Origin: Daucus carota subsp. sativus
Taxonomy: Eukaryota; Streptophyta; Magnoliopsida; Apiales; Apiaceae
Length of the DNA: 64,000 nucleotides
NCBI RefSeq assembly: GCF_001625215.2
Contig: NC_030388.2
Location: 24,540,558 to 24,604,557 of the forward strand
Reading direction: 5' to 3'
Part shown: positions 1-64,000 of the stretch, in pieces
How positions within the stretch are numbered: the stretch's first letter is position 1
Layout: every line of letters begins with the position of its first letter
The notes under the pieces: generated by a model
Database searches by the model: none
Told to the model about the DNA's origin: nothing
What the model saw: the letters and a program-made list of their open reading frames with translations, nothing else
Position numbers and translations under genes: made by a program

Positions 1-39
1 GAATTCTTAAAGCTTTCATTCACCCACTTGACCAAGATT

Positions 40-150
40 TCATGTATTCTGTCTTTTGTCGATTAGACGATCAACCAAACCAGCAAAGCCAGCCCTTCTG
101 ACAATGTCCACCCAATGCAAATCAGCAAGCCCTTCTCTTCTTTGATATTA
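40..150 (-). other. Possible C-terminal coding exon, partial, unrecognised
   Basis: Read on the minus strand, about 34 codons run open and end at a TGA (40-42). The peptide has a protein-like composition (for example ADLHWVDIVRRAGFAGLVDR). I could not identify a family or link it to a confident upstream exon. It may be the end of a gene lying in 150-850, or a chance frame. Confidence 0.2.
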
Positions 151-440
151 CCTGTCCAACCCGAAACGGGTAAAGTGGAGAGGAGATCTATTTTAGTTGT
201 AGTCTTTCATTCTACATTGTTGGATAACAACTAAATAATAATTTAAATTTCAAACTTATTTTGTTATTTATGTAATGTTTAAGAGTGTAATCACTTAATA
301 GTTAACATATTTCAATTTTGACAAATTTAAAAAGCATTTTAATCGTTCAATCTGCATTGTTAATCGAAAAGTATAATATAACAAAAATTAGGATCATCTG
401 AAACATCAACAGTCATGCACCTTAACATCTTCAAGATAAA

Positions 441-502
441 TTGAAATTATAGCATCTGCAATGAGTTATAGATGCAATAATTCAAAAACAAGTATATGTG
501 TA
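441..502. repeat. 62-bp perfect direct repeat, copy 1 (copy 2 at 1672-1733)
   Basis: The 62 bases at 441-502 recur without a mismatch at 1672-1733 in the same orientation, 1,231 bp apart. Sequence on either side differs. The interval between the copies contains a Stowaway MITE and otherwise no recognisable gene. From 150 to 845 and from 1107 to 1670 I see no supported gene. Confidence 0.85.
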
Positions 503-847
503 AATCTACTTTCATTCAAGGTGGTTGTAAGTACATATATTTTCCGGTTTCTAATGTCTTCAAAACAAATAAAGTAACTACATCCAAGTTATGTTGTAGG
601 TGAACCAAAATTAACAAACAGGTCGGCAACAAGGTTCTTCATCAACCATGATCATGAGGCGGTGGAGGAATTGAGAAACGCAGTCAGGTTTTACCTCCTC
701 AATTTTTGGCAAAAATGAAATGTCAAATTAGATCTAACAAAAATCTGCATGGATACAGGTTGGCTAATTGGCGTTTCGACTGACCTCTCAAGTAAGATAA
801 TGAACAATCTACTGAATGTGCTTCTTTCCACCAGCAACATCTAAATA

Positions 848-1104
848 CTCCCTCCGTCCCATTTTAGTTGTCACATTTGGTTTTGTGCCGGTCAAATTGA
901 CCAAAGTTTGACTGAAATTTATTAATATTTTATCAATTGAAAAAATAAAAAAAACATGTCACCGAAAATAACTTGTAATCTACTTTAAGATGTAATTTTC
1001 AGTTTTTTAAAATGATAAAAGAGTGACTTGTAATCTTTGGTCAAAAATTAGTCAATTTGACCAACAAAAAAGGAAATGTGACAACTAAAATGGGACGGAG
1101 GGAG
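848..1104. mobile_element. Stowaway-like MITE
   Basis: The terminal inverted repeat CTCCCTCCGTCCC (848-860) pairs with GGGACGGAGGGAG (1092-1104). It is flanked by TA at 846-847 and 1105-1106, the Tc1/mariner target duplication. The inverted similarity runs well beyond the tips, through a TTGGTCAAA/TTTGACC-type segment. There is no coding capacity. Confidence 0.93.
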
Positions 1105-1767
1105 TATTGTTATTCCTCTGTGTTTGTAACAAAATGTAATGTGCTATTGGCATTTCATCTCCTCCGCTCAGCATAATTTACTGTTATGCTCTTAATCAAT
1201 TTGCAGTGCGTTTGCAAAGAAGTTTTCTGTATTATCTACATGACCAGTCTAGAGATAAGTTTTAAGGTCCTGCAGTTTTACGAACTCCTTCCAACATACA
1301 GCAGTGATCAACAAATACTACATTCAACACCGTCATAATATATCTCCTATACTGATTAAAATCTGTTACTGAAATCACATCATACCTTGGTCATCACATT
1401 GTAACTTGACAAATCAAAACTATACACCTACAGAACAATTGCATATTTACAAACTGATAATAACAACAGCAGAAATTGGAAATCATAGTCACCATACTGG
1501 ACACCAATTCTATGCAACAAAAAAGCCTAAGTAACCATGACACAATTACGCATCTACGCTAGAATGCTTTGTCTTTCCTCTAAACAACCTTATTTCAATA
1601 TATAGAATTTCCTTTATTCGATAGCTTTTTTTTTAGATTTCAAAGCCCTGCAAGGCGGGCATCAATACTAGTTGAAATTATAGCATCTGCAATGAGTTAT
1701 AGATGCAATAATTCAAAAACAAGTATATGTGTACCTCATTTAAAAGATAAATTACATAAAATAGTTC

Positions 1768-2417
1768 GGATGGGCATTCATCCCGCCCCGCTCGACCCCG
1801 ATCCGATCCCCGCCCCGTTCGGGTTGATTTGGGGAATTTTTCGGGGGGGGGGGGGGGGCGGGCGGGAAAGTTCTATAAAAAATTCGAGGATTGGGGCGGG
1901 GTTTGGGATTCGTGTCTCCCCGCCCCGATCCCCGCCCCCAATTGTATATTTATAAAAATAATAATATATATTATACTATATAAATTATTAAAAATAGATA
2001 TCTTCAATAATATTTATTAAAATTAAAAAATAATCTTTATTTTTATTGGTCGATTATATTTATATTGTAATAAAATATATTTTCTAATTTTAAATTTGTC
2101 TTTTATTTATATTATTAATCAATTTTAATATGATTTGATGTTGAATATAGGAGAATATCATTTTATTAGTATATTAGGAGTTCGTAGTTTATTTTTTTTA
2201 TTAAAAAGTATATTATATATTATAAAATTATTATTATTTAATTAAAAATAAAACTCCCCCAATCTCTGCGGGGATCCCCGTTCCCTATTCGGGGCGGGAT
2301 CGGTGAGGAAAAGAATCCCTGTTCGGAGTTCGGGGTGGGGTCGGAATGAGTATTAAATTCGGGGATCGGGACGGGAATAGTACTCCCCGACCCCAAAGTG
2401 CCCCGCGTCCGTCCCTA
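1768..2417. mobile_element. GC-rich-ended MITE, probably hAT-type
   Basis: Both ends are rich in repeated CCCCGCCCCG/GATCGGGGCGG-like motifs, while the roughly 300-bp interior is very AT-rich. The ends face each other as imperfect inverted repeats, starting near GGATGGGCATTC and ending near GTCCGTCCCTA. A TAGTTC-like sequence flanks both sides, but I could not fix a clean 8-bp target duplication, so the hAT assignment is by style only. Confidence 0.5.
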
Positions 2418-2756
2418 GTTCACCTCTTATTACCATACAAACACGTTTTGATATAAAATTAGATGTTGACACACTAATCAAATACAACTTTGGGTCTATC
2501 TCAATTGAAGGAACAATTATTTAAAAATAAATTTTAATTAAAATATATATTATAATTCGATATAAACACTCTTTAGCGTCAAATTAAATCACTAGAAAAC
2601 AGTTTTCAGATATACTTCAAACAACTGGCAGAGGTTTCCTTATTCAAGAAAGAACGAAAAAACCTGGCAGAGGTTTCCAAATAAGCCTCCAATACGTACG
2701 TAGTGACCAAGTTTCCTGGAAGAGCACTTCTGAACTACAGCTACACATCGGACAAC

Positions 2757-2760
<4 letters not shown>

Positions 2761-2798
<38 letters not shown>
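2761..2798. repeat. (TC)n microsatellite
   Basis: About 19 uninterrupted TC units lie upstream of the gene starting at 3419. A second pyrimidine-rich stretch occurs at 3321-3370. Confidence 0.95.
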
Positions 2799-2801
<3 letters not shown>

Positions 2802-2875
2802 GTATCAAAATCCTCATCTGGTTTTGATTGTAAAACAGAGGAAGCGTAGAGGCCAAGTTTGTGTGTTGGTGCTTA

Positions 2876-3250
2876 GAGCAAGTCCAACAGCTGCCCTATT
2901 TAGTGTCCTAAGTCATAATATAAGGCACTTGACTAAAATTATTGATCCAAGAGTGTCCTAGTTGTGCCTTAAAACACTAGGACAACTAAGAAGTGCCCTA
3001 TTAATGAGGCACCACTATGCATGCCCTAAACTATGCCAATCAATAAAAAATTAGTTTCCTTTCATCTCTCTCTTCCCCTTCTTTTCATTTCCCTCCAATA
3101 ATCATTTAAATATATTACTATTTTAATAATAGGGCTTGTGGATAAGGCTTCTTGTTGGAGTGAATGTATGAAAGTGATGTCCTAAACTACTAGGACATCA
3201 TATTTTATTATTATTATAAGGCACCCACTAAGACACTCTTGGACTTGCTC
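2876..3250. mobile_element. Tourist/PIF-Harbinger-like MITE
   Basis: The terminal inverted repeat GAGCAAGTCCAA at the left matches TTGGACTTGCTC at the right, with the 3-bp target duplication TTA at 2873-2875 and 3251-3253. The 375-bp element has no coding frame. It lies about 170 bp upstream of the start codon at 3419, so it sits in the promoter or leader of that gene. Confidence 0.9.
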
Positions 3251-3418
3251 TTATATATTGCACAGATTGATTGCTACGTACTTGTCATCGCAAAACAAAA
3301 ATAAAGATAATCGCTGCCACTCTCTCTCAGTCTCAATCTCTCCCATTGTCTCTCCCACTCAATCTCTCCCAAATTATACATAGCTAGGTTATCTTGATTG
3401 TAATACAGAGGATTAAGC

Positions 3419-3949
3419 ATGGCCCGTCTAGGAAGCAAAGTGATGAAAAGGCGTGGAACTCAGCTAGAAATCAGAGTTCGCAAGGCAAATCATCACCCTC
3501 TTTCTCATCCAACCTGTCAAGAATCAGAAAATATCATTCACCTTAAATTCGTCACAAACACCCTCAAGAACTATTTGCACTCACCAACATCTTCTTTGAT
3601 CGGAGAGGAACTAGTGACTACTGGAACACGAACGCTCTTTGTGGACAGGCGTGATTTCTTCCAAGAAAGTAATGAGCTCAAGTCTTACTTGACAATCTCG
3701 GAGTCGGCTCTGGAGCCCTTGAATGTCAAGGCTGATATTGTTCATGACAAGATTATTCGTCAAGTTATGCGGTGTGGGGAGAGGATGAATAAGAAGAAGG
3801 ATTTCAAGGGTCTGGTGGTGGCTATGACTTTTATCAAGACTTTTGTTGGTGATCGTGCTTCCGTTCATGAGGCTTTGATGGAATTGGATCAACAGCGTGA
3901 TGAGTATCTTCGTCGAAGAGGAGGGTTCACTGTGGTGCATGTCTGTTAA
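3419..3949 (+). CDS. Hypothetical protein, 176 aa
   Basis: A single uninterrupted frame runs from ATG (3419-3421) to TAA (3947-3949). I do not recognise the family. The N terminus is basic (Lys/Arg clusters in residues 1-25). The C-terminal half is charged and predicted helical, with Lys-Lys-Lys near residue 126 and an RDEYLRRRGG-like stretch near the end. There is no signal peptide or membrane segment. The pyrimidine-rich leader and GATTAAGCATGG start context are plausible for a plant gene. A Tourist MITE lies just upstream. It may be a lineage-specific gene. Whether it is expressed cannot be judged from sequence. Confidence 0.5.
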   Translation: MARLGSKVMKRRGTQLEIRVRKANHHPLSHPTCQESENIIHLKFVTNTLKNYLHSPTSSLIGEELVTTGTRTLFVDRRDFFQESNELKSYLTISESALEPLNVKADIVHDKIIRQVMRCGERMNKKKDFKGLVVAMTFIKTFVGDRASVHEALMELDQQRDEYLRRRGGFTVVHVC

Positions 3950-4243
3950 TGGACTCCAGTCTCGTAATTTTACTCAAGATATCTGTTTAATTCATTCTGT
4001 AATCAATCTAGAAACTTTAATATGAGGATAACAGTATTTACACCGGCAACTCATTCTTTTTTATGTTCTTGTCTTATGAGATTATTGTTCTCTCCTCAGC
4101 TTGTGTAACTCATTCTTCTTTATGTTCTTGTCTTATGAATTAATGTCGTGATTGATCATTCAGACTCTGAAGTTGATTCAACTGAAAGTTTTAAGTATAG
4201 CACATTGATGATTTAGCTTATTTACGCGTATCCTTACTAATAA

Positions 4244-4405
4244 AGCCATAGGGACTGTTTAGTCGATCACGGTGCCACTCAAGGAGTCAGACCAGAATAT
4301 CAAGTCTTTGATGAAATTGGAACAATATCAAACATGGAGTACAGAGATTATGATGAAAGTTTTAGTGCTGTTCATGTTAATTTCACATCTATGTTGCAGA
4401 TGTAA
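4244..4405 (+). other. Possible orphan exon or gene remnant
   Basis: An open frame of about 53 codons ends at TAA (4403-4405) and encodes an acidic, aromatic-rich peptide (DEIGTISNMEYRDYDESFSA is part of it). There is no clear ATG or acceptor at its start. It looks protein-like but I cannot name it. The rest of 3950-5243 holds no supported gene. It is the shared 3' region of the plus-strand gene ending at 3949 and the minus-strand gene ending at 5244. Confidence 0.25.
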
Positions 4406-5243
4406 GTTCCAAAGAGACCTGCCAGCACCGACATTTTTACCTGGAAATACAAGCCTTTTTGTTTTTCCTTTGTGACTTCTCAGCTTAGGGATCTATTTAC
4501 TACTACTTGAATCATTTCCTTTAATCTTCTTACATATAAATTGCAATAAACTAAAAAGTTGTTTTCTGCTGCATCCAGCTTAAATTATGGCTAATTATTA
4601 ATATTATATGCTCCCTCAACAAAAAGAAGTACTTGATTCTTGGCCAAACAAAAATGAATATCAAACAACACACAAACAAATCAAAACAAGCAATCAAGTT
4701 CTTTATTATGTTCTGTAACGAACAAACTTAGTGAAATCACCATATGAAGGGTAATCGGGTGCTTAGTCTCAAAAGGAAACCTTAGGTCAGTCCTCACCGA
4801 CTCCAAGCTGTACTCTGTTCTCTATGCCACCAGTTTTCTACTCTACTTGTACATTGGAATCATATTCATTCCACCTGCACTACAAATTGGAGTGAAATGT
4901 GATTCCAGAATTCCCGCCTGCTTTCAATAAACAGATGTAAGCTGCCCTGACTGATGATATATCTTGCTAAGAATAGTGTTTGCGGTTTCAGTAATATCAA
5001 GGTAACGAATTTCATGGAGTGTTGTGCATTGCATATACTTCCCTGAAATCATAAGAAAATAATATATGCCGCACCACATAATAAACCCATCCGAATATCA
5101 AAAGATAATTATGCTAAATCCATCCACATTTCAAAAAGATAATAATGCTAAATCCATATGATAACAAGTCTTTAATTTGGTGACTAGTTTCCTTCATCAA
5201 GTGATTGACAATAAACCACATGACTTCTGAGACTTGTGATACC

Positions 5244-7532
5244 TCAGAACTTGACCATATCCCAGAAGCTAACTGCAGAGCCTTCAAACTCCTGCATGAT
5301 TTGGTTAAGATCTTCATTGCTGGGTATTTCACCAAAATGTTGACCGGAACCACTGGTGCCTTCTCCGTGGTTTTCATTGTTCATGGCACCCGTGTTGCCA
5401 GCATTACCAAAACCAAACAGTGGAGTTCCAAACTCACCTTCTGGTTCTTGCTTTGGAGCCTCACAATTATTCCTCAAGTGCTTCCCTGCACCGGCTGCTC
5501 CTTGGGCTGGATCCTGCAATCCATTGCTCATGTAGCCATTTATTGGCATCACTTCACCGCTTGCACCTGCAGATTCTATGTTGGGAACCTGCCAGCCATT
5601 GCTCAGGTAACCGGTACTTGCAACTCCTAGTCCTTGATTCAAAGCGTTCCAACTATTGCTGAAGTAACCAATTCCACCTTCTGGTACTTGAGCGCCATAT
5701 TGGTTGATGTTCCCAGGGTAGCCGAGACTTGAGCCTCCTGGTTCCTGATAAACAGCCTCCCAGCTATTGCTGAAGTAACCACTGGCACTACTGTTGCCAG
5801 GGTAGTTGAAGGCGTCCTGAGCTTGTTTTACACCGTCAAAACCATGGGGCAAGAAGTTTGGGGCTCCCGTATAGTTTGAACTTGCAGCAACAGAGGTATT
5901 CCCCTGGTTGAAACTGATTACCTGTGCTGAAGGGAGCACAGCTGGAATAACTGGACTAGCAGTTCTCTGCACTTTCCACAAGAGACTCTTCTGTTCTTCA
6001 TATGTCTGCAGTGAGGATGAAATTTTTTTAGTATACTAGATGATTTGATTAAGCTGTACTTAAAAAAGTAACAAGTGTAATCAATAATAATTAACTACAA
6101 TAAGCATGAGGTGCAAAATCCTAACAGTTTGTAAACTATGGTACTTGTACAACAATTAAGATATCAAATATGGACATGATTTACTAATCTTGCTGTTATA
6201 AACTTGTCATAGTGGTAACAAAGGACTACTCCCTCCGTCCCAAAAACAGTGAGCTGGTTTGACTTTCACGGAGATTAAGAAAAACGTAGTAAGTTTAGTT
6301 GAAAAGTGGGTAAAGTGGTAGGGTCTATCAATATTTAATAATAGATTTGAGATAGTGGAGGAAAAGTAGTGGATGTAATAGTGTTTATTTAATAAAAACA
6401 GAGTATAAAATAGAGAGGTGGTGGATGTAATAGTAAAAAGTGGTGTTCAAAAATAGTAAGTATGATAGATTCATTCTTTTTGAGACGTCCCAAAAAAGAA
6501 TAAGGGTCACATAAAATGGGACGGAGGGAGTATTAAACATCTGTACGTGCTTTGTACTAACAGCAATATACCAGATACCCATCATTGTATAAGCAACATT
6601 AGAATAAATGATAGTATCCTATATTACTATGACTTCGGCACGACTTGTGGGACACAATACACTTTCCTTTTCGGGATGTCCCATTCAATTCTATACATTT
6701 CAAAACTTTCCTAAAATAGTAAACTTTTATAATATAAAAATCCCACTCACCCACTAACTTCATCTACATACAAATGTATATATCTCAATGGGACGGAGGG
6801 AGTACCAAATTTTCAAAATTGGGGACACTGACACACTATCCTATTTTTTGGACACGGGATAATACATTAATAAATAAGCATGATAAGTACATATCTTACC
6901 AAAAAGTAACTATCAAGTTATAATTAAACACAAATTTGTGAGAAATTTTGTAAATTAGAGATCTTGTTTGCTTGTTTTTAATTTTAATTTTAATTTTTAT
7001 TTTACTTTTTTCCCTTTTAAGTTGTATATTCACTTAAATTTAGTCTTTTAGCTAGTCAAAGTGTACGCATTTCAGTCGATGATCCGCCATAGAATAAGTG
7101 TCATGTCCGAGTGTCAAGTGTTGTAGACGGGTACGAATACCTAAAAAGAATAGTCAGAGTGACATAAATGATATCAATACTATATTTGGCAATGAGACAG
7201 TTATAAGTAGGACTTTAAAATGATTTGGATGATACCAGATACCCCTCTACTTAGGTACCAGATCATATTATTTTTAGGTTCTCCAGATTTGGGTTCGGGA
7301 TCATTTCATTTTAATATAAACTGATACGGGATATAGGGGTTCAAATTTAAACCGAATATGAGTCAATATCCTATTTTTCTATTTTCAAGCCGAGTAGTGT
7401 ATGATCCATTCAATATGAGACGAATGATCCACTAACATTAAATATCATTTTTATTTTAATTATTCAAATAATTATTATTTAAAACTATAATAATTATAAA
7501 TTAAAACTTATAATTATATATATATATATAAT

Positions 7533-7566
<34 letters not shown>

Positions 7567-9410
7567 AAGATAATATGTATTATTATGGTGAATAAATCAT
7601 ATTTAAGAAGATTTAAACTTAAATAAGATATTAAAATTTATTAAAATGATACTATTTACTTACAAATGTAATGAGTTAAAAATATAATATGTATATGAAT
7701 TCGAATCGAATATGAACCATGGCTCATATTCGGGTATTCGGTAGGATCATATTACGAAAAATAATACTATACTTGATATGAGTGAGCACACAAGTGATCA
7801 TATCCGGGACCATGCTTTATGAAAATATGAGACATGTATCATATTTTTGAACCGGATATAAGGCAAGATACCGGATAGTCCGGATCAATTTCCAGACCTA
7901 GTTCTGTGTGTGTGTAGTGAATAATATGTTACAGATTGTTTTGATACATCAGATATTTTTCAGAACAGATCAGTTAGTGTTTAAGTAAATATATACCTGC
8001 AAATGAAAAGCGACCTGGTGATATGTCAAGCCAGGCTCATTCATCAATGTTAAAATATTTTCGGGCCGAACATCTGCTCCAAAAGAAAGATAAGTTCACA
8101 TTATTACCATTACACATCATAAATATATATATTAACATAAAAATATACAATACTAGTGCTAATTACCATGTTCATCAAGAATGTTTATTGCATTCAGAAA
8201 CTTCTTGTGAAGATGAAAATTCCAAGTGATGTTTCTCTTCTTAGAGTGGTGACCATCCTCCCCCTCAAAGTCAGTTGAAGAACCAGAAGTGTTTGCAGTC
8301 TGAACCTTTTTTCTTTTTGCATGGCCTTCTTCCGTAACTATCGCTTTCATTTTTAAATCCATCCCTCCTTGATTTCTTGCAGAACCACCCCTACCGCTCT
8401 CACTGCCAGGAGTGCCCAACTCCTCTAATTTAATGCTAGTCATGTCTAAAGAAGCAGGCATTTGTCCCGTCACTCGAGGGATATGCTGCCACAAAGCTGC
8501 AATATCAGATTGACTGGGTGGCTTTGGGAGGACATAGCACACCCCATTATTCAGAGCCTCCAGCATCGAATTCATTGGCAAATCTTTAGCAATCACTGCA
8601 TAAATACAATCTGATCAATTTTGACTACTTATTATGAAAATAAAAAGGAGATCAAATATAATTAGACTTACACATTATTGGAACTGTCGTACGGTGACCA
8701 TGAAGTTTCTGTGCAAACTCAGAGATGCTCATTTCTGGCATGGGAATGCAAGCAATTACAATATCAAAAATACTGTTCTGCTCTTCAAACAAAGACAGTG
8801 CCATAGTTGCGGATTCAACAGTGGTTACTGAAACCAAAACAAGAGACATATCATCGAATAATATTAGAAGAGATTAATACCAAAAGTTTTTGTGCGCATA
8901 GTGTTCGAAAATTTCATTAGTTGATTAATAAGAGATATGATATATGTTTTAAAATTAATATTTGAAAAGTGGTTCAAATTCGTTATTTACAAATATATAT
9001 ATATATATATATATACATTTTTTGGGAAGAAACATGTGTTTATCGATTTTTTTCTAGTAATATGGCATCTTAAAAATAAATCAGGATCATTGACATGATT
9101 TATCTTGGTAATATTGAGATTTCAAGCACTACACACATAGCAAAGCATAAAACAACAAAAAATTGATGAACTTACGAAATTTGGGACAATCAAAATCTTA
9201 AATGTATCTGAAATGAGAAGTATTCCAAAATCATGTTCAGATATATACAAAAAATAAATAATCACCTTTATAATTTTGTTGCTCAAACAGAGATGAAAGA
9301 GAAACGAGTGAGGTTGTGTCATGCTCTACCAACAAAATCCGAATAGTCTGAGCTAAAAGAGGTAAGGCGCCGAATTTGTTTGTATAGGTATTCTTGATAT
9401 TGACGTCCAT
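5244..9410 (-). CDS. Type-B response-regulator-like protein with degenerate receiver
   Basis: Five exons read on the minus strand: 9410-9266, 8827-8672, 8595-8167, 8073-7997 and 6005-5244. They join in frame with GT/AG junctions to give 522 aa. Residues 23-135 are a receiver domain. The usual acidic pocket is E29-H30-D31, the phospho-acceptor Asp is replaced by Cys75 (VIACIPMPEM), and the conserved Lys remains (K125). Residues 219-269 match a GARP/Myb-like B-motif (TWNFHLHKKFLNAI, then NILTLMNEPGLT), but its end reads HLQTYEE instead of the usual HLQKYR. The last exon (about 253 aa) is low-complexity, with repeated YFSNSW/GYMSNG-type units rich in Gly, Asn and Gln, resembling an activation domain. 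Known type-B regulators control cytokinin-responsive transcription in the nucleus. This one probably cannot take part in phosphorelay. The start at 9410 is inferred. Confidence 0.8.
6229..6530. mobile_element. Stowaway-like MITE in intron 4 of the response-regulator gene
   Basis: CTCCCTCCGTCCC at the left (from 6229) pairs with GGGACGGAGGGAG at the right (to 6530). TA flanks both sides (6227-6228 and 6531-6532). Confidence 0.92.
6664..6802. mobile_element. Degenerate Stowaway-like MITE
   Basis: An intact right tip GGGACGGAGGGAG (6790-6802) is followed by TA. The left tip is decayed around TTCGGGATGTCCCATTC. It sits in the same intron as the MITE at 6229-6530. Confidence 0.6.
7517..7566. repeat. 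(AT)n then (GT)n microsatellite
   Basis: Runs of AT followed by about 11 GT units lie in intron 4 of the response-regulator gene. The surrounding 7230-7900 is AT-rich and carries repeated GGATAT/ATATCC-type motifs suggestive of an old hAT-like insertion. I could not define its ends. Confidence 0.85.
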
Positions 9411-11378
9411 CCTCACCAAAAATGAGAATGCTTTTATGCAAAGTAATAAAATGGATATGGATTTTTTGGAGAGAGGCGGTGAGAAGAAGCAATATATCAA
9501 TAACAAAAGTGATTAGAGGGTATTGCATATATAAATCTCAATGTTTTGACATGTCAATGTATGTTAATGGATTTTGTTTATAATTTGAATAAAGATATTC
9601 TTATCCGATAATTAATTGATTCACTTGATTAAGAAAAAGGCGAAGAACAGATTTTAGAAAAAACTTATTCAATCTTATGTTGATTTGAATCAAATTAACA
9701 AAGAAGTTAAATACGATAAAATATGATGGAATAGTAGAGCAAAGCGGTTGGGGACGGTATCAGGATGTTGATTACCTAAAAAAACAGAAGAATAAAATTA
9801 TAAAAAAATGTGTTCACAGGAATATGATACATGATAATATATCTACTTCCTCTTTTCCCAGATTAGTTTGTGATAACTGATATGTTATCTAAAACTTATA
9901 GGATACATATAGAATATTGAGATATTATATTTGAAAGTTCATTCACGGGAAATACATACACAACTTGCAAAAAAATAAAGTAAAATTAACAATAATTCTA
10001 AGAGTCGGTTGCTATTTGGTAGCCTTAGTTTGCACCGAATTTCAAAATGATGACTATTTTTCAAATTCGCAAATCGATGATCAAAGATTTTGCTAATTTC
10101 AAATTGGTGGGTACACTTTATGATTACAAATCGGCGAGTTTAGTTTATACCGAATTTCAAAAAAATAACTATATTTTGATAATTTAATAACTATAAAAAT
10201 TAATTAGAATAAAAACATCATAAGGGCATAGAGAAAATTTATAAATTATAAAAAAATAGTGTCGATGTCACATATACACACAGATATTTATCAACATGCA
10301 AAAATTTTATTTAGTCTCAACAATTTTTCTTGAAAATATTGTTTAAGTTTAAACCATCTTAATTAATCGACTTTGAAATGTTTGATTTAAATTATATTAT
10401 TACCATTAAATCAAATTTTACTTGAACACAAACTTGATAACCTTTTGGCTATAAAATATAATTCTGTGTTATCAGAATATTTTTAAAATTATTCAATTAC
10501 TATTTTTATATATTATTTTTGGAATATTATTTTAAACAATAAAAGTACCCCACCATTTTATAACTCGGTATAAATCGACAAAAGGCCCTCCATATAACAA
10601 TTTGGAGAATCGATGACCTAAATATTACATTCTTAAAAACTAGCCCCCAGATATCACATTAAAATGTTGCATCGTGTAGCGTTTAATGTATGTTTTTATA
10701 TGGGTTTGCCTTATTTGGGCTTTCAAAAATACTGGATAAAGTAAAGTTTATTCATAACATCAATTACAAACCAACCCTTAAATAAAAATTATAAACCAAT
10801 ATAATGTAGTTATATTCACTTTAGAAATTAGTGATTTTTGTTGTAAAAATTAGTGAAAACTTTCAGAAATTAGTGAAAATCTTCAAGTCAATGCTTGTTG
10901 TCGATTCTGGTTATGATGAGGATGGTGGTGATAGCGGAGGTGGTGGACATAGGCGCATCGCCTTAAATATTTCGGCCGCATTTGCATCATTTTCGAAAAA
11001 TTCATGATGCGATTTCCGACGGCGTAAAAAGATACTCGTAAATAGTGTTGCTGTAGCTGCAGATAACTAGGGCTCCGGCGCCATCGGTAGAACTATAGTA
11101 CTCCTCGTTGTCGCAATTAGGACACTAACGCGCTCATCCAGGCTGTATATGTTTTGTAATTGCGGACAATGTCTTATATTTATGCCAGTGTTTGTACAGA
11201 GTTGTGCTATGTTTGAATAGTTATGCATTGTTGGTTTTGGATCTGTCCCGGTGATAACGATTTGTTGTGTACATGTTTTGTTTAGTTGAGATGGTAGGCG
11301 GAGGTGAGAGGTTATAGGTGGTTCACGTCCAGGTAAAGGCGATGGCAGAGGTGGCAGAGTTTTTAGTTTGTAGAATAA
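9411..11378. other. Intergenic region, no gene seen
   Basis: AT-rich sequence lies between the response-regulator start and a MITE. A short inverted/direct motif (CACCGAATTTCAAAA at about 10033 and TACCGAATTTCAAAA at about 10148) repeats. The stretch 10880-11290 is more GC-rich, but no frame is convincing. It should contain the promoter of the minus-strand gene. Confidence 0.5.
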
Positions 11379-11839
11379 GGGGTCGTTTGGTTGGGTGGGA
11401 TGGTGAATCAGGTATGGGTATGAAACCAGCCAAACCCATACCTAGTGTTTGGTTGGACTTTTTTTTATCTTCATACCTATACTTGAAACCCTCAGAATAT
11501 GACTTTTTAAAACTCAAGTGGAACGGTGGGTATGAGATGCTGGTATGGGTGACAGTATTAATATTCTTTTCTTATATTTCGAAATAATAATAATAATAAT
11601 AAATATTTATATATACAAATAAATGTTAATAATAACAATAATAATAATAATAATATTTATAATTTTTTATTTAATAAAATAATTTAATTTAATCAATAAT
11701 ATGATTATATTTTATATTAAATAAATTCATTCCAACACTTAACCAAGCGCATGATATCAGAAATGATACCTTAACCCCATACCACCCCAAACCCATTCTT
11801 AATTCCAACCCGATACTGTTCCACGAACCAAACGACCCC
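11379..11839. mobile_element. MITE with GGGGTCGTTTGGTT ends (PIF/Harbinger-like)
   Basis: GGGGTCGTTTGGTT at 11379 is mirrored by AACCAAACGACCCC ending at 11839, with further inverted similarity inward (GGTATGGGTATGAAACC-type). The flanking trinucleotides are TAA and TAC, consistent with a 3-bp target duplication carrying one change. Confidence 0.75.
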
Positions 11840-12296
11840 TACATGAGTTTGTAGTTGAATAAGACTCACATTACAAATCTAGCGTCAAGGTCCTCATCTT
11901 TCTAGCTATTTTATCGTGGGCCTCCTTTTTTGAGCCAAAAAAAAGTATAAACGCGAGTAGATGTAGCGTTTGTGGGAGTTTTTTTGAAAGAAAATTATAG
12001 AGTACGGCACGGTACGTCTTAATTGATACCCCTCTGTCTCTCTCATTTTTCAACATTTTTTTCACTGTTCGGCACACACTTTAACGCGTCTATTAAACAT
12101 AATTCTACAACTTTTTTAAAACCAAAAATTAAATTATATGGAACCGAAATTGATTCATGTTACCGAAAACCGAATCGATTTGTTTAATTGTTTCTAATAA
12201 CCGGATCGGATACGGGGACAAACTGACCGACCCGACCAGATAACCCAATTGCACGAATCTTCTCTCTATTCTAGACTACATAACTGAAGCTGACTC

Positions 12297-12711
12297 TCTC
12301 TCCTCCCTCTCTCTCTCTCCTCCCTCTCTTTCATATCTCTCCCCCCTCTCTCTCTCCACACACACAACTGAAGCGATCTAGTTGCTTTTAACTTACACCC
12401 ACTCCTCTACAGATCTTCACTTTGACTCAAGGTAAGCTTTGATCTTATATATTCACATAGATCCATCTCCATGATACACACACACACACACACACCTTTA
12501 TATACTTACAACTATACAATTTATGTATGTCACCTAATCTTTCACCACAAGACAACTGGGTATTTAATCTTGACATTATGGGCTGTCGAAAGTTCTGATT
12601 TTTAAAGTGATGGTTTATTTATTTGGATAGTTTGTGATGATCAATTAAAAGTGAATCATCTATTTAGCAAAAAAAAAAATGTGAATCGTCTCGTGTTGTT
12701 TTTTGTGGCAG
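12297..12711 (+). promoter_or_regulatory. Pyrimidine-rich 5' leader and 5'-UTR intron of the VTI1 gene
   Basis: A CT-rich tract (12297-12365) is followed by a likely leader ending in CAAG, a donor GTAAGC (12432) and an acceptor TGGCAG (ending 12711) two bases before the ATG. This predicts a 280-bp intron in the 5' UTR. A short (CA)n run occurs at 12475-12495. Confidence 0.6.
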
Positions 12712-12713
12712 AT

Positions 12714-15005
12714 ATGAGTGAGGTATTTGAAGGATATGAGAGGCAGTATTGTGAGCTCTCTGCCAATTTGTCGAGAAAATGTAATTCGGCTGCTCTTCTT
12801 GATGGAGGTATTGCAGTTTATGCTTGCTTATTGTTTTCGAATAATTTGACTAGATTCCATCAGTTTTTTTCTTTGCTGTGTGTAAGTATGATAGTCCTAA
12901 GCAATATTTCCGAATCAAAGTAAATTTCCCTAATTTAAGAGATAACTATTGATATAATTAACTCTTGTAGAACTACATGACTATTGAGCTTCCAAATCCT
13001 TTTATATTGATCCCATATAGTCTCTTTGGGATTTTAGGAACATCAGCCGTATCCTGATATGGGCTAGATAAGTTTATTTGAATGCTTTTATAAGCACAAG
13101 ACTGCTATTAATGTGGAATAAATTAGTAACTCATTATGAATCGACATGTAGTGGGTGTTGGGTGGGGTGAATGCGTTTGGTTGTTGCAGATCCCCGAGTG
13201 AGGATGTTTACCCTAAGCTAGCTTTTGGGGTTGAGATTTGTAAGTCTGAGAGGGGTTCTTATCCTACATACTTTCTTTTGTTCGGAGATAGGACCATTCG
13301 CCCACAATATTAACGTGGTATGCATTGCTTCATCTAAATTACTAGATTTTTGGAAAGAATAACCACAATCTAGATAATGGTAGTCTTAAAAAAAATTAAA
13401 TACTGAATATTGATCATATAGTCAGTGTTGTTAAATTGGTTTGCCATCAGTAATGTGCATTTGTTCATTATTCTCGTAGCAAGTATTTTCCACAATTTTT
13501 TGGGATACCCTTTTTTCTTGTTTGATTTTGGTCTGTTTCTAAGTTGGTCATCTATAATTGTTTTGTCATTTCTTGCAAAAAAATTTGGTTAAGTAGTTAT
13601 GTATGCTTCAACTTAATATTGCTCTTGTTACAATTTGAAGAGCAGAAGAACAAACAGATTTTGGAACTGCAAGCTGGATTGGATGAGGCTGATGTCGTGG
13701 TAATGTATCTTGCTCAGTATATTGTAATAGAAAGTCTTTTAACTTTGTTTTTCTTATGTTTTATGCTGGTACTATGCCACCAGATACGGAAGATGGATCT
13801 CGAGGCAAGAAGCTTGCAGCCAAGTTTGAAAGCTATGCTTCTTGCTAAGCTAAGGGAGTACAAATCTGATCTAAATAAGTTGAAAAGGGAAGTTAGGAAA
13901 CTCACATCAGCTAAGTCTGATATTGCTGCTCATGAGGAATTGTTGGACTCTGGAATGGTAGATGCACATGCGGTACGTCGTGCAGTATACATGTGTGCGT
14001 ATATTTTGGGAATTATGTGCTGGCTTTATTAGCGTAGAATATAAATTTATGGATGGATTGATTGTATAGTAAATCAACATAGCTTAACGCATTTATTTCT
14101 ATGTACTTATTAAAATTTATGCTAATTTATATTCCTAGTTTTTCTTGTTGCAAATACCATTCCACTTGATCCGCAGTATTTATTTAAGGATGTCCTAAGC
14201 CCTAATTCATTGCAACATTTCCCTCGTGGAAATTTTTATCTTTTTATCAGTCCTATTATTAAGAATGAAACTATTTGTGGTACGAAGCAAATGTGTTGTT
14301 TGAGTCGAAGCATTCCATACTCTCGTTTTTTTCCTGAGACATGTGTGTGTGTGGCGTGGGGTGGAGATGATTGTAGCTGTGTTAAGTTTTATAGACTGTG
14401 TTGTGTGTTCATTATGTTGACAAATCATACTTTGTATCTGTGACTGCCATCAGTATTTGCTCTAATTTATGATTTTGGTATAGGTTTCTGTAGATCAGAG
14501 AGAAAGATTGGCAATGTCGACTGAAAGACTAAACCAATCAAGTGATAGACTCAGGGAGAGTAGAAGAGCTGTGCTGGAGACAGAACAGCTTGGTGTATCA
14601 ATCCTTGAGGATTTGCATCAACAACGGGAAACTCTCCTGCATTCCCATACAAAGGTATTTTGATCACAAGATATATTTTAATGAACATGTTTCTTTTTTT
14701 TTGGGGGACTCTGTTTTGGAGGAGCAAGTGGGTGATTTATGCTGTTTACGGCACCCTGCTGAGTCCCTTGCAAACAATATTCTGAGTTCTTTCTAGCATT
14801 CTCTTGCTCAAACTTAATTATCCGGTTTTCTGTTTGCTTTTCTGTGCTGCAGCTTCATGGCGTAGATGATGCGATTGACAAGAGTAAAAAGATTTTGAGT
14901 GCAATGTCTAAAAGGATGAGCAGGAACAAGTGGATTGTTGGCTCTGTCATTGCAGCCCTTGTCTTCGCAATTTTATTGATTCTCTACTTCAAGCTCTCAC
15001 ATTAG
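12714..15005 (+). CDS. VTI11: VTI1-type v-SNARE (Qb), complete
   Basis: Five exons (12714-12807, 13641-13699, 13784-13972, 14484-14654, 14853-15005) join in frame to 221 aa, the usual length for plant VTI1 proteins. The N terminus MSEVFEGYERQYCELSANLS is the hallmark start of the family. A three-helix N-terminal region is followed by the SNARE motif in exons 4-5 (VSILEDLHQQRETLLHSH, then LHGVDD). A C-terminal membrane anchor runs from about residue 200 (IVGSVIAALVFAILLILYF), with a very short lumenal end. VTI1 proteins act as Qb-SNAREs in trafficking between Golgi/TGN and vacuole. The assignment to VTI11 rather than VTI12 is by resemblance from memory and is less certain than the family. Confidence 0.93.
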
Positions 15006-15743
15006 GTGCCACCAATTTGATCTGGATTGTTGTGTATATAATGTTAACCTTACAATTTGCGCTTTTCATGTCTCTGTATTACATTCAAGCTTTGATCGAA
15101 CATTATGTTAAATTTGTGATTAGCCCATTCTTCATTTTGGCAATCTTGTTTGTATGGGCAAATAGATTTTTTTTTTTTAACACTGTGAAAAGTGTCAAAT
15201 GTGATTATGAGATTCTTAATATGTTTGATTGGCTACTTAGTTTTTGCTAAAATCATGTAGAAGCTATTCTTATTTTCACTATTTATGTCCTTGATTACAT
15301 AATATAGTAATTTATGGCTTATTATATGTAAAATGACATTATTTTAGCAATCAAGTGTTATGTAACTTGTTACTCTGATATTAACAAGTTCTGTAATTTG
15401 TGTTGCGCACTGCATAACTTTCTTAACTAATTAATAACTAATGTTATATAGTTACAGAACAAACCATAATTTTCTTAACTATGAAAGGATGCACAAACTA
15501 CTTTTAAACTGGAACCAGCAATGCCAATCAATCAATTAATCATTGTTTTAGAAGTGCCAAAATGTACTAAACATAGCTCAGCCATCCAAATAATTATCAC
15601 CAAAATCCAAATGCAAAATGCCAATAATAGTAACTAAACCATACAAAAATAATTCTATACACACACTCTTAGATACATATACATATTTTTAGTTGCATTC
15701 CATATCCACACCTCCATTGCCCTTAATTCTAGCCTGATTACAA
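15006..15743. other. VTI1 3' region and VIK promoter, no gene
   Basis: This 738-bp AT-rich spacer separates two genes on the same strand. It must hold the VTI1 polyadenylation signals and the VIK promoter and leader. I see no repeat or RNA gene. Confidence 0.5.
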
Positions 15744-18700
15744 ATGAGTGGAACCTCCGGTGATGGAAACAATGCGGCAGCAGCTGCAAAGAAGAAAGGC
15801 AAGGCAAAAGTGAGCCGAACATCTATGATATTATGGCATGCTCATCAAAATGATGCATCAGCGGTGAGAAAGCTGTTGCAGGAAGATCGGATGCTTGTTC
15901 TAGCTAGGGATTATGATCATCGTACTCCACTGCATGTAGCTTCACTTCATGGTTGGATTGAGGTTGCCAAATGCTTACTTGAGTTCGGTGCAGATGTTAA
16001 TTGTCAAGATCGCTGGAAAAACACTGTAAGTTTTATCGTTCTTCATTCATGCATAAAAAATATGAGTATCATGCGGTAAAGACCATAAAACTGTCATAAC
16101 ATTTTCGTTTTGTGCTTGGTCTATGTTGCCGTTCTGTAATTTTTCTTAGTTCCCATGGTTCATCCCTAAAGTCTATAATATAAAATATGTGTTTCAATGC
16201 ATGTTCTAATTAAGAGAATCGACAGAACAAATGTATAATGTTATGGATTATTGTCGTAAAGTTTATTGCCAGGGACTGATCTAAACATATTGTTGCTAAT
16301 GTATGCATGTTATAGACAGAAATGGCTAAATATCTAATATTGAATATCGATTAGATGTAATAAGTTTTGAATGCTTCTGCAATGTTTCTAGTTAAAAAAA
16401 ATAGTTATTAAGTTGCGAAGTTTATTACCAGGGAGTAGCCTAATTGCTAATGTAATGCTTATATATATTGTTAATTTTAGGGAATTAGTGAATATGCTGT
16501 TGAGTAGTCTAATTGCTAGTTTAATGCTTGTATATATATATTTGAATTTGTATTCTTTTGATGTGACTGCTAAGTCTGCTGATGATCTTTGAGGATTGAT
16601 TTAAGTACCTGATTATTGTGACAGCCTTTAGCAGATGCAGAAGGAGCTAAAAAGCATCAGATGATTGAGTTATTGAAGTCCTATGGCGGTCTATCTTATG
16701 TAAGTTTGGTGTATGTGGCCAATGTGCATGTTTGTCTTTCATTGTTCAATTGAAGAATGTTAACAAAAATGTGGGCTGACCGTAATTTTCTCACTGAATT
16801 ATTGAGACATATTAGAAATCAGATTTAGAAGTGAGCCCCTTTATGAGCTTTTCTTGAGCACATTCTACATTCTTTGAAATCGTTGAAGTGGTCTCTTGTA
16901 AGCACTTTGAGAGCTCACAAATGATAGTTAGCAGGATTTTATAATATATATCCACAGCTGCTAAATATACTTTTCTGGGTTGTTAATATCCTTCTGTTTC
17001 GAGTTTCTTATGCATTCTTTGCTGAGATATATTGGTGTTCTGCAGGGTCAAAATGGTAGCCATTTTGAACCAAAGCCTGTTGCACCTCCTTTACCTAATA
17101 AATGTGACTGGGAAGTGGAGCCCACTGAACTGGACTTCTCAAGTGCGATCATTATTGGAAAGGTCTTTTTATATATCTGTTAAAATCATTAATTGTTATA
17201 TTTCGGTTAAAATCATTGATCATTATTGCTAAAATACTGATTAAAGCTGCTACAGTTGATGGCAGTCTTCTAAATTAGTTCTTTTAACTGTTTTAGGGGT
17301 CCTTTGGCGAGATTCTGAAAGCATTTTGGCGTGGAACACCTGTAGCTGTGAAGAGAATTCTTCCAAATCTTTCAGATGACAGATTAGTGATGTATATATC
17401 CACTTCTTATATGGCATAATCCTATGTGTGTACATGTCTAATGCATCATTTTATCATGTCTTATTTTGATTATCTGCTTAATTTGATTATGGATCAATGA
17501 TTTTTATATGGCACAAGCTTATGTGATCTTTTCTTCTCTACTGGTATTCAGTCAGGACTTCAGGCATGAGGTGAATTTGCTCGTTAAGCTTCGCCACCCT
17601 AATATTGTGCAATTTCTTGGAGCAGTTACAGAAAGGAAACCACTAATGTTAATTACTGAATACTTACGAGGGGTAAATCACAGCAATTTATGTATTTTAA
17701 TTTTGTACCCTAGTTGGCTGTGATTTAGAAGTAGTCTTGAAATCCCGTTGGCATTTTTCTTATATATGGTTGTAGGGTGATCTTCATCAATATCTAAAGG
17801 AGAAGGGCGCGCTTAGTCCAGCAGTAGCAGTTAGCTTTGCATTAGACATTGCCAGGTACTTTTTTCGTCTTCTGTTTCTGACGATCGATTGTTCTAGTAT
17901 TGAGAATTGTAAATTTGATGTTGCAGAGGTATGGCTTATCTTCATAATGAGCCTAATGTTATAATTCACAGAGACTTAAAACCAAGGTTAGTAGCTTTTG
18001 TCTTGATATGAATTGCTAATGCAGGCAAATATCCTTTTTCGAACCATTGTGACCGACTTTCATGATTTTTTCAGAAATGTACTTCTGGTTAACTCAAGTG
18101 CCGAACATCTAAAAGTCGGGGACTTCGGACTAAGCAAGCTTATCAGGGTTCAACATTCTCATGATGTATACAAAATGACTGGCGAGACCGGAAGTTGTGA
18201 GTGTTTATGCAATTATTCCGTTGCCATTTACATCAATTTTTTACTGTTGTTCATCACTCTTTCTTCTTTTTCAATTTAAAAGATCGGTACATGGCACCCG
18301 AAGTTTTTAAGCACCGTAAATATGATAAGAAGGTCGATGTTTTTTCTTTTGCAATGATACTCTACGAGGTAAGATTCTATTTTCCAAAATCTTTTAAAAG
18401 AATTGTCAGGATACTTCTGTCAGTTCTTCACCTGATTACGAAAATTGTTAAAGATGTTGGAAGGTGAACCACCGTTAGCGGGCTATGAACCTTACGAAGC
18501 AGCCAAATATGTAGCTGAAGGACACAGACCCACGTTTAAGGCCAAAGGTTTTAGTCCTGAGCTAAAAGAGTATGTAAAATCTACTCCCTCCGTCCTCCCG
18601 AATTGTATACACCGCACAACCTTTAAATTGTAATGTTTGTGATGTAAATATTTTCAGCCTGACAGACAACTGCTGGAAAGCTGATATGAACAAAAGACCT

Positions 18701-18781
18701 TCTTTCATTGAGATTCTGAAGAGGCTAGAAAGAATCAGGGACGCGCTTCCCACAGATCATCACTGGAGCTTATTTTCTTAA
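15744..18781 (+). CDS. VIK: VH1-interacting kinase-like (ankyrin repeat + Raf-like kinase), complete
   Basis: Eleven exons (15744-16025, 16625-16699, 17046-17162, 17297-17391, 17552-17672, 17776-17855, 17927-17986, 18075-18196, 18283-18368, 18454-18569, 18658-18781) join in frame to 425 aa. The N-terminal low-complexity tract (Ala/Lys) leads into ankyrin repeats at about residues 35-125 (RTPLHVASLHGWIEVAKCLL). The kinase domain begins near 150: glycine loop GKGSFGE (157-163), ATP-binding Lys177, catalytic HRDLKPRN (Asp273), DFG (293-295) and a YMAPE motif. All core catalytic residues are present. The sequence closely resembles the Arabidopsis VIK/ILK-type Raf-like MAPKKK family, linked to leaf vein signalling and tonoplast sugar transport. 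Intron 10 (18570-18657) contains a CTCCCTCCGTCC stretch that looks like a scrap of Stowaway MITE. Confidence 0.95.
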
Positions 18782-19017
18782 CATATGAGTTAGCGTAGGT
18801 CAGTGTTAAATATTGTCCCATATAAGTTATGAAAGTGTTGTCCGCTTCACCAAATAGATCCCTCTTTGTTAGTTGGGACATAACCATTGAGCATGTATTA
18901 ATGAACCTGCTTTGTTCACCAGATCTGGCTGAGGTAAATTGAGTTACACATTTTAAGTTGATCATATTTTAACTAAAATAATAGACTCAGAACAACTCAA
19001 GCGAGAACCCTTTAGTA

Positions 19018-19245
19018 GAAATCATCGAACCAGCATCCCACACTCCTTCCTCGACCAATATCACACCACACGCGCTACTATCACAAAATCATCGAACCAA
19101 CATCTCACACTCCTTCCTCGACCAGCACCACACCACACACGCTACTATCACCACACACCTTCCTCGACCACCATCACACCACCCAGGCACATACGCCTTC
19201 CTCGACCACCATCACACCACCCAGGCACATACGCTACTATCACGA
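19018..19245. repeat. Minisatellite of CTTCCTCGACCA / CACACCAC units
   Basis: At least four tandem, imperfect units each contain CCTTCCTCGACCA followed by ATCACACCAC and often GCTACTATCAC. The last two units share an almost identical CACCCAGGCACATACG segment. The array lies between the convergent VIK and p24 genes. From 19246 to 20569 I see only AT-rich spacer. Confidence 0.8.
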
Positions 19246-20569
19246 TTACAGGGACCGTAAGAAAATATGATGGAGAAGTGGAATGAGTATTCCACCCAGA
19301 ATATGTGATTATATTTCTAGTTCAAGTATTTTGGATAGAATGATTAAATGAATGAAAATTATATAAACTTTTTATAAACCTCATCATCATCACTATTAAT
19401 AATCCCAAAGAGTCATTTGTTAAATTTGAATAGTATTTACTAGATGAGTAGACATCTGAATCAAGAATAGATGAACAAATAGTGTTGTTTGTCAAGCTAA
19501 TTTTATTTTTTCAGAATGACACAATTTATTATTTTTTGGATTAATTAGTATTTATCTAAATATTTGGATACAGAAATATCATTACTTATTCTAATAATAT
19601 GCATTATTTAATTAGTTCACATGTCTTTCAAAATCCCGATTCATAATTTTTTAGTTATATTCATTCATTTATGTACAGTTTTCTCATATTATTTTTTCCT
19701 TTTTAACAGAGAAATATGGAAGTCAACAAAGTCGATGTTGTAATTCAAGTGAAGATTTGTGGTGACTGATCTTTATCGAAATTCTTCTTAATAGTGGTGG
19801 TGATGGATGTAGTGGTTGAGATTGTAGGCTAAAATTCGTGATTGTAGGGAAAAAAAAATAGGATTATTCTACAAGTCTATCGATCTCAAGTATTTTTTTG
19901 CCTTCTGCAAAAAAAAAAAAAGAAGTATTTTTCCGCATACATTAATGTGTGTTTACGTACCCTTATTTATAAAGGACCAAGCAATACGGTCATATTTGAA
20001 AAATTTGCAAAAATATCCCTACTTTCAAACTTATTTTCAAAAATACAATCGAGATTGGAAATTGGATGGCAACGCTCATTGAAAACAATTGATTTTCATA
20101 TTACTAGAATAAAAAACAAGGTTGTCTCGTATTAAAAGATTATAACCCAAAAATTTTAAAAGATTATTATCACATCGCATTATTGTTTTAGTTCATTATT
20201 ATGAGATGGTAATATCTTAGGAGAGAAGATATTATAATTCCATGAAAATATAAAAAAAGTGTTTGCAACACAATCCATGGGATTAATGACCCCATAAATT
20301 AAAGAAAATAATGTAGTTATCCGGAAATTATAATTCTTTTAACAAACAAACATGGCCCTAGTGTCCTGTATCAAGATCTATGCATTAAGAACGCGTAACT
20401 AATTATCCTAAGCTTCAAAACTTCCATAGAAGGATGGGGGCAGGGAGATGAGCAATTATGCAGTACTGCCATTTTTATACATTCTTCAAGTCAAACATTT
20501 TGGCGTAAAGAACATAATATTTGAAGCTATGCGCTCGATTAAATTTATACAAGACCATAAGAATGCAAG

Positions 20570-22634
20570 TTAAATAATCTTCTTCTTCTCAAAGAATGAT
20601 TTTAGATGCCACACCTGCAGCCCCGAGACAGACAAGCAAATCACAAGTGAAAGCAAACTGAGCCAACTCATACTGGAGTTGGTTGCTGTATTAAGTTTCT
20701 GCATCTCTTGTTCCCTGCAACAAGGATCGGACACTATTCAAACAAAGCGAAAGGGATATACAAAGATGCCTAAAGGGGAAAATGTCATTACCTTTCACGA
20801 AGATAAAACATTTCTTCATGGACAGATGTGACAGTTTCTAAGAGTTTCTTCACCTCCAATTCCATGGCCTGTTAATAAAGAAAAATGATGCATACCTTAA
20901 ACAATAATTTGATTTGAAGTTGCGGCTTTGATTAAACCAGTTTTAGATACAGATTTTAAATAAAATAAAAGAAAAAACAGTAATAGACAATGACGGCAGG
21001 TAAATAAGCTTTCAGCATAAAACCACACACAGATACAGGGAACCCGGGTGCAGTACTTGTTGGCGAGCACTGTAGTAACTAATTAACTAGTCCCAAAATG
21101 TAGATGCTCCTATGTTCAAGTCCAGGGTTGTCTATTTAGAAGAGGCGCTTGAGATCTAAATCTACTTACTGTCTACTTGCCCTTTAAACTAATATATACA
21201 ACTATTACACCACTATTTTCAGGCATCAACATCCTGCAATGTCCCACATATATTTGAATGACATCACAAATCACATTAAAGATATACTGCAGTTGTTTCC
21301 ATGGTGCTATAGATCTCCTTAAAATGAGTTATTGATGGTTTTCATAATCAAATCACTAAAAGCAACAATGCCGACCATAATATATAGTAGAAACAGAGCT
21401 TTTTCTTCAGGGTTATCAAAGTGGGCATCCATTTGGTCTCTAGTCTTTGCTTAAAAATCCATATCATAAAGCAAAATAAACATTTTCGTTAAAAAACAAA
21501 CCAATTTACGCCAAAAATTTATCAACAAGTTGCCGTAAAACATGCAAACAATCCTACAATTGCTACTTAACACGAAATGCATACACATAAAAAGACCTCT
21601 TACATATAGGTCATACAGACAAGGCAACATCCTCAAGACAAGCGAGTTGCTATATAGGCTAATGGCACTCCTAAATTAGCTCAAGATAACAGATTCATTT
21701 AATTATTGCTTAAACTTTTAGCGGAAGATAACAGATTCATTTAATCATTGCTTAAACTTTTAGCTAAATGAACTCATTTTCATTCCATATGCAAATGTGT
21801 GTGCACGGGTGTGTCAGAAAGAGATAGAAAAAGGCTTACATCGACTGAGCCTTTTTTGGCAACATTAGTCCAATCTTTAGCAGCAATACCAGACTTCCAT
21901 TCAAAATCAACAGTCATTGCAGTAGCAGGCTTATGCTCGACAGCCAAAAAGCAAGCAACATAGTCACCCGACTCCACTGCCTGAAAACTGAATTGTCCAG
22001 ACTCCACATTGTCTGCAGAATGATAGCTTCTCCCATGTTCAGATGATACCTGCACTCAACACAATGGAAACTATTACCACCAAAACGATCAAATCTCGAT
22101 CAAAATTTCATTTTCTCTTGCAACACAAATATAATCATTTTCACCCTTTCGATAAATCACAACAAAATCCATAAAGAACCCCTTCTGTTTGATTAAATCA
22201 AAAGTCACAGACCATTTCTAGATTTGAAACTAAAAATCACCTCTCCCACCAGAAAAGATCAATTCTTGGTCATAATTCACCTTTTTCTCTTTTCAAACAA
22301 ACATTATATATCTTTCTAGAGGGACCCAACAAGATCTTTACAGAACCCATTTGTCCAATTCAATCAAAAGTAAAAATTCTATAATTAGAAGGCTGTTGAA
22401 AAAGAAAGAGTAAAGAAAAAAACATACCCTGACAATGATTTTCTGAGAATCAGGGAGAGGCTGATTATCATTTGGATTAACAATAGAATACTTGCCAACA
22501 GTCATGGAATTCACTCTGATCTCTTCAGAGATGCATTTGGAATGACCTGATTCCAGATCAAATCTCAGAGATTCTGAGACTGCTACATAAGCCCCAAGGA
22601 TTACAAACACAAGCATGCAGCTTCTGCACACCAT
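20570..22634 (-). CDS. p24-delta family cargo receptor (emp24/GOLD domain), complete
   Basis: Four exons on the minus strand (22634-22428, 22049-21840, 20868-20792, 20714-20570) join to 212 aa. I chose the ATG at 22632-22634. The next in-frame codons upstream are AAG and TTG. Residues 1-22 form a signal peptide. A GOLD domain follows with the conserved Cys34/Cys102 pair, then a coiled-coil segment (MELEVKKLLETVTSVHEEM) and one membrane span (WLSLLSLVICLSVSGLQVW). The cytosolic tail SFFEKKKII carries the diaromatic FF and dilysine-type signals used for COPII and COPI binding. p24 proteins cycle between ER and Golgi and select cargo, including GPI-anchored proteins. Length and tail fit plant p24-delta members. 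The subtype number is not resolved. Confidence 0.93.
21684..21764. repeat. Short tandem duplication in p24 intron 2
   Basis: A 39-bp unit beginning AGATAACAGATTCATTTAAT occurs at 21684-21722 and again at 21726-21764 with one difference. It lies within the 971-bp intron. Confidence 0.85.
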
Positions 22635-22949
22635 CTTCAATGTATGTGATATATATCTCTGTGTGTGTTCTGGTCACAGGAAAAAATTGGATTACGGAGG
22701 GGCAGAGAAATGACTAACGAGGATGGTAAACAAGAGTCAAAACAAAATCAATCTCAAAGAATTGTAGATTTTCTTTATGACTTTATCTAATAAAATATTT
22801 TTTTGGAACAAATTAATTCAAATTCTTTTCTTAGTACCGATCCGAATGGTTTATCCAAATTTAAACCGATCCGAACTAAATCGGTTGGTTTAATAATTTT
22901 CTGATTGTCTAATTATTGAATTACAAGTAATATATATATATAGGCTAAC

Positions 22950-23365
22950 ATTCAAAAGAGGGACTCCTTATATGGAGTTACATAGTGCGCCACTATAAAT
23001 CATCAATTTTATTATAAATTCTGTTATAGAATACATATAAAACGTGATTCTAATATAAAATACTATAAAATAAATCTATTTTAAGTAATTTAACACTTAA
23101 AATTTGATTTAAAAAGTATATTTTCGAAACTGATTCTACAACGGAGGATTATTATTCTGTTATAGAATCATGTTGAGATATTGCATAATTTTAGATGATC
23201 TTTGGAATAAAAAAATTGTATAACTTCGTTTTCGGTTTAATAATCAAAATTTGCAATTATATTTCATAAAAAATATAATAGATTATATATTATGTATATA
23301 TTTATAATGGTGTGCTACGTAACTCCGTATAAGAGAGTATGCTATGGAGTGCTACCATATATATA
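22950..23365. mobile_element. MITE-like element with imperfect inverted ends
   Basis: The left end (TATATGGAGTTACATAGTG..CCACTATAAA) is mirrored by the right end (TTTATAATGGTGTGCTACGTAACTCC). The interior is AT-rich. Superfamily and exact tips are not resolved. The rest of 22635-24126 holds no gene that I can support. Confidence 0.55.
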
Positions 23366-24126
23366 TATATATATTACTGATATTTTATATGTTAATTAAT
23401 AAAATGTATTTTTTAACGCTAATTTAGTATACAAATTTTTTATATTATTTATGTATATATAAAAATCCATTAGTTTATTAAGTCCGGAAAATTCATCAAC
23501 ATTTGACTATCATCAGATTTTAATGGAGTTTAAACAATTTTAATTGAATACCATCAGATTTTTAAACATAATTTAAAATCTTGATTAAATATCATCGGAT
23601 TTTTTTAGCATAATTTAAAATCTCAATTGAATACTCAAGATTCTGATACATTTTATAAAATCCAAGTTGAAAAACCTCGAATTTAATGAATAAAAAAGAT
23701 TCTATAAAATCCGAATTGAATATACCCCCTAAATGTCTTATAATAATATCCAAAATTAAGATTAGAAAATCTGGTGGTATTAAATCATAATTTTGAATTA
23801 TATTTACAATTTTAATGATATTCAATTGAGATTATTTTAAATCTATTAAAATATGATGACATTCAAATACTAATATACTAATGAAATTTTTATAATTTCA
23901 TAAAATGATAAATTTTATGAGATTGTGCAGGGTATTCATGTTTTTAATTTATGAGATTTTAAAACACAGGGGGTGTTTGTTTTAAAAAAGTCGAAGTTAC
24001 TTCTGACTTCTGCTTTTCTTGACCCGTTTGGGTAAAGAAGTAGAAACACTTTTCTCTCTTCTGTTTTTTTTTTCCAAACACTTTATTAACTTATTTACTT
24101 CTCACTTCTACTCCATTTCTTTACTA

Positions 24127-24413
24127 CCGTTTGGCTGAGCTTAAAATAAGTGCTTCTTGCTTAAAATAAATAAGTGGAGTAGAAGTTAGAAGCCAGACAA
24201 GACTTATAAGTGATTAAAGTGTTTGTCAAATAAGCAGAAGTCCTGAAACAAAAGCTAGCATTCCTAGCTTTTTATAAGTGCTTCTTGACTTATTACACAA
24301 ACAGTATAAAATAAGTACTTCTAACTTATAAGTCCAGAAGTCGGCTTAAAAGCCGTAGCCAAACACCATCATATAAGCCAGAAGTCACTTATTTTAAGCT
24401 AACTTAAACGGCC
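24127..24413. mobile_element. MITE with CCGTTTGGCTGAGCTTAAAATAAG ends
   Basis: The left end CCGTTTGGCTGAGCTTAAAA pairs with the right end TTTTAAGCTAACTTAAACGG, and GTGCTTCTTGC/GAAGTCAC-type matches continue inward. A related GTTTGTTT..GAAGTTACTTCTGACTTCTGC segment lies just before it (23970-24030), so an older relative may adjoin. The flanking trinucleotides are CTA and ATA. Confidence 0.6.
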
Positions 24414-24430
24414 ATAGTGTGTGCTGGAAC

Positions 24431-25412
24431 TAGAGGTGGCCAAACGAACGAGCTCAAACGGCTCGACTCGTCTCGACTCGTATAAAAACTCGCATAAAAA
24501 CGATATCGTAACGAGACGAGTTCAACTCGGCTCGGCTCGGTAAACTATACGAGGCGTTCACGGGATTGAATATCACAACTCGGGCTCGGTACGCCTCGGC
24601 ACGGACGTTCGTCACGGCTACCGCTTCGTCTCGGCCGCTCAACTCATCTCGCAGGTCTCGGCTCGACTCGCCGAGACGTCTCGGCTCGTCTCGTGGAGAC
24701 GCGAGTCTGCTCTACTTCCATATAAACCCCGACCCCCCTCCCTGTCTCTCACACCTCCCTCTCATTCTGTCTGGGTAACTACACAAATGATGACTGAGGA
24801 GTGATGAGTGGTGAAGTCTGGGTCCCACCTCCTGGTGAGGCTTTTTGATTAGCAGTGTACGTAGAATAGATAGTCAAAAGCATGTATGTATAGACTTTTT
24901 TGATAAGATATGTTTTATTTTTTGATGAATCAAAGGTGCGTTTGTCATTTATAATATATTTTTATTTATATAACTATATTATATTTTATTATATGTTATC
25001 TATTTTCATTTCTAATTATAATTATTTCTATTTAGAAATATTCAAAGTAATTAATATACTTGCCAAATTAACGAAAATAAAAATAAGAATATATGACAAC
25101 AAAAAAAAAAAAAAGTTTGTGACATTGTGCTGTTGCCTATTACCTACCGCTTAAGTAAACTCGTCACGAGACGAGTTGGCCGCCTAGGGCCCTGGACTCT
25201 GCTGCAATCCCAAACATTTAAAAAAAATTATATATAACTCGCCCAACTCGCCAAACTCGCGAGTTGGACACGAGTTTAGTATTGTATGATTCGGCTCGTC
25301 TCGCCTCGCCTCGCCAGCCTGGGACGAGACGTCCCCGAGTCCACCTTCAATCAACTCGTCTCGCCTCCGACTCGTCTCGCCTCGTCACGTCCGTCTCGTT
25401 TGGCCACCACTA
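24431..25412. mobile_element. Non-autonomous hAT element, 982 bp
   Basis: The element begins TAGAGGTGGCCAAACGA and ends with TCGTTTGGCCACCACTA. A perfect 8-bp target duplication GCTGGAAC flanks it (24423-24430 and 25413-25420). Both subterminal regions are dense in CTCGTCTCG/CGAGACGAG motifs, typical of hAT subterminal transposase-binding arrays. The AT-rich interior has no transposase frame. Confidence 0.93.
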
Positions 25413-26180
25413 GCTGGAACCCAGCATCAATTCTACTACACTTTGTGGTTCATACTATCTCCCCAAAAACAAATACCAGATCATCCCAACTTTCACAGCG
25501 TATGGAACACGGACCTGATGTATAGTCTAAACATTCCGATGTTATTCATTTCAACCAATCACAACACAAGACATTAACAATGAACTCAAACATTATTTCT
25601 CTAAATTCTTAGTCCATGTACCCAGGATAACTGCCTTGATTTTCCTCATGAGTCAGCGCCGCCTACACGTGGTCGAACAACTAGTAAATAATATTAAGCA
25701 GAATCAGCTAAAATAAGACACGTTTGTTTAAATTAATTGGTGAAAACGAATGTTAATGAAGTTTAAGGAACAAGGTAACAACTCCTCATTTGGAACATAT
25801 AGAAAAATTACATCAGCTAAAGCAACTCATCTCAAGCCTGACCATTACTTTGTCCTCTGGGAACTTGATTAATACCCAATTGTTACTAATTATATCAAAT
25901 TAACACAACCAAAAACATGTTATATTGGATTCATTAGACTTTGACTGGTTTTGGCAATGTGTGTTAAAGACTAAGAATGATCCATAATCAAGTTTATTTT
26001 ACTAGCTACTTGCAGATTACGCGGTGGTTGTTTTGTTTGCTCCTCTTCTCCTGCACGTATATATATCAGGCCGGTCAAGTATCAATATAAACTAAAACAT
26101 AAGTACTATTCTTGGTATTAATCGATATAGCAAACGTGTTCTTAAATTAAAGTGATTGCATTCTTGGTTTTGTATTGCAG

Positions 26181-26852
26181 ATGGGTGGAAAGGTGAGTCC
26201 AGATGATGCAAAGGTGAGTGATGAACATAAAAAAGCGGAGAAAGAGAGGAGAGAAGCTCATATTAAAACACTGGATGATCTTGTTAACGTTAATTCACTT
26301 TTTACTTTAGCGGTGTTTGTGGGCTTGTCTCAGGCTTCACCAGGCGCTATCAGCCTGGAGAATCGTGAAGAGTGTAATGCTGGTCCTGGAGTAGCTAAAA
26401 TGCTGGTTCTGTACGAAGTTGTGGCCTTTGCTTGTTTCCTCTTATCAAGCCTTGTTGCAAAAGTGATAAAGCTACTGCTGGGCTTGGATAGTGATAGATT
26501 CAAGTTGGTTCAGGATAGATTTGATTTAAAGGACTTTTTGTTGATTTTGACCGCCAGTGCCTCTGTTAGTGGGATTATTTTGCTAACACTTTCGGTCATT
26601 AACATAGTCCAGATCCGAATAGGCTTGTATTCTTGTGGAAGTGCTGAAGCAAGGAGAGCTATATGGGGTCTTGGTACTATCGTTGCCATTGCTTTGGTGA
26701 TTTACGTGCTGGCTCTGATTGTAGCTATTTATGCCTCTATTACTACTGATGGTCAGTATTCAACTAGTTCAAAAACCAATTCTGATGAAAAAAGGGGTGA
26801 TCATCAGAAAGATGAAAGTTCTGGTGTAATCCAAGGCCGCTCAGCCGTTTGA
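26181..26852 (+). CDS. Plant-specific multi-pass membrane protein, 223 aa
   Basis: One open frame runs from ATG 26181. The sequence TATTGCAG directly before the ATG is a good splice acceptor, so a non-coding (or short coding) upstream exon is likely. The N-terminal 30 residues are charged. Then HIKTLDDLVNVNSLFTLAVF begins the first of about four hydrophobic segments (about 35-55, 75-97, 117-142, 164-190), with a Cys-containing loop (LENREECNAGPGVAK). The C terminus is hydrophilic (Ser, Asp, Lys). The layout matches a family of plant four-span membrane proteins of unknown function that I remember only loosely. I assign no biochemical role. Confidence 0.75.
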   Translation: MGGKVSPDDAKVSDEHKKAEKERREAHIKTLDDLVNVNSLFTLAVFVGLSQASPGAISLENREECNAGPGVAKMLVLYEVVAFACFLLSSLVAKVIKLLLGLDSDRFKLVQDRFDLKDFLLILTASASVSGIILLTLSVINIVQIRIGLYSCGSAEARRAIWGLGTIVAIALVIYVLALIVAIYASITTDGQYSTSSKTNSDEKRGDHQKDESSGVIQGRSAV

Positions 26853-27572
26853 TTTTGTGCTCAGTGTCACGAAGAATAGAATTTACTGCTAGATTGAAGT
26901 TCAGTATTTGTTTGTAGTCTATATGGAATACAGCCAACTAAGGCGACGTTTGATTCATTATGTTAGCTACCCAATGTTGTGTGCAGTGATTGTTTCTTAA
27001 TACTAATTGCAGCAGAGAGTAAATTATTTGGAAGTGAGCTATATATTTTAGTAGTAATACTCTAGTATAAGTATGCATATCAACTATATTTCAATCAAGA
27101 TCATACTAAAACTAGGGTAAACTATAATCATTTGAGCTCAATAATTGAAATCATTGTTTTAACATTGCACTGGGAAAGAGAGGAAAGGAGATATCCTTAA
27201 GAATTACACCCTTCTCATGACAGCACAACACATTAAGCTGCAATACGCTTATGCTGTGCAGAGTCTTTCTTCATCCTTAACACCATATTCCTTCAGTGAG
27301 GTTGGTGCATGCATGTAAAGATAAAGTCGCAGATTGCAGCAGATAAAATATAGCAGTCTGCGAAATCCAGTGATCTCTCGGAGAAGATGCTTGTTCCCAG
27401 GTTCAGTACCTTTCACAGCAAGTAATTATAAAAAGATATTAATCGAGGGTCCGTTTTTATATTAGAAATATAAAAGATCGAAATTATAAATTACAGCTGT
27501 GCATGAAGACCCAAGATAATCTCTCTTCCAGCTGGCTGATTTCAGATAAGGTTAAAAAGACTCTCTGGCGCC
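26853..27572. other. Spacer and distal promoter of NAC copy A
   Basis: No gene seen. From about 27340 to the TATA box the sequence is conserved in order with the regions upstream of the other NAC copies, including a CTCTCGGAGAAGATGCTTG block and an AATCGAGGGTCCG block. These shared blocks are the likely promoter of the family. Confidence 0.6.
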
Positions 27573-27580
27573 TATAAATA
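27573..27580 (+). promoter_or_regulatory. TATA box of NAC copy A
   Basis: TATAAATA is preceded immediately by a conserved GGCGCC block, 123 bp before the ATG. The same arrangement occurs before copies B, C and D. Confidence 0.8.
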
Positions 27581-27695
27581 TAACCAATCTTCTGTTAAAT
27601 TCACTAGCTACTTTCTACGCAAGTTTTACCACGCTCATACATTAATTAACCTAGTCTCCTCTCAAGTCTTAAGGTTTCAGGATCAGAAATTAGTT

Positions 27696-29108
27696 ATGGC
27701 CTTAAAGCTTCCCGTAGGCTATAAATTTTGCCCAAGTGACAAAGAGTTGTTGGAGGACTACTTGAAACGCAAGATTCAGGGGACACTTTCTTGGGATGTG
27801 ATCCAGGAGAAGGAGATTTACGGTCCCAACGCCAATCCATGGGAGATTTTCAGTGACTCTTCGACTCAGTGGATAACCTTTGGTAAACAAAAATCTGTTT
27901 ATGTCTTTACTCGTTTGACAAAGATGGCAGATAAGGAATCATCTGGTGAGGGGAGTGAAGGACACTATGTGAGGACAGCAGGTTGTGGCACGTGGCATGT
28001 TGAAACGGGTCGTAAGGCCGTCATGGATGGTGATAATAATCCTATTGGGGAGAAGAGGATGTTGGTTTTTCAGATTAGTGATACTAATGGATTGAAGAAT
28101 GGAGTTCAGTATTATTGGAACATGCATGAGTATCTCTTGAAGGGGATTGAGGATTATGTGGTTTGTCGTATCACTCTTGATATGATGAAAACTGTCAAGG
28201 TTTGCCCCAAAGATGTTTCTGGAAGACGTGGCAGCACCAAGTCTAAAGCAAAGAAGAAATCTGCTACTACTTCTAATAGTAATCAGAGGGAAAAGGCGGT
28301 GTTGGTTAATAGTTTCTGCGATCCAAGAAAGGAGGTGGCCTCTAATATTGATGATTCTAGTACGTGTGGATTCAGTTATGAGAATCAGAGATGTATTGAA
28401 GAGAGGATTGAGATGGTCTATCAGAATCTGTTGGCCTCGACGAATACCCTTTGTCTCGATGGTTCTGACCAAAGATCAATCCCTAATGAAGGCATGCCAC
28501 AATATGATGATGCAAGGGGCAGGTCTTGTGTTGAAAAACCAGAGGGTCAGGGGCTGAATATACTTAATGATGATCAGGGACTCAACAATGAAGAAGCTGC
28601 CCAACCAGTGATTATGGGTGAGGGTTTTCAAAACATGGGGACAGTATTATCAGATTTCAACGGTGGGTCTGAGGACGAAGTATATCTGGACTTGGAGGAT
28701 ATAAATATAATTGGTGATGATTTCTGGTCAGATGCTGCAGACAATGTGCCGATGATGGATCAGCCACTGCCCAACCATGATGTTCCTTTAAATTCAGAGA
28801 ATTTGCTTGATGCGGGCTCTTGGTCAGATTTATTGGAGGAATTGGGGCAAGACGACAACAATGTTGACAATGTGCCAATGATGGATCAGCCACTGCCCAA
28901 TAGTGATCTGTCTTTGAATTTTGTGGATTTGCTTGATGCGGGTTCTTGGTCAGATCTATTGGAGAAACTGGGGCAAGTGAACAACAATGTGCAGGAGCAA
29001 CCGCAGCAACAATGGCAACAGCCTACGCAGAACATGAGTTGCGGATTGGGGAAAAGGAAGTCATTTGAAGCCGAGGAAGCAGGACCTGCTAAAAAGACTT
29101 GCATGTGA
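27696..29108 (+). CDS. Divergent NAC-domain transcription factor, copy A (470 aa)
   Basis: A single intronless frame. Residues 5-165 align with the NAC fold: subdomain A LPVGYKFCPSDKELLEDYL, B EIYGPNANPWEIF, D-like RMLVFQISDTNGLKNG followed by YWNMHEYLL (141-148), and E VVCRI (155-159). The usual GYWKATG core of subdomain C is replaced by GTWHVETG (98-105), so DNA contact may differ from typical NACs. A basic Ser/Lys linker follows (177-190). The C-terminal half is acidic, with two 42-residue tandem repeats (349-390 and 391-432), each containing a LLDAGSWSDLLEEL-like acidic/hydrophobic patch typical of activation domains. A tail with KRK (453-455) and KK (466-467) resembles a bipartite NLS. 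Most NAC genes have introns within the domain. Their absence in every copy suggests an intronless founder. Confidence 0.85.
   Translation: MALKLPVGYKFCPSDKELLEDYLKRKIQGTLSWDVIQEKEIYGPNANPWEIFSDSSTQWITFGKQKSVYVFTRLTKMADKESSGEGSEGHYVRTAGCGTWHVETGRKAVMDGDNNPIGEKRMLVFQISDTNGLKNGVQYYWNMHEYLLKGIEDYVVCRITLDMMKTVKVCPKDVSGRRGSTKSKAKKKSATTSNSNQREKAVLVNSFCDPRKEVASNIDDSSTCGFSYENQRCIEERIEMVYQNLLASTNTLCLDGSDQRSIPNEGMPQYDDARGRSCVEKPEGQGLNILNDDQGLNNEEAAQPVIMGEGFQNMGTVLSDFNGGSEDEVYLDLEDINIIGDDFWSDAADNVPMMDQPLPNHDVPLNSENLLDAGSWSDLLEELGQDDNNVDNVPMMDQPLPNSDLSLNFVDLLDAGSWSDLLEKLGQVNNNVQEQPQQQWQQPTQNMSCGLGKRKSFEAEEAGPAKKTCM
28740..28991 (+). repeat. 126-bp tandem repeat encoding the acidic 42-aa unit (copy A)
   Basis: Two units (28740-28865 and 28866-28991) both start with codons for DNVPMMDQPLPN. 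The same two units are present in copies B, C and D, so the internal duplication predates expansion of the gene array. Confidence 0.9.
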
Positions 29109-29743
29109 CTTAGTTTTCATGTTCTGATTTTATTAATTTTTAGGCTTTCTTGTATAATGACGAAATTGGTTACTGCAGTTGTCTGTTTATTTACTTGGCC
29201 AATTCCAAGGGAATGGAACATTTTCTTCTTACAATCTAAAGTTCTTGCATATATACTGCTAAACTTTGTCAATGGATAATGTACTCAACTCTGCATCCGA
29301 TTTTCAGATTTATTTTCTTAGTTGCTTGAACAAATTCAGTGAATAAAACATTGTTGAAATCAATCTATAGCGTTTTAGTTCAATAGTTTTAATAAGTTGT
29401 ATTGCTCTGCGCTTGGATTATGTATTTGTTTTACTTGGTGATCTTGTATGTGAAGAAGCTTCAACTCATTTTAGGTCTCCGAGGCCGTCACACTCTTCAA
29501 CATTGTCAAGTGTTCTAATATGAGCCTGTTTACTTGTGCATTCTCCGGAACACATTTCCATCCATCTGCAATAAAAGACCAAGAATGTACTCACATTGAT
29601 TCTTATTTTCTAGACTTTTCTCCTTGAGTCCTTGGTCTTGCGTTGCATGTGTCAACTGTTACGCATGGGAATTCAGGGTTTATATTTCACTCATTTTACA
29701 ATAGAATCTGCGGAAAGAATTTCTGTTCATGTCTTGTGTTGTA

Positions 29744-29989
29744 CTCTCTCGTCTTGTCATATTTCTATTTTTGTTGGTCAAATTGATTAAGTTTTGACCA
29801 AAGATTATAAGTCCCTCGCTCATTATTTTAAAAAACAGAAAATTACATCTTAAAGTAGATTAAAAGTTATTTTCAGTGATATATTTTTTTTATTTTGTCA
29901 ATTGATAAAATATTAATAAATTCAGTCAAACTTTAGTCAATTTGACGGGCACAAAACCGAACGTGACAACTAAAAAGGGACGGAGAGAG
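29744..29989. mobile_element. Stowaway-like MITE
   Basis: CTCTCTCGTC at the left mirrors GGGACGGAGAGAG at the right, with TA at 29742-29743 and 29990-29991. Internal inverted similarity (TTGGTCAAATTGA / TCAATTTGACGGG) matches the MITE at 848-1104, so it belongs to the same family. It lies in the 3' flank of NAC copy A. Confidence 0.88.
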
Positions 29990-30479
29990 TAAGGCCTGCG
30001 TTCCCTGAGCTGAGAAACTTATGAGGGTTTGGTCTCTAATAAATGCAGTAATTAGATAGTATGAAATTTCAAAATTAGCCTGAGCTCAAATGGAAAAATA
30101 TATTAATTTTTAGAACAAAACAAGATGACAAACAAACAAAGGTTAAATGATATTCTCAATTATCTCTGATTAATATATTTTCGAAGAATAACTTTTGATA
30201 AGCTGCTACGTTGGAGTCCAGAATATTAGATATGAACATAATTTGTTATTGCAATATATTTCAAATTTCTATATATATTTCGAATAATAAATGTTTATGT
30301 CAAAATGTTGGTGAGATTATAATTATTTTTAAGATCCAAATACAAGATGTAGCAATCAACATTGGGAGTTTGGGACCATGCATCGCATATTCACAGTGTA
30401 TATCAAAACATCTCGAATTCGTGTGTTGCGTTTCACCACTGAAACAAGGTCTGCGCAAATCAAATTAATAAACAAATAA

Positions 30480-31438
30480 GAGTTTATTGCGTTTTGAATC
30501 CCAGTGGTTTTTGATCAAAATCACTTTATTACCAATACTTTCTATAATTGCACTATCCATCCTTTTATTATTTTTGACGCATCACTTTGCATCCTTCCTC
30601 TTAAAAGTTTGGGGTAGTTTGGACAATATTAAAAAATTAATTATAGATAGGCTTTTATTTAGTTTTTTTGACCTCTAAACGATATTTTTTGAAAATTCTT
30701 AAAGAATGAAAGTTGTAGAGAACGAAAAGATCCTTTTAAAACAATAAAATTCAAAATTATTGAATTTTTTTTGTAATTTTTTAATAGATTACAAAAAATA
30801 GAGATCTTGTAAAAATTCATAATAAATTCAATTAATTTCAGATTTCGATGATTTTGGATGATTCAGAAAACAATTTCAATTGGTTATAACTTTCGTTCAT
30901 GTTGTCTCCTCATATTATGTTTCGAAATATTTTCGACATAATAAAATGTATTTACAACTCATTTTTTTAGTTTAAAATTCAATTTTTCAAAAATATTTCG
31001 AATCATGATATGAGGACACAACATGAACGAAAGTTATAGACGATTGAAAGTGTTTTCCGAATCATCAAAAATCATCGAAATCCGAAATTAATTGAATTTA
31101 TTATGAATTTTTACAAAATCTCAAATTTTTATATTTAAAAAATTACAAAAAAGATTTCAATGATTTTGAATTTTATTGTTTTAAAAGGATCTTTTCGTTC
31201 TCTACAACTTTCATTTTTAAGAATTTTCAAAAAAAATATCGTTTAAAGGGTAAAAACATTAAATAAAGATCAATCTATGATTAATTTTTTAATATTGTCA
31301 AAACTACCCCTAAATTTTAAATGGAAAGGGTGCAAAGTGACGCGCCAAAAATAGTAAAGGGATGCATAGTGCAATTATAGAAAGTATTGCTAATAAAGTA
31401 ATTTTGACCAAATCAGTGGGTGCAAAACAAATAAACTC
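30480..31438. mobile_element. Foldback Mutator-like MITE, 959 bp
   Basis: Almost the whole element is a long inverted repeat: the left arm (GAGTTTATTGCGTTTTG, CTCTACAACTTTC-type blocks) returns in reverse order on the right. A perfect 9-bp target duplication AACAAATAA flanks it (30471-30479 and 31439-31447), typical of Mutator-like elements. The paralogous spacer near 36494-36520 shows the uninterrupted site (AATAAACAAATAATGAG), confirming the boundaries. There is no transposase frame. Confidence 0.93.
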
Positions 31439-31530
31439 AACAAATAATGAGTCGGGTGTGAAGCACCCTATCATGTTATTGTGACAAAAATTGGGGACAT
31501 GTGTTTGAGATATTTAGCATTGAAAGGTTA

Positions 31531-32192
31531 CTCCCTTCCGGGTTCATGTCACAGCGGGACGGGCATGCCAGATTGGGCATGCCCTAGGCATGCCTTTTGT
31601 CCATTTGGCATGCTTTTTTACTAATTTTTTTTATATATATAATAAAATTTATATAAATATTATATCTTATAAATATTGAAAATTTTAAATATAGTCCAAC
31701 TTCATAGTTAAATATTAGATAAACTACTAATATAAGTTAGTACTGTATTAAGTTCTGTTCTTAATATTTACTAACTTTTGTTATATTTGTAAGTGCACTT
31801 TAGTATCAATCCTGTAATGATGCAGCAGTTTTTGCTATATTTAATGGAAAATGGCATGCCATTTGGGCATGCCTTTTTATAAAATACATGCCTATAGGCA
31901 TGCCAGTGAGAACTGCCGTGACATGTACCCGGCGTCACCCTTCGGCTCTTTTACATGTCCATTTTGCATTTCGAGGAGTTAAATTGATCAATTTTTGATT
32001 AAACATTACAAATTATCTAATCATTATTTTTAAAATCTGAAAGTTGCATATTAAAATACACTAAATATACTTTCTATTGATATAATTTTTATTATTTTTC
32101 TCAATTATCTGATACATGTAAAGTTCAGTCAAAATAAAGTCAATTTGACTGGTCAAAAGTCAAAATGGACATGTAAAAGGGGACGGAGGGAG
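31531..32192. mobile_element. Stowaway-like MITE interrupted by another element
   Basis: The outer element runs from CTCCCTTCC (31531) to GGGACGGAGGGAG (ends 32192), flanked by TA at 31529-31530 and 32193-32194. Its inner arms (TTTTACATGTCCATTTTG / AATGGACATGTAAAAGG) pair well once the nested insert is removed. Confidence 0.8.
31538..31932. mobile_element. Nested element with CCGGGTNCATGTCAC ends and GGCATGCC repeats
   Basis: Inserted a few bases inside the Stowaway tip. The ends CCGGGTTCATGTCAC and GTGACATGTACCCGG are inverted repeats. The subterminal parts contain at least eight GCATGCC/GGCATGC palindromes. I could not place a target duplication, so the superfamily is undecided. Confidence 0.65.
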
Positions 32193-32699
32193 TATAAATA
32201 ATAGTATTATAATTATCTCGTGCATTTTATAATAAAATCAATATAAACAATGTGAATTTATGGAGCAGGCTTGTGTTCCATGAAGCTCTTGATCTCTCTG
32301 AAAAGCAATCAGCTAGAGCAAGAGTCCAACCAATATATGGAGGAACCAGCATAACACATTAAGCAGTAAGCACATACACTATTGCCGCCAAAACAAAGAC
32401 TAAGAAGTATACTCAGAGTAAGAACATAAAATATCTAGCAGAGAAAATATAGCAAATCTAGTCTCTCGGAGAGAGCTAGCTGATTGGAGGGTTCAGAGAA
32501 GATGCTTGTTCCCTGGATCCAGTACCTTTAGCAGCAAGTAATTATAAGAAGATATTGATCGAGGGTCCGTTTTTCATATTAGAAATATAAAAGATCGAAA
32601 TTATAAATTACACCTGCTGCATGAAGACCCAAGATATATAATCTCTCTTCCAGCTGGTTTAGATCAGATAAAGATAAGAAAGACTCCATCTCAGGCGCC

Positions 32700-32707
32700 T
32701 ATAAATA
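32700..32707 (+). promoter_or_regulatory. TATA box of NAC copy B
   Basis: TATAAATA follows GGCGCC, 129 bp before the ATG. Conserved blocks upstream (AGAAGATGCTTG, ATCGAGGGTCCG) match the other copies. Confidence 0.8.
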
Positions 32708-32828
32708 TACCAATCTTCTGTTAAATTCACTAGCTACTTTCTACCCAAGTTTTACCACGCTCATACATTAACCTATTAACCTAGTCTCCTCTTAATTCTT
32801 AAGGTTTCCTCAGCATCATAAATTAGTT

Positions 32829-34244
32829 ATGGCGTTGAAGCTTCCCCCAGGTTATAAATTTTGCCCAAGTGACAAACAGTTGTTGGAGGACTACTTGAAA
32901 CCCAAGATCCAGGGTACACTTTCTTGGGATGAGATCGAGGAGAAGGAGATTTACGGTCCCAACGCCAATCCATGGGAGATCTTCGATGACTCGTCCACTC
33001 AGTGGGTAGTCTCTGGTAAACAAAAATCTGTTTATGTCTTTACTCGTTTGACAAAGATGACCGATAAGGAATCATCTGGTGAGGGGAGTGAAGGACACTA
33101 TGTGAGGACAGCCGGTTGTGGTACGTGGCACGTTGAAACGGGTCGTAAGGCCATCATGGATGGTAATAATAATCCTATTGGGGAGAAGAGGATGTTGGTT
33201 TTTCAGATTAGTGATACTAATGGATTGAAGAATGGAGTTGAGTATTATTGGAACATGCATGAGTATCTTTTGAAGGGGATTGAGGATTATGTGGTTTGTC
33301 GGATCACTCTTGATATGATGAAAACTGTCAAGGTTTGCCCCAAAGATGTTTCTGGAAGACGTGGCAGCACCAAGTCTAAAGCAAAGAAGAAATCTGCTAC
33401 TACTTCTAATACTAAGGATGGGAGGGAAAAGGCGGTGTTGGTTGATAGTTTCTGCGATCCAAGAAAGGAGGTGGCCTCTAATATTGATGATTCTAGTACG
33501 TGTGGATTCAGTTATGAGAATCAGAGATGTGGTGAAGAGAGGATTGAGATGGTCAATCAGAACCTGTTGGCCTTGACGAATACCCTATGTCTCGATGGTT
33601 CTGACCACAGATCAATCCTTAATGAAGGTATGCCACAATATGATGATGCAAGGGGGACGTCTAGTGTTGAAAAACCAGAGGGTCAGGGGCTGAATGTACT
33701 TAATGATGATCAGGGACTCAACAATGAAGAAGCCGCCCAACCAGTGATTTGTATGGGTGAGGGTTTTCAAAACATGGGGACAGTATTATCAGATTTCAAC
33801 GGTGGGTCTGAGGACGAAGTATATCTGGACTTGGAGGATATAAATATAATTGGTGATGATTTCTGGTCAGATGCTGACAATGTGCCGATGATGGATCAGC
33901 CACTGCCCAACCGTGATGTTCCTTTAAATTTAGAGGATTTGCTTGATGCGGGCTCTTGGTCAGATTTATTGGAGGAACTGGGGCAAGACGACAACAATGT
34001 TGACAATGTGCCAATGATGGATCAGCCACTGCCCAATAGTGATCTGTCTTTGAATTTTGAGGATTTGCTTGATGCGGGTTCTTGGTCAGATCTATTGGAG
34101 AAACTGGGGCAAGTGAACAACAATGTGCAGGAGCGACAGCAGCAACAATGGCAACAGCCTACGCAGAACATTAGTTGCGGATTGGGGAAAAGGAAGTCAT
34201 TCGAAGCTGAAGAAGCAGGACCTGCTAAAAAGTCTTGCATCTGA
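32829..34244 (+). CDS. Divergent NAC-domain transcription factor, copy B (471 aa)
   Basis: Same architecture as copy A: NAC fold at 5-165 with GTWHVETG in place of the usual WKATG core, basic linker, twin 42-aa acidic repeats and a KRK..KK tail. Differences from A include SWDEIEEKEI and QWVVSGKQ in the NAC domain and a two-residue linker variation around residues 195-198 (NTKDG). The frame is intact, and TATA and leader are present. The 5' flank carries a foldback MULE and a Stowaway nest. From about codon 197 onward the copy is nearly identical to copy D. Confidence 0.85.
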   Translation: MALKLPPGYKFCPSDKQLLEDYLKPKIQGTLSWDEIEEKEIYGPNANPWEIFDDSSTQWVVSGKQKSVYVFTRLTKMTDKESSGEGSEGHYVRTAGCGTWHVETGRKAIMDGNNNPIGEKRMLVFQISDTNGLKNGVEYYWNMHEYLLKGIEDYVVCRITLDMMKTVKVCPKDVSGRRGSTKSKAKKKSATTSNTKDGREKAVLVDSFCDPRKEVASNIDDSSTCGFSYENQRCGEERIEMVNQNLLALTNTLCLDGSDHRSILNEGMPQYDDARGTSSVEKPEGQGLNVLNDDQGLNNEEAAQPVICMGEGFQNMGTVLSDFNGGSEDEVYLDLEDINIIGDDFWSDADNVPMMDQPLPNRDVPLNLEDLLDAGSWSDLLEELGQDDNNVDNVPMMDQPLPNSDLSLNFEDLLDAGSWSDLLEKLGQVNNNVQERQQQQWQQPTQNISCGLGKRKSFEAEEAGPAKKSCI

Positions 34245-35277
34245 TTTTGTTTTCATGTTCTGAGTTTATTTTTAGGCTTTCTTGTATAATGACGAAAGTG
34301 GTTACTGAAGTTGTCTGTTTATTTACTTGGCCAATTCCAAGGGAATGGAACATTTCTTATGACAATCTATAGTTCTTGCATGTATACTCCTAAACTTTGT
34401 CAATGGATAATGTACTCAATTCTGCATCCGATTTTCTGATTTATTTTCTTAGTTGCTTTGACAAATTCAGTGAATAACATTGTTAAAATCAATCAATAGC
34501 GCTTTAGGTCAATAGCATGAAGCTGTATTGCTCTGCAATTGGATTATATATTTATTGTACTTGGTGATTTTATATGTGAAGAAGCTTAGACTCATTTTAG
34601 CTATCCCAGGATCAGAATCACATTCTTCAACATTGTCTAGGCTATGAAGCCTGAGATAAGCCATGGAATAAGGGTAGAGTTATTAGTAAATTAAGATCAT
34701 CTAGTGTTTTAATATGAGCTTGTTTGTGCATTCTCTGGACTCACATATCCACCCATCTGAATAAAAGACCAAGAATGTGCTCGCATTAATTTAAGGATAC
34801 GATTGCTGGTATGTCGATAGTTCTACTTTTTTAGACTTTTACTTAATTTCGTACTTGGAGAGCCCTCATATTGTGAGTAACTATCGAATAATCTACAATG
34901 ACTAAAATAAATTTGTTGTTTTCTCCTTTGTCTTGCGTTGCATGTCATTTGTTACGCATGGGAATTCAGGGTTCGGGACTTATATATTTCACTCGTTTTA
35001 CATTAGAATCTTTTGTGTTCATGTCTTGTGTTGTATTAGTTAAAAGAAAAGAGTTAGAACATTTAGACTAAATTATCTATATATCGAGCATGCCTCTGTT
35101 TCGTAAGCTGAGAAACTTATGAGTTATGAGGGCTTGATCTGTCAAATGCAATCATTAGATACCGATCGTTTATGATTATCCTGGAGGCGATTCGACTTGT
35201 CTCGGCGAGTTGATTCATCTCGGCAGTGATGAGACAAGCCAACATGATGTGTCGAATTTAAGTTGAGACAGGCGGTA

Positions 35278-35999
35278 GGTGAGCATTCGGTCGGTTCGGT
35301 TCAAAACCGAACCGAACCGAAAAAACCGAAAACCGAAATATGCTTTTTTTCAAAACCGAACCGAACCGAATTATTTTTCTAAACCGAACCGAACAAACCG
35401 AAATATTTCGGTTCGGTTTCGGTTTCGGTTTCGGTTTCAAAAACCGAAATTTTCAAAAAAACCTGTGCTCTTAGCAAGTGTTATCCTTTGTTGCTCTGCC
35501 TAGATACTACCATTGCCAATTTAACTAGATTCATCATGCCTTTCAAAATTCGCCGTAATCCAGAAGCTTACTGATATGCAAGATTGGGTCAAAACACAAA
35601 ACAAATGCTCACAGTAGTTCCCCATTCATGAAACTAAGCAGGCTCGAGAACAATGTAAATGATTGAAATAATTGTTGCCTTGCTGCTGCTGCTGCTGCTG
35701 TTCGTGTGATGTATTGACGTGAGGTGAAGAGCTGCGACTTCAAAAGAGAACTAGCTGGATAGGACTGAGTACATGGTTTAGCTATATATAAAATATATTT
35801 TTTAAGATGTATTATAAATTTCGGTTTTTTCGGTTTAAACCGAAATATCATATCAAAAACCGAACCGAACCGAAATTATTTTCGGTTCAAACCGAAAAAC
35901 CGAACTAACCGAAATTTTGAAAAAAATGAAACCAAACCGAACCGAAATTATACGGTTCGGTTCGGTTTTTCGATTTTGGTTCGGTTTTGCTCACCCTTA
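35278..35999. mobile_element. MITE with AACCGAACCG-rich arms, present in one duplicate only
   Basis: The arms are built of ACCGAA/TTCGGT repeats. The tips read GGTGAGCA on the left and TGCTCACCCTTA on the right, as in hAT-type MITEs. The empty site in the paralogous spacer (GGCGGTACGAAG near 56350) defines the insertion. Only a 3-bp GTA is duplicated at its borders, not the 8 bp expected for hAT. The interior holds a short (CAG)n-type run. Confidence 0.85.
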
Positions 36000-36691
36000 G
36001 TACGAAGTGAGACGATACGCGAATTCTGATTCTAAATTTCGTGAACGCTTCGCCTATTCAAATGATCCGTGCCGAGTTAAACTTGTCTTGTAACAAGGAA
36101 AAAAAAATTGATAAGTTTTTAGATGAGACGAATCGAGCCGAGCTCATTCATCTGTTTGGCTAGCTCTACTTTTAATTTTAGGAACCGACTGTAATATTTT
36201 ATCTTTAAAAATTTTAACTGACAGTTTCAACTTTCAATCTTGTATGGTTCAGCATATTTTTTTAAGACAAGAACAACAAAAACACAATTACACAATTATC
36301 TTTAAAAAATGAATGATAAATTTTTAATATATTTTAATAGTTAAATTTTTTATATATATTTTAATATATCGTTGACACATTTGTGTTTTAGCAACATCTC
36401 AGTAAGGTATAAAATTTAATCAAGAGTATGCTAGTGGCTGTGATATATGATATTACTAGGCACAAATATATATATAATTTTTATTAAAAATCATCAATAA
36501 ACAAATAATGAGTTGGGTGTGAAGTCACTCTGTCATGTTATTTGGACAAAAGTTGGGAGGATCTTGTACTAAGTTTCCAGGATGATAATATGAAGCTCTT
36601 ATTTCTCTGAAAGTGAAAAGCATTCAGCTAGAGCAAGTCCAAACAATGTATGGACTATGGAGGAACCAGCATAACACATTAGCACATACAC

Positions 36692-36705
36692 TTTTCCCGC
36701 CAAAA
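36692..36705. promoter_or_regulatory. E2F-like site in the distal promoter of NAC copy C
   Basis: TTTTCCCGCCAAAA matches the E2F/DP consensus and is nearly palindromic. The same 14 bases occur at 57049-57062 and 58338-58351. Copy B has a weakened form (ATTGCCGCCAAAA). The Helitron now lies between this site and gene C. Confidence 0.4.
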
Positions 36706-36907
36706 CAAAGACTAAGAAGTATACTCAGACTCTCAGAGTAAGAACATAAATATCTAGCAGAGAAAATATAGCGGCCTGCCTGTAAAAATATCTAGTCTCT
36801 CGGAGAGAGCTGATTGGAGGGTTCAGAGAAGATGCTTGTAATTCCCTGTGTCCAGTACCTTTAGCAGCAAGTAATTATAAAAAGATATTAATCGAGGGTC
36901 CATCCTT

Positions 36908-37425
36908 CTTATAATTCCTGAGTCTACCAGGGTCCCCAGTTAACCAATCAAAAAACTTGATTTATTTTAGAGCCAATAGGATGGCAAGCCTAAAATTTAG
37001 ACCAATAAAATTATAGCAGTTTTTTGGTCATTTAACTAACCATGGTCAGTGGATAATTTATAAGAATTTTTTTAAAGTTAACCATGGTGAGTGGATAAAT
37101 TATAAGAATTTTTTAAAAGTAAAAATACTATTATTTTAACAGAACACTACTACATCCACAGTTACGTCACAACTGTGAAAATCAGAATAGGAGAACTTCA
37201 CCTGCTCTTGAAACAAAACTTTGCGCGACCCTTCCGCTACTGACATTATTTACTTCTTCGAATTCAACCGGAAACCGTGTAAGCTCTCTCCAACTCATTA
37301 GCATACAACCAGAGCTTTCGATATTGTATGTTATTTTTATTGTATGCTATATGTTTGTGTTATTGTCTAGCTTATAATACCTGAAGCTACAGGTCCCAAG
37401 TTAACCAATCAAAATCAAGTTTGAT
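36908..37425 (+). repeat. Helitron 5'-terminal sequence repeated internally
   Basis: The terminal segment 36903-36964 (TC, 3 nt, CTTATAAT, later GTTAACCAATCAAAA) recurs at 37366-37425 with the same TC-to-CTTATAAT spacing. Between them, a roughly 45-bp tandem repeat containing AACCATGGT..GTGGATAA..TATAAGAATTTTTT lies at about 37037-37118. Confidence 0.8.
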
Positions 37426-38220
37426 CTGTCCAGCTTAACAATTCAACTGCCATTCAGAAGATGCAAAATTTCCCCTTTCATATTGTCTTTATTGTTTTTA
37501 GTTTATTTGGGATGTTTAGTTAGTTGTATGATTTTCTATATATCTAGCCAGCCAATGTATGGATTTTTTAGTGTTATAGATTGCTAAAATCTGTGTGGTG
37601 ATTTGACCACTTAGTTAAGAACAACGATAATACCAGTCAGAAGAGTGGAGATTGTTTTAGGCTTTTACTTTAGATTTTAAGGAGGAGAAGACCACATGGG
37701 ATGTGGGATGAGTAGGTGATGCTGGAGCTATATATCTAAAATACAGGAACTGTGTGTAGTTTATTAACTATCATTGCTAAAACTGCGAACTTCTATATGC
37801 AAAATTGAAAGATGAAGGACAGTCCAGAAAACAAATCAAAATGACATAATAAAAACTCATAATGCCATGATCTGAGACATTGTACTCATAGGTTAAAGTA
37901 CCACTAATTCTTTCACAGAAGTTAAAAGAATGACTTAGGAAAAAAAACTAAGTTAAAGGAATGATAAAAGACAAACTTTTAGCACTCTCAATTCAAATTT
38001 TGTAATTTCTTGACCATTTATGTGAACATCAGTATTACCATTAGTAGCATTGTGGCACCATTAGTAGCATTGTGGCTGAGTCTTCCATGAAAACTTAAAT
38101 GCAAACTTATAATATTGTTTGGTTTATTACTGCTGCAATACTTTGTATCACAAACCCAGCACAACTCCTCTGTTTTCCACTTCCCTTTTCCACACTTACA
38201 ACACACCCTCCTTTTACCTA

Positions 38221-38361
38221 TCTTTTATTTTAATTTTTCTCTGTTGTGATCCCAACATATTCCAAGAGCTTCATATTTAAATTTGCAGAATGTTAGTGTT
38301 TAACTTTAAATGTCCAAAACTGGCACAATAATTAGAGTAGTAGTAGTTGTTGTTGTTGTTC

Positions 38362-38452
<91 letters not shown>

Positions 38453-38567
38453 CTTTTATTTTAATTTTTCTCTGTTGTGATCCCAACATATTCCAAGAGC
38501 TTCATATTTAAATTTGCCGAATGTTAGTGTTTAACTTTAAATGTCCAAGACTGGCACAATAATTAGA

Positions 38568-38640
<73 letters not shown>
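38221..38640. repeat. Duplicated 117-bp segment, each followed by a long (ATT)n microsatellite
   Basis: Segment 38221-38337 recurs at 38452-38569 with very few changes. Each copy is followed by an ATT run (about 38361-38451 and 38570-38640). The pair looks like a tandem duplication whose unit included the microsatellite. It lies in the Helitron upstream of RepHel. A 20-bp tandem duplication (CCATTAGTAGCATTGTGG) also occurs at 38038-38076. Confidence 0.9.
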
Positions 38641-38641
<1 letters not shown>

Positions 38642-39012
38642 ATTTTTCCTGCGATAATACCTTTTTTCCAAATAACGAATATATAACACCACTTTAACAT
38701 GTATATTGAAAAAAATTATTAAAAATGCATATTTTAAAAATTATTAAGGACTAATTTTTTTTAATATAATTACTTTTATGTATCTTTTGTGTGGAAGTTC
38801 ATGATTTTACTTTTCCTTTCGTAAAATATTGTAGAATTTTAATGTTTAACCTTAAATGTCTAGACCTTGACGCATTTGTCGACTTTTTTCACACATATAA
38901 CATGTAAAGTGTTAATTGTTAATTTATTGATCTTTTTAATGTTTTTTTTTGGGGTTCGAGGTAAATAACTTTTTTCTTTTGGTGGCTCAGGTAATTAACT
39001 GTGACTATTTAT

Positions 39013-42000
39013 ATGGACAATTCTCATCCTCAACAGCACACCGTCACTTTGCCCTTGAAACGAAAAAGAGGTTTCCTAATGCCTTGATATATTTCAATTT
39101 CTTTTGTTATGTTAAATTATTTTTATTCATCATGGTTTCAATTGTCACTTTCAAATGATAGGACGACCAAAGAAAGAAGTTGTCAATAGTTCAAATACAC
39201 CTACATCGGTGTCACCTGGACAAAAAAGGGCCATCGGTATTGATTAAAATCCATGCATTTTAGATATTATGTTATAAAAATGTTCTTTGGTCATATCATA
39301 ATTTTTGTTTTAAATAATTACCAGGTCGACCAAGAAAGAATGTAGATGTTGGAACTTCAAGCACCACACTTGAATTAAAGGATGGTGTCCTGCTTTCAAA
39401 CTCAACATCTCAACTCATGTCACCTCCACCAAAAAAACCTGTTGGTATAACTTTACAACCACTTTATATGTGTCAATAAGTATCTAATACATATCATATT
39501 TTTATCTAAATATAATGGTTATTTATAAAATTACATTGATATCAGGCCGTCCGAGAAAGGTGCATACAAATTCAATAAGTGCCTGTGAAACAATAATTAG
39601 AGGTATATTTTCACATATTTGTTATGTACTCTTCTATTTATTTGTACTTAGATTTTAATTTTTTTGTATAATATTTTACAGGTCGACCCGTGCCTCTTAT
39701 ACCTGTGCCTCTTATAGGGAAGACATCTACATTATGTAATAATACTTACATTGACGTAAATGGTTAGTTTTATTGTTTATGTTTGTACGTTTGGCCAAGT
39801 TATAATGTTTAGTTTTCATCTTATTATTTGTATTTATGATGTATATATTCATTTTGTAGCCCACCTTCGTCCTTTATTGCCAAAGCCGCCTTATTTATCA
39901 TATAATAATGTCAGAAACGTACCATCTTCCTCACAACTTACAAAAAGTGAGTATTAGATTGCAGCATCCACTATATTTTGTAATATGGATATTTTCTTGC
40001 AATAATCATGATCTAATTGTATGTTTTTATAGGAAGTGGACATTCATTTGTAAATAGTAGCAATGATACGAGAGGAACTTCATCAAAGGTTTTAAAAATT
40101 AAATCCAGATTTTCTGGGAGTATCGACGATGTAAATGATTCGGAATCATATGAATTAGACGAAGGTAACCATTATGTGTTATTTCATATATATATATATA
40201 TTTTTTGAAATCATGTGTGATTTCATATATAACACCATATATTCGTAATATTTTCTGATTGATACATGTAACATATACACATTCATTTACGAATTGATGA
40301 AATTCCTTTTTTATGGACATGCAGAGTATATTATCGACGGTGACAATGATGAGAATTACATTAACGGCGAAGAAGCAACTGATGATGATACAATGATGAC
40401 CCGAACAGGCGAAGGTACTAATTTCCTGAAATAATAATGTATGGACATTACCATTTGTCAAGAGTCATGAATATTATTATGTTCACTTTCATCTAATATC
40501 ATCATAATTATTATCTTAATTAGGTATTAGAAGTAACTATCTCAATTTAGGTATGCCCAAGTACAAGTGCAAATTTTGTCAGGCTATGATGTGGATTGAG
40601 GAGAGAAATAACAAATCTGTGACCGACCCTACCTTCTCAATATGTTGTGCTGGTGGTCAAATTCAGTTGCCAGAGGTCAAAGATCCTCCTCCTTACCTAG
40701 CTGGACTACTATTTGGACAATCGAAGAAATTTCGCGCTTCTATAAAAGTGTATAATGCCATGTTTTCTTATACATCTTTAGGAGGTAAAGTGGACAAGCT
40801 CATAAATAAAAATGGCGGGGGTCCATTTTGTTTTCGACTAAGTTGTCAGAATCATCATAGCATTGGGAGTTTGGTACCGCTTGATGGGAGAAAACCAAAA
40901 TTTTGTCAGTTATACTTTTATGACACTGAGAATGAGGTTGATAATCGAATGCTTGCATTTCGTTCAAAGGATGATAAAAAGGGTATACAGCGAGAAATTG
41001 TTGAGAATCTCATAAAAATGTTTGATGAAGTAAGTCCCTTGGCTCAGAGATTTCGACAAGCAAGAGATCGTTTCAAAGAACAGCCACCACAAGATCTGAA
41101 GATCATTCTTAAAGAATCTAGGTCCGCTTCTGGACGTCCGAATCACATTTATCCATCTTCAGAGATTGCTGCATTCATAGTTGCAGAAAATGATCCTTCG
41201 GGTGGTGATAGAGATGTAGTTGTCCATACAAAAACTTCTGTTCCAAAGAGAATAAGCTTTATACACCCGCTTTTCATGGCATTGCAATATCCTATATTAT
41301 TTCCATACGCTGAATATGGTTTTCATACAGGAATAAAATATAGGACTACAGGTTCTAATACTAAGAAGAAAAGGAAAAATGTAACACTGAAAGAGTACTA
41401 TTCTTACCAGCTCCATACACGACCAAACGAAGGTTAGTTATTGTACATTTTGTTCATTGTACATATAATGATGGTTCATGTTAAAATAATGATAATAGAA
41501 TTTATGTTACATTTATATGCAAAATTTATGTGCAGGATTGACATTGCGATATGGTGGACGTCTCTTTCAACAATACATAGTTGATGCTTTTTCTGTTATT
41601 GAGCAAACACGTCTTCATTGGTATAGAACTCATCAAAGTACAGTCAGGGCTGATATGTATCAAAACATTCGTGATCAAGTCAGAAAAGGTGATGAAAATC
41701 CCAATAGTTGTGGAAAATCCTATATTTTGCCAGCATCCTTTACTGGTTCAAAACGGTACATGAACCAAAATTTCCTCGATGCTCTTGCCATATGTCGGGC
41801 TATCGGACATCCAGACATATTTTTGACAATGACAGCTAATTCCAAATGGCCAGAGATTCAACAAATGCTTGACCATACTCCCGGACTGACTGCGGATGAT
41901 GCACCAGATATAGTTACTCGAGTTTTCAAGTTAAAATTAGACCAGCTTCTGCATCTTATTAAGAAAAAACATTTTTTTGGTCGCTGTATTGGAGGTATGT

Positions 42001-45000
42001 GCATTTACAAGTTTAAGAATGTTATGACAAATTTGTGAACTACCATTTATGATATTTCTGACAATGTAATAAACATTATATTTCAGCATTACATGTCATA
42101 GAATTTCAAAAACGCGGCTTGCCTCATGCACACATGGTGATATGGTTACATCCTGACAGTAAGCCTAAGACCATTCAACAAGTCGATGAAATGGTCTCTG
42201 CCGAGATACCAGATATGGATCAAGATCCGGATGGCTACAATGCTGTAAAACAGTTCATGATTCACGGACCTTGCGGCACAATCGACAATACCTCTCCATG
42301 TATGGATGCTGAACGTAAGGTTTGCACACGCCATTTTCCAAAAAGGTAATCGTTATAAGGATACATGTTTAATTACTATAAATTAGTATTGTTACTGTAT
42401 TTTATACGATAAAACACTTCCATACTTGCTATATTACTGTTGTTCATACAAAAAAACACCATACATTATGTACACAACTTACTAATTTTAAAGTCATGGC
42501 AAAATAACAAGAAACAAAATTGCAATATAAACTGCATGCTACAACATTGTATAATAAAATACTCTATTTTGTTAAATGACAAAATTTTAAATAATTCTCA
42601 TAAGTTTAAGAGTTACACTATGTTAGGATACTGTGCATCAAGCACTTCCAAAATAACATCAGATGCTTCGATGACCTTGGCCAACTCCCTGTACAAAGCC
42701 TTCTCCGGAGTGTCTACATAAAATCAAGTCTTAGACAACATAAACATATAAAAAGTGGTATTTTCAATTAAGATTAATATGTTTTGCATTGGAATATTGT
42801 AGAGTAAATAGTCAGCACCACACTAATTTACAGAGCAAGACAGAAAAATAAATCATTCAAAACAAACTATACATGCTGGAATATTGATGCTTCATCACTC
42901 TGCCAAAAAAATAAATACTGAATTTATTTATTGTACTGTAAAGAAAAAAAATAAACCATTATCTGTAACTAACCTAATGCATATATTCAATTTTTTATAA
43001 TTTCAAATGTTCAGATTAAAGTATTACTCATGGGAAAAAAACCCATCAGGGAATATAACTTGATATATTCCTCTTGAATAACTGCTTAGTGGCCACTAGA
43101 AACCGAAAGGTATGCCATTGATATAATACCAATGTATAATCTGCTGGTATTTTACATGTTTTACTTGCATTAAGTTACATTTCTTTTATAATTTATATGT
43201 TGTAATTGTTACTACTTATTCCATGTTTAATTTGCATTAGTCTAACTTTCACCTCCTGTATAATTTCATAAGGTATGCTTCTGAGACAACCTATGATGAC
43301 AGTGGATTTCCGGTGTATAGACGACGCAAAACAAGCCATACTGTTCATAAAAATAATGTCGACCTAGACAATCAGTGGGTAGTGCCGTATAACAGAGATT
43401 TGTTACTCATGTTTCAGTGTCACATCAATGTTGAAATTTACAATCACTCACGAAGTTTGAAATACCTTTTCAAATATTGCATGAAAGGACATGACCGAGC
43501 AACCATGCTATTGGTTGGAGCTAAAAATACACTGCATGAAAATACCCAGCAATCAGACAATACTAAAGTTGCTCCTATTAATGAGATCAAACAATATTTA
43601 GATGGTCGGTACGTGTGCGCTTCAGAAGCGATATGGAGAATTTATGGATTCAATATACACCTCAGAACTCCATCTGTTGAACGACTACCTATTCATCTGG
43701 AGGATATGCAGATCATCACTTTTAACAGCAATGAGTTGTTAACAAATGTGGCAAAACGTGCTTCTTTTCGACTTACTAAGCTCCAAGCGTGGTTTCAAGC
43801 TAATCGAGAATATCCGTGGGCACGAGATCTCTACTATCAAGAGTTTCCTGCTTCTTTTGTGTGGGATGCAAATTCAACCAGATGGACACCTAGAAAACAG
43901 GGTTTTGTTGTTGGCAGGATGAACTCCACTTATGCTTCTTCAGGAGATTTGTTCTACTTAAGAATGATACTTACTAGAGTCAAAGGAGCAACGTCTTTTA
44001 CTGACCTTCGAACTGTCAATGGACAAGTATATAAAACTTTTAAAGACACATGCAATGCTTTGGGACTTTTACAAAATGACATGGAGTGGCACGAGGCAAT
44101 AAAGGAAAATTCTCACCATGCTACTACATCACAGTTGCGTCAGCTTTTTGTTCATATTATCGTCAACTGCGAGGTCAGCAATCCAGCAAAACTGTGGAAT
44201 GATCATATAAAAGATTTTTCGGATGATATAGTTTGGATGCGGCGACGTATTTCTAAAAATAATGAACTCATTTTGTCCGAGGAGGAAATACAATTTTGGG
44301 CTCTCGCAGGTTAGTGTTCTAAACACTGAATACGTTATCACTGTTTTATTAATTTAGATATAATAGCACATGAAAAAATCTTATTTCTGCCAATATTGAA
44401 TTACTCTCAGAACTTGAGCAAATATTGAATTGCATCGGGAAGTCTCTACGGAGTTATTCAGATATGCCATTCCCTCCCGCTGAATTTCTATGCGGAATTT
44501 CAAACACTCTTATTCAGGAGGAAAGAAGTTATGATATTCAGACCATGATAGCCGAACACCAACAACTACACTCAACTCTAAACAGAGATCAAATGGTGGT
44601 ATACGATTCAATAATTGAATCTGTTCACAATAAAAAAGGAAAGTTTTTTTTTGTACATGGCAGCGGTGGATGTGGAAAGACCTTCCTATGGCGAACAGTA
44701 ATTTCAAAATTGAGATCCGAAAGAAAAATTGTTTTACCCGTTGCTTCCTCTGGAATTGCGGCCGTGCTAATGCCAGGAGGTAGAACTGCTCATTCGAGAT
44801 TTAAGATACCATTAGATGTAGATGAACATTCAAGTTGTGGTTTGAAAATGGGAACCGATATAGCTGAGTTATTACAAAATACAGATCTAATTATTTGGGA
44901 TGAGGCTCCAATGCAAAAGAAGTATGCATTCGAGGCACTGGACCGAGCTCTTAGAGATATACGTGGCAGCATTTCAGAAGACAACATGTTGAAGCCATTT

Positions 45001-46041
45001 GGTGGTATTACCGTAGTTCTTGCAGGTGACTTCAGACAAATCTTACCTGTTGTAGAGAAGGGGAATAGGCAAGACATTGTTAGTGCTTGCATAAATCGGT
45101 CTTATTTGTGGGATCAAGTTACGTTCTACACTCTTAAACAAAATATGAGGTTGAAAAGAGGTAATACTGAAGAGGTTAACAATGCTATCAATAAATTCAG
45201 CAAGTGGGTGCTAGACATTGGCGATGGACGGCTTTCATTTGTTAATGATGATGACCCAAATAAGGATCCAGAAGTTGTAATTCCGCAACAGTTTATCAGC
45301 CCCTGCACAAATAATCCTCTTTCCGATATTGTTGACATTGTATACCCAGATATTGAAGGCAATTTCAAAGATCATCGATATTTAAGGGATAGGGCAATTC
45401 TTGCTCCAACTAATAAGGTGGTTGATGAACTTAACGACCATATCATGGATCGTATACCAGGAGAAGACCAAATTTACTTGAGTGTTGATAGTATTGACGA
45501 AGGTCCAGTAAATGAGAGTGACCTGAATTCAGCTTTTCCAGAAGAATTTTTGAACTCAATTGACATGTCTGGACTTCCCAAGCACATGCTAAATCTCAAA
45601 CCTGGTGTTGTGGTCATGCTAACAAGGAATATAAACCAGGCTTTTGGGTTGTGCAATGGCACACGTATGGTGGTAAAAAAACTTTTTAAATGGACAGTTG
45701 AATGTGAGATTATCACCGGAAGCCATTCAGGAAGTAGACATATAATCCCAAGGATGATAACTACCCCTTGCGACAACAATTCTAAATGGCCTATCATATT
45801 TAAAAGAAAACAGTTTCCTCTGCAGGTCTGTTTTGCAATGACAATTAACAAGAGTCAGGGACAATCAATGGAGAAAGTCGGCTTATATCTTCCAAACCCA
45901 ATCTTCTGTCACGGACAACTGTATGTTGCTATTTCACGTGTCACTACCCCAGAAGGATTGCATATTATGTTGGGAGATGGAACAAACCACACTAAGAATA
46001 TTGTATATGAAGAAGTCTTTTACAACCTACCTACAGAATAG
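39013..46041 (+). CDS. Helitron RepHel protein (HUH replication initiator + Pif1-like helicase) with AT-hook N terminus
   Basis: Thirteen exons (39013-39070, 39162-39236, 39325-39444, 39546-39602, 39682-39762, 39860-39946, 40033-40164, 40325-40414, 40524-41432, 41536-41994, 42087-42345, 43273-44309, 44411-46041) join in frame to 1664 aa. Exons 1-8 (about 233 aa) form an N-terminal extension. Exons 2-5 each open with GRP, three as AT-hook-like GRPKK or GRPRK. Exon 9 has a CKFC zinc-binding start and leads into the Helitron N domain. The HUH motif is GLPHAHMVIW (His703, His705). The two catalytic tyrosines are in KYLFKYCMKG (Tyr840, Tyr844). The helicase has Walker A GSGGCGKT (1205-1212), Walker B IIWDE (1285-1286), GDFRQILP, and a C-terminal KSQGQS..YVAISRV. 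No frameshift or stop is seen. The ATG is the first plausible one. An extra upstream exon is possible. Confidence 0.9.
42631..42717 (-). pseudogene. Captured exon fragment resembling nucleostemin-like GTPase (NSN1)
   Basis: Read on the minus strand inside RepHel intron 11, 29 codons stay open and give a peptide with ALYRELAKVIEASDVILEVLDA. This closely resembles the segment before the first GTPase motif in nucleostemin-type proteins, as I remember the family. Only this exon-sized piece is visible. The usual DP-GTRC continuation is missing and the downstream donor lacks GT. Gene-fragment capture is typical of Helitrons. The 927-bp intron (42346-43272) is otherwise AT-rich and unassigned. Confidence 0.55.
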
Positions 46042-46472
46042 AATTCTGTATTAGAAATTAAAATATTTGAACCTGACACTTATTTATTGAATATGTTTAT
46101 TTTAGTGTGATTCTTCCCGTTCATTTATTTCCATCTCTTCAATCTAAACTGTATTTATTATATTTGTTTAGAGATAGATTGTATAGTTTAAACTTTTTAC
46201 AGGTGTATCTACAAAGTCGATTAACGGGAAGCTGTATATTAAAGGCACTGAATGATGCATATAATTTTAAATACTGCATGACAGGAACTTGAATATGCAT
46301 GTGATTCTGTGATTACAAATTTCAAAACTCTGTTAATTTTAATTTAGTTTATTTGCTTCATAAGAACTCATGGACCTTCACAGGTCACAACTACATCAGT
46401 GAAGTCTTCAACCCCAATCACTTATATACAAACACATGTTGATGTAATTTATATGCATGTGTATATTTGCAG

Positions 46473-48591
46473 AAAACACATATTCATGCTTTCGGCGGAG
46501 TCGATTTTGTGAATGGAATGGAAGAGGTTCCTGAAGAGGGAAAGGTTTACGTCATATCGGAATTTAATGTTGATGATGTCAAATATTCTTATTCGGCTGT
46601 CAGTAATAAAAAAGAAATATATTTCCTCAAACGGACAACAATGACACTCATCAAGGAAGACGACGGAATGATTCCAAAATATAAATTCGAGCTGGTAGGT
46701 TTCAATGCCCTGAAAGCCAGAGTTGGAGACACCAATATCTTGACAGGTATTGACATACAGAAAAACAAATTTATATACAATTATAACACCCACTTATCAC
46801 CTCCTGTTATCACTAAGCTCTTGCTCGCATTACCAGATCTTATGGGTTCAGTTGAAAACATCCTTCCAATGCAAAGCCGCAACACAGCCACAGGGCCAAA
46901 GGACATATTGTTGTTTGACCTTACAGACGGCAGGTAAACTATTAATCTCCCTGCATTATCCTAAACACAAATCTTTTTTGCCCAAACATAATTTAATATA
47001 ATTTTTGCAGTGAGAGGATAAAGGTAACAGTGTGGGCAGACCAGGCACATGAATTAAAAGCAGAACTCGACAAAATGGGAGATGAGTACAAAATCATCAT
47101 TCTTACCAGTTGTGGTATAACAGAGTATCGTAGTAAGTATCCTTCCCCCAACCTCATTTAAAATAAATACACAATATAATATACTAATTTGTAAATATAA
47201 TATCAAAATGGCCTAACAACCACAATCTCATTTTTGCAGAACAACTACAAGCAAGTTCACTATCCCCAACAAAATTCTATATCAACCCAAATTATGATGC
47301 GGTGCACAATCTACGATACAAGTACGTAATGTTCTCTAAATATGCATATCATGCCTCTTTTCTACTAAATCATCATATAATTATACTCACCAATAAACTT
47401 ATCAACACTTTGCATATTCATGCCTTCACAACACTCTTATGCCCACTATTTCCATGTGTTTTGATGTAAATTAATATAATATCTTCCCCACCTACTATCA
47501 AAACAGGCTCAATGCTATAAATGAACCAATGATTGGGGATGAATCACCTTCAGTGGTTGACTGCTCAGAAACGAAGATCGAAACATATAATTTGAAGCAG
47601 ATTACCGAGCTTCGAAAATCTGATATGCAAAATGTATGTAAATCCTACCCCATTTTATTGTCAACTAAAACAATCTCCTGGACTCTTATTACTAACCTAT
47701 TCTAACCATGTTGTAGTTGGAAGTGATATGTCATGTATCCGTTTGTAGCATCGATGCACAGTCTAAATGGTGGTTTTATAGTTGTGACTCATGCCCAAAT
47801 GAACTCACTTTCATCGACAATAGCTACAAGTGCGAAGACTGCGTCAAGATCGTATCATACCCAGACAAGAGGTATCACTTTAAATACATAATATCCGGCA
47901 TATTATATACAAGTAGTAAACATGTTTTACAAATAATATTGCAGGTTCAAGGTCTCTATGTATGTTACTGATCCAACTGACACAATTCAAGTGTTTATGT
48001 TCGATCGCGAGGTCAGGCGTTTAGTGTCAGCCACAGTAAACGGTTTAATTGGTCAAAATATGAAGGTAAAAACACATTATAATCTTTTTAAAAATAAAGT
48101 CTGCAATACTAATATCCTATCATAGAAACAATAATATCCTAAACCATTGATTATATCTTTTACAGGAAGGAAAGGGAGACAAAATACCAGAAAAAATTAT
48201 CAACATCACTGGAAAAAGACTCATCCTCACTTTATCCTTAAATCCTAAAAACTTGGTTGATGGGAATTCGGTATATTTTGCATCAGATGTAGTTGAAACT
48301 TCTGAAAATCCATCACCTGAACAACCTTCTGAACAAAATACCACAGTAAGGGCTCTCAAAATTTATATTGCAACTATAGTTTACCAAATAAATTAATATT
48401 CCTACTCAACTGTTTGCTATCAAATACAACTTTAACGACCCTAAAATAACATATTATTTTCTCCATTCTTACAGGTATCAACTACACATCATAATGGTGC
48501 TGCTGTCGATAATACCATGGGGATAAAATCTGCATCAAATAAACGAGTGCACAACAAGGACGATGGACCTACTAAGAAAAAAAAAACTTAA
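46473..48591 (+). CDS. Helitron-borne RPA1-like single-strand DNA-binding protein, 5' end unresolved
   Basis: Eight exons (46473-46933, 47011-47132, 47240-47321, 47507-47633, 47717-47871, 47945-48065, 48166-48345, 48475-48591) join in frame to 454 codons and a stop. The first visible exon starts at an acceptor (TTTGCAG) in phase 0, without its own ATG. The peptide KTHIHAFGG..EEGKVYVISEF fits an RPA70-type OB fold. A later OB fold contains a zinc ribbon, CDSC (287-290) and CEDC (303-306) counted from the first visible codon. The tail is basic (GPTKKKKT). Plant Helitrons often carry RPA-like genes next to RepHel. RPA binds single-stranded DNA, so a role in rolling-circle transposition is plausible. 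I found no convincing first exon between 46042 and 46472, so the gene may be 5'-truncated. Confidence 0.8.
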
Positions 48592-48886
48592 TTACCATAG
48601 GACATCATCCTTTTCTCACAGACACGTAGGAACTATAATTTATTCTCTTAGAACTATGTTCTTTATCTGATGCTCAACTTTACATTCTTATCGGGATTAT
48701 AACTGATACTATATTATTTATGTTCGAAATTATTTACCGATTACTCTTCATATATGCCAATTCTTGCATCATGAACCGTGTCACAAAACAATCAAGCTTC
48801 AACTAGGAAATAACAACAAAAAACAGTGCACAATTTGAAATGTCGTGTCCAATATCTATTTAACAAAAATTTTAATAAAATTACGG

Positions 48887-48910
48887 TGCGTAGCACGGGT
48901 TAAATACTAG
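48887..48910 (+). terminator. Helitron 3' terminus (hairpin + CTAG)
   Basis: The stem GTGC/GCAC with loop GTA is followed by GGGTTAAATACTAG and the host T. In Helitrons this hairpin marks the end of transposition. It is not a transcription terminator. Confidence 0.85.
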
Positions 48911-49033
48911 TTTTTATATTAGAAATATATAAGATCGAAATCATAAATTTACAGCTGCTGCATGAAAACCCAAGATAATCTCTCTTCCAGCTGGCATTAT
49001 ATCAGATAAAGTTCAGAAAGATTCTCTGGCGCC

Positions 49034-49041
49034 TATAAATA
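49034..49041 (+). promoter_or_regulatory. TATA box of NAC copy C
   Basis: TATAAATA follows GGCGCC, 118 bp before the ATG and only 124 bp after the Helitron end. The core promoter is intact, but the distal promoter blocks (36490-36902) are displaced by 12 kb. Confidence 0.8.
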
Positions 49042-49151
49042 TACCAATCTTCAGTCAAATTCACTACTTTGTACACAAGTTTTACCACGCTCATACATTA
49101 ACCTAGTCTCCTCTTAAGCCTTAAGGTTTCAGCATCGTAAGTTAGTTAGTT

Positions 49152-50564
49152 ATGGCCTTGAAGCTTCCCCCAGGCTATAAATTTTGCCCGAGTGACAAAG
49201 AGTTGTTGGAGAACTACTTGAAACCCAAGATTCAGGGGACGCTTTCTTGGGATGTGATCCAGGAGAAGGAGATTTACGGTCCCAACGCCAATCCATGGGA
49301 GATTTTCGATGACTCTTCGACTCAGTGGATACCCTTTGGTAAACAAAAATCTGTTTATGTGTTTACTCGTTTAACAAAGATGGCAGATAAGGAATCATCT
49401 GGTGAGGGGAGTGAAGGACACTATGTGAGGACAGCAGGTTGTGGCACGTGGCATGTGGAAACGGGTCGTAAGGCCGTCATGGATGGTGATAATAATCCTA
49501 TTGGGGAGAAGAGGATGTTGGTTTTTCAGATTAATGATAGTAATGGATTGAAGAGTGGAGTTCAGTATTATTGGAATATGCATGAGTATCTTTTGAAGGG
49601 GATTGAGGATTATGTGGTTTGTCGGATCACTCTTGATATGATGAAAACTGTCAAGGTTTGCCCCAAAGATGTTTCTGGAAGACGTGGCAGCACCAAGTCT
49701 AAAGCAAAGAAGAAATCTGCTACTACTTCTAATACTAATCACAGGGAAAAGGCGGTGTTGGTTGATAGTTTCTGCGATCCAAGAAAGGAGGTGGCCTCTA
49801 ATATTCATGATTCTAGTACGTGTGGATTCAGTTATGAGAATCAGAGATGTGATGAAGAGAGGATTGAGATGGTCTATCAGAATCTGTTGGCCTCGACGAA
49901 TACCCTTTGTCTCGATGGTTCTGACCACAGATCAATCCTTAATGAAGGTATGCCACAATATGATGATGCAAGGGGGAGGTCTCGTGTTGAAAAACCAGAG
50001 GGTCAGGGGCTGAATGTACTTAATGATGATCAGGGACTCAACAATGAAGAAGCCGCCCAACCAGTGAATTGTATGGGTGAGGGTTTTCAAAACATGGGGA
50101 CAGTATTATCAGATTTCAACGGTGGGTCTGAGGACGAAGTATATCTGGACTTGGAGGATATAAATATAATTGGTGATGATTTCTGGTCAGATGCTGACAA
50201 TGTGCCGATGATGGATCAGCCACTGCCCAACCGTGATGTTCCTTTAAATTTGGAGGATTTGCTTGATGCGGGCTCTTGGTCAGATTTATTGGAGGAACTG
50301 GGGCAAGACGACAACCATGTTGACAATGTGCCAATGATGGATCAGCCACTGCCCAATAGTGATCTGTCTTTGAATTTAGAGGATTCGCTTGATGCGGGTT
50401 CTTGGTCAGATCTATTGGAGAAACTGGGGCAAGTGAACAACAATGTGCAGGAGCAACAACAGCAACAATGGCAACAGCCTACGCAGAACATGAGTTGCGG
50501 ATTGGGGAAAAGGAAGTCATTCGAAGCTGAAGAAGCAGGACCTGCTAAAAAGTCTTGCATCTGA
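49152..50564 (+). CDS. Divergent NAC-domain transcription factor, copy C (470 aa)
   Basis: An intact intronless frame with the same layout as copy A: NAC fold with GTWHVETG, basic linker, two 42-aa acidic repeats (the second has LEDSLDAG, a Leu-to-Ser change in the hydrophobic patch), KRK..KK tail. It differs from the others at ELLENYLKPK, FQINDSNGLKSG and NIHDSS. A 12-kb Helitron has split its promoter about 240 bp upstream of the ATG, so its expression may differ from its sisters. The remnant E' at 57323 is a close relative of its 5' end, and F' at 58367 of its 3' end. Confidence 0.85.
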   Translation: MALKLPPGYKFCPSDKELLENYLKPKIQGTLSWDVIQEKEIYGPNANPWEIFDDSSTQWIPFGKQKSVYVFTRLTKMADKESSGEGSEGHYVRTAGCGTWHVETGRKAVMDGDNNPIGEKRMLVFQINDSNGLKSGVQYYWNMHEYLLKGIEDYVVCRITLDMMKTVKVCPKDVSGRRGSTKSKAKKKSATTSNTNHREKAVLVDSFCDPRKEVASNIHDSSTCGFSYENQRCDEERIEMVYQNLLASTNTLCLDGSDHRSILNEGMPQYDDARGRSRVEKPEGQGLNVLNDDQGLNNEEAAQPVNCMGEGFQNMGTVLSDFNGGSEDEVYLDLEDINIIGDDFWSDADNVPMMDQPLPNRDVPLNLEDLLDAGSWSDLLEELGQDDNHVDNVPMMDQPLPNSDLSLNLEDSLDAGSWSDLLEKLGQVNNNVQEQQQQQWQQPTQNMSCGLGKRKSFEAEEAGPAKKSCI

Positions 50565-51487
50565 TTTAGTTTTCATGTCCTGATTTTATTTTTAGGCTTT
50601 CTTGTATAATGACCAAGGTGGTTACTGCAGTTGTCTGTTTATTTACTTGGCCAATTAATCCAAGGGAATGAAACAATTTTTGTTACACTCTAAAGTTCTT
50701 GTATGTATACTGCTACACTTTGTCAATGGATGATGCACTCAACTCTGCATTCGATTTTCTGATTTATTTTCTTAGTCGCTTTGACAAATTCAGTGATTAT
50801 AACATTGTTGAAATCAATCTACACTCTACAGTGATTTAGGTCAATAGTATTAAGCTGCATTGCTCTGCAATTAGATAATATATTTCTTTTACTTGGTGAT
50901 CTTATATGTAAAGAAGCTTCAACTCATCTTAGGTATCCCACACTCTTCAACATTTTCTAGGCTATGAAGCCTGAGTTAAGCCAAGGAATAAGGCTAAGCT
51001 ATTAGCAAATTAAGATCATCCTGGTGTTTTAATGTGCGCTTGTATTTACTTGTGCATTCTCTGGACTCACATTTCCACCCATCTGCAATAAAAGACCAAG
51101 AATGTACTCGCATTGATTTAAGGATACGATTGCTGGTATGTCAATAGTTCTGATTTCTTAGACTTTTACTTAATTTCGTACTTGGATAGCCTCATATTGT
51201 GAGTAACTATCGCATAATCTACAATGACTAAAATAAACTTGTTGTTTTCTCCTTGGTCTTGCGTTGCATGTCATTTGTTAGGCATGGGAATTCAGGGTTC
51301 AGGACTTATATATTTCACTCGTTTTACATTAGAATCTTTTGTGTTCATGTCTTGTGTTGTATTAGTTAAAAGAAAAGAATTAGAACATTTAGACTAAATA
51401 TATATATGGAGCATGCCTCTGTTCTGTATGCTGAGAAACTTATGAGGGCTTGATCTGTCAGATGCAATAATTAGATGCTGATTGCCA
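50565..51487. repeat. 3' flank of NAC copy C, shared with other copies
   Basis: Homologous to the 3' flanks of copies A, B, D and F' (AGGCTTTCTTGTATAATGA, TTTACTTGGCCAATT and later blocks). No gene seen. Confidence 0.75.
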
Positions 51488-52242
51488 GGGCCGGCCTCAG
51501 AGATTTGGATTCCCCAGACGAACTTATAAAATGGTGCCCTTTCAAAGCAGGATTATATTTTTACGGTGGCATTAAGCTGTGTGTCTTACACAAAATATTA
51601 ATCATATATAACATTTAATTAGGTAGTTAGTAGAAACTTAGAAATAAAAATTTGCACCTAGACTAGAGAGTTAGGATCATAACAATTTATTAAAATGACA
51701 TACTCATTGCCATCAATTCCTTGTGCTGATCATCACTATTGACCAAATAATATGCATTTTTGCAAGCTAGTATCTTCCTTAAGGGTCAAAGTTACATACT
51801 GATATACCTAGAAACATATTAATTCCATCTGCTTGGCTGCAACAATCTATTACTAACTCCAGTAAATGACTGAATGTACGAAATATCCCACTGCCTGTCC
51901 AGAACACTTCCAAAAAGTATCACTAGGTGGCAAAGCAAACTAACTGGAATTACAACATGTTTATTTTAACTAGCCTTAATTGCAAATCACTATTTGATAA
52001 TGGAATTAAAGAACAGGTATAGGGCTGCTTTAGAAAACCAGTACTTAATTTGGACCTCAGTTTTTTAACAATTAACTTCTTATATTTTCATAATAATTCG
52101 ATTTTACTTTTGCTAAGTATTTTCAAATTATTTATATATGTATACATATTACATTTTGGTGCCCCTTTCACATTTTGGTGCCCCTCTCAGCATGGTGCCC
52201 TAGACGTTCGCGTTGGTCGCTTTAACCAAAGCCGGCCATTGT
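51488..52242. mobile_element. hAT-like element with CAGGGCCGGCC end
   Basis: The left end is CAGGGCCGGCCTCAGAG and the right end ..ACCAAAGCCGGCC. Near the right end the motif TTTGGTGCCCC repeats, and ATGGTGCCC occurs at both ends. The paralogous spacers near copies B and D are continuous here (GATCGTTTATGATTATC), so this is an insertion. The right tip is decayed and I could not read a clean 8-bp duplication. No transposase frame. Confidence 0.65.
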
Positions 52243-52835
52243 TCATGATTATCATGGACTCAAATGAGAAATATAATAATTTTAATAACAAAACATGACC
52301 GAAGGTAAACAAAATTTCAATAATATTTTTAACTATCTTTGCTTGATACATTTTTGAAAATTACTTTGGCAAACTTGTTGCTATCTCTCTTTTCAATGAT
52401 ATTTTTAATTATCTCTGCTTGATTCATTTCTAAAAATAAGTTTGGTAAGTTTGTTGCTATCGGTCTTTGGTAATTATCTCCACGTCATACGCGAATTCTA
52501 ATTCTAAATTTCGTGAACGCATGCGAGTTAAATTCATATTGTAACAGACCAAAAATTAGTAATTTTTAGATGAAACGAATCGAGCCGAGCATTCGAGCCG
52601 ACCTCATTCGTTTGTTTGGCCAGCTCTACGTATCATCTAATCTGTGTTATTTAAACTAATTTTAATTTTGGGAATCGACGGTAATATTTTATCTTTAAAA
52701 TTTTAAGCAATAGTTTTAATATTGTATGGTTCAACATATTTTTTGAAGACAAGAACAACAAAGACTCAATTGTCTTTAAAAAATGAATGATAAATTATTG
52801 TCTCCAATTATTAATTAAGATATTATTCTGATGTA

Positions 52836-53072
52836 CTCCCTCCATCCCAAATTAGATAAGTTAGTTGACTTTGGGCACGTAAATTAAGGTGCATTGACTG
52901 TATAGTTCCGAAATTTATTTTTTAAAATTTTCTTTTATAAATAAAAATTTCATATTTAAATTTTTATTTGAAAAAATAAAATTTCAAAAATAGGTAATGT
53001 AGCTATGCGGTCAATGAATTTTAAAGTACGTGCCCGAAGTCAACGAGCTCATCTAATTTGAGATGGAGGGAG
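52836..53072. mobile_element. Stowaway-like MITE
   Basis: CTCCCTCCATCCCAAATTAG at the left pairs with CTAATTTGAGATGGAGGGAG at the right, with TA at 52834-52835 and 53073-53074. The GACTTTGGGCACGTA / ACGTGCCCGAAGTC arms continue the inverted repeat. Confidence 0.92.
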
Positions 53073-53189
53073 TAAAAAATAAGACACTTCTACCTATTAG
53101 AAAAGTAGAGCAATAAATTATTTATTATATAATAAAATAAGAAAATAAGAAAAGAGATCCTTTTAGGTTACATGACACTAGTTCATATA

Positions 53190-53417
53190 CTCCCTCCATC
53201 CCAATTTTTGTCTTGGTCAAATTAACTAAATTTTGACTGGTATTTTGTTATTATTTTTACATGATCCTGAAAATTGAAAAAAAACATTTTAAAACTGAAT
53301 GGAAGTACATTCTAATAATATATTTTTTATAAATTTTTTTAATTATTTAATATATGTAAATTTCAATGTCAATTTGACCACAAAAAGTCAAACAACACAA
53401 ATAAATTGAGACGGGAG
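53190..53417. mobile_element. Stowaway-like MITE
   Basis: CTCCCTCCATCCCAATTT at the left faces AAATTGAGACGGGAG at the right, with TA at 53188-53189 and 53418-53419. The right tip has lost a few bases. Confidence 0.8.
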
Positions 53418-53791
53418 TATAACGTTAGGATTTTTGGATGTTATAAATACTTAAAATGATATATTCTTCAGTAAGATCACGTAGATGTGATAGGGACAAC
53501 AACACTTATTCCCTGCTACAATCACAGTTCACAGCTTCAGGTTCAGCAGAGAAAATATAGCGGCCTGCAACAAAATCTAGTCTCTCGGAGAAGATGCTTG
53601 CTTGTTCCCTGGGTCCAGTACCTTTAGCAGCAAGTAATTATAAGAAGATATTCATCGAGGGTCCGTTTTCCATATTAGAAATATAAAAGATCGAAATTAT
53701 AAATTACAGTTGCTGCATGAAGACCCAAGATAATCTCTCTTCCAGCTGGCTTAGATCAGATAAAGATAAGAAAGACTCCATCTCAGGCGCC

Positions 53792-53799
53792 TATAAATA
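53792..53799 (+). promoter_or_regulatory. TATA box of NAC copy D
   Basis: TATAAATA follows GGCGCC, 124 bp before the ATG. The CTCTCGGAGAAGATGCTTG and ATCGAGGGTCCG blocks lie upstream, as in the sister genes. Confidence 0.8.
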
Positions 53800-53915
53800 T
53801 ACCAATCTTCTGTTAAATTCACTAGCTGCTTTCTACGCAAGTTTTACCACCACGCTCATACATTAACCTAGTCTGCTCTCAAGTCTTAAGGTTTCAGCAT
53901 CGTCGTGAATTAGTT

Positions 53916-55331
53916 ATGGCCTTGAAGCTTCCCCCAGGCTATAAATTTTGCCCAAGTGACAAACAGTTGTTGGAGGACTACTTGAAACCCAAGATTCAGG
54001 GTACCCTTTCTTTGGATGTCATCCAGGACAAGGAGATTTACGGTCCCAACGCCAATCCATGGGAGATCTTCAGTGACTCGTCCACTCAATGGATAATTTC
54101 TGGTAAACAAAAATCTGTTTATGTCTTTACTCGTTTAACAAAGATGGCAGATAAGGAATCATCTGGTGAGGGGAGTGAAGGACACTATGTGAGGACAGCA
54201 GGTTGTGGTACGTGGCACGTTGAAACGGGTCGTAAGGCCGTCATGGATGTTAATAATATTCCTATTGGGGAGAAGAGGATGTTGGTTTTTCAGATTAGTG
54301 ATACTAATGGATTGAAGAATGGAGTTGAGTATTATTGGAACATGCATGAGTATCTTTTGAAGGGGATTGAGGATTATGTGGTTTGTCGGATCACTCTTGA
54401 TACAATGAAAACTGTCAAGGTTTGCCCCAAAGAGGTTTCTGGAAGACGTGGCAGTGCTAAGTCTAAAGCAAACAAGAAATCCGCGACTACTTCTAATAGT
54501 AAGGATGGGAGGGAAAAGGCGGTGTTGGTTGATAGTTTCTGCGATCCAAGAAAGGAGGTGGCCTCTAATATTGATGATTCTAGTACGTGTGGATTCAGTT
54601 ATGAGAATCAGAGATGTGGTGAAGAGAGGATTGAGATGGTCAATCAGAACCTGTTGGCCTTGACGAATACCCTATGTCTCGATGGTTCTGACCACAGATC
54701 AATCCTTAATGAAGGTATGCCACAATATGATGATGCAAGGGGGACGTCTAGTGTTGAAAAACCAGAGGGTCAGGGGCTGAATGTACTTAATGATGATCAG
54801 GGACTCAACAATGAAGAAGCCGCCCAACCAGTGATTTGTATGGGTGAGGGTTTTCAAAACATGGGGACAGTATTATCAGATTTCAACGGTGGGTCTGAGG
54901 ACGAAGTATATCTGGACTTGGAGGATATAAATATAATTGGTGATGATTTCTGGTCAGATGCTGACAATGTGCCGATGATGGATCAGCCACTGCCCAACCG
55001 TGATGTTCCTTTAAATTTAGAGGATTTGCTTGATGCGGGCTCTTGGTCAGATTTATTGGAGGAACTGGGGCAAGACGACAACAATGTTGACAATGTGCCA
55101 ATGATGGATCAGCCACTGCCCAATAGTGATCTGTCTTTGAATTTTGAGGATTTGCTTGATGCGGGTTCTTGGTCAGATCTATTGGAGAAACTGGGGCAAG
55201 TGAACAACAATGTGCAGGAGCGACAGCAGCAACAATGGCAACAGCCTACGCAGAACATTAGTTGCGGATTGGGGAAAAGGAAGTCATTCGAAGCTGAAGA
55301 AGCAGGACCTGCTAAAAAGTCTTGCATCTGA
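53916..55331 (+). CDS. Divergent NAC-domain transcription factor, copy D (471 aa), chimeric
   Basis: An intact intronless frame with the same domains as copy A. The first about 196 codons carry private changes (SLDVIQDKEI, QWIISGKQ, DVNNIPIG, DTMKTVKVCPKEV, SAKSKANKKS), and its promoter also differs from B. From about 54505 the coding sequence is identical to copy B in every stretch I compared, and the match continues through the 3' flank. The switch suggests unequal crossing-over or gene conversion within the gene. The C-terminal acidic repeats and NLS-like tail are those of copy B. Confidence 0.85.
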   Translation: MALKLPPGYKFCPSDKQLLEDYLKPKIQGTLSLDVIQDKEIYGPNANPWEIFSDSSTQWIISGKQKSVYVFTRLTKMADKESSGEGSEGHYVRTAGCGTWHVETGRKAVMDVNNIPIGEKRMLVFQISDTNGLKNGVEYYWNMHEYLLKGIEDYVVCRITLDTMKTVKVCPKEVSGRRGSAKSKANKKSATTSNSKDGREKAVLVDSFCDPRKEVASNIDDSSTCGFSYENQRCGEERIEMVNQNLLALTNTLCLDGSDHRSILNEGMPQYDDARGTSSVEKPEGQGLNVLNDDQGLNNEEAAQPVICMGEGFQNMGTVLSDFNGGSEDEVYLDLEDINIIGDDFWSDADNVPMMDQPLPNRDVPLNLEDLLDAGSWSDLLEELGQDDNNVDNVPMMDQPLPNSDLSLNFEDLLDAGSWSDLLEKLGQVNNNVQERQQQQWQQPTQNISCGLGKRKSFEAEEAGPAKKSCI

Positions 55332-57217
55332 TTTTGTTTTCATGTTCTGAGTTTATTTTTAGGCTTTCTTGTATAATGACGAAAGTGGTTACTGAAGTTG
55401 TCTGTTTATTTACTTGGCCAATTCCAAGGGAATGGAACATTTCTTATGACAATCTATAGTTCTTGCATGTATACTCCTAAACTTTGTCAATGGATAATGT
55501 ACTCAATTCTGCATCCGATTTTCTGATTTATTTTCTTAGTTGCTTTGACAAATTCAGTGAATAACATTGTTAAAATCAATCAATAGCGCTTTAGGTCAAT
55601 AGCATGAAGCTGTATTGCTCTGCAATTGGATTATATATTTATTGTACTTGGTGATTTTATATGTGAAGAAGCTTAAACTCATTTTAGCTATCCCAGGATC
55701 AGAATCACATTCTTCAACATTGTCTAGGCTATGAAGCCTGAGATAAGCCATGGAATAAGGGTAGAGTTATTAGTAAATTAAGATCATCTAGTGTTTTAAT
55801 ATGAGCTTGTGCATTCTCTGGACTCACATATCCACCCATCTGAATAAAAGACCAAGAATGTGCTCGCATTAATTTAAGGATACGATTGCTGGTATGTCGA
55901 TAGTTCTACTTTTTTAGACTTTTACTTAATTTCGTACTTGGAGAGCCCTCATATTGTGAGTAACTATCGAATAATCTACAATGACTAAAATAAACTTGTT
56001 GTTTTCTCCTTTGTCTTGCGTTGCATGTCATTTGTTACGCATGGGAATTCAGGGTTCGGGACTTATATATTTCACTCGTTTTACATTAGAATCTTTTGTG
56101 TTCATGTCTTGTGTTGTATTAGTTAAAAGAAAAGAGTTAGAACATTTAGACTAAATTATCTATATATCGAGCATGCCTCTGTTTCGTAAGCTGAGAAACT
56201 TATGAGTTATGAGGGCTTGATCTGTCAAATGCAATCATTAGATACCGATCGTTTATGATTATCCTGGAGGCGATTCGACTTGTCTCGGCGAGTTGATTCA
56301 TCTCGGCAGTGATGAGACAAGCCAACATGATGTGTCGAATTTAAGTTGAGACAGGCGGTACGAAGCGAGACGATACGCGAATTCTGATTCTAAATCTCGT
56401 GAACGCTTCGCCTATTCAAATGATCCGTGCCGAGTTAATCTTGTCTTGTAACAGGAAAAAAAAATTGATAAGTTTTTAGATGAGACGAATCGAGCCGAGC
56501 TCATTCATCTGTTTGGCTAGCTCTACTTTTAATTTTAGGAACCGACTGTAATATTTTATCTTTAAAAATTTTAACTGACAGTTTCAACTTTCAATCTTGT
56601 ATGGTTCAGCATATTTTTTTAAGACAAGAACAACAAAAACACAATTACACAATTATCTTTAAAAAATGAATGATAAATTTTTAATATATTTTAATAGTTA
56701 AATTTTTTATATATATTTTAATATATCGTTGACACATTTGTGTTTTAGCAACATCTCAGTAAGGTATAAAATTTAATCAAGAGTATGCTAGTGGCTGTGA
56801 TATATGATATTACTAGGCACAAATATATATATAATTTTTATTAAAAATCATCAATAAACAAATAATGAGTTGGGTGTGAAGTCACTCTGTCATGTTATTT
56901 GGACAAAAGTTGGGAGGATCTTGTACTAAGTTTCCAGGATGATAATATGAAGCTCTTATTTCTCTGAAAGTGAAAAGCATTCAGCTAGAGCAAGTCCAAA
57001 CAATGTATGGACTATGGAGGAACCAGCATAACACATTAGCACATACACTTTTCCCGCCAAAACAAAGACTAAGAAGTATACTCAGACTCTCAGAGTAAGA
57101 ACATAAATATCTAGCAGAGAAAATATAGCGGCCTGCCTGTAAAAATATCTAGTCTCTCGGAGAGAGCTGATTGGAGGGTTCAGAGAAGATGCTTGTAATT
57201 CCCTGTGTCCAGTACCA
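55332..57217. repeat. Duplicate of the B-to-C spacer
   Basis: Matches 34245-36860 closely, without the 722-bp MITE. At GTCCAGTACC (57217) it jumps to AATCTTCTGTCAAATTC of the 5' leader. The segment between the GTCCAGTACC block and the TATA box of the sister copies is therefore missing. No independent gene seen. Confidence 0.9.
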
Positions 57218-57322
57218 ATCTTCTGTCAAATTCACTACTTTCTACACAAGTTTTACCACGCTCATACATTAACCTAGTCTCCTCTTAAGCCTTAAGGTTT
57301 CAGCATCGTAAGTTAGTTAGTT

Positions 57323-57620
57323 ATGGCCTTGAAGCTTCCCCCAGGCTATAAATTTTGCCCGAGTGACAAAGAGTTGTTGGAGAACTACTTGAAACCCAAG
57401 ATTCAGGGGACGCTTTCTTGGGATGTCATCCAGGAGAAGGAGATTTACGGTCCCAACGCCAATCCATGGGAGATTTTCGGTGACTCTTCGACTCAGTGGA
57501 TACCCTTTGGTAAACAAAAATCTGTTTATGTGTTTACTCGTTTAACAAAAATCCATGTGTTTACTCGTTTACTCGTTTAAAAATCTGTTTATGTGTTTAT
57601 GTGATAAAGATGGCAGATAA
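57323..57620 (+). pseudogene. NAC copy E', 5' fragment
   Basis: The 5' leader and the first about 76 codons match copy C with two or three differences. The frame then runs into a scrambled duplication of the GTGTTTACTCGTTTA motif and stops after 85 codons (57578-57580). A further scrap homologous to AAGATGGCAGATAA follows before a foldback element. The core promoter with the TATA box is deleted. It encodes only NAC subdomains A and B, so it is non-functional. Confidence 0.92.
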
Positions 57621-57621
57621 T

Positions 57622-58161
57622 AGTAAAGTATATACATGTATTTTAAGCGAAACACCACTTGCAATATTGCACTTCTAATACTACCACATGCAATATCACG
57701 GTTCATAACCCGATACAGTTTATGCAGTCCCGTATATACTTCTTAATGTTATTAACAGACAAAAGGATATTTATGTAGTTTCACCTCTGTTATACTTCTT
57801 TTGTGCTTCTTTTTGCTATATAATGAAGCTGCAACCCCCTGAATCATTCTACAACCTCACGCAACCCTAATTTTCTGGCTAGCATAACAGTTGGAAAATT
57901 AGGGTTGCGTGAGGCTGTAGAATGATTAGGCGGGGGTGTTGTAGGTTCGTTAAATAGCAAAAAGAAGCACAAAAGAGCCGTTATAAAGGCAAAATTACAC
58001 AAATACCCCTTTATCTGTTAATGACGTTAAGAATTATAGACGGGACTGCATAAATTGTATCGGATTATGAAATGTGATATTGCATGTGATGATTTTAGAA
58101 ATACAGTATTGCAAGTGGTGTCTCGCTTAAAGTACAGGTACACAAAATGCACTTAATTACT
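57622..58161. mobile_element. Foldback MITE, about 540 bp, long near-perfect hairpin
   Basis: The two halves are inverted copies over nearly their whole length: TTTTAAGCGAAACACCACTTGCAA on the left faces TTGCAAGTGGTGTCTCGCTTAAA on the right. The centre is CCTCACGCAACCCTAATTTT..AAAATTAGGGTTGCGTGAGG around a 20-nt loop. It interrupts the dead NAC copy. The target duplication and exact tips are not resolved. Confidence 0.85.
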
Positions 58162-58366
58162 CATAATAATATTATATCTATCTCATGCATTTTATAATGA
58201 AATCAATAGAAACAATGTGAAATATTTATCAGTAGGCTTGCGTTCCATGAGCTGCAAAAGTTGGGAGGATCTTGTACTAAGTTTCCATGATCATAATATG
58301 AAGCTCTTAGTGCATAGTAACACATTAGCACATACACTTTTCCCGCCAAAACAAACACTGAGAAGC
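58162..58366. repeat. Fragment of NAC distal promoter sequence
   Basis: Resembles the regions upstream of copies B and C (CATGCATTTTATAAT-type block, AAAGTTGGGAGGATCTTG, the TTTTCCCGCCAAAA site). It ends abruptly at AACACTGAGAAG, where the C-like coding 3' end begins. Confidence 0.75.
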
Positions 58367-58402
58367 TGAAGAAGCAGGACCTGCTAAAAAGTCTTGCATC
58401 TG
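58367..58402 (+). pseudogene. NAC copy F', last 11 codons and 3' flank
   Basis: The codons for the end of the tail (..EEAGPAKKSCI, stop 58400-58402) directly follow promoter-type sequence, so the entire NAC domain and acidic repeats are deleted. The 3' flank that follows (to about 59400) matches copy C and later copy A. It may be the other end of E', or a separate lost copy. Confidence 0.9.
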
Positions 58403-59430
58403 ATTTAGTTTTCATGTCCTGATTATATTTTTAGGCTTTCTTGTATAATGACCAAGGTGGTTACTGCAGTTGTCTGTTTCTTTACTTGGCCAATTAATCC
58501 AAGGGAATGAAACATTTTTTTTCATCACAATCTATAGTTCTTGTATGTATACTGCATGAACTGTGTCAATGGATAATGTACTCAACTCTGCATCCGATTT
58601 TCTGATTTATTTCCTTAGTTGCTTAGACAAATTCAGTGATTAAAACATTGTTGAAAACAATCTACAGTGATTTAGGTCAATAGTATTAAGCTGTATTGCT
58701 CTGCAATTAGATAATATATTTATTTTACTTGGTGATCTTATATGTGAAGAGCTTGGACTCATTTTAGGTATCCCAGGATCAGTGTCACACTCCTCAACAT
58801 TGTCTAGGGTATGAAGCCTGAGATAAGCCAAGGAACAGGGCTAGAGCTATTAGTAAATTAAGATCATCTGGTGTCTTAATATGAGCTTGTTTACCTGTGC
58901 ATTCTCTGGTCTCACATTTCCATCCGTATACATGCAATAAAAGACCAAAAATCTATACGTACTCACATGGGTTTAAGGATACCATTGCTAGCTAGTATGT
59001 CAATAGTCCTCATATAGTCGTATACAAGTAAAAGAGAAGCAGTCTTAATTGTGAGCAACTATCGCATAATTCACAATTACTAGCCTGGACTCAAATGAAA
59101 AAATATACTAATATTAAGAACAAAACTTGACTAGAAACAAACAGAAGTTCAATGACTTTTTCAATTATCTCCGTCTAATATATTTTCGAAGAATAAGTTT
59201 TGGTTACTTTGGTGTCATCTCTTTTTTCTTTGGAGTCCAAAATTTTAAAAAAAATATAATTTGTTATGGCGATAATATTTTAAATTTATTTATTTTTAAT
59301 AATAAATGTGTATGTCAAAATGTTAGTAAGATTATAATTATTTATTTATTCAACGATCTAGCAAAATTTGTGCAATCAAATTATGAACAAGTTATAACCT
59401 ACATTACCTGACAAAAAAAAGAGATATATA
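58403..59430. repeat. NAC-type 3' flank after F'
   Basis: Homologous to 50565-51480 and, beyond about 59100, to 30060-30330 downstream of copy A (AATAATAAATGTxTATGTCAAAATGTT). This marks the end of the tandem array. No gene seen. Confidence 0.7.
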
Positions 59431-59439
59431 TAAAGTTTA

Positions 59440-61048
59440 GGGATCTTTTTAAAAATACCCATCTGTAAAATTATTTTTTTAAAAAATACTACCATCTTTT
59501 TCATTGTTTTTAAAAATACCTTTTCATAAATTTTTTTTTTCAAAAATACGATTTGCAACTTTTGCAACCTCATTTGCAACCTTGGGCGGCGCAGCCGTAA
59601 AAGTTGCAAATGAGGTTGCAAAAGTTGCAAATGAGTTTGCAAAAGTTGCAAATGAGGTTGCAAAAGTTGCAAATAAAAATGGAAAGTTGCAACTGTTGCA
59701 ACTGCAATTGCAACTAGTTCAACTGAAAACTGTAAGTTGCAAAAGTTGCAAATGAGGTTGCAAATGAAGTTGCAACTGCAGTTGCAACTTTTGCAACTGC
59801 AGTTGCAACTTCATTTGCAACCTCAGTTGCAACTAAATGCAACTGAAAACTATATATAGTTGTAAATGAGGTTGCAAAAGTTGCAAATGAGGTTGCAACT
59901 GCAGTTGCAACTAGGGCTGAGCAAAACCGAACCGAAACCGAAAAACCGGACCGAACCGAATAATTTCGGTCCGGTTCGGTCCTGATTTTCTGAAATTTCG
60001 GTCAGTTCGGGTATTTCGGTCCGGACCGAAATAAAATACGGTTTGGTCCGGTCCCAATTGAGAAATTTCGGTTCTGGACCGAATGGACCGAACTTTTATA
60101 TATATAATTAATATTTTTATTTTATATATTAGATAAAATATTATACTATCTCTATCCTATACACTAGTCGACTAAACAATCTTCTACTATCTCTAGAGCC
60201 GCGCCTTTGTCACACACGCAGTAGTACACGTACACCGTAGTCCGCACACAATCACCGGCCCCGTTAAATTCAAACTCCACAGATTCATGAACTGAGCAGT
60301 AGATACTTTCAGCTATGGATTAGTATCTTTAATTTATTTCCTTGTTGTACCAGTTGTCTTTCTTTGTTAATATACATGATTACATGAAGCTGCTTGATCA
60401 GACTACTGCTGCGGTACTATCTTGTTTATAATGCTTGCTAATTTTCTTTGTAAATATAGATTAATTTGATTTTCTTAAAAAATTCGGTTCTAGCGGACCG
60501 GACCGGACCGACCGAATTATTTCGGTTCGGTTCCGGTTCGGTCCATATGCAAACTTCGGTCCGGTCCGGTCCAAAAAAATTTCAAAGTTTGGTCTTCGGT
60601 CCGTTGGACCGAATCGACCGAATGCTCAGCCTTAGTTGCAACTTTTGCAACTTCATTTGCAACCTCAGTTGCAACTAAATGCAACTGAAAATTGTAAGTA
60701 ACAACAGATGTATGGTGTGCCCCTGGCGGGGCCATTAGATTACAATAGAATCAACTGAATGCAACCATATGCAACTGAATACAACCATATGCCATATCGA
60801 TTCCGAAAATGAGGTCGAAAATGACATTTGAAAACTGGAACTTGAAATCAGGAATTCAACTGCATATGAAGTTGCAAAAGAGGTTGCAACACGGCTGGCG
60901 CCGCCTGTAGTTGCAAATGAGGTTGCAAAAGTTGCAAACAGTATTTTTGAAAAAAAAAATTTATGAAAAGGTATTTTTAAAAATAATTCTGGAAGGTAGT
61001 ATTTTTGAAAATAATAAAAGAAAAAGTAAGTAGTTTTGTAGATTTCCC
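59440..61048. mobile_element. Mutator-like non-autonomous element with GTTGCAA-repeat arms
   Basis: The tips GGGATCTTTTTAAAAATAC and GTATTTTT..GTAGATTTCCC are inverted. The 9-bp flanks TAAAGTTTA (59431-59439) and TAAAATTTA (61049-61057) differ by one base, as an aged Mutator-type duplication would. Both arms hold many GTTGCAAATGAGGTTGCAA-type repeats, and a GGCGGCGCAGCC/GGCTGGCGCCGCC pair. No transposase frame. A hAT MITE is nested within. Confidence 0.85.
59912..60634. mobile_element. Nested hAT MITE
   Basis: TAGGGCTGAGCA at the left mirrors TGCTCAGCCTTA at the right. An 8-bp GTTGCAAC flanks both sides (59904-59911 and 60635-60642). The arms are rich in CGGACCGAA/TTCGGTCCG. It sits in the GTTGCAA arm of the Mutator-like element, so part of the flank identity could be pre-existing repeat. 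Confidence 0.9.
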
Positions 61049-61517
61049 TAAAATTTACATGGTACGTATTACCATTTCTTAATACCATCATCGATGGTTT
61101 CTGTAAAAAAAAAAATAATAATACTACCATCATCGATGGCTACATGGTCCATCTCCGCACCCATCCAATTCATCCCGACCTAGAGACTCGCCTTAATTTC
61201 TAGTAAGCCCACTTGATCCATCACGATCCTAATAGATCCCCTAAAGAATCAATCTAAATCTATTTCCGAATCCATAATTCTTCCAGTTCTGTTATTTATA
61301 TTGATTTTGTAATAATAAGTGTTGTTTTGATTTTTATCACGTAATTTGAGGTGAAAAAAACATATTTCTACATATTATTTTTAATTTTTTTTTCTAAATA
61401 AAAGTTTAACATCTATATTTTTATTAAAAAAAAGAAAAACTGAAAAATAACGTGTAGAATTATGTTTTTTTTTACATCTTAAATTACGTGTGAAAAAGTC
61501 AAAACGACAATTATATT

Positions 61518-61531
61518 GGGACAAAGGGAGT
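61518..61531. mobile_element. Right tip of a decayed Stowaway-like MITE
   Basis: ATTGGGACAAAGGGAG is followed by TA. Inward inverted similarity (ACGTGTAGAA / CACGTAATTTGAGG) reaches back to about 61340, but the left tip is lost. The rest of 61049-62424 is AT-rich spacer and the promoter and leader of the next gene. Confidence 0.5.
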
Positions 61532-62078
61532 ATTTGATGACCCCTTGTGATTGAACATGTCTTAAATTAAATAAGATAATTTTTTAATTCACATCAGTTT
61601 CATCAATTCGATAATATTTTATTATAATCTCTAGATTTAACTCCTTTGGCCCAAATTGTAAAAAGATCCAGTATATATAGTCATACAGTGAATCCTCCGT
61701 GTAACATCATTGTATCGTTGTGCGAGATCACCAAATATTGGGATAAGAAGGCAGTTCCACATTCATCGTATTAATCGTTACCCATAATTTAATAATATCT
61801 TTATTGTCTAAAAAACCGGAGATCTCCTACTGACCTTCCCCATATTATGTGTATTTTATGTTTCTTGTTTTTATAGAATTAATTTCTATCATTTTGTTTC
61901 CAACACTATAGTGATACTACTAATATTCTGCTTTCAAGATTTATTACTCTGAATAGCAATAGTACCAATGATAGTTTCCAATCTTTCCCACTTGGTGATT
62001 AAAAGCTGATATTGTTGTGCACTTGAAGCCTCTGCAATTTCTTGTTATGGTACCTTCTGACTTATTGCCCTCTGTCAT

Positions 62079-62126
62079 CTCTCTCTCTCTCTCTCTCTCT
62101 CCCTCCCTCCCTCCCTCCCTCCCTCC

Positions 62127-62164
<38 letters not shown>
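62079..62164. repeat. Compound (TC)n(CCCT)n(CA)n microsatellite in the O-fucosyltransferase leader
   Basis: About ten TC units, then six or seven CCCT units, then TC and CA runs, 260-350 bp before the ATG at 62425. Confidence 0.95.
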
Positions 62165-62424
62165 TACACTTTATTTCCCAAAGCTTGAATTTTTCTTGTA
62201 TCATTTGATAACCTTTACAGTCAAACAGGGTCATGGCCTCATGGGCTAGTCTTGTAATTTATATGCAGTAGTGTGCTTGTATATATTTATGCTTTTGATA
62301 TTACATTATTGTATACATTTGATTTAAGGTAAATTGTGAACATTTTGTGACAATCTGTTAGGTGAAATCTCCAGTGGTTTATTTGGGGTATGTTGAAATT
62401 GCAATGAGGTAGGGGGGGATAGAA

Positions 62425-63975
62425 ATGGATGTTAGACATGAGACTTCAGAGATGAAGTATGATAAGTTCTCAGGCCAGGTGACCCGAAGGACCAGATTAA
62501 GAGTGTGGTTTGTTCGGATTTGTTTCTGCATTTTGATATGGACACTTCTTGTTCAGTTAGTCACTGTTGGTGGTCTTTGGCATCCAAACTTGTTAACTAG
62601 ATCGTTGAATCGGAGAAATAAGTATAATATGTTATCCATAGAGGAAAACGTGGTGCAGTCTACGCCATCTCTTCCACCTGCAAGTGAGTTTTCTTGATTT
62701 ATTAACTTTGGATTTTATTGGAATTTGCTCATGCATGTCTGTGATTGTTATTTTCCTGATTGTGGTTGGCTCAAGAATTCTCCTTTAATATGACTGTAAC
62801 TAATGAGATCAAAGTTCTTTTCCAAGACCTCTTCCTAGAATGCATGTTAAGTAACTAGTCAATCTAAAACCTTAAAGGTGTGAGAAAAGGGCTAACAGGA
62901 TCTTATATATTCTCATAATTTATTATTTATTATGGTTACGAAGGCAAATTTGTGCCCCAAAGATGGGCGCCCATTATCCACTCTTCGACCTAAATATGGG
63001 CTTTCGAGTTCTGGGGAGTGAGAGGGAGTGTTAGAATATACAATATGATCCTGACCGCGCCTCCTCCTAACACCTTAAGGTCTTAGGAGAACTGGCAATT
63101 ATCTCTCAATATCTTTAGCATCAGTTAGTGTACATTAGTTGTAACTTGATAGCTGTGAAATCTGTGAAATCTGATAGTAACAGCCAGCTTCATAAGCCTA
63201 ATGAGAGGCTGATGGTAGGTGATATGATAGGCTGATATTAAGGGATAATGTAGGCAGATTTTCAGGCAGATAAGAAGGGATTTGATAGCTAATTTTTAGC
63301 TCTAATTAGCTCTGTATTACCTATAAATACAGGAGCAGCTTGCGTGATAAATTCATTCAGAAAAAATGCATTTTCTTATATATTTGTGATTAACAAGGTA
63401 TCAGAGCTTTGAGCTCAATCCTACGTGAAGTATATTCTGAAAGTTTACAATTATTGCACAAATTAACAGAGTATTAATGGGCTTGTGCCCAATGACAGTA
63501 TAATGTGACGATTACTGATTATTTATCCTAGGTATCATAAGCTTACTGGCTACTGAACTATAATAAGGCTAAACGATGAGTAATATGGAGAGAACTTTGA
63601 TTTTAATTTTTCATGCCACTCTTTGCAGTTAAAGTGGGCGAGCGAGCCATGATCCTTTACTAATATTGATACGTGAAAACTTTCTTTTTCATTTCATGTA
63701 AAATTGTACATTGATTCCACATTTCCTACTATTTTGCAGGGAACTACAGTAGTAATGGATATCTCAAAGTTTCTTGCAATGGGGGTTTAAATCAAATGCG
63801 TGCTGCGGTTTGTACTTGTGTTTTCCCTCCAGGTGTTGTTATTATTTTGAAGTACTAATTTACATAGCAAAATGTGCACTTTTCAGATCTGTGACATGGT
63901 GACAGTTGCTCGACTTTTGAATGTCACCTTAATTGTTCCGGAGCTTGACAAGACATCCTTCTGGGCTGATCATAG
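62425..63975 (+). CDS. O-fucosyltransferase family protein, first three exons (gene runs past the window)
   Basis: Exons 62425-62683, 63740-63807 and 63887-63975 join in frame, and the donor at 63976 shows that the gene continues. The N terminus is a type II anchor: about 28 charged residues, then a hydrophobic span ([20 protein letters not shown]), then a Ser/Pro-rich stem. Exons 2-3 begin the catalytic domain with the family signature [18 protein letters not shown], then [20 protein letters not shown] and DKTSFWADH. Plant members of this GT106/GT65-like group act in the Golgi. Some transfer fucose to proteins and others act in cell-wall rhamnogalacturonan synthesis or cell adhesion. The exact member is not resolved. 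Confidence 0.9.
63029..63408 (+). mobile_element. Copia-type LTR plus primer-binding site remnant in intron 1
   Basis: The stretch from TGTTAGAATATAC (63029) to GATTAACA (about 63395) has LTR form, with a CCTATAAATAC promoter-like box near 63320. AGGTATCAGAGC follows at once, the initiator-Met-tRNA primer-binding site of plant Copia elements. No gag/pol is seen downstream, so only the 5' LTR and the start of the internal region remain. Confidence 0.7.
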
Positions 63976-64000
63976 GTATAACTTTTACCTTTCTGTTATA

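Follow-up and report, generated by a model that had tools for sequence, protein, structure and literature searches.

A carrot Helitron with exact borders, an unbroken RepHel gene and an RPA gene without its first exon

Introduction

To our knowledge, few plant Helitrons have been demonstrated to be active. The locus described here raises the question of whether the 12-kb insertion in the promoter of a carrot NAC-like gene is a complete, young and presently active autonomous Helitron, as an earlier note on this DNA had proposed, or an element that has already lost part of its equipment. The window, the whole 64,000-nucleotide stretch analysed, corresponds to C8:24540558-24604557 in a genome assembly of 441,086,747 bases and 11 contigs. 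Plant Helitrons have been called poorly understood (PMC13286980).

The results indicate that the insertion is a genuine, though not fully intact, Helitron with exact borders and an unbroken RepHel gene. Judged from its sequence, it is very probably a plant Helitron of the RepHel+RPA type and a likely rolling-circle mover, located in the promoter of a tandemly arrayed NAC gene, with a 5'-truncated RPA gene, captured pieces of a nucleostemin-like gene and a probable mosaic structure.

Results

Borders and insertion site

The element and its termini are located as follows, a slash marking a border between host and element in the text below.

36903..48910, forward strand: whole Helitron, TC...CTAG, 12,008 bp, placed by empty sites and family termini
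36903..37039, forward strand: 5' terminal sequence common to the family, matched by the three best relatives from base 1 to 137 at 85-89%
37371..37414, forward strand: inner pseudo-5' terminus with 84.8% identity to the outer terminus
48884..48910, forward strand: 3' terminus with the short hairpin GTGC-GTA-GCAC and the CTAG end

The insertion site is the promoter of the NAC-like gene at 49152, one gene of the tandem NAC array. Direct reading of the border bases gave A at 36902, TC at 36903-36904, CTAG at 48907-48910 and T at 48911, which are the 5' TC and 3' CTRR ends of the Helitron superfamily. The joined host flanks could be aligned to three of the four other paralogous NAC promoters (27.4, 32.5 and 53.6 kb) with neither a break nor a duplication; relative to these three empty sites the element lies between A and T without a target-site duplication, as is characteristic of Helitrons. 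All four promoters had been proposed to show the uninterrupted target. The fourth (57.2 kb), which is 99.5% and 98.8% identical to the two Helitron flanks, instead carries a deletion that spans the site, the overlap being the four bases TACC; since it lacks 36860-49041 it does not discriminate between absence of the Helitron and its deletion, and was rejected as a dated empty site.

At each of the three empty sites the sequence is GGGTCCG/TTTT, and the window flank reads GGGTCCA. Since the paralogs have G at the border where the window has A, the canonical A/TC reading requires one host substitution; either AT was already present at the target in the window paralog when the element inserted, or the true border is one base further left. 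The sequences of the family ends favour the canonical border A/TC...CTAG/T. Among 29 loci examined, six of which were unmatched by the script, A preceded TC in 21 of the 23 script-matched 5' ends (18 of 20 distinct places). T followed CTAG in all 20 of the 3' ends examined out of 35 found, of which only the T is independent since the 20 were chosen by a pattern ending in CTAG; the presence of other hairpin arms in 17 of the 20 indicates that these ends come from related rather than identical groups. An element displaced one base leftward (36902-48909, A...CTA, inserted into CC/GTTTT) would need no host substitution to account for the G at all three empty sites, but it violates the TC...CTAG rule and the flanking A and T are those that insertion into AT predicts, so that, even though constant A and T alone cannot separate host from element bases, this placement is highly improbable.

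The 3' hairpin is weak, with a 4-bp stem, a 3-nt loop and a folding energy of -3.0 kcal/mol (z -0.40), and 63 of 200 shuffled sequences folded at least as well. The hairpin expected for the superfamily is 16-20 bp long and lies 10-15 bp before the 3' end. The sequence of the hairpin of the earlier note is kept in all three relatives with paired termini described below, but the stem is no stronger than that of shuffles. Among 3' ends of the wider family, the full CCCGTGC/GCACGGG stem (here the slash separates the two arms) was found in 10 of 20 (L033-L052), and a weaker variant is common to the window, C3 and C4 ends (3 of 20) as well as to C8 and L002.

The inner terminus at 37371 was rejected as the true border because the empty sites end at 36902/36903. 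Multiple termini arising through nesting are known from maize Helitrons (PMC3288121). In several family members, L013, L016 and L022 among them, the first 5' end is closely followed by extra copies of approximately its bases 39-135. The 5' region of the window element also contains two (ATT)n arrays within a 194-bp direct repeat that is 94% identical (38219-38640).

Two further features were observed in the neighbourhood. An insertion of ∼720 bp with GGTGAGCA...TGCTCACC ends is located near the Helitron at 35278-35999, with an empty site in the paralogous stretch at 56358. A fifth NAC copy (57213-58370) is broken: the Helitron site is missing, the sequence diverges from the gene at 57549, and an 81% inverted repeat of ∼500 bp is present (57633-58140).

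Family members with paired termini

A genome search with the 5' end of the window element, in which 40 of 125 candidates were scored, gave at least 87 matches, and the 3' pattern had 35 with at most one mismatch against none for the pattern read backwards. Pairing was evaluated for 40 of the 87 5' matches, those beginning within the first 7 bases, with the inner copy of the window left out. A 3' end in the right orientation within 40 kb was found for four of the 40, the window included, where 0.06 were expected by a rough formula. Three further elements therefore carry both termini, as expected of a Helitron family, and each reads A/TC...CTAG/T.

C8:6783629-6796625: paired relative C8, 12,997 bp
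C3:13060453-13073846: paired relative C3, 13,394 bp
C4:25784890-25819920: paired relative C4, 35,031 bp, apparently enlarged by insertions

The earlier note had placed the borders of the window element at 36903 and 48910 and had suggested a search for paired termini; the three empty promoters and the three relatives with the same paired termini support this placement.

Alignment of the C8 and C3 relatives gave two segments, one of 508 bases with 98.2% identity and one of 12,522 bases with 99.74% identity (24 mismatches), and the similarity extends just 6 bases before and 14 bases after the element. At an assumed rate of 7e-9 substitutions per site per year, the two would have separated ∼0.14 My ago, from which it follows that the family moved recently. 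The window copy stands outside this burst, its nearest relatives showing 85-89% identity over the 5' end and 91-92% over RepHel, and no close copy of its lineage was found among the candidates scored in the 5'-end and RepHel searches of the genome. At two loci, C6:31374735-31381554 and C1:29878614-29886852, RPA matches lie behind family 5' ends, and the candidates scored included no RepHel match there; these are possibly RPA-only elements like the mother element of rice Mothra.

RepHel

39013..46041, forward strand: RepHel gene, 13 exons, 1,664 aa, identified by Pfam and motifs
39070..39559, forward strand: three AT-hook motifs, GRPKK, GRPRK and GRPRK, starting RepHel mini-exons 2, 3 and 4
42125-42139: HUH motif
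43463-43477: two-tyrosine motif
44659-44682: Walker A motif, with further helicase motifs up to 45942

The single reading frame across 13 exons proposed earlier was reproduced to the base, with a coding sequence of 4,995 nt, no internal stop, one terminal stop at 46041 and GT-AG borders at 12 of 12 introns. Pfam searches identified Helitron_like_N (3.4e-54), PIF1 (4.1e-90) and the Pif1 2B domain (6.6e-20), and the protein combines the HUH motif, two tyrosines and PIF1-like helicase of Helitrons.

With 40 of 137 candidates scored, the genome search revealed at least six copies of RepHel at a threshold of E<=1e-50. The window copy alone among the six is free of disruption in the stretches checked, which were all 13 exons for the window, C8 and C3 and exons 12-13 for C4 and two outgroups. 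In C8 and C3 the splice sites are kept and the exon lengths differ by multiples of three except for exon 9, which is one base shorter in each, the frame being lost at different places; assembly error is a possible cause of these frameshifts. Exons 12-13 contain two stops and seven gapped codons in C4 and one stop and one gapped codon in each outgroup.

Comparison of the window and C8 genes gave a dS of 0.316 and a dN of 0.050, a ratio of 0.16, with ∼0.16 obtained against two relatives. The ratio was 0.56 before residue 250 and 0.10 after it (dN 0.175 and 0.030). With the two outgroups, 61 synonymous and 26 non-synonymous changes in exons 12-13 were assigned to the window branch and 51 and 23 to the sister branch, for rough dN/dS ratios of 0.11 and 0.12; 59 changes were unassigned, and codons with a gap or a stop in any of the copies were dropped, as were sites differing between C8 and C3. 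By these counts the two branches look equally constrained.

A search for GRP[RK][KR] in six frames of the whole window returned three occurrences, all at the starts of RepHel exons 2, 3 and 4. Three AT-hooks are present in the N-terminal region of all six RepHel copies, with one further, distant match in C4, and have been retained although the N-terminus otherwise changes fast; the outgroup at C3:33.17 Mb has a stop within the third hook exon. The motifs may serve to bind the minor groove of AT-rich DNA, either close to the 5' end or at the target. No paper on AT-hooks in a Helitron protein was found in the open-access collection searched.

Host sequence captured in intron 11

42381..43149, reverse strand: window-specific insert in RepHel intron 11, ends approximate
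42720-42622, reverse strand: captured exon, PDB match to guanine nucleotide-binding protein-like 3 (E 1.2e-4)

Intron 11 of RepHel is 927 bp long in the window compared with 207 bp in the C8 relative, and the insert is absent from all three relatives. Positions 42572-42618 correspond to C3:63726959-63727004 and positions 42625-43150 to C3:63727453-63727982, with ∼85% identity and in unchanged order; 448 donor bases between the two pieces are missing from the insert, and the captured piece is 14.5% diverged from its donor. The donor is a multi-exon host gene, in which three separate stretches correspond to parts of a nucleostemin-like GTPase, with 43, 81 and 65% identity to a paralog on C1. The matches indicate that, in the lineage of the window Helitron, a RepHel intron has acquired fragments of this host gene. 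No Helitron 3' pattern was found in 17 kb around the donor locus. A second nucleostemin-like gene, at C1:1273658, resembles the captured exon less closely than does the gene on C3. An origin of the insert as a nested TIR transposon was considered and rejected, one weak inverted repeat being all that was found. Putatively autonomous maize Helitrons are already known to carry gene fragments (PMC3288121).

The RPA gene

46050..46441, no strand: stretch between RepHel and RPA, 392 bp in the window versus 2,960 bp in the C8 relative, where RPA exon 1 is located
46473..48591, forward strand: 5'-truncated RPA-like gene, nine remaining exons, 424 open codons

The OB-fold exons downstream of RepHel constitute a separate RPA-like gene (Rep_fac-A_C, 4.9e-8), with PDB matches to RPA and to telomerase-associated RPA-like chains, and the element thus contains the RPA-like gene typical of the plant RepHel+RPA type. 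A single fused RepHel-RPA protein was rejected because of the RepHel stop at 46041 and the separate RPA exon 1 in three relatives, and no splice route from RepHel to RPA was seen when the translations were inspected by eye. In the C8 relative exon 1 supplies the ATG and the start of the first OB fold, and the exon in C8, C3 and C4 is 100, 98 and 90% identical to the C8 peptide. No match to exon 1 was found in the window Helitron, which therefore lacks a complete RPA gene; a copy hidden elsewhere in the window was rejected, the matches being of the chance kind.

The remaining exons are open in C3, and one exon of C8 is two bases shorter in the alignment, so that RPA may not be open in every relative. 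The window remnant gave a dN/dS of 0.18 against C3. Since its 424 codons are open and this ratio is low, exon 1 was probably lost recently, or the remaining frame is still used from another start.

RPA has the greater synonymous divergence, 108.8 of 270 sites when compared with C3; the RepHel figure is 273.7 of 1,062 sites when compared with C8 (p 3e-6). Based on this difference the window Helitron is probably a mosaic, the RPA half of which split from the relatives earlier than the RepHel half. Faster synonymous change in RPA would also account for the difference, and no closer source of the RPA half was found, the matches being 76 and 74% on C1 and 74-75% in the three relatives, which counts against the mosaic reading.

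Discussion

Age and activity

The description of the element as apparently intact holds for RepHel, which is unbroken, but not for RPA, the first exon of which is absent from the window and present in all three relatives. Its supposed youth is not supported by the distance to its nearest relatives given above.

Two other readings were weighed against that of a genuine Helitron that is not fully intact. The first, which we consider unlikely, is an immobile relic, an old insertion in which RPA is already broken and RepHel is open only by chance. The truncated RPA gene and the failure to find a close copy of the lineage among the candidates scored are consistent with a relic, as is the 14.5% divergence of the captured piece, though this dates the capture and not the insertion. 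However, the window RepHel has no disabling change where the five other copies each have at least one in the stretches checked, and the ratio on the window branch is low.

Less likely still is the complete, young and presently active autonomous Helitron of the earlier note. It draws on a RepHel unbroken over 4,995 nt, on selection on the window branch like that on the sister branch and on the recent movement of the family documented by the C8 and C3 copies; with assumed neutral rates, an unselected copy would break after ∼0.15-0.3 My on average. Against it stand the absence of RPA exon 1 and, again, the lack of a close copy among the candidates scored.

Movement of the not fully intact Helitron favoured here would most likely proceed by rolling circle, by analogy with Helraiser and wheat Feng8. 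The HUH/two-tyrosine Rep domain would nick at the 5' TC, the PIF1-like helicase would unwind the strand and the 3' hairpin/CTAG end would stop the process. The unbroken RepHel of the window copy may supply the enzyme. Since its own RPA is 5'-truncated, the element would rely on RPA of the host or of a sister element, if RPA is needed at all. Tentatively, the three mini-exon AT-hooks of the family RepHel may hold the Rep nuclease either at the AT-rich 5' end or at AT targets, as a module not known to have been described for Helitron proteins, and the window copy may be the last source of enzyme for the non-autonomous members of the family in this genome.

Comparison with known systems

Helitrons of this kind are already known; worth following are the array of AT-hooks, the missing start of RPA and a capture whose donor can be traced. 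An unbroken RepHel, verified ends, sister copies and a traceable donor provide a test bed for Helitron biochemistry, gene capture and the need for RPA. No paper title on an autonomous carrot Helitron was found in the literature searched. A Helitron insertion is reported to disrupt the carrot carotenoid candidate gene DCAR_730022 (PMC10581907), and a source of enzyme may therefore matter for the history of the crop.

Large intact Helitrons had been called uncommon in plant genomes, which overstates the case given the putative autonomous maize elements ZmhelA1 (14,632 bp) and ZmhelB2 (12,217 bp) with unbroken RepHel (PMC3288121) and the active wheat Feng8 (PMC13286980). Among the closest known systems are maize ZmhelB1 and ZmhelB2, which are 12-13 kb long with an unbroken RepHel and RPA domains after the helicase, ZmhelB2 also carrying captured gene fragments; in these the RPA, with three DNA-binding domains, is part of the same ORF, whereas in the window it is a separate gene without its first exon (PMC3288121). 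Animal Helitrons are described in the same source as encoding Rep and helicase only (PMC3288121).

Wheat Xuan-Feng/Feng8 likewise encodes a plant RepHel in which HUH and two tyrosines are combined with a large N-terminal domain, and Feng8 is reported to be the one autonomous member of its family that is fully intact (PMC13286980). In contrast to the window Helitron, Feng8 has an activity shown by experiment, and the passages describing it mention neither RPA nor AT-hooks (PMC13286980). Rice Mothra and its RPA-only mother element share the plant Helitron RPA (PHRPA), the TC/CTAG ends and insertion between A and T, but the mother element lacks RepHel and the window Helitron is the reverse case, with RepHel and a broken RPA (PMC4683698). 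Bat Helraiser likewise has TC/CTAG ends, an AT-rich stretch near the 5' end and the RepHel core, and differs in a 19-bp palindrome where the window Helitron has a 4-bp stem (PMC4778049).
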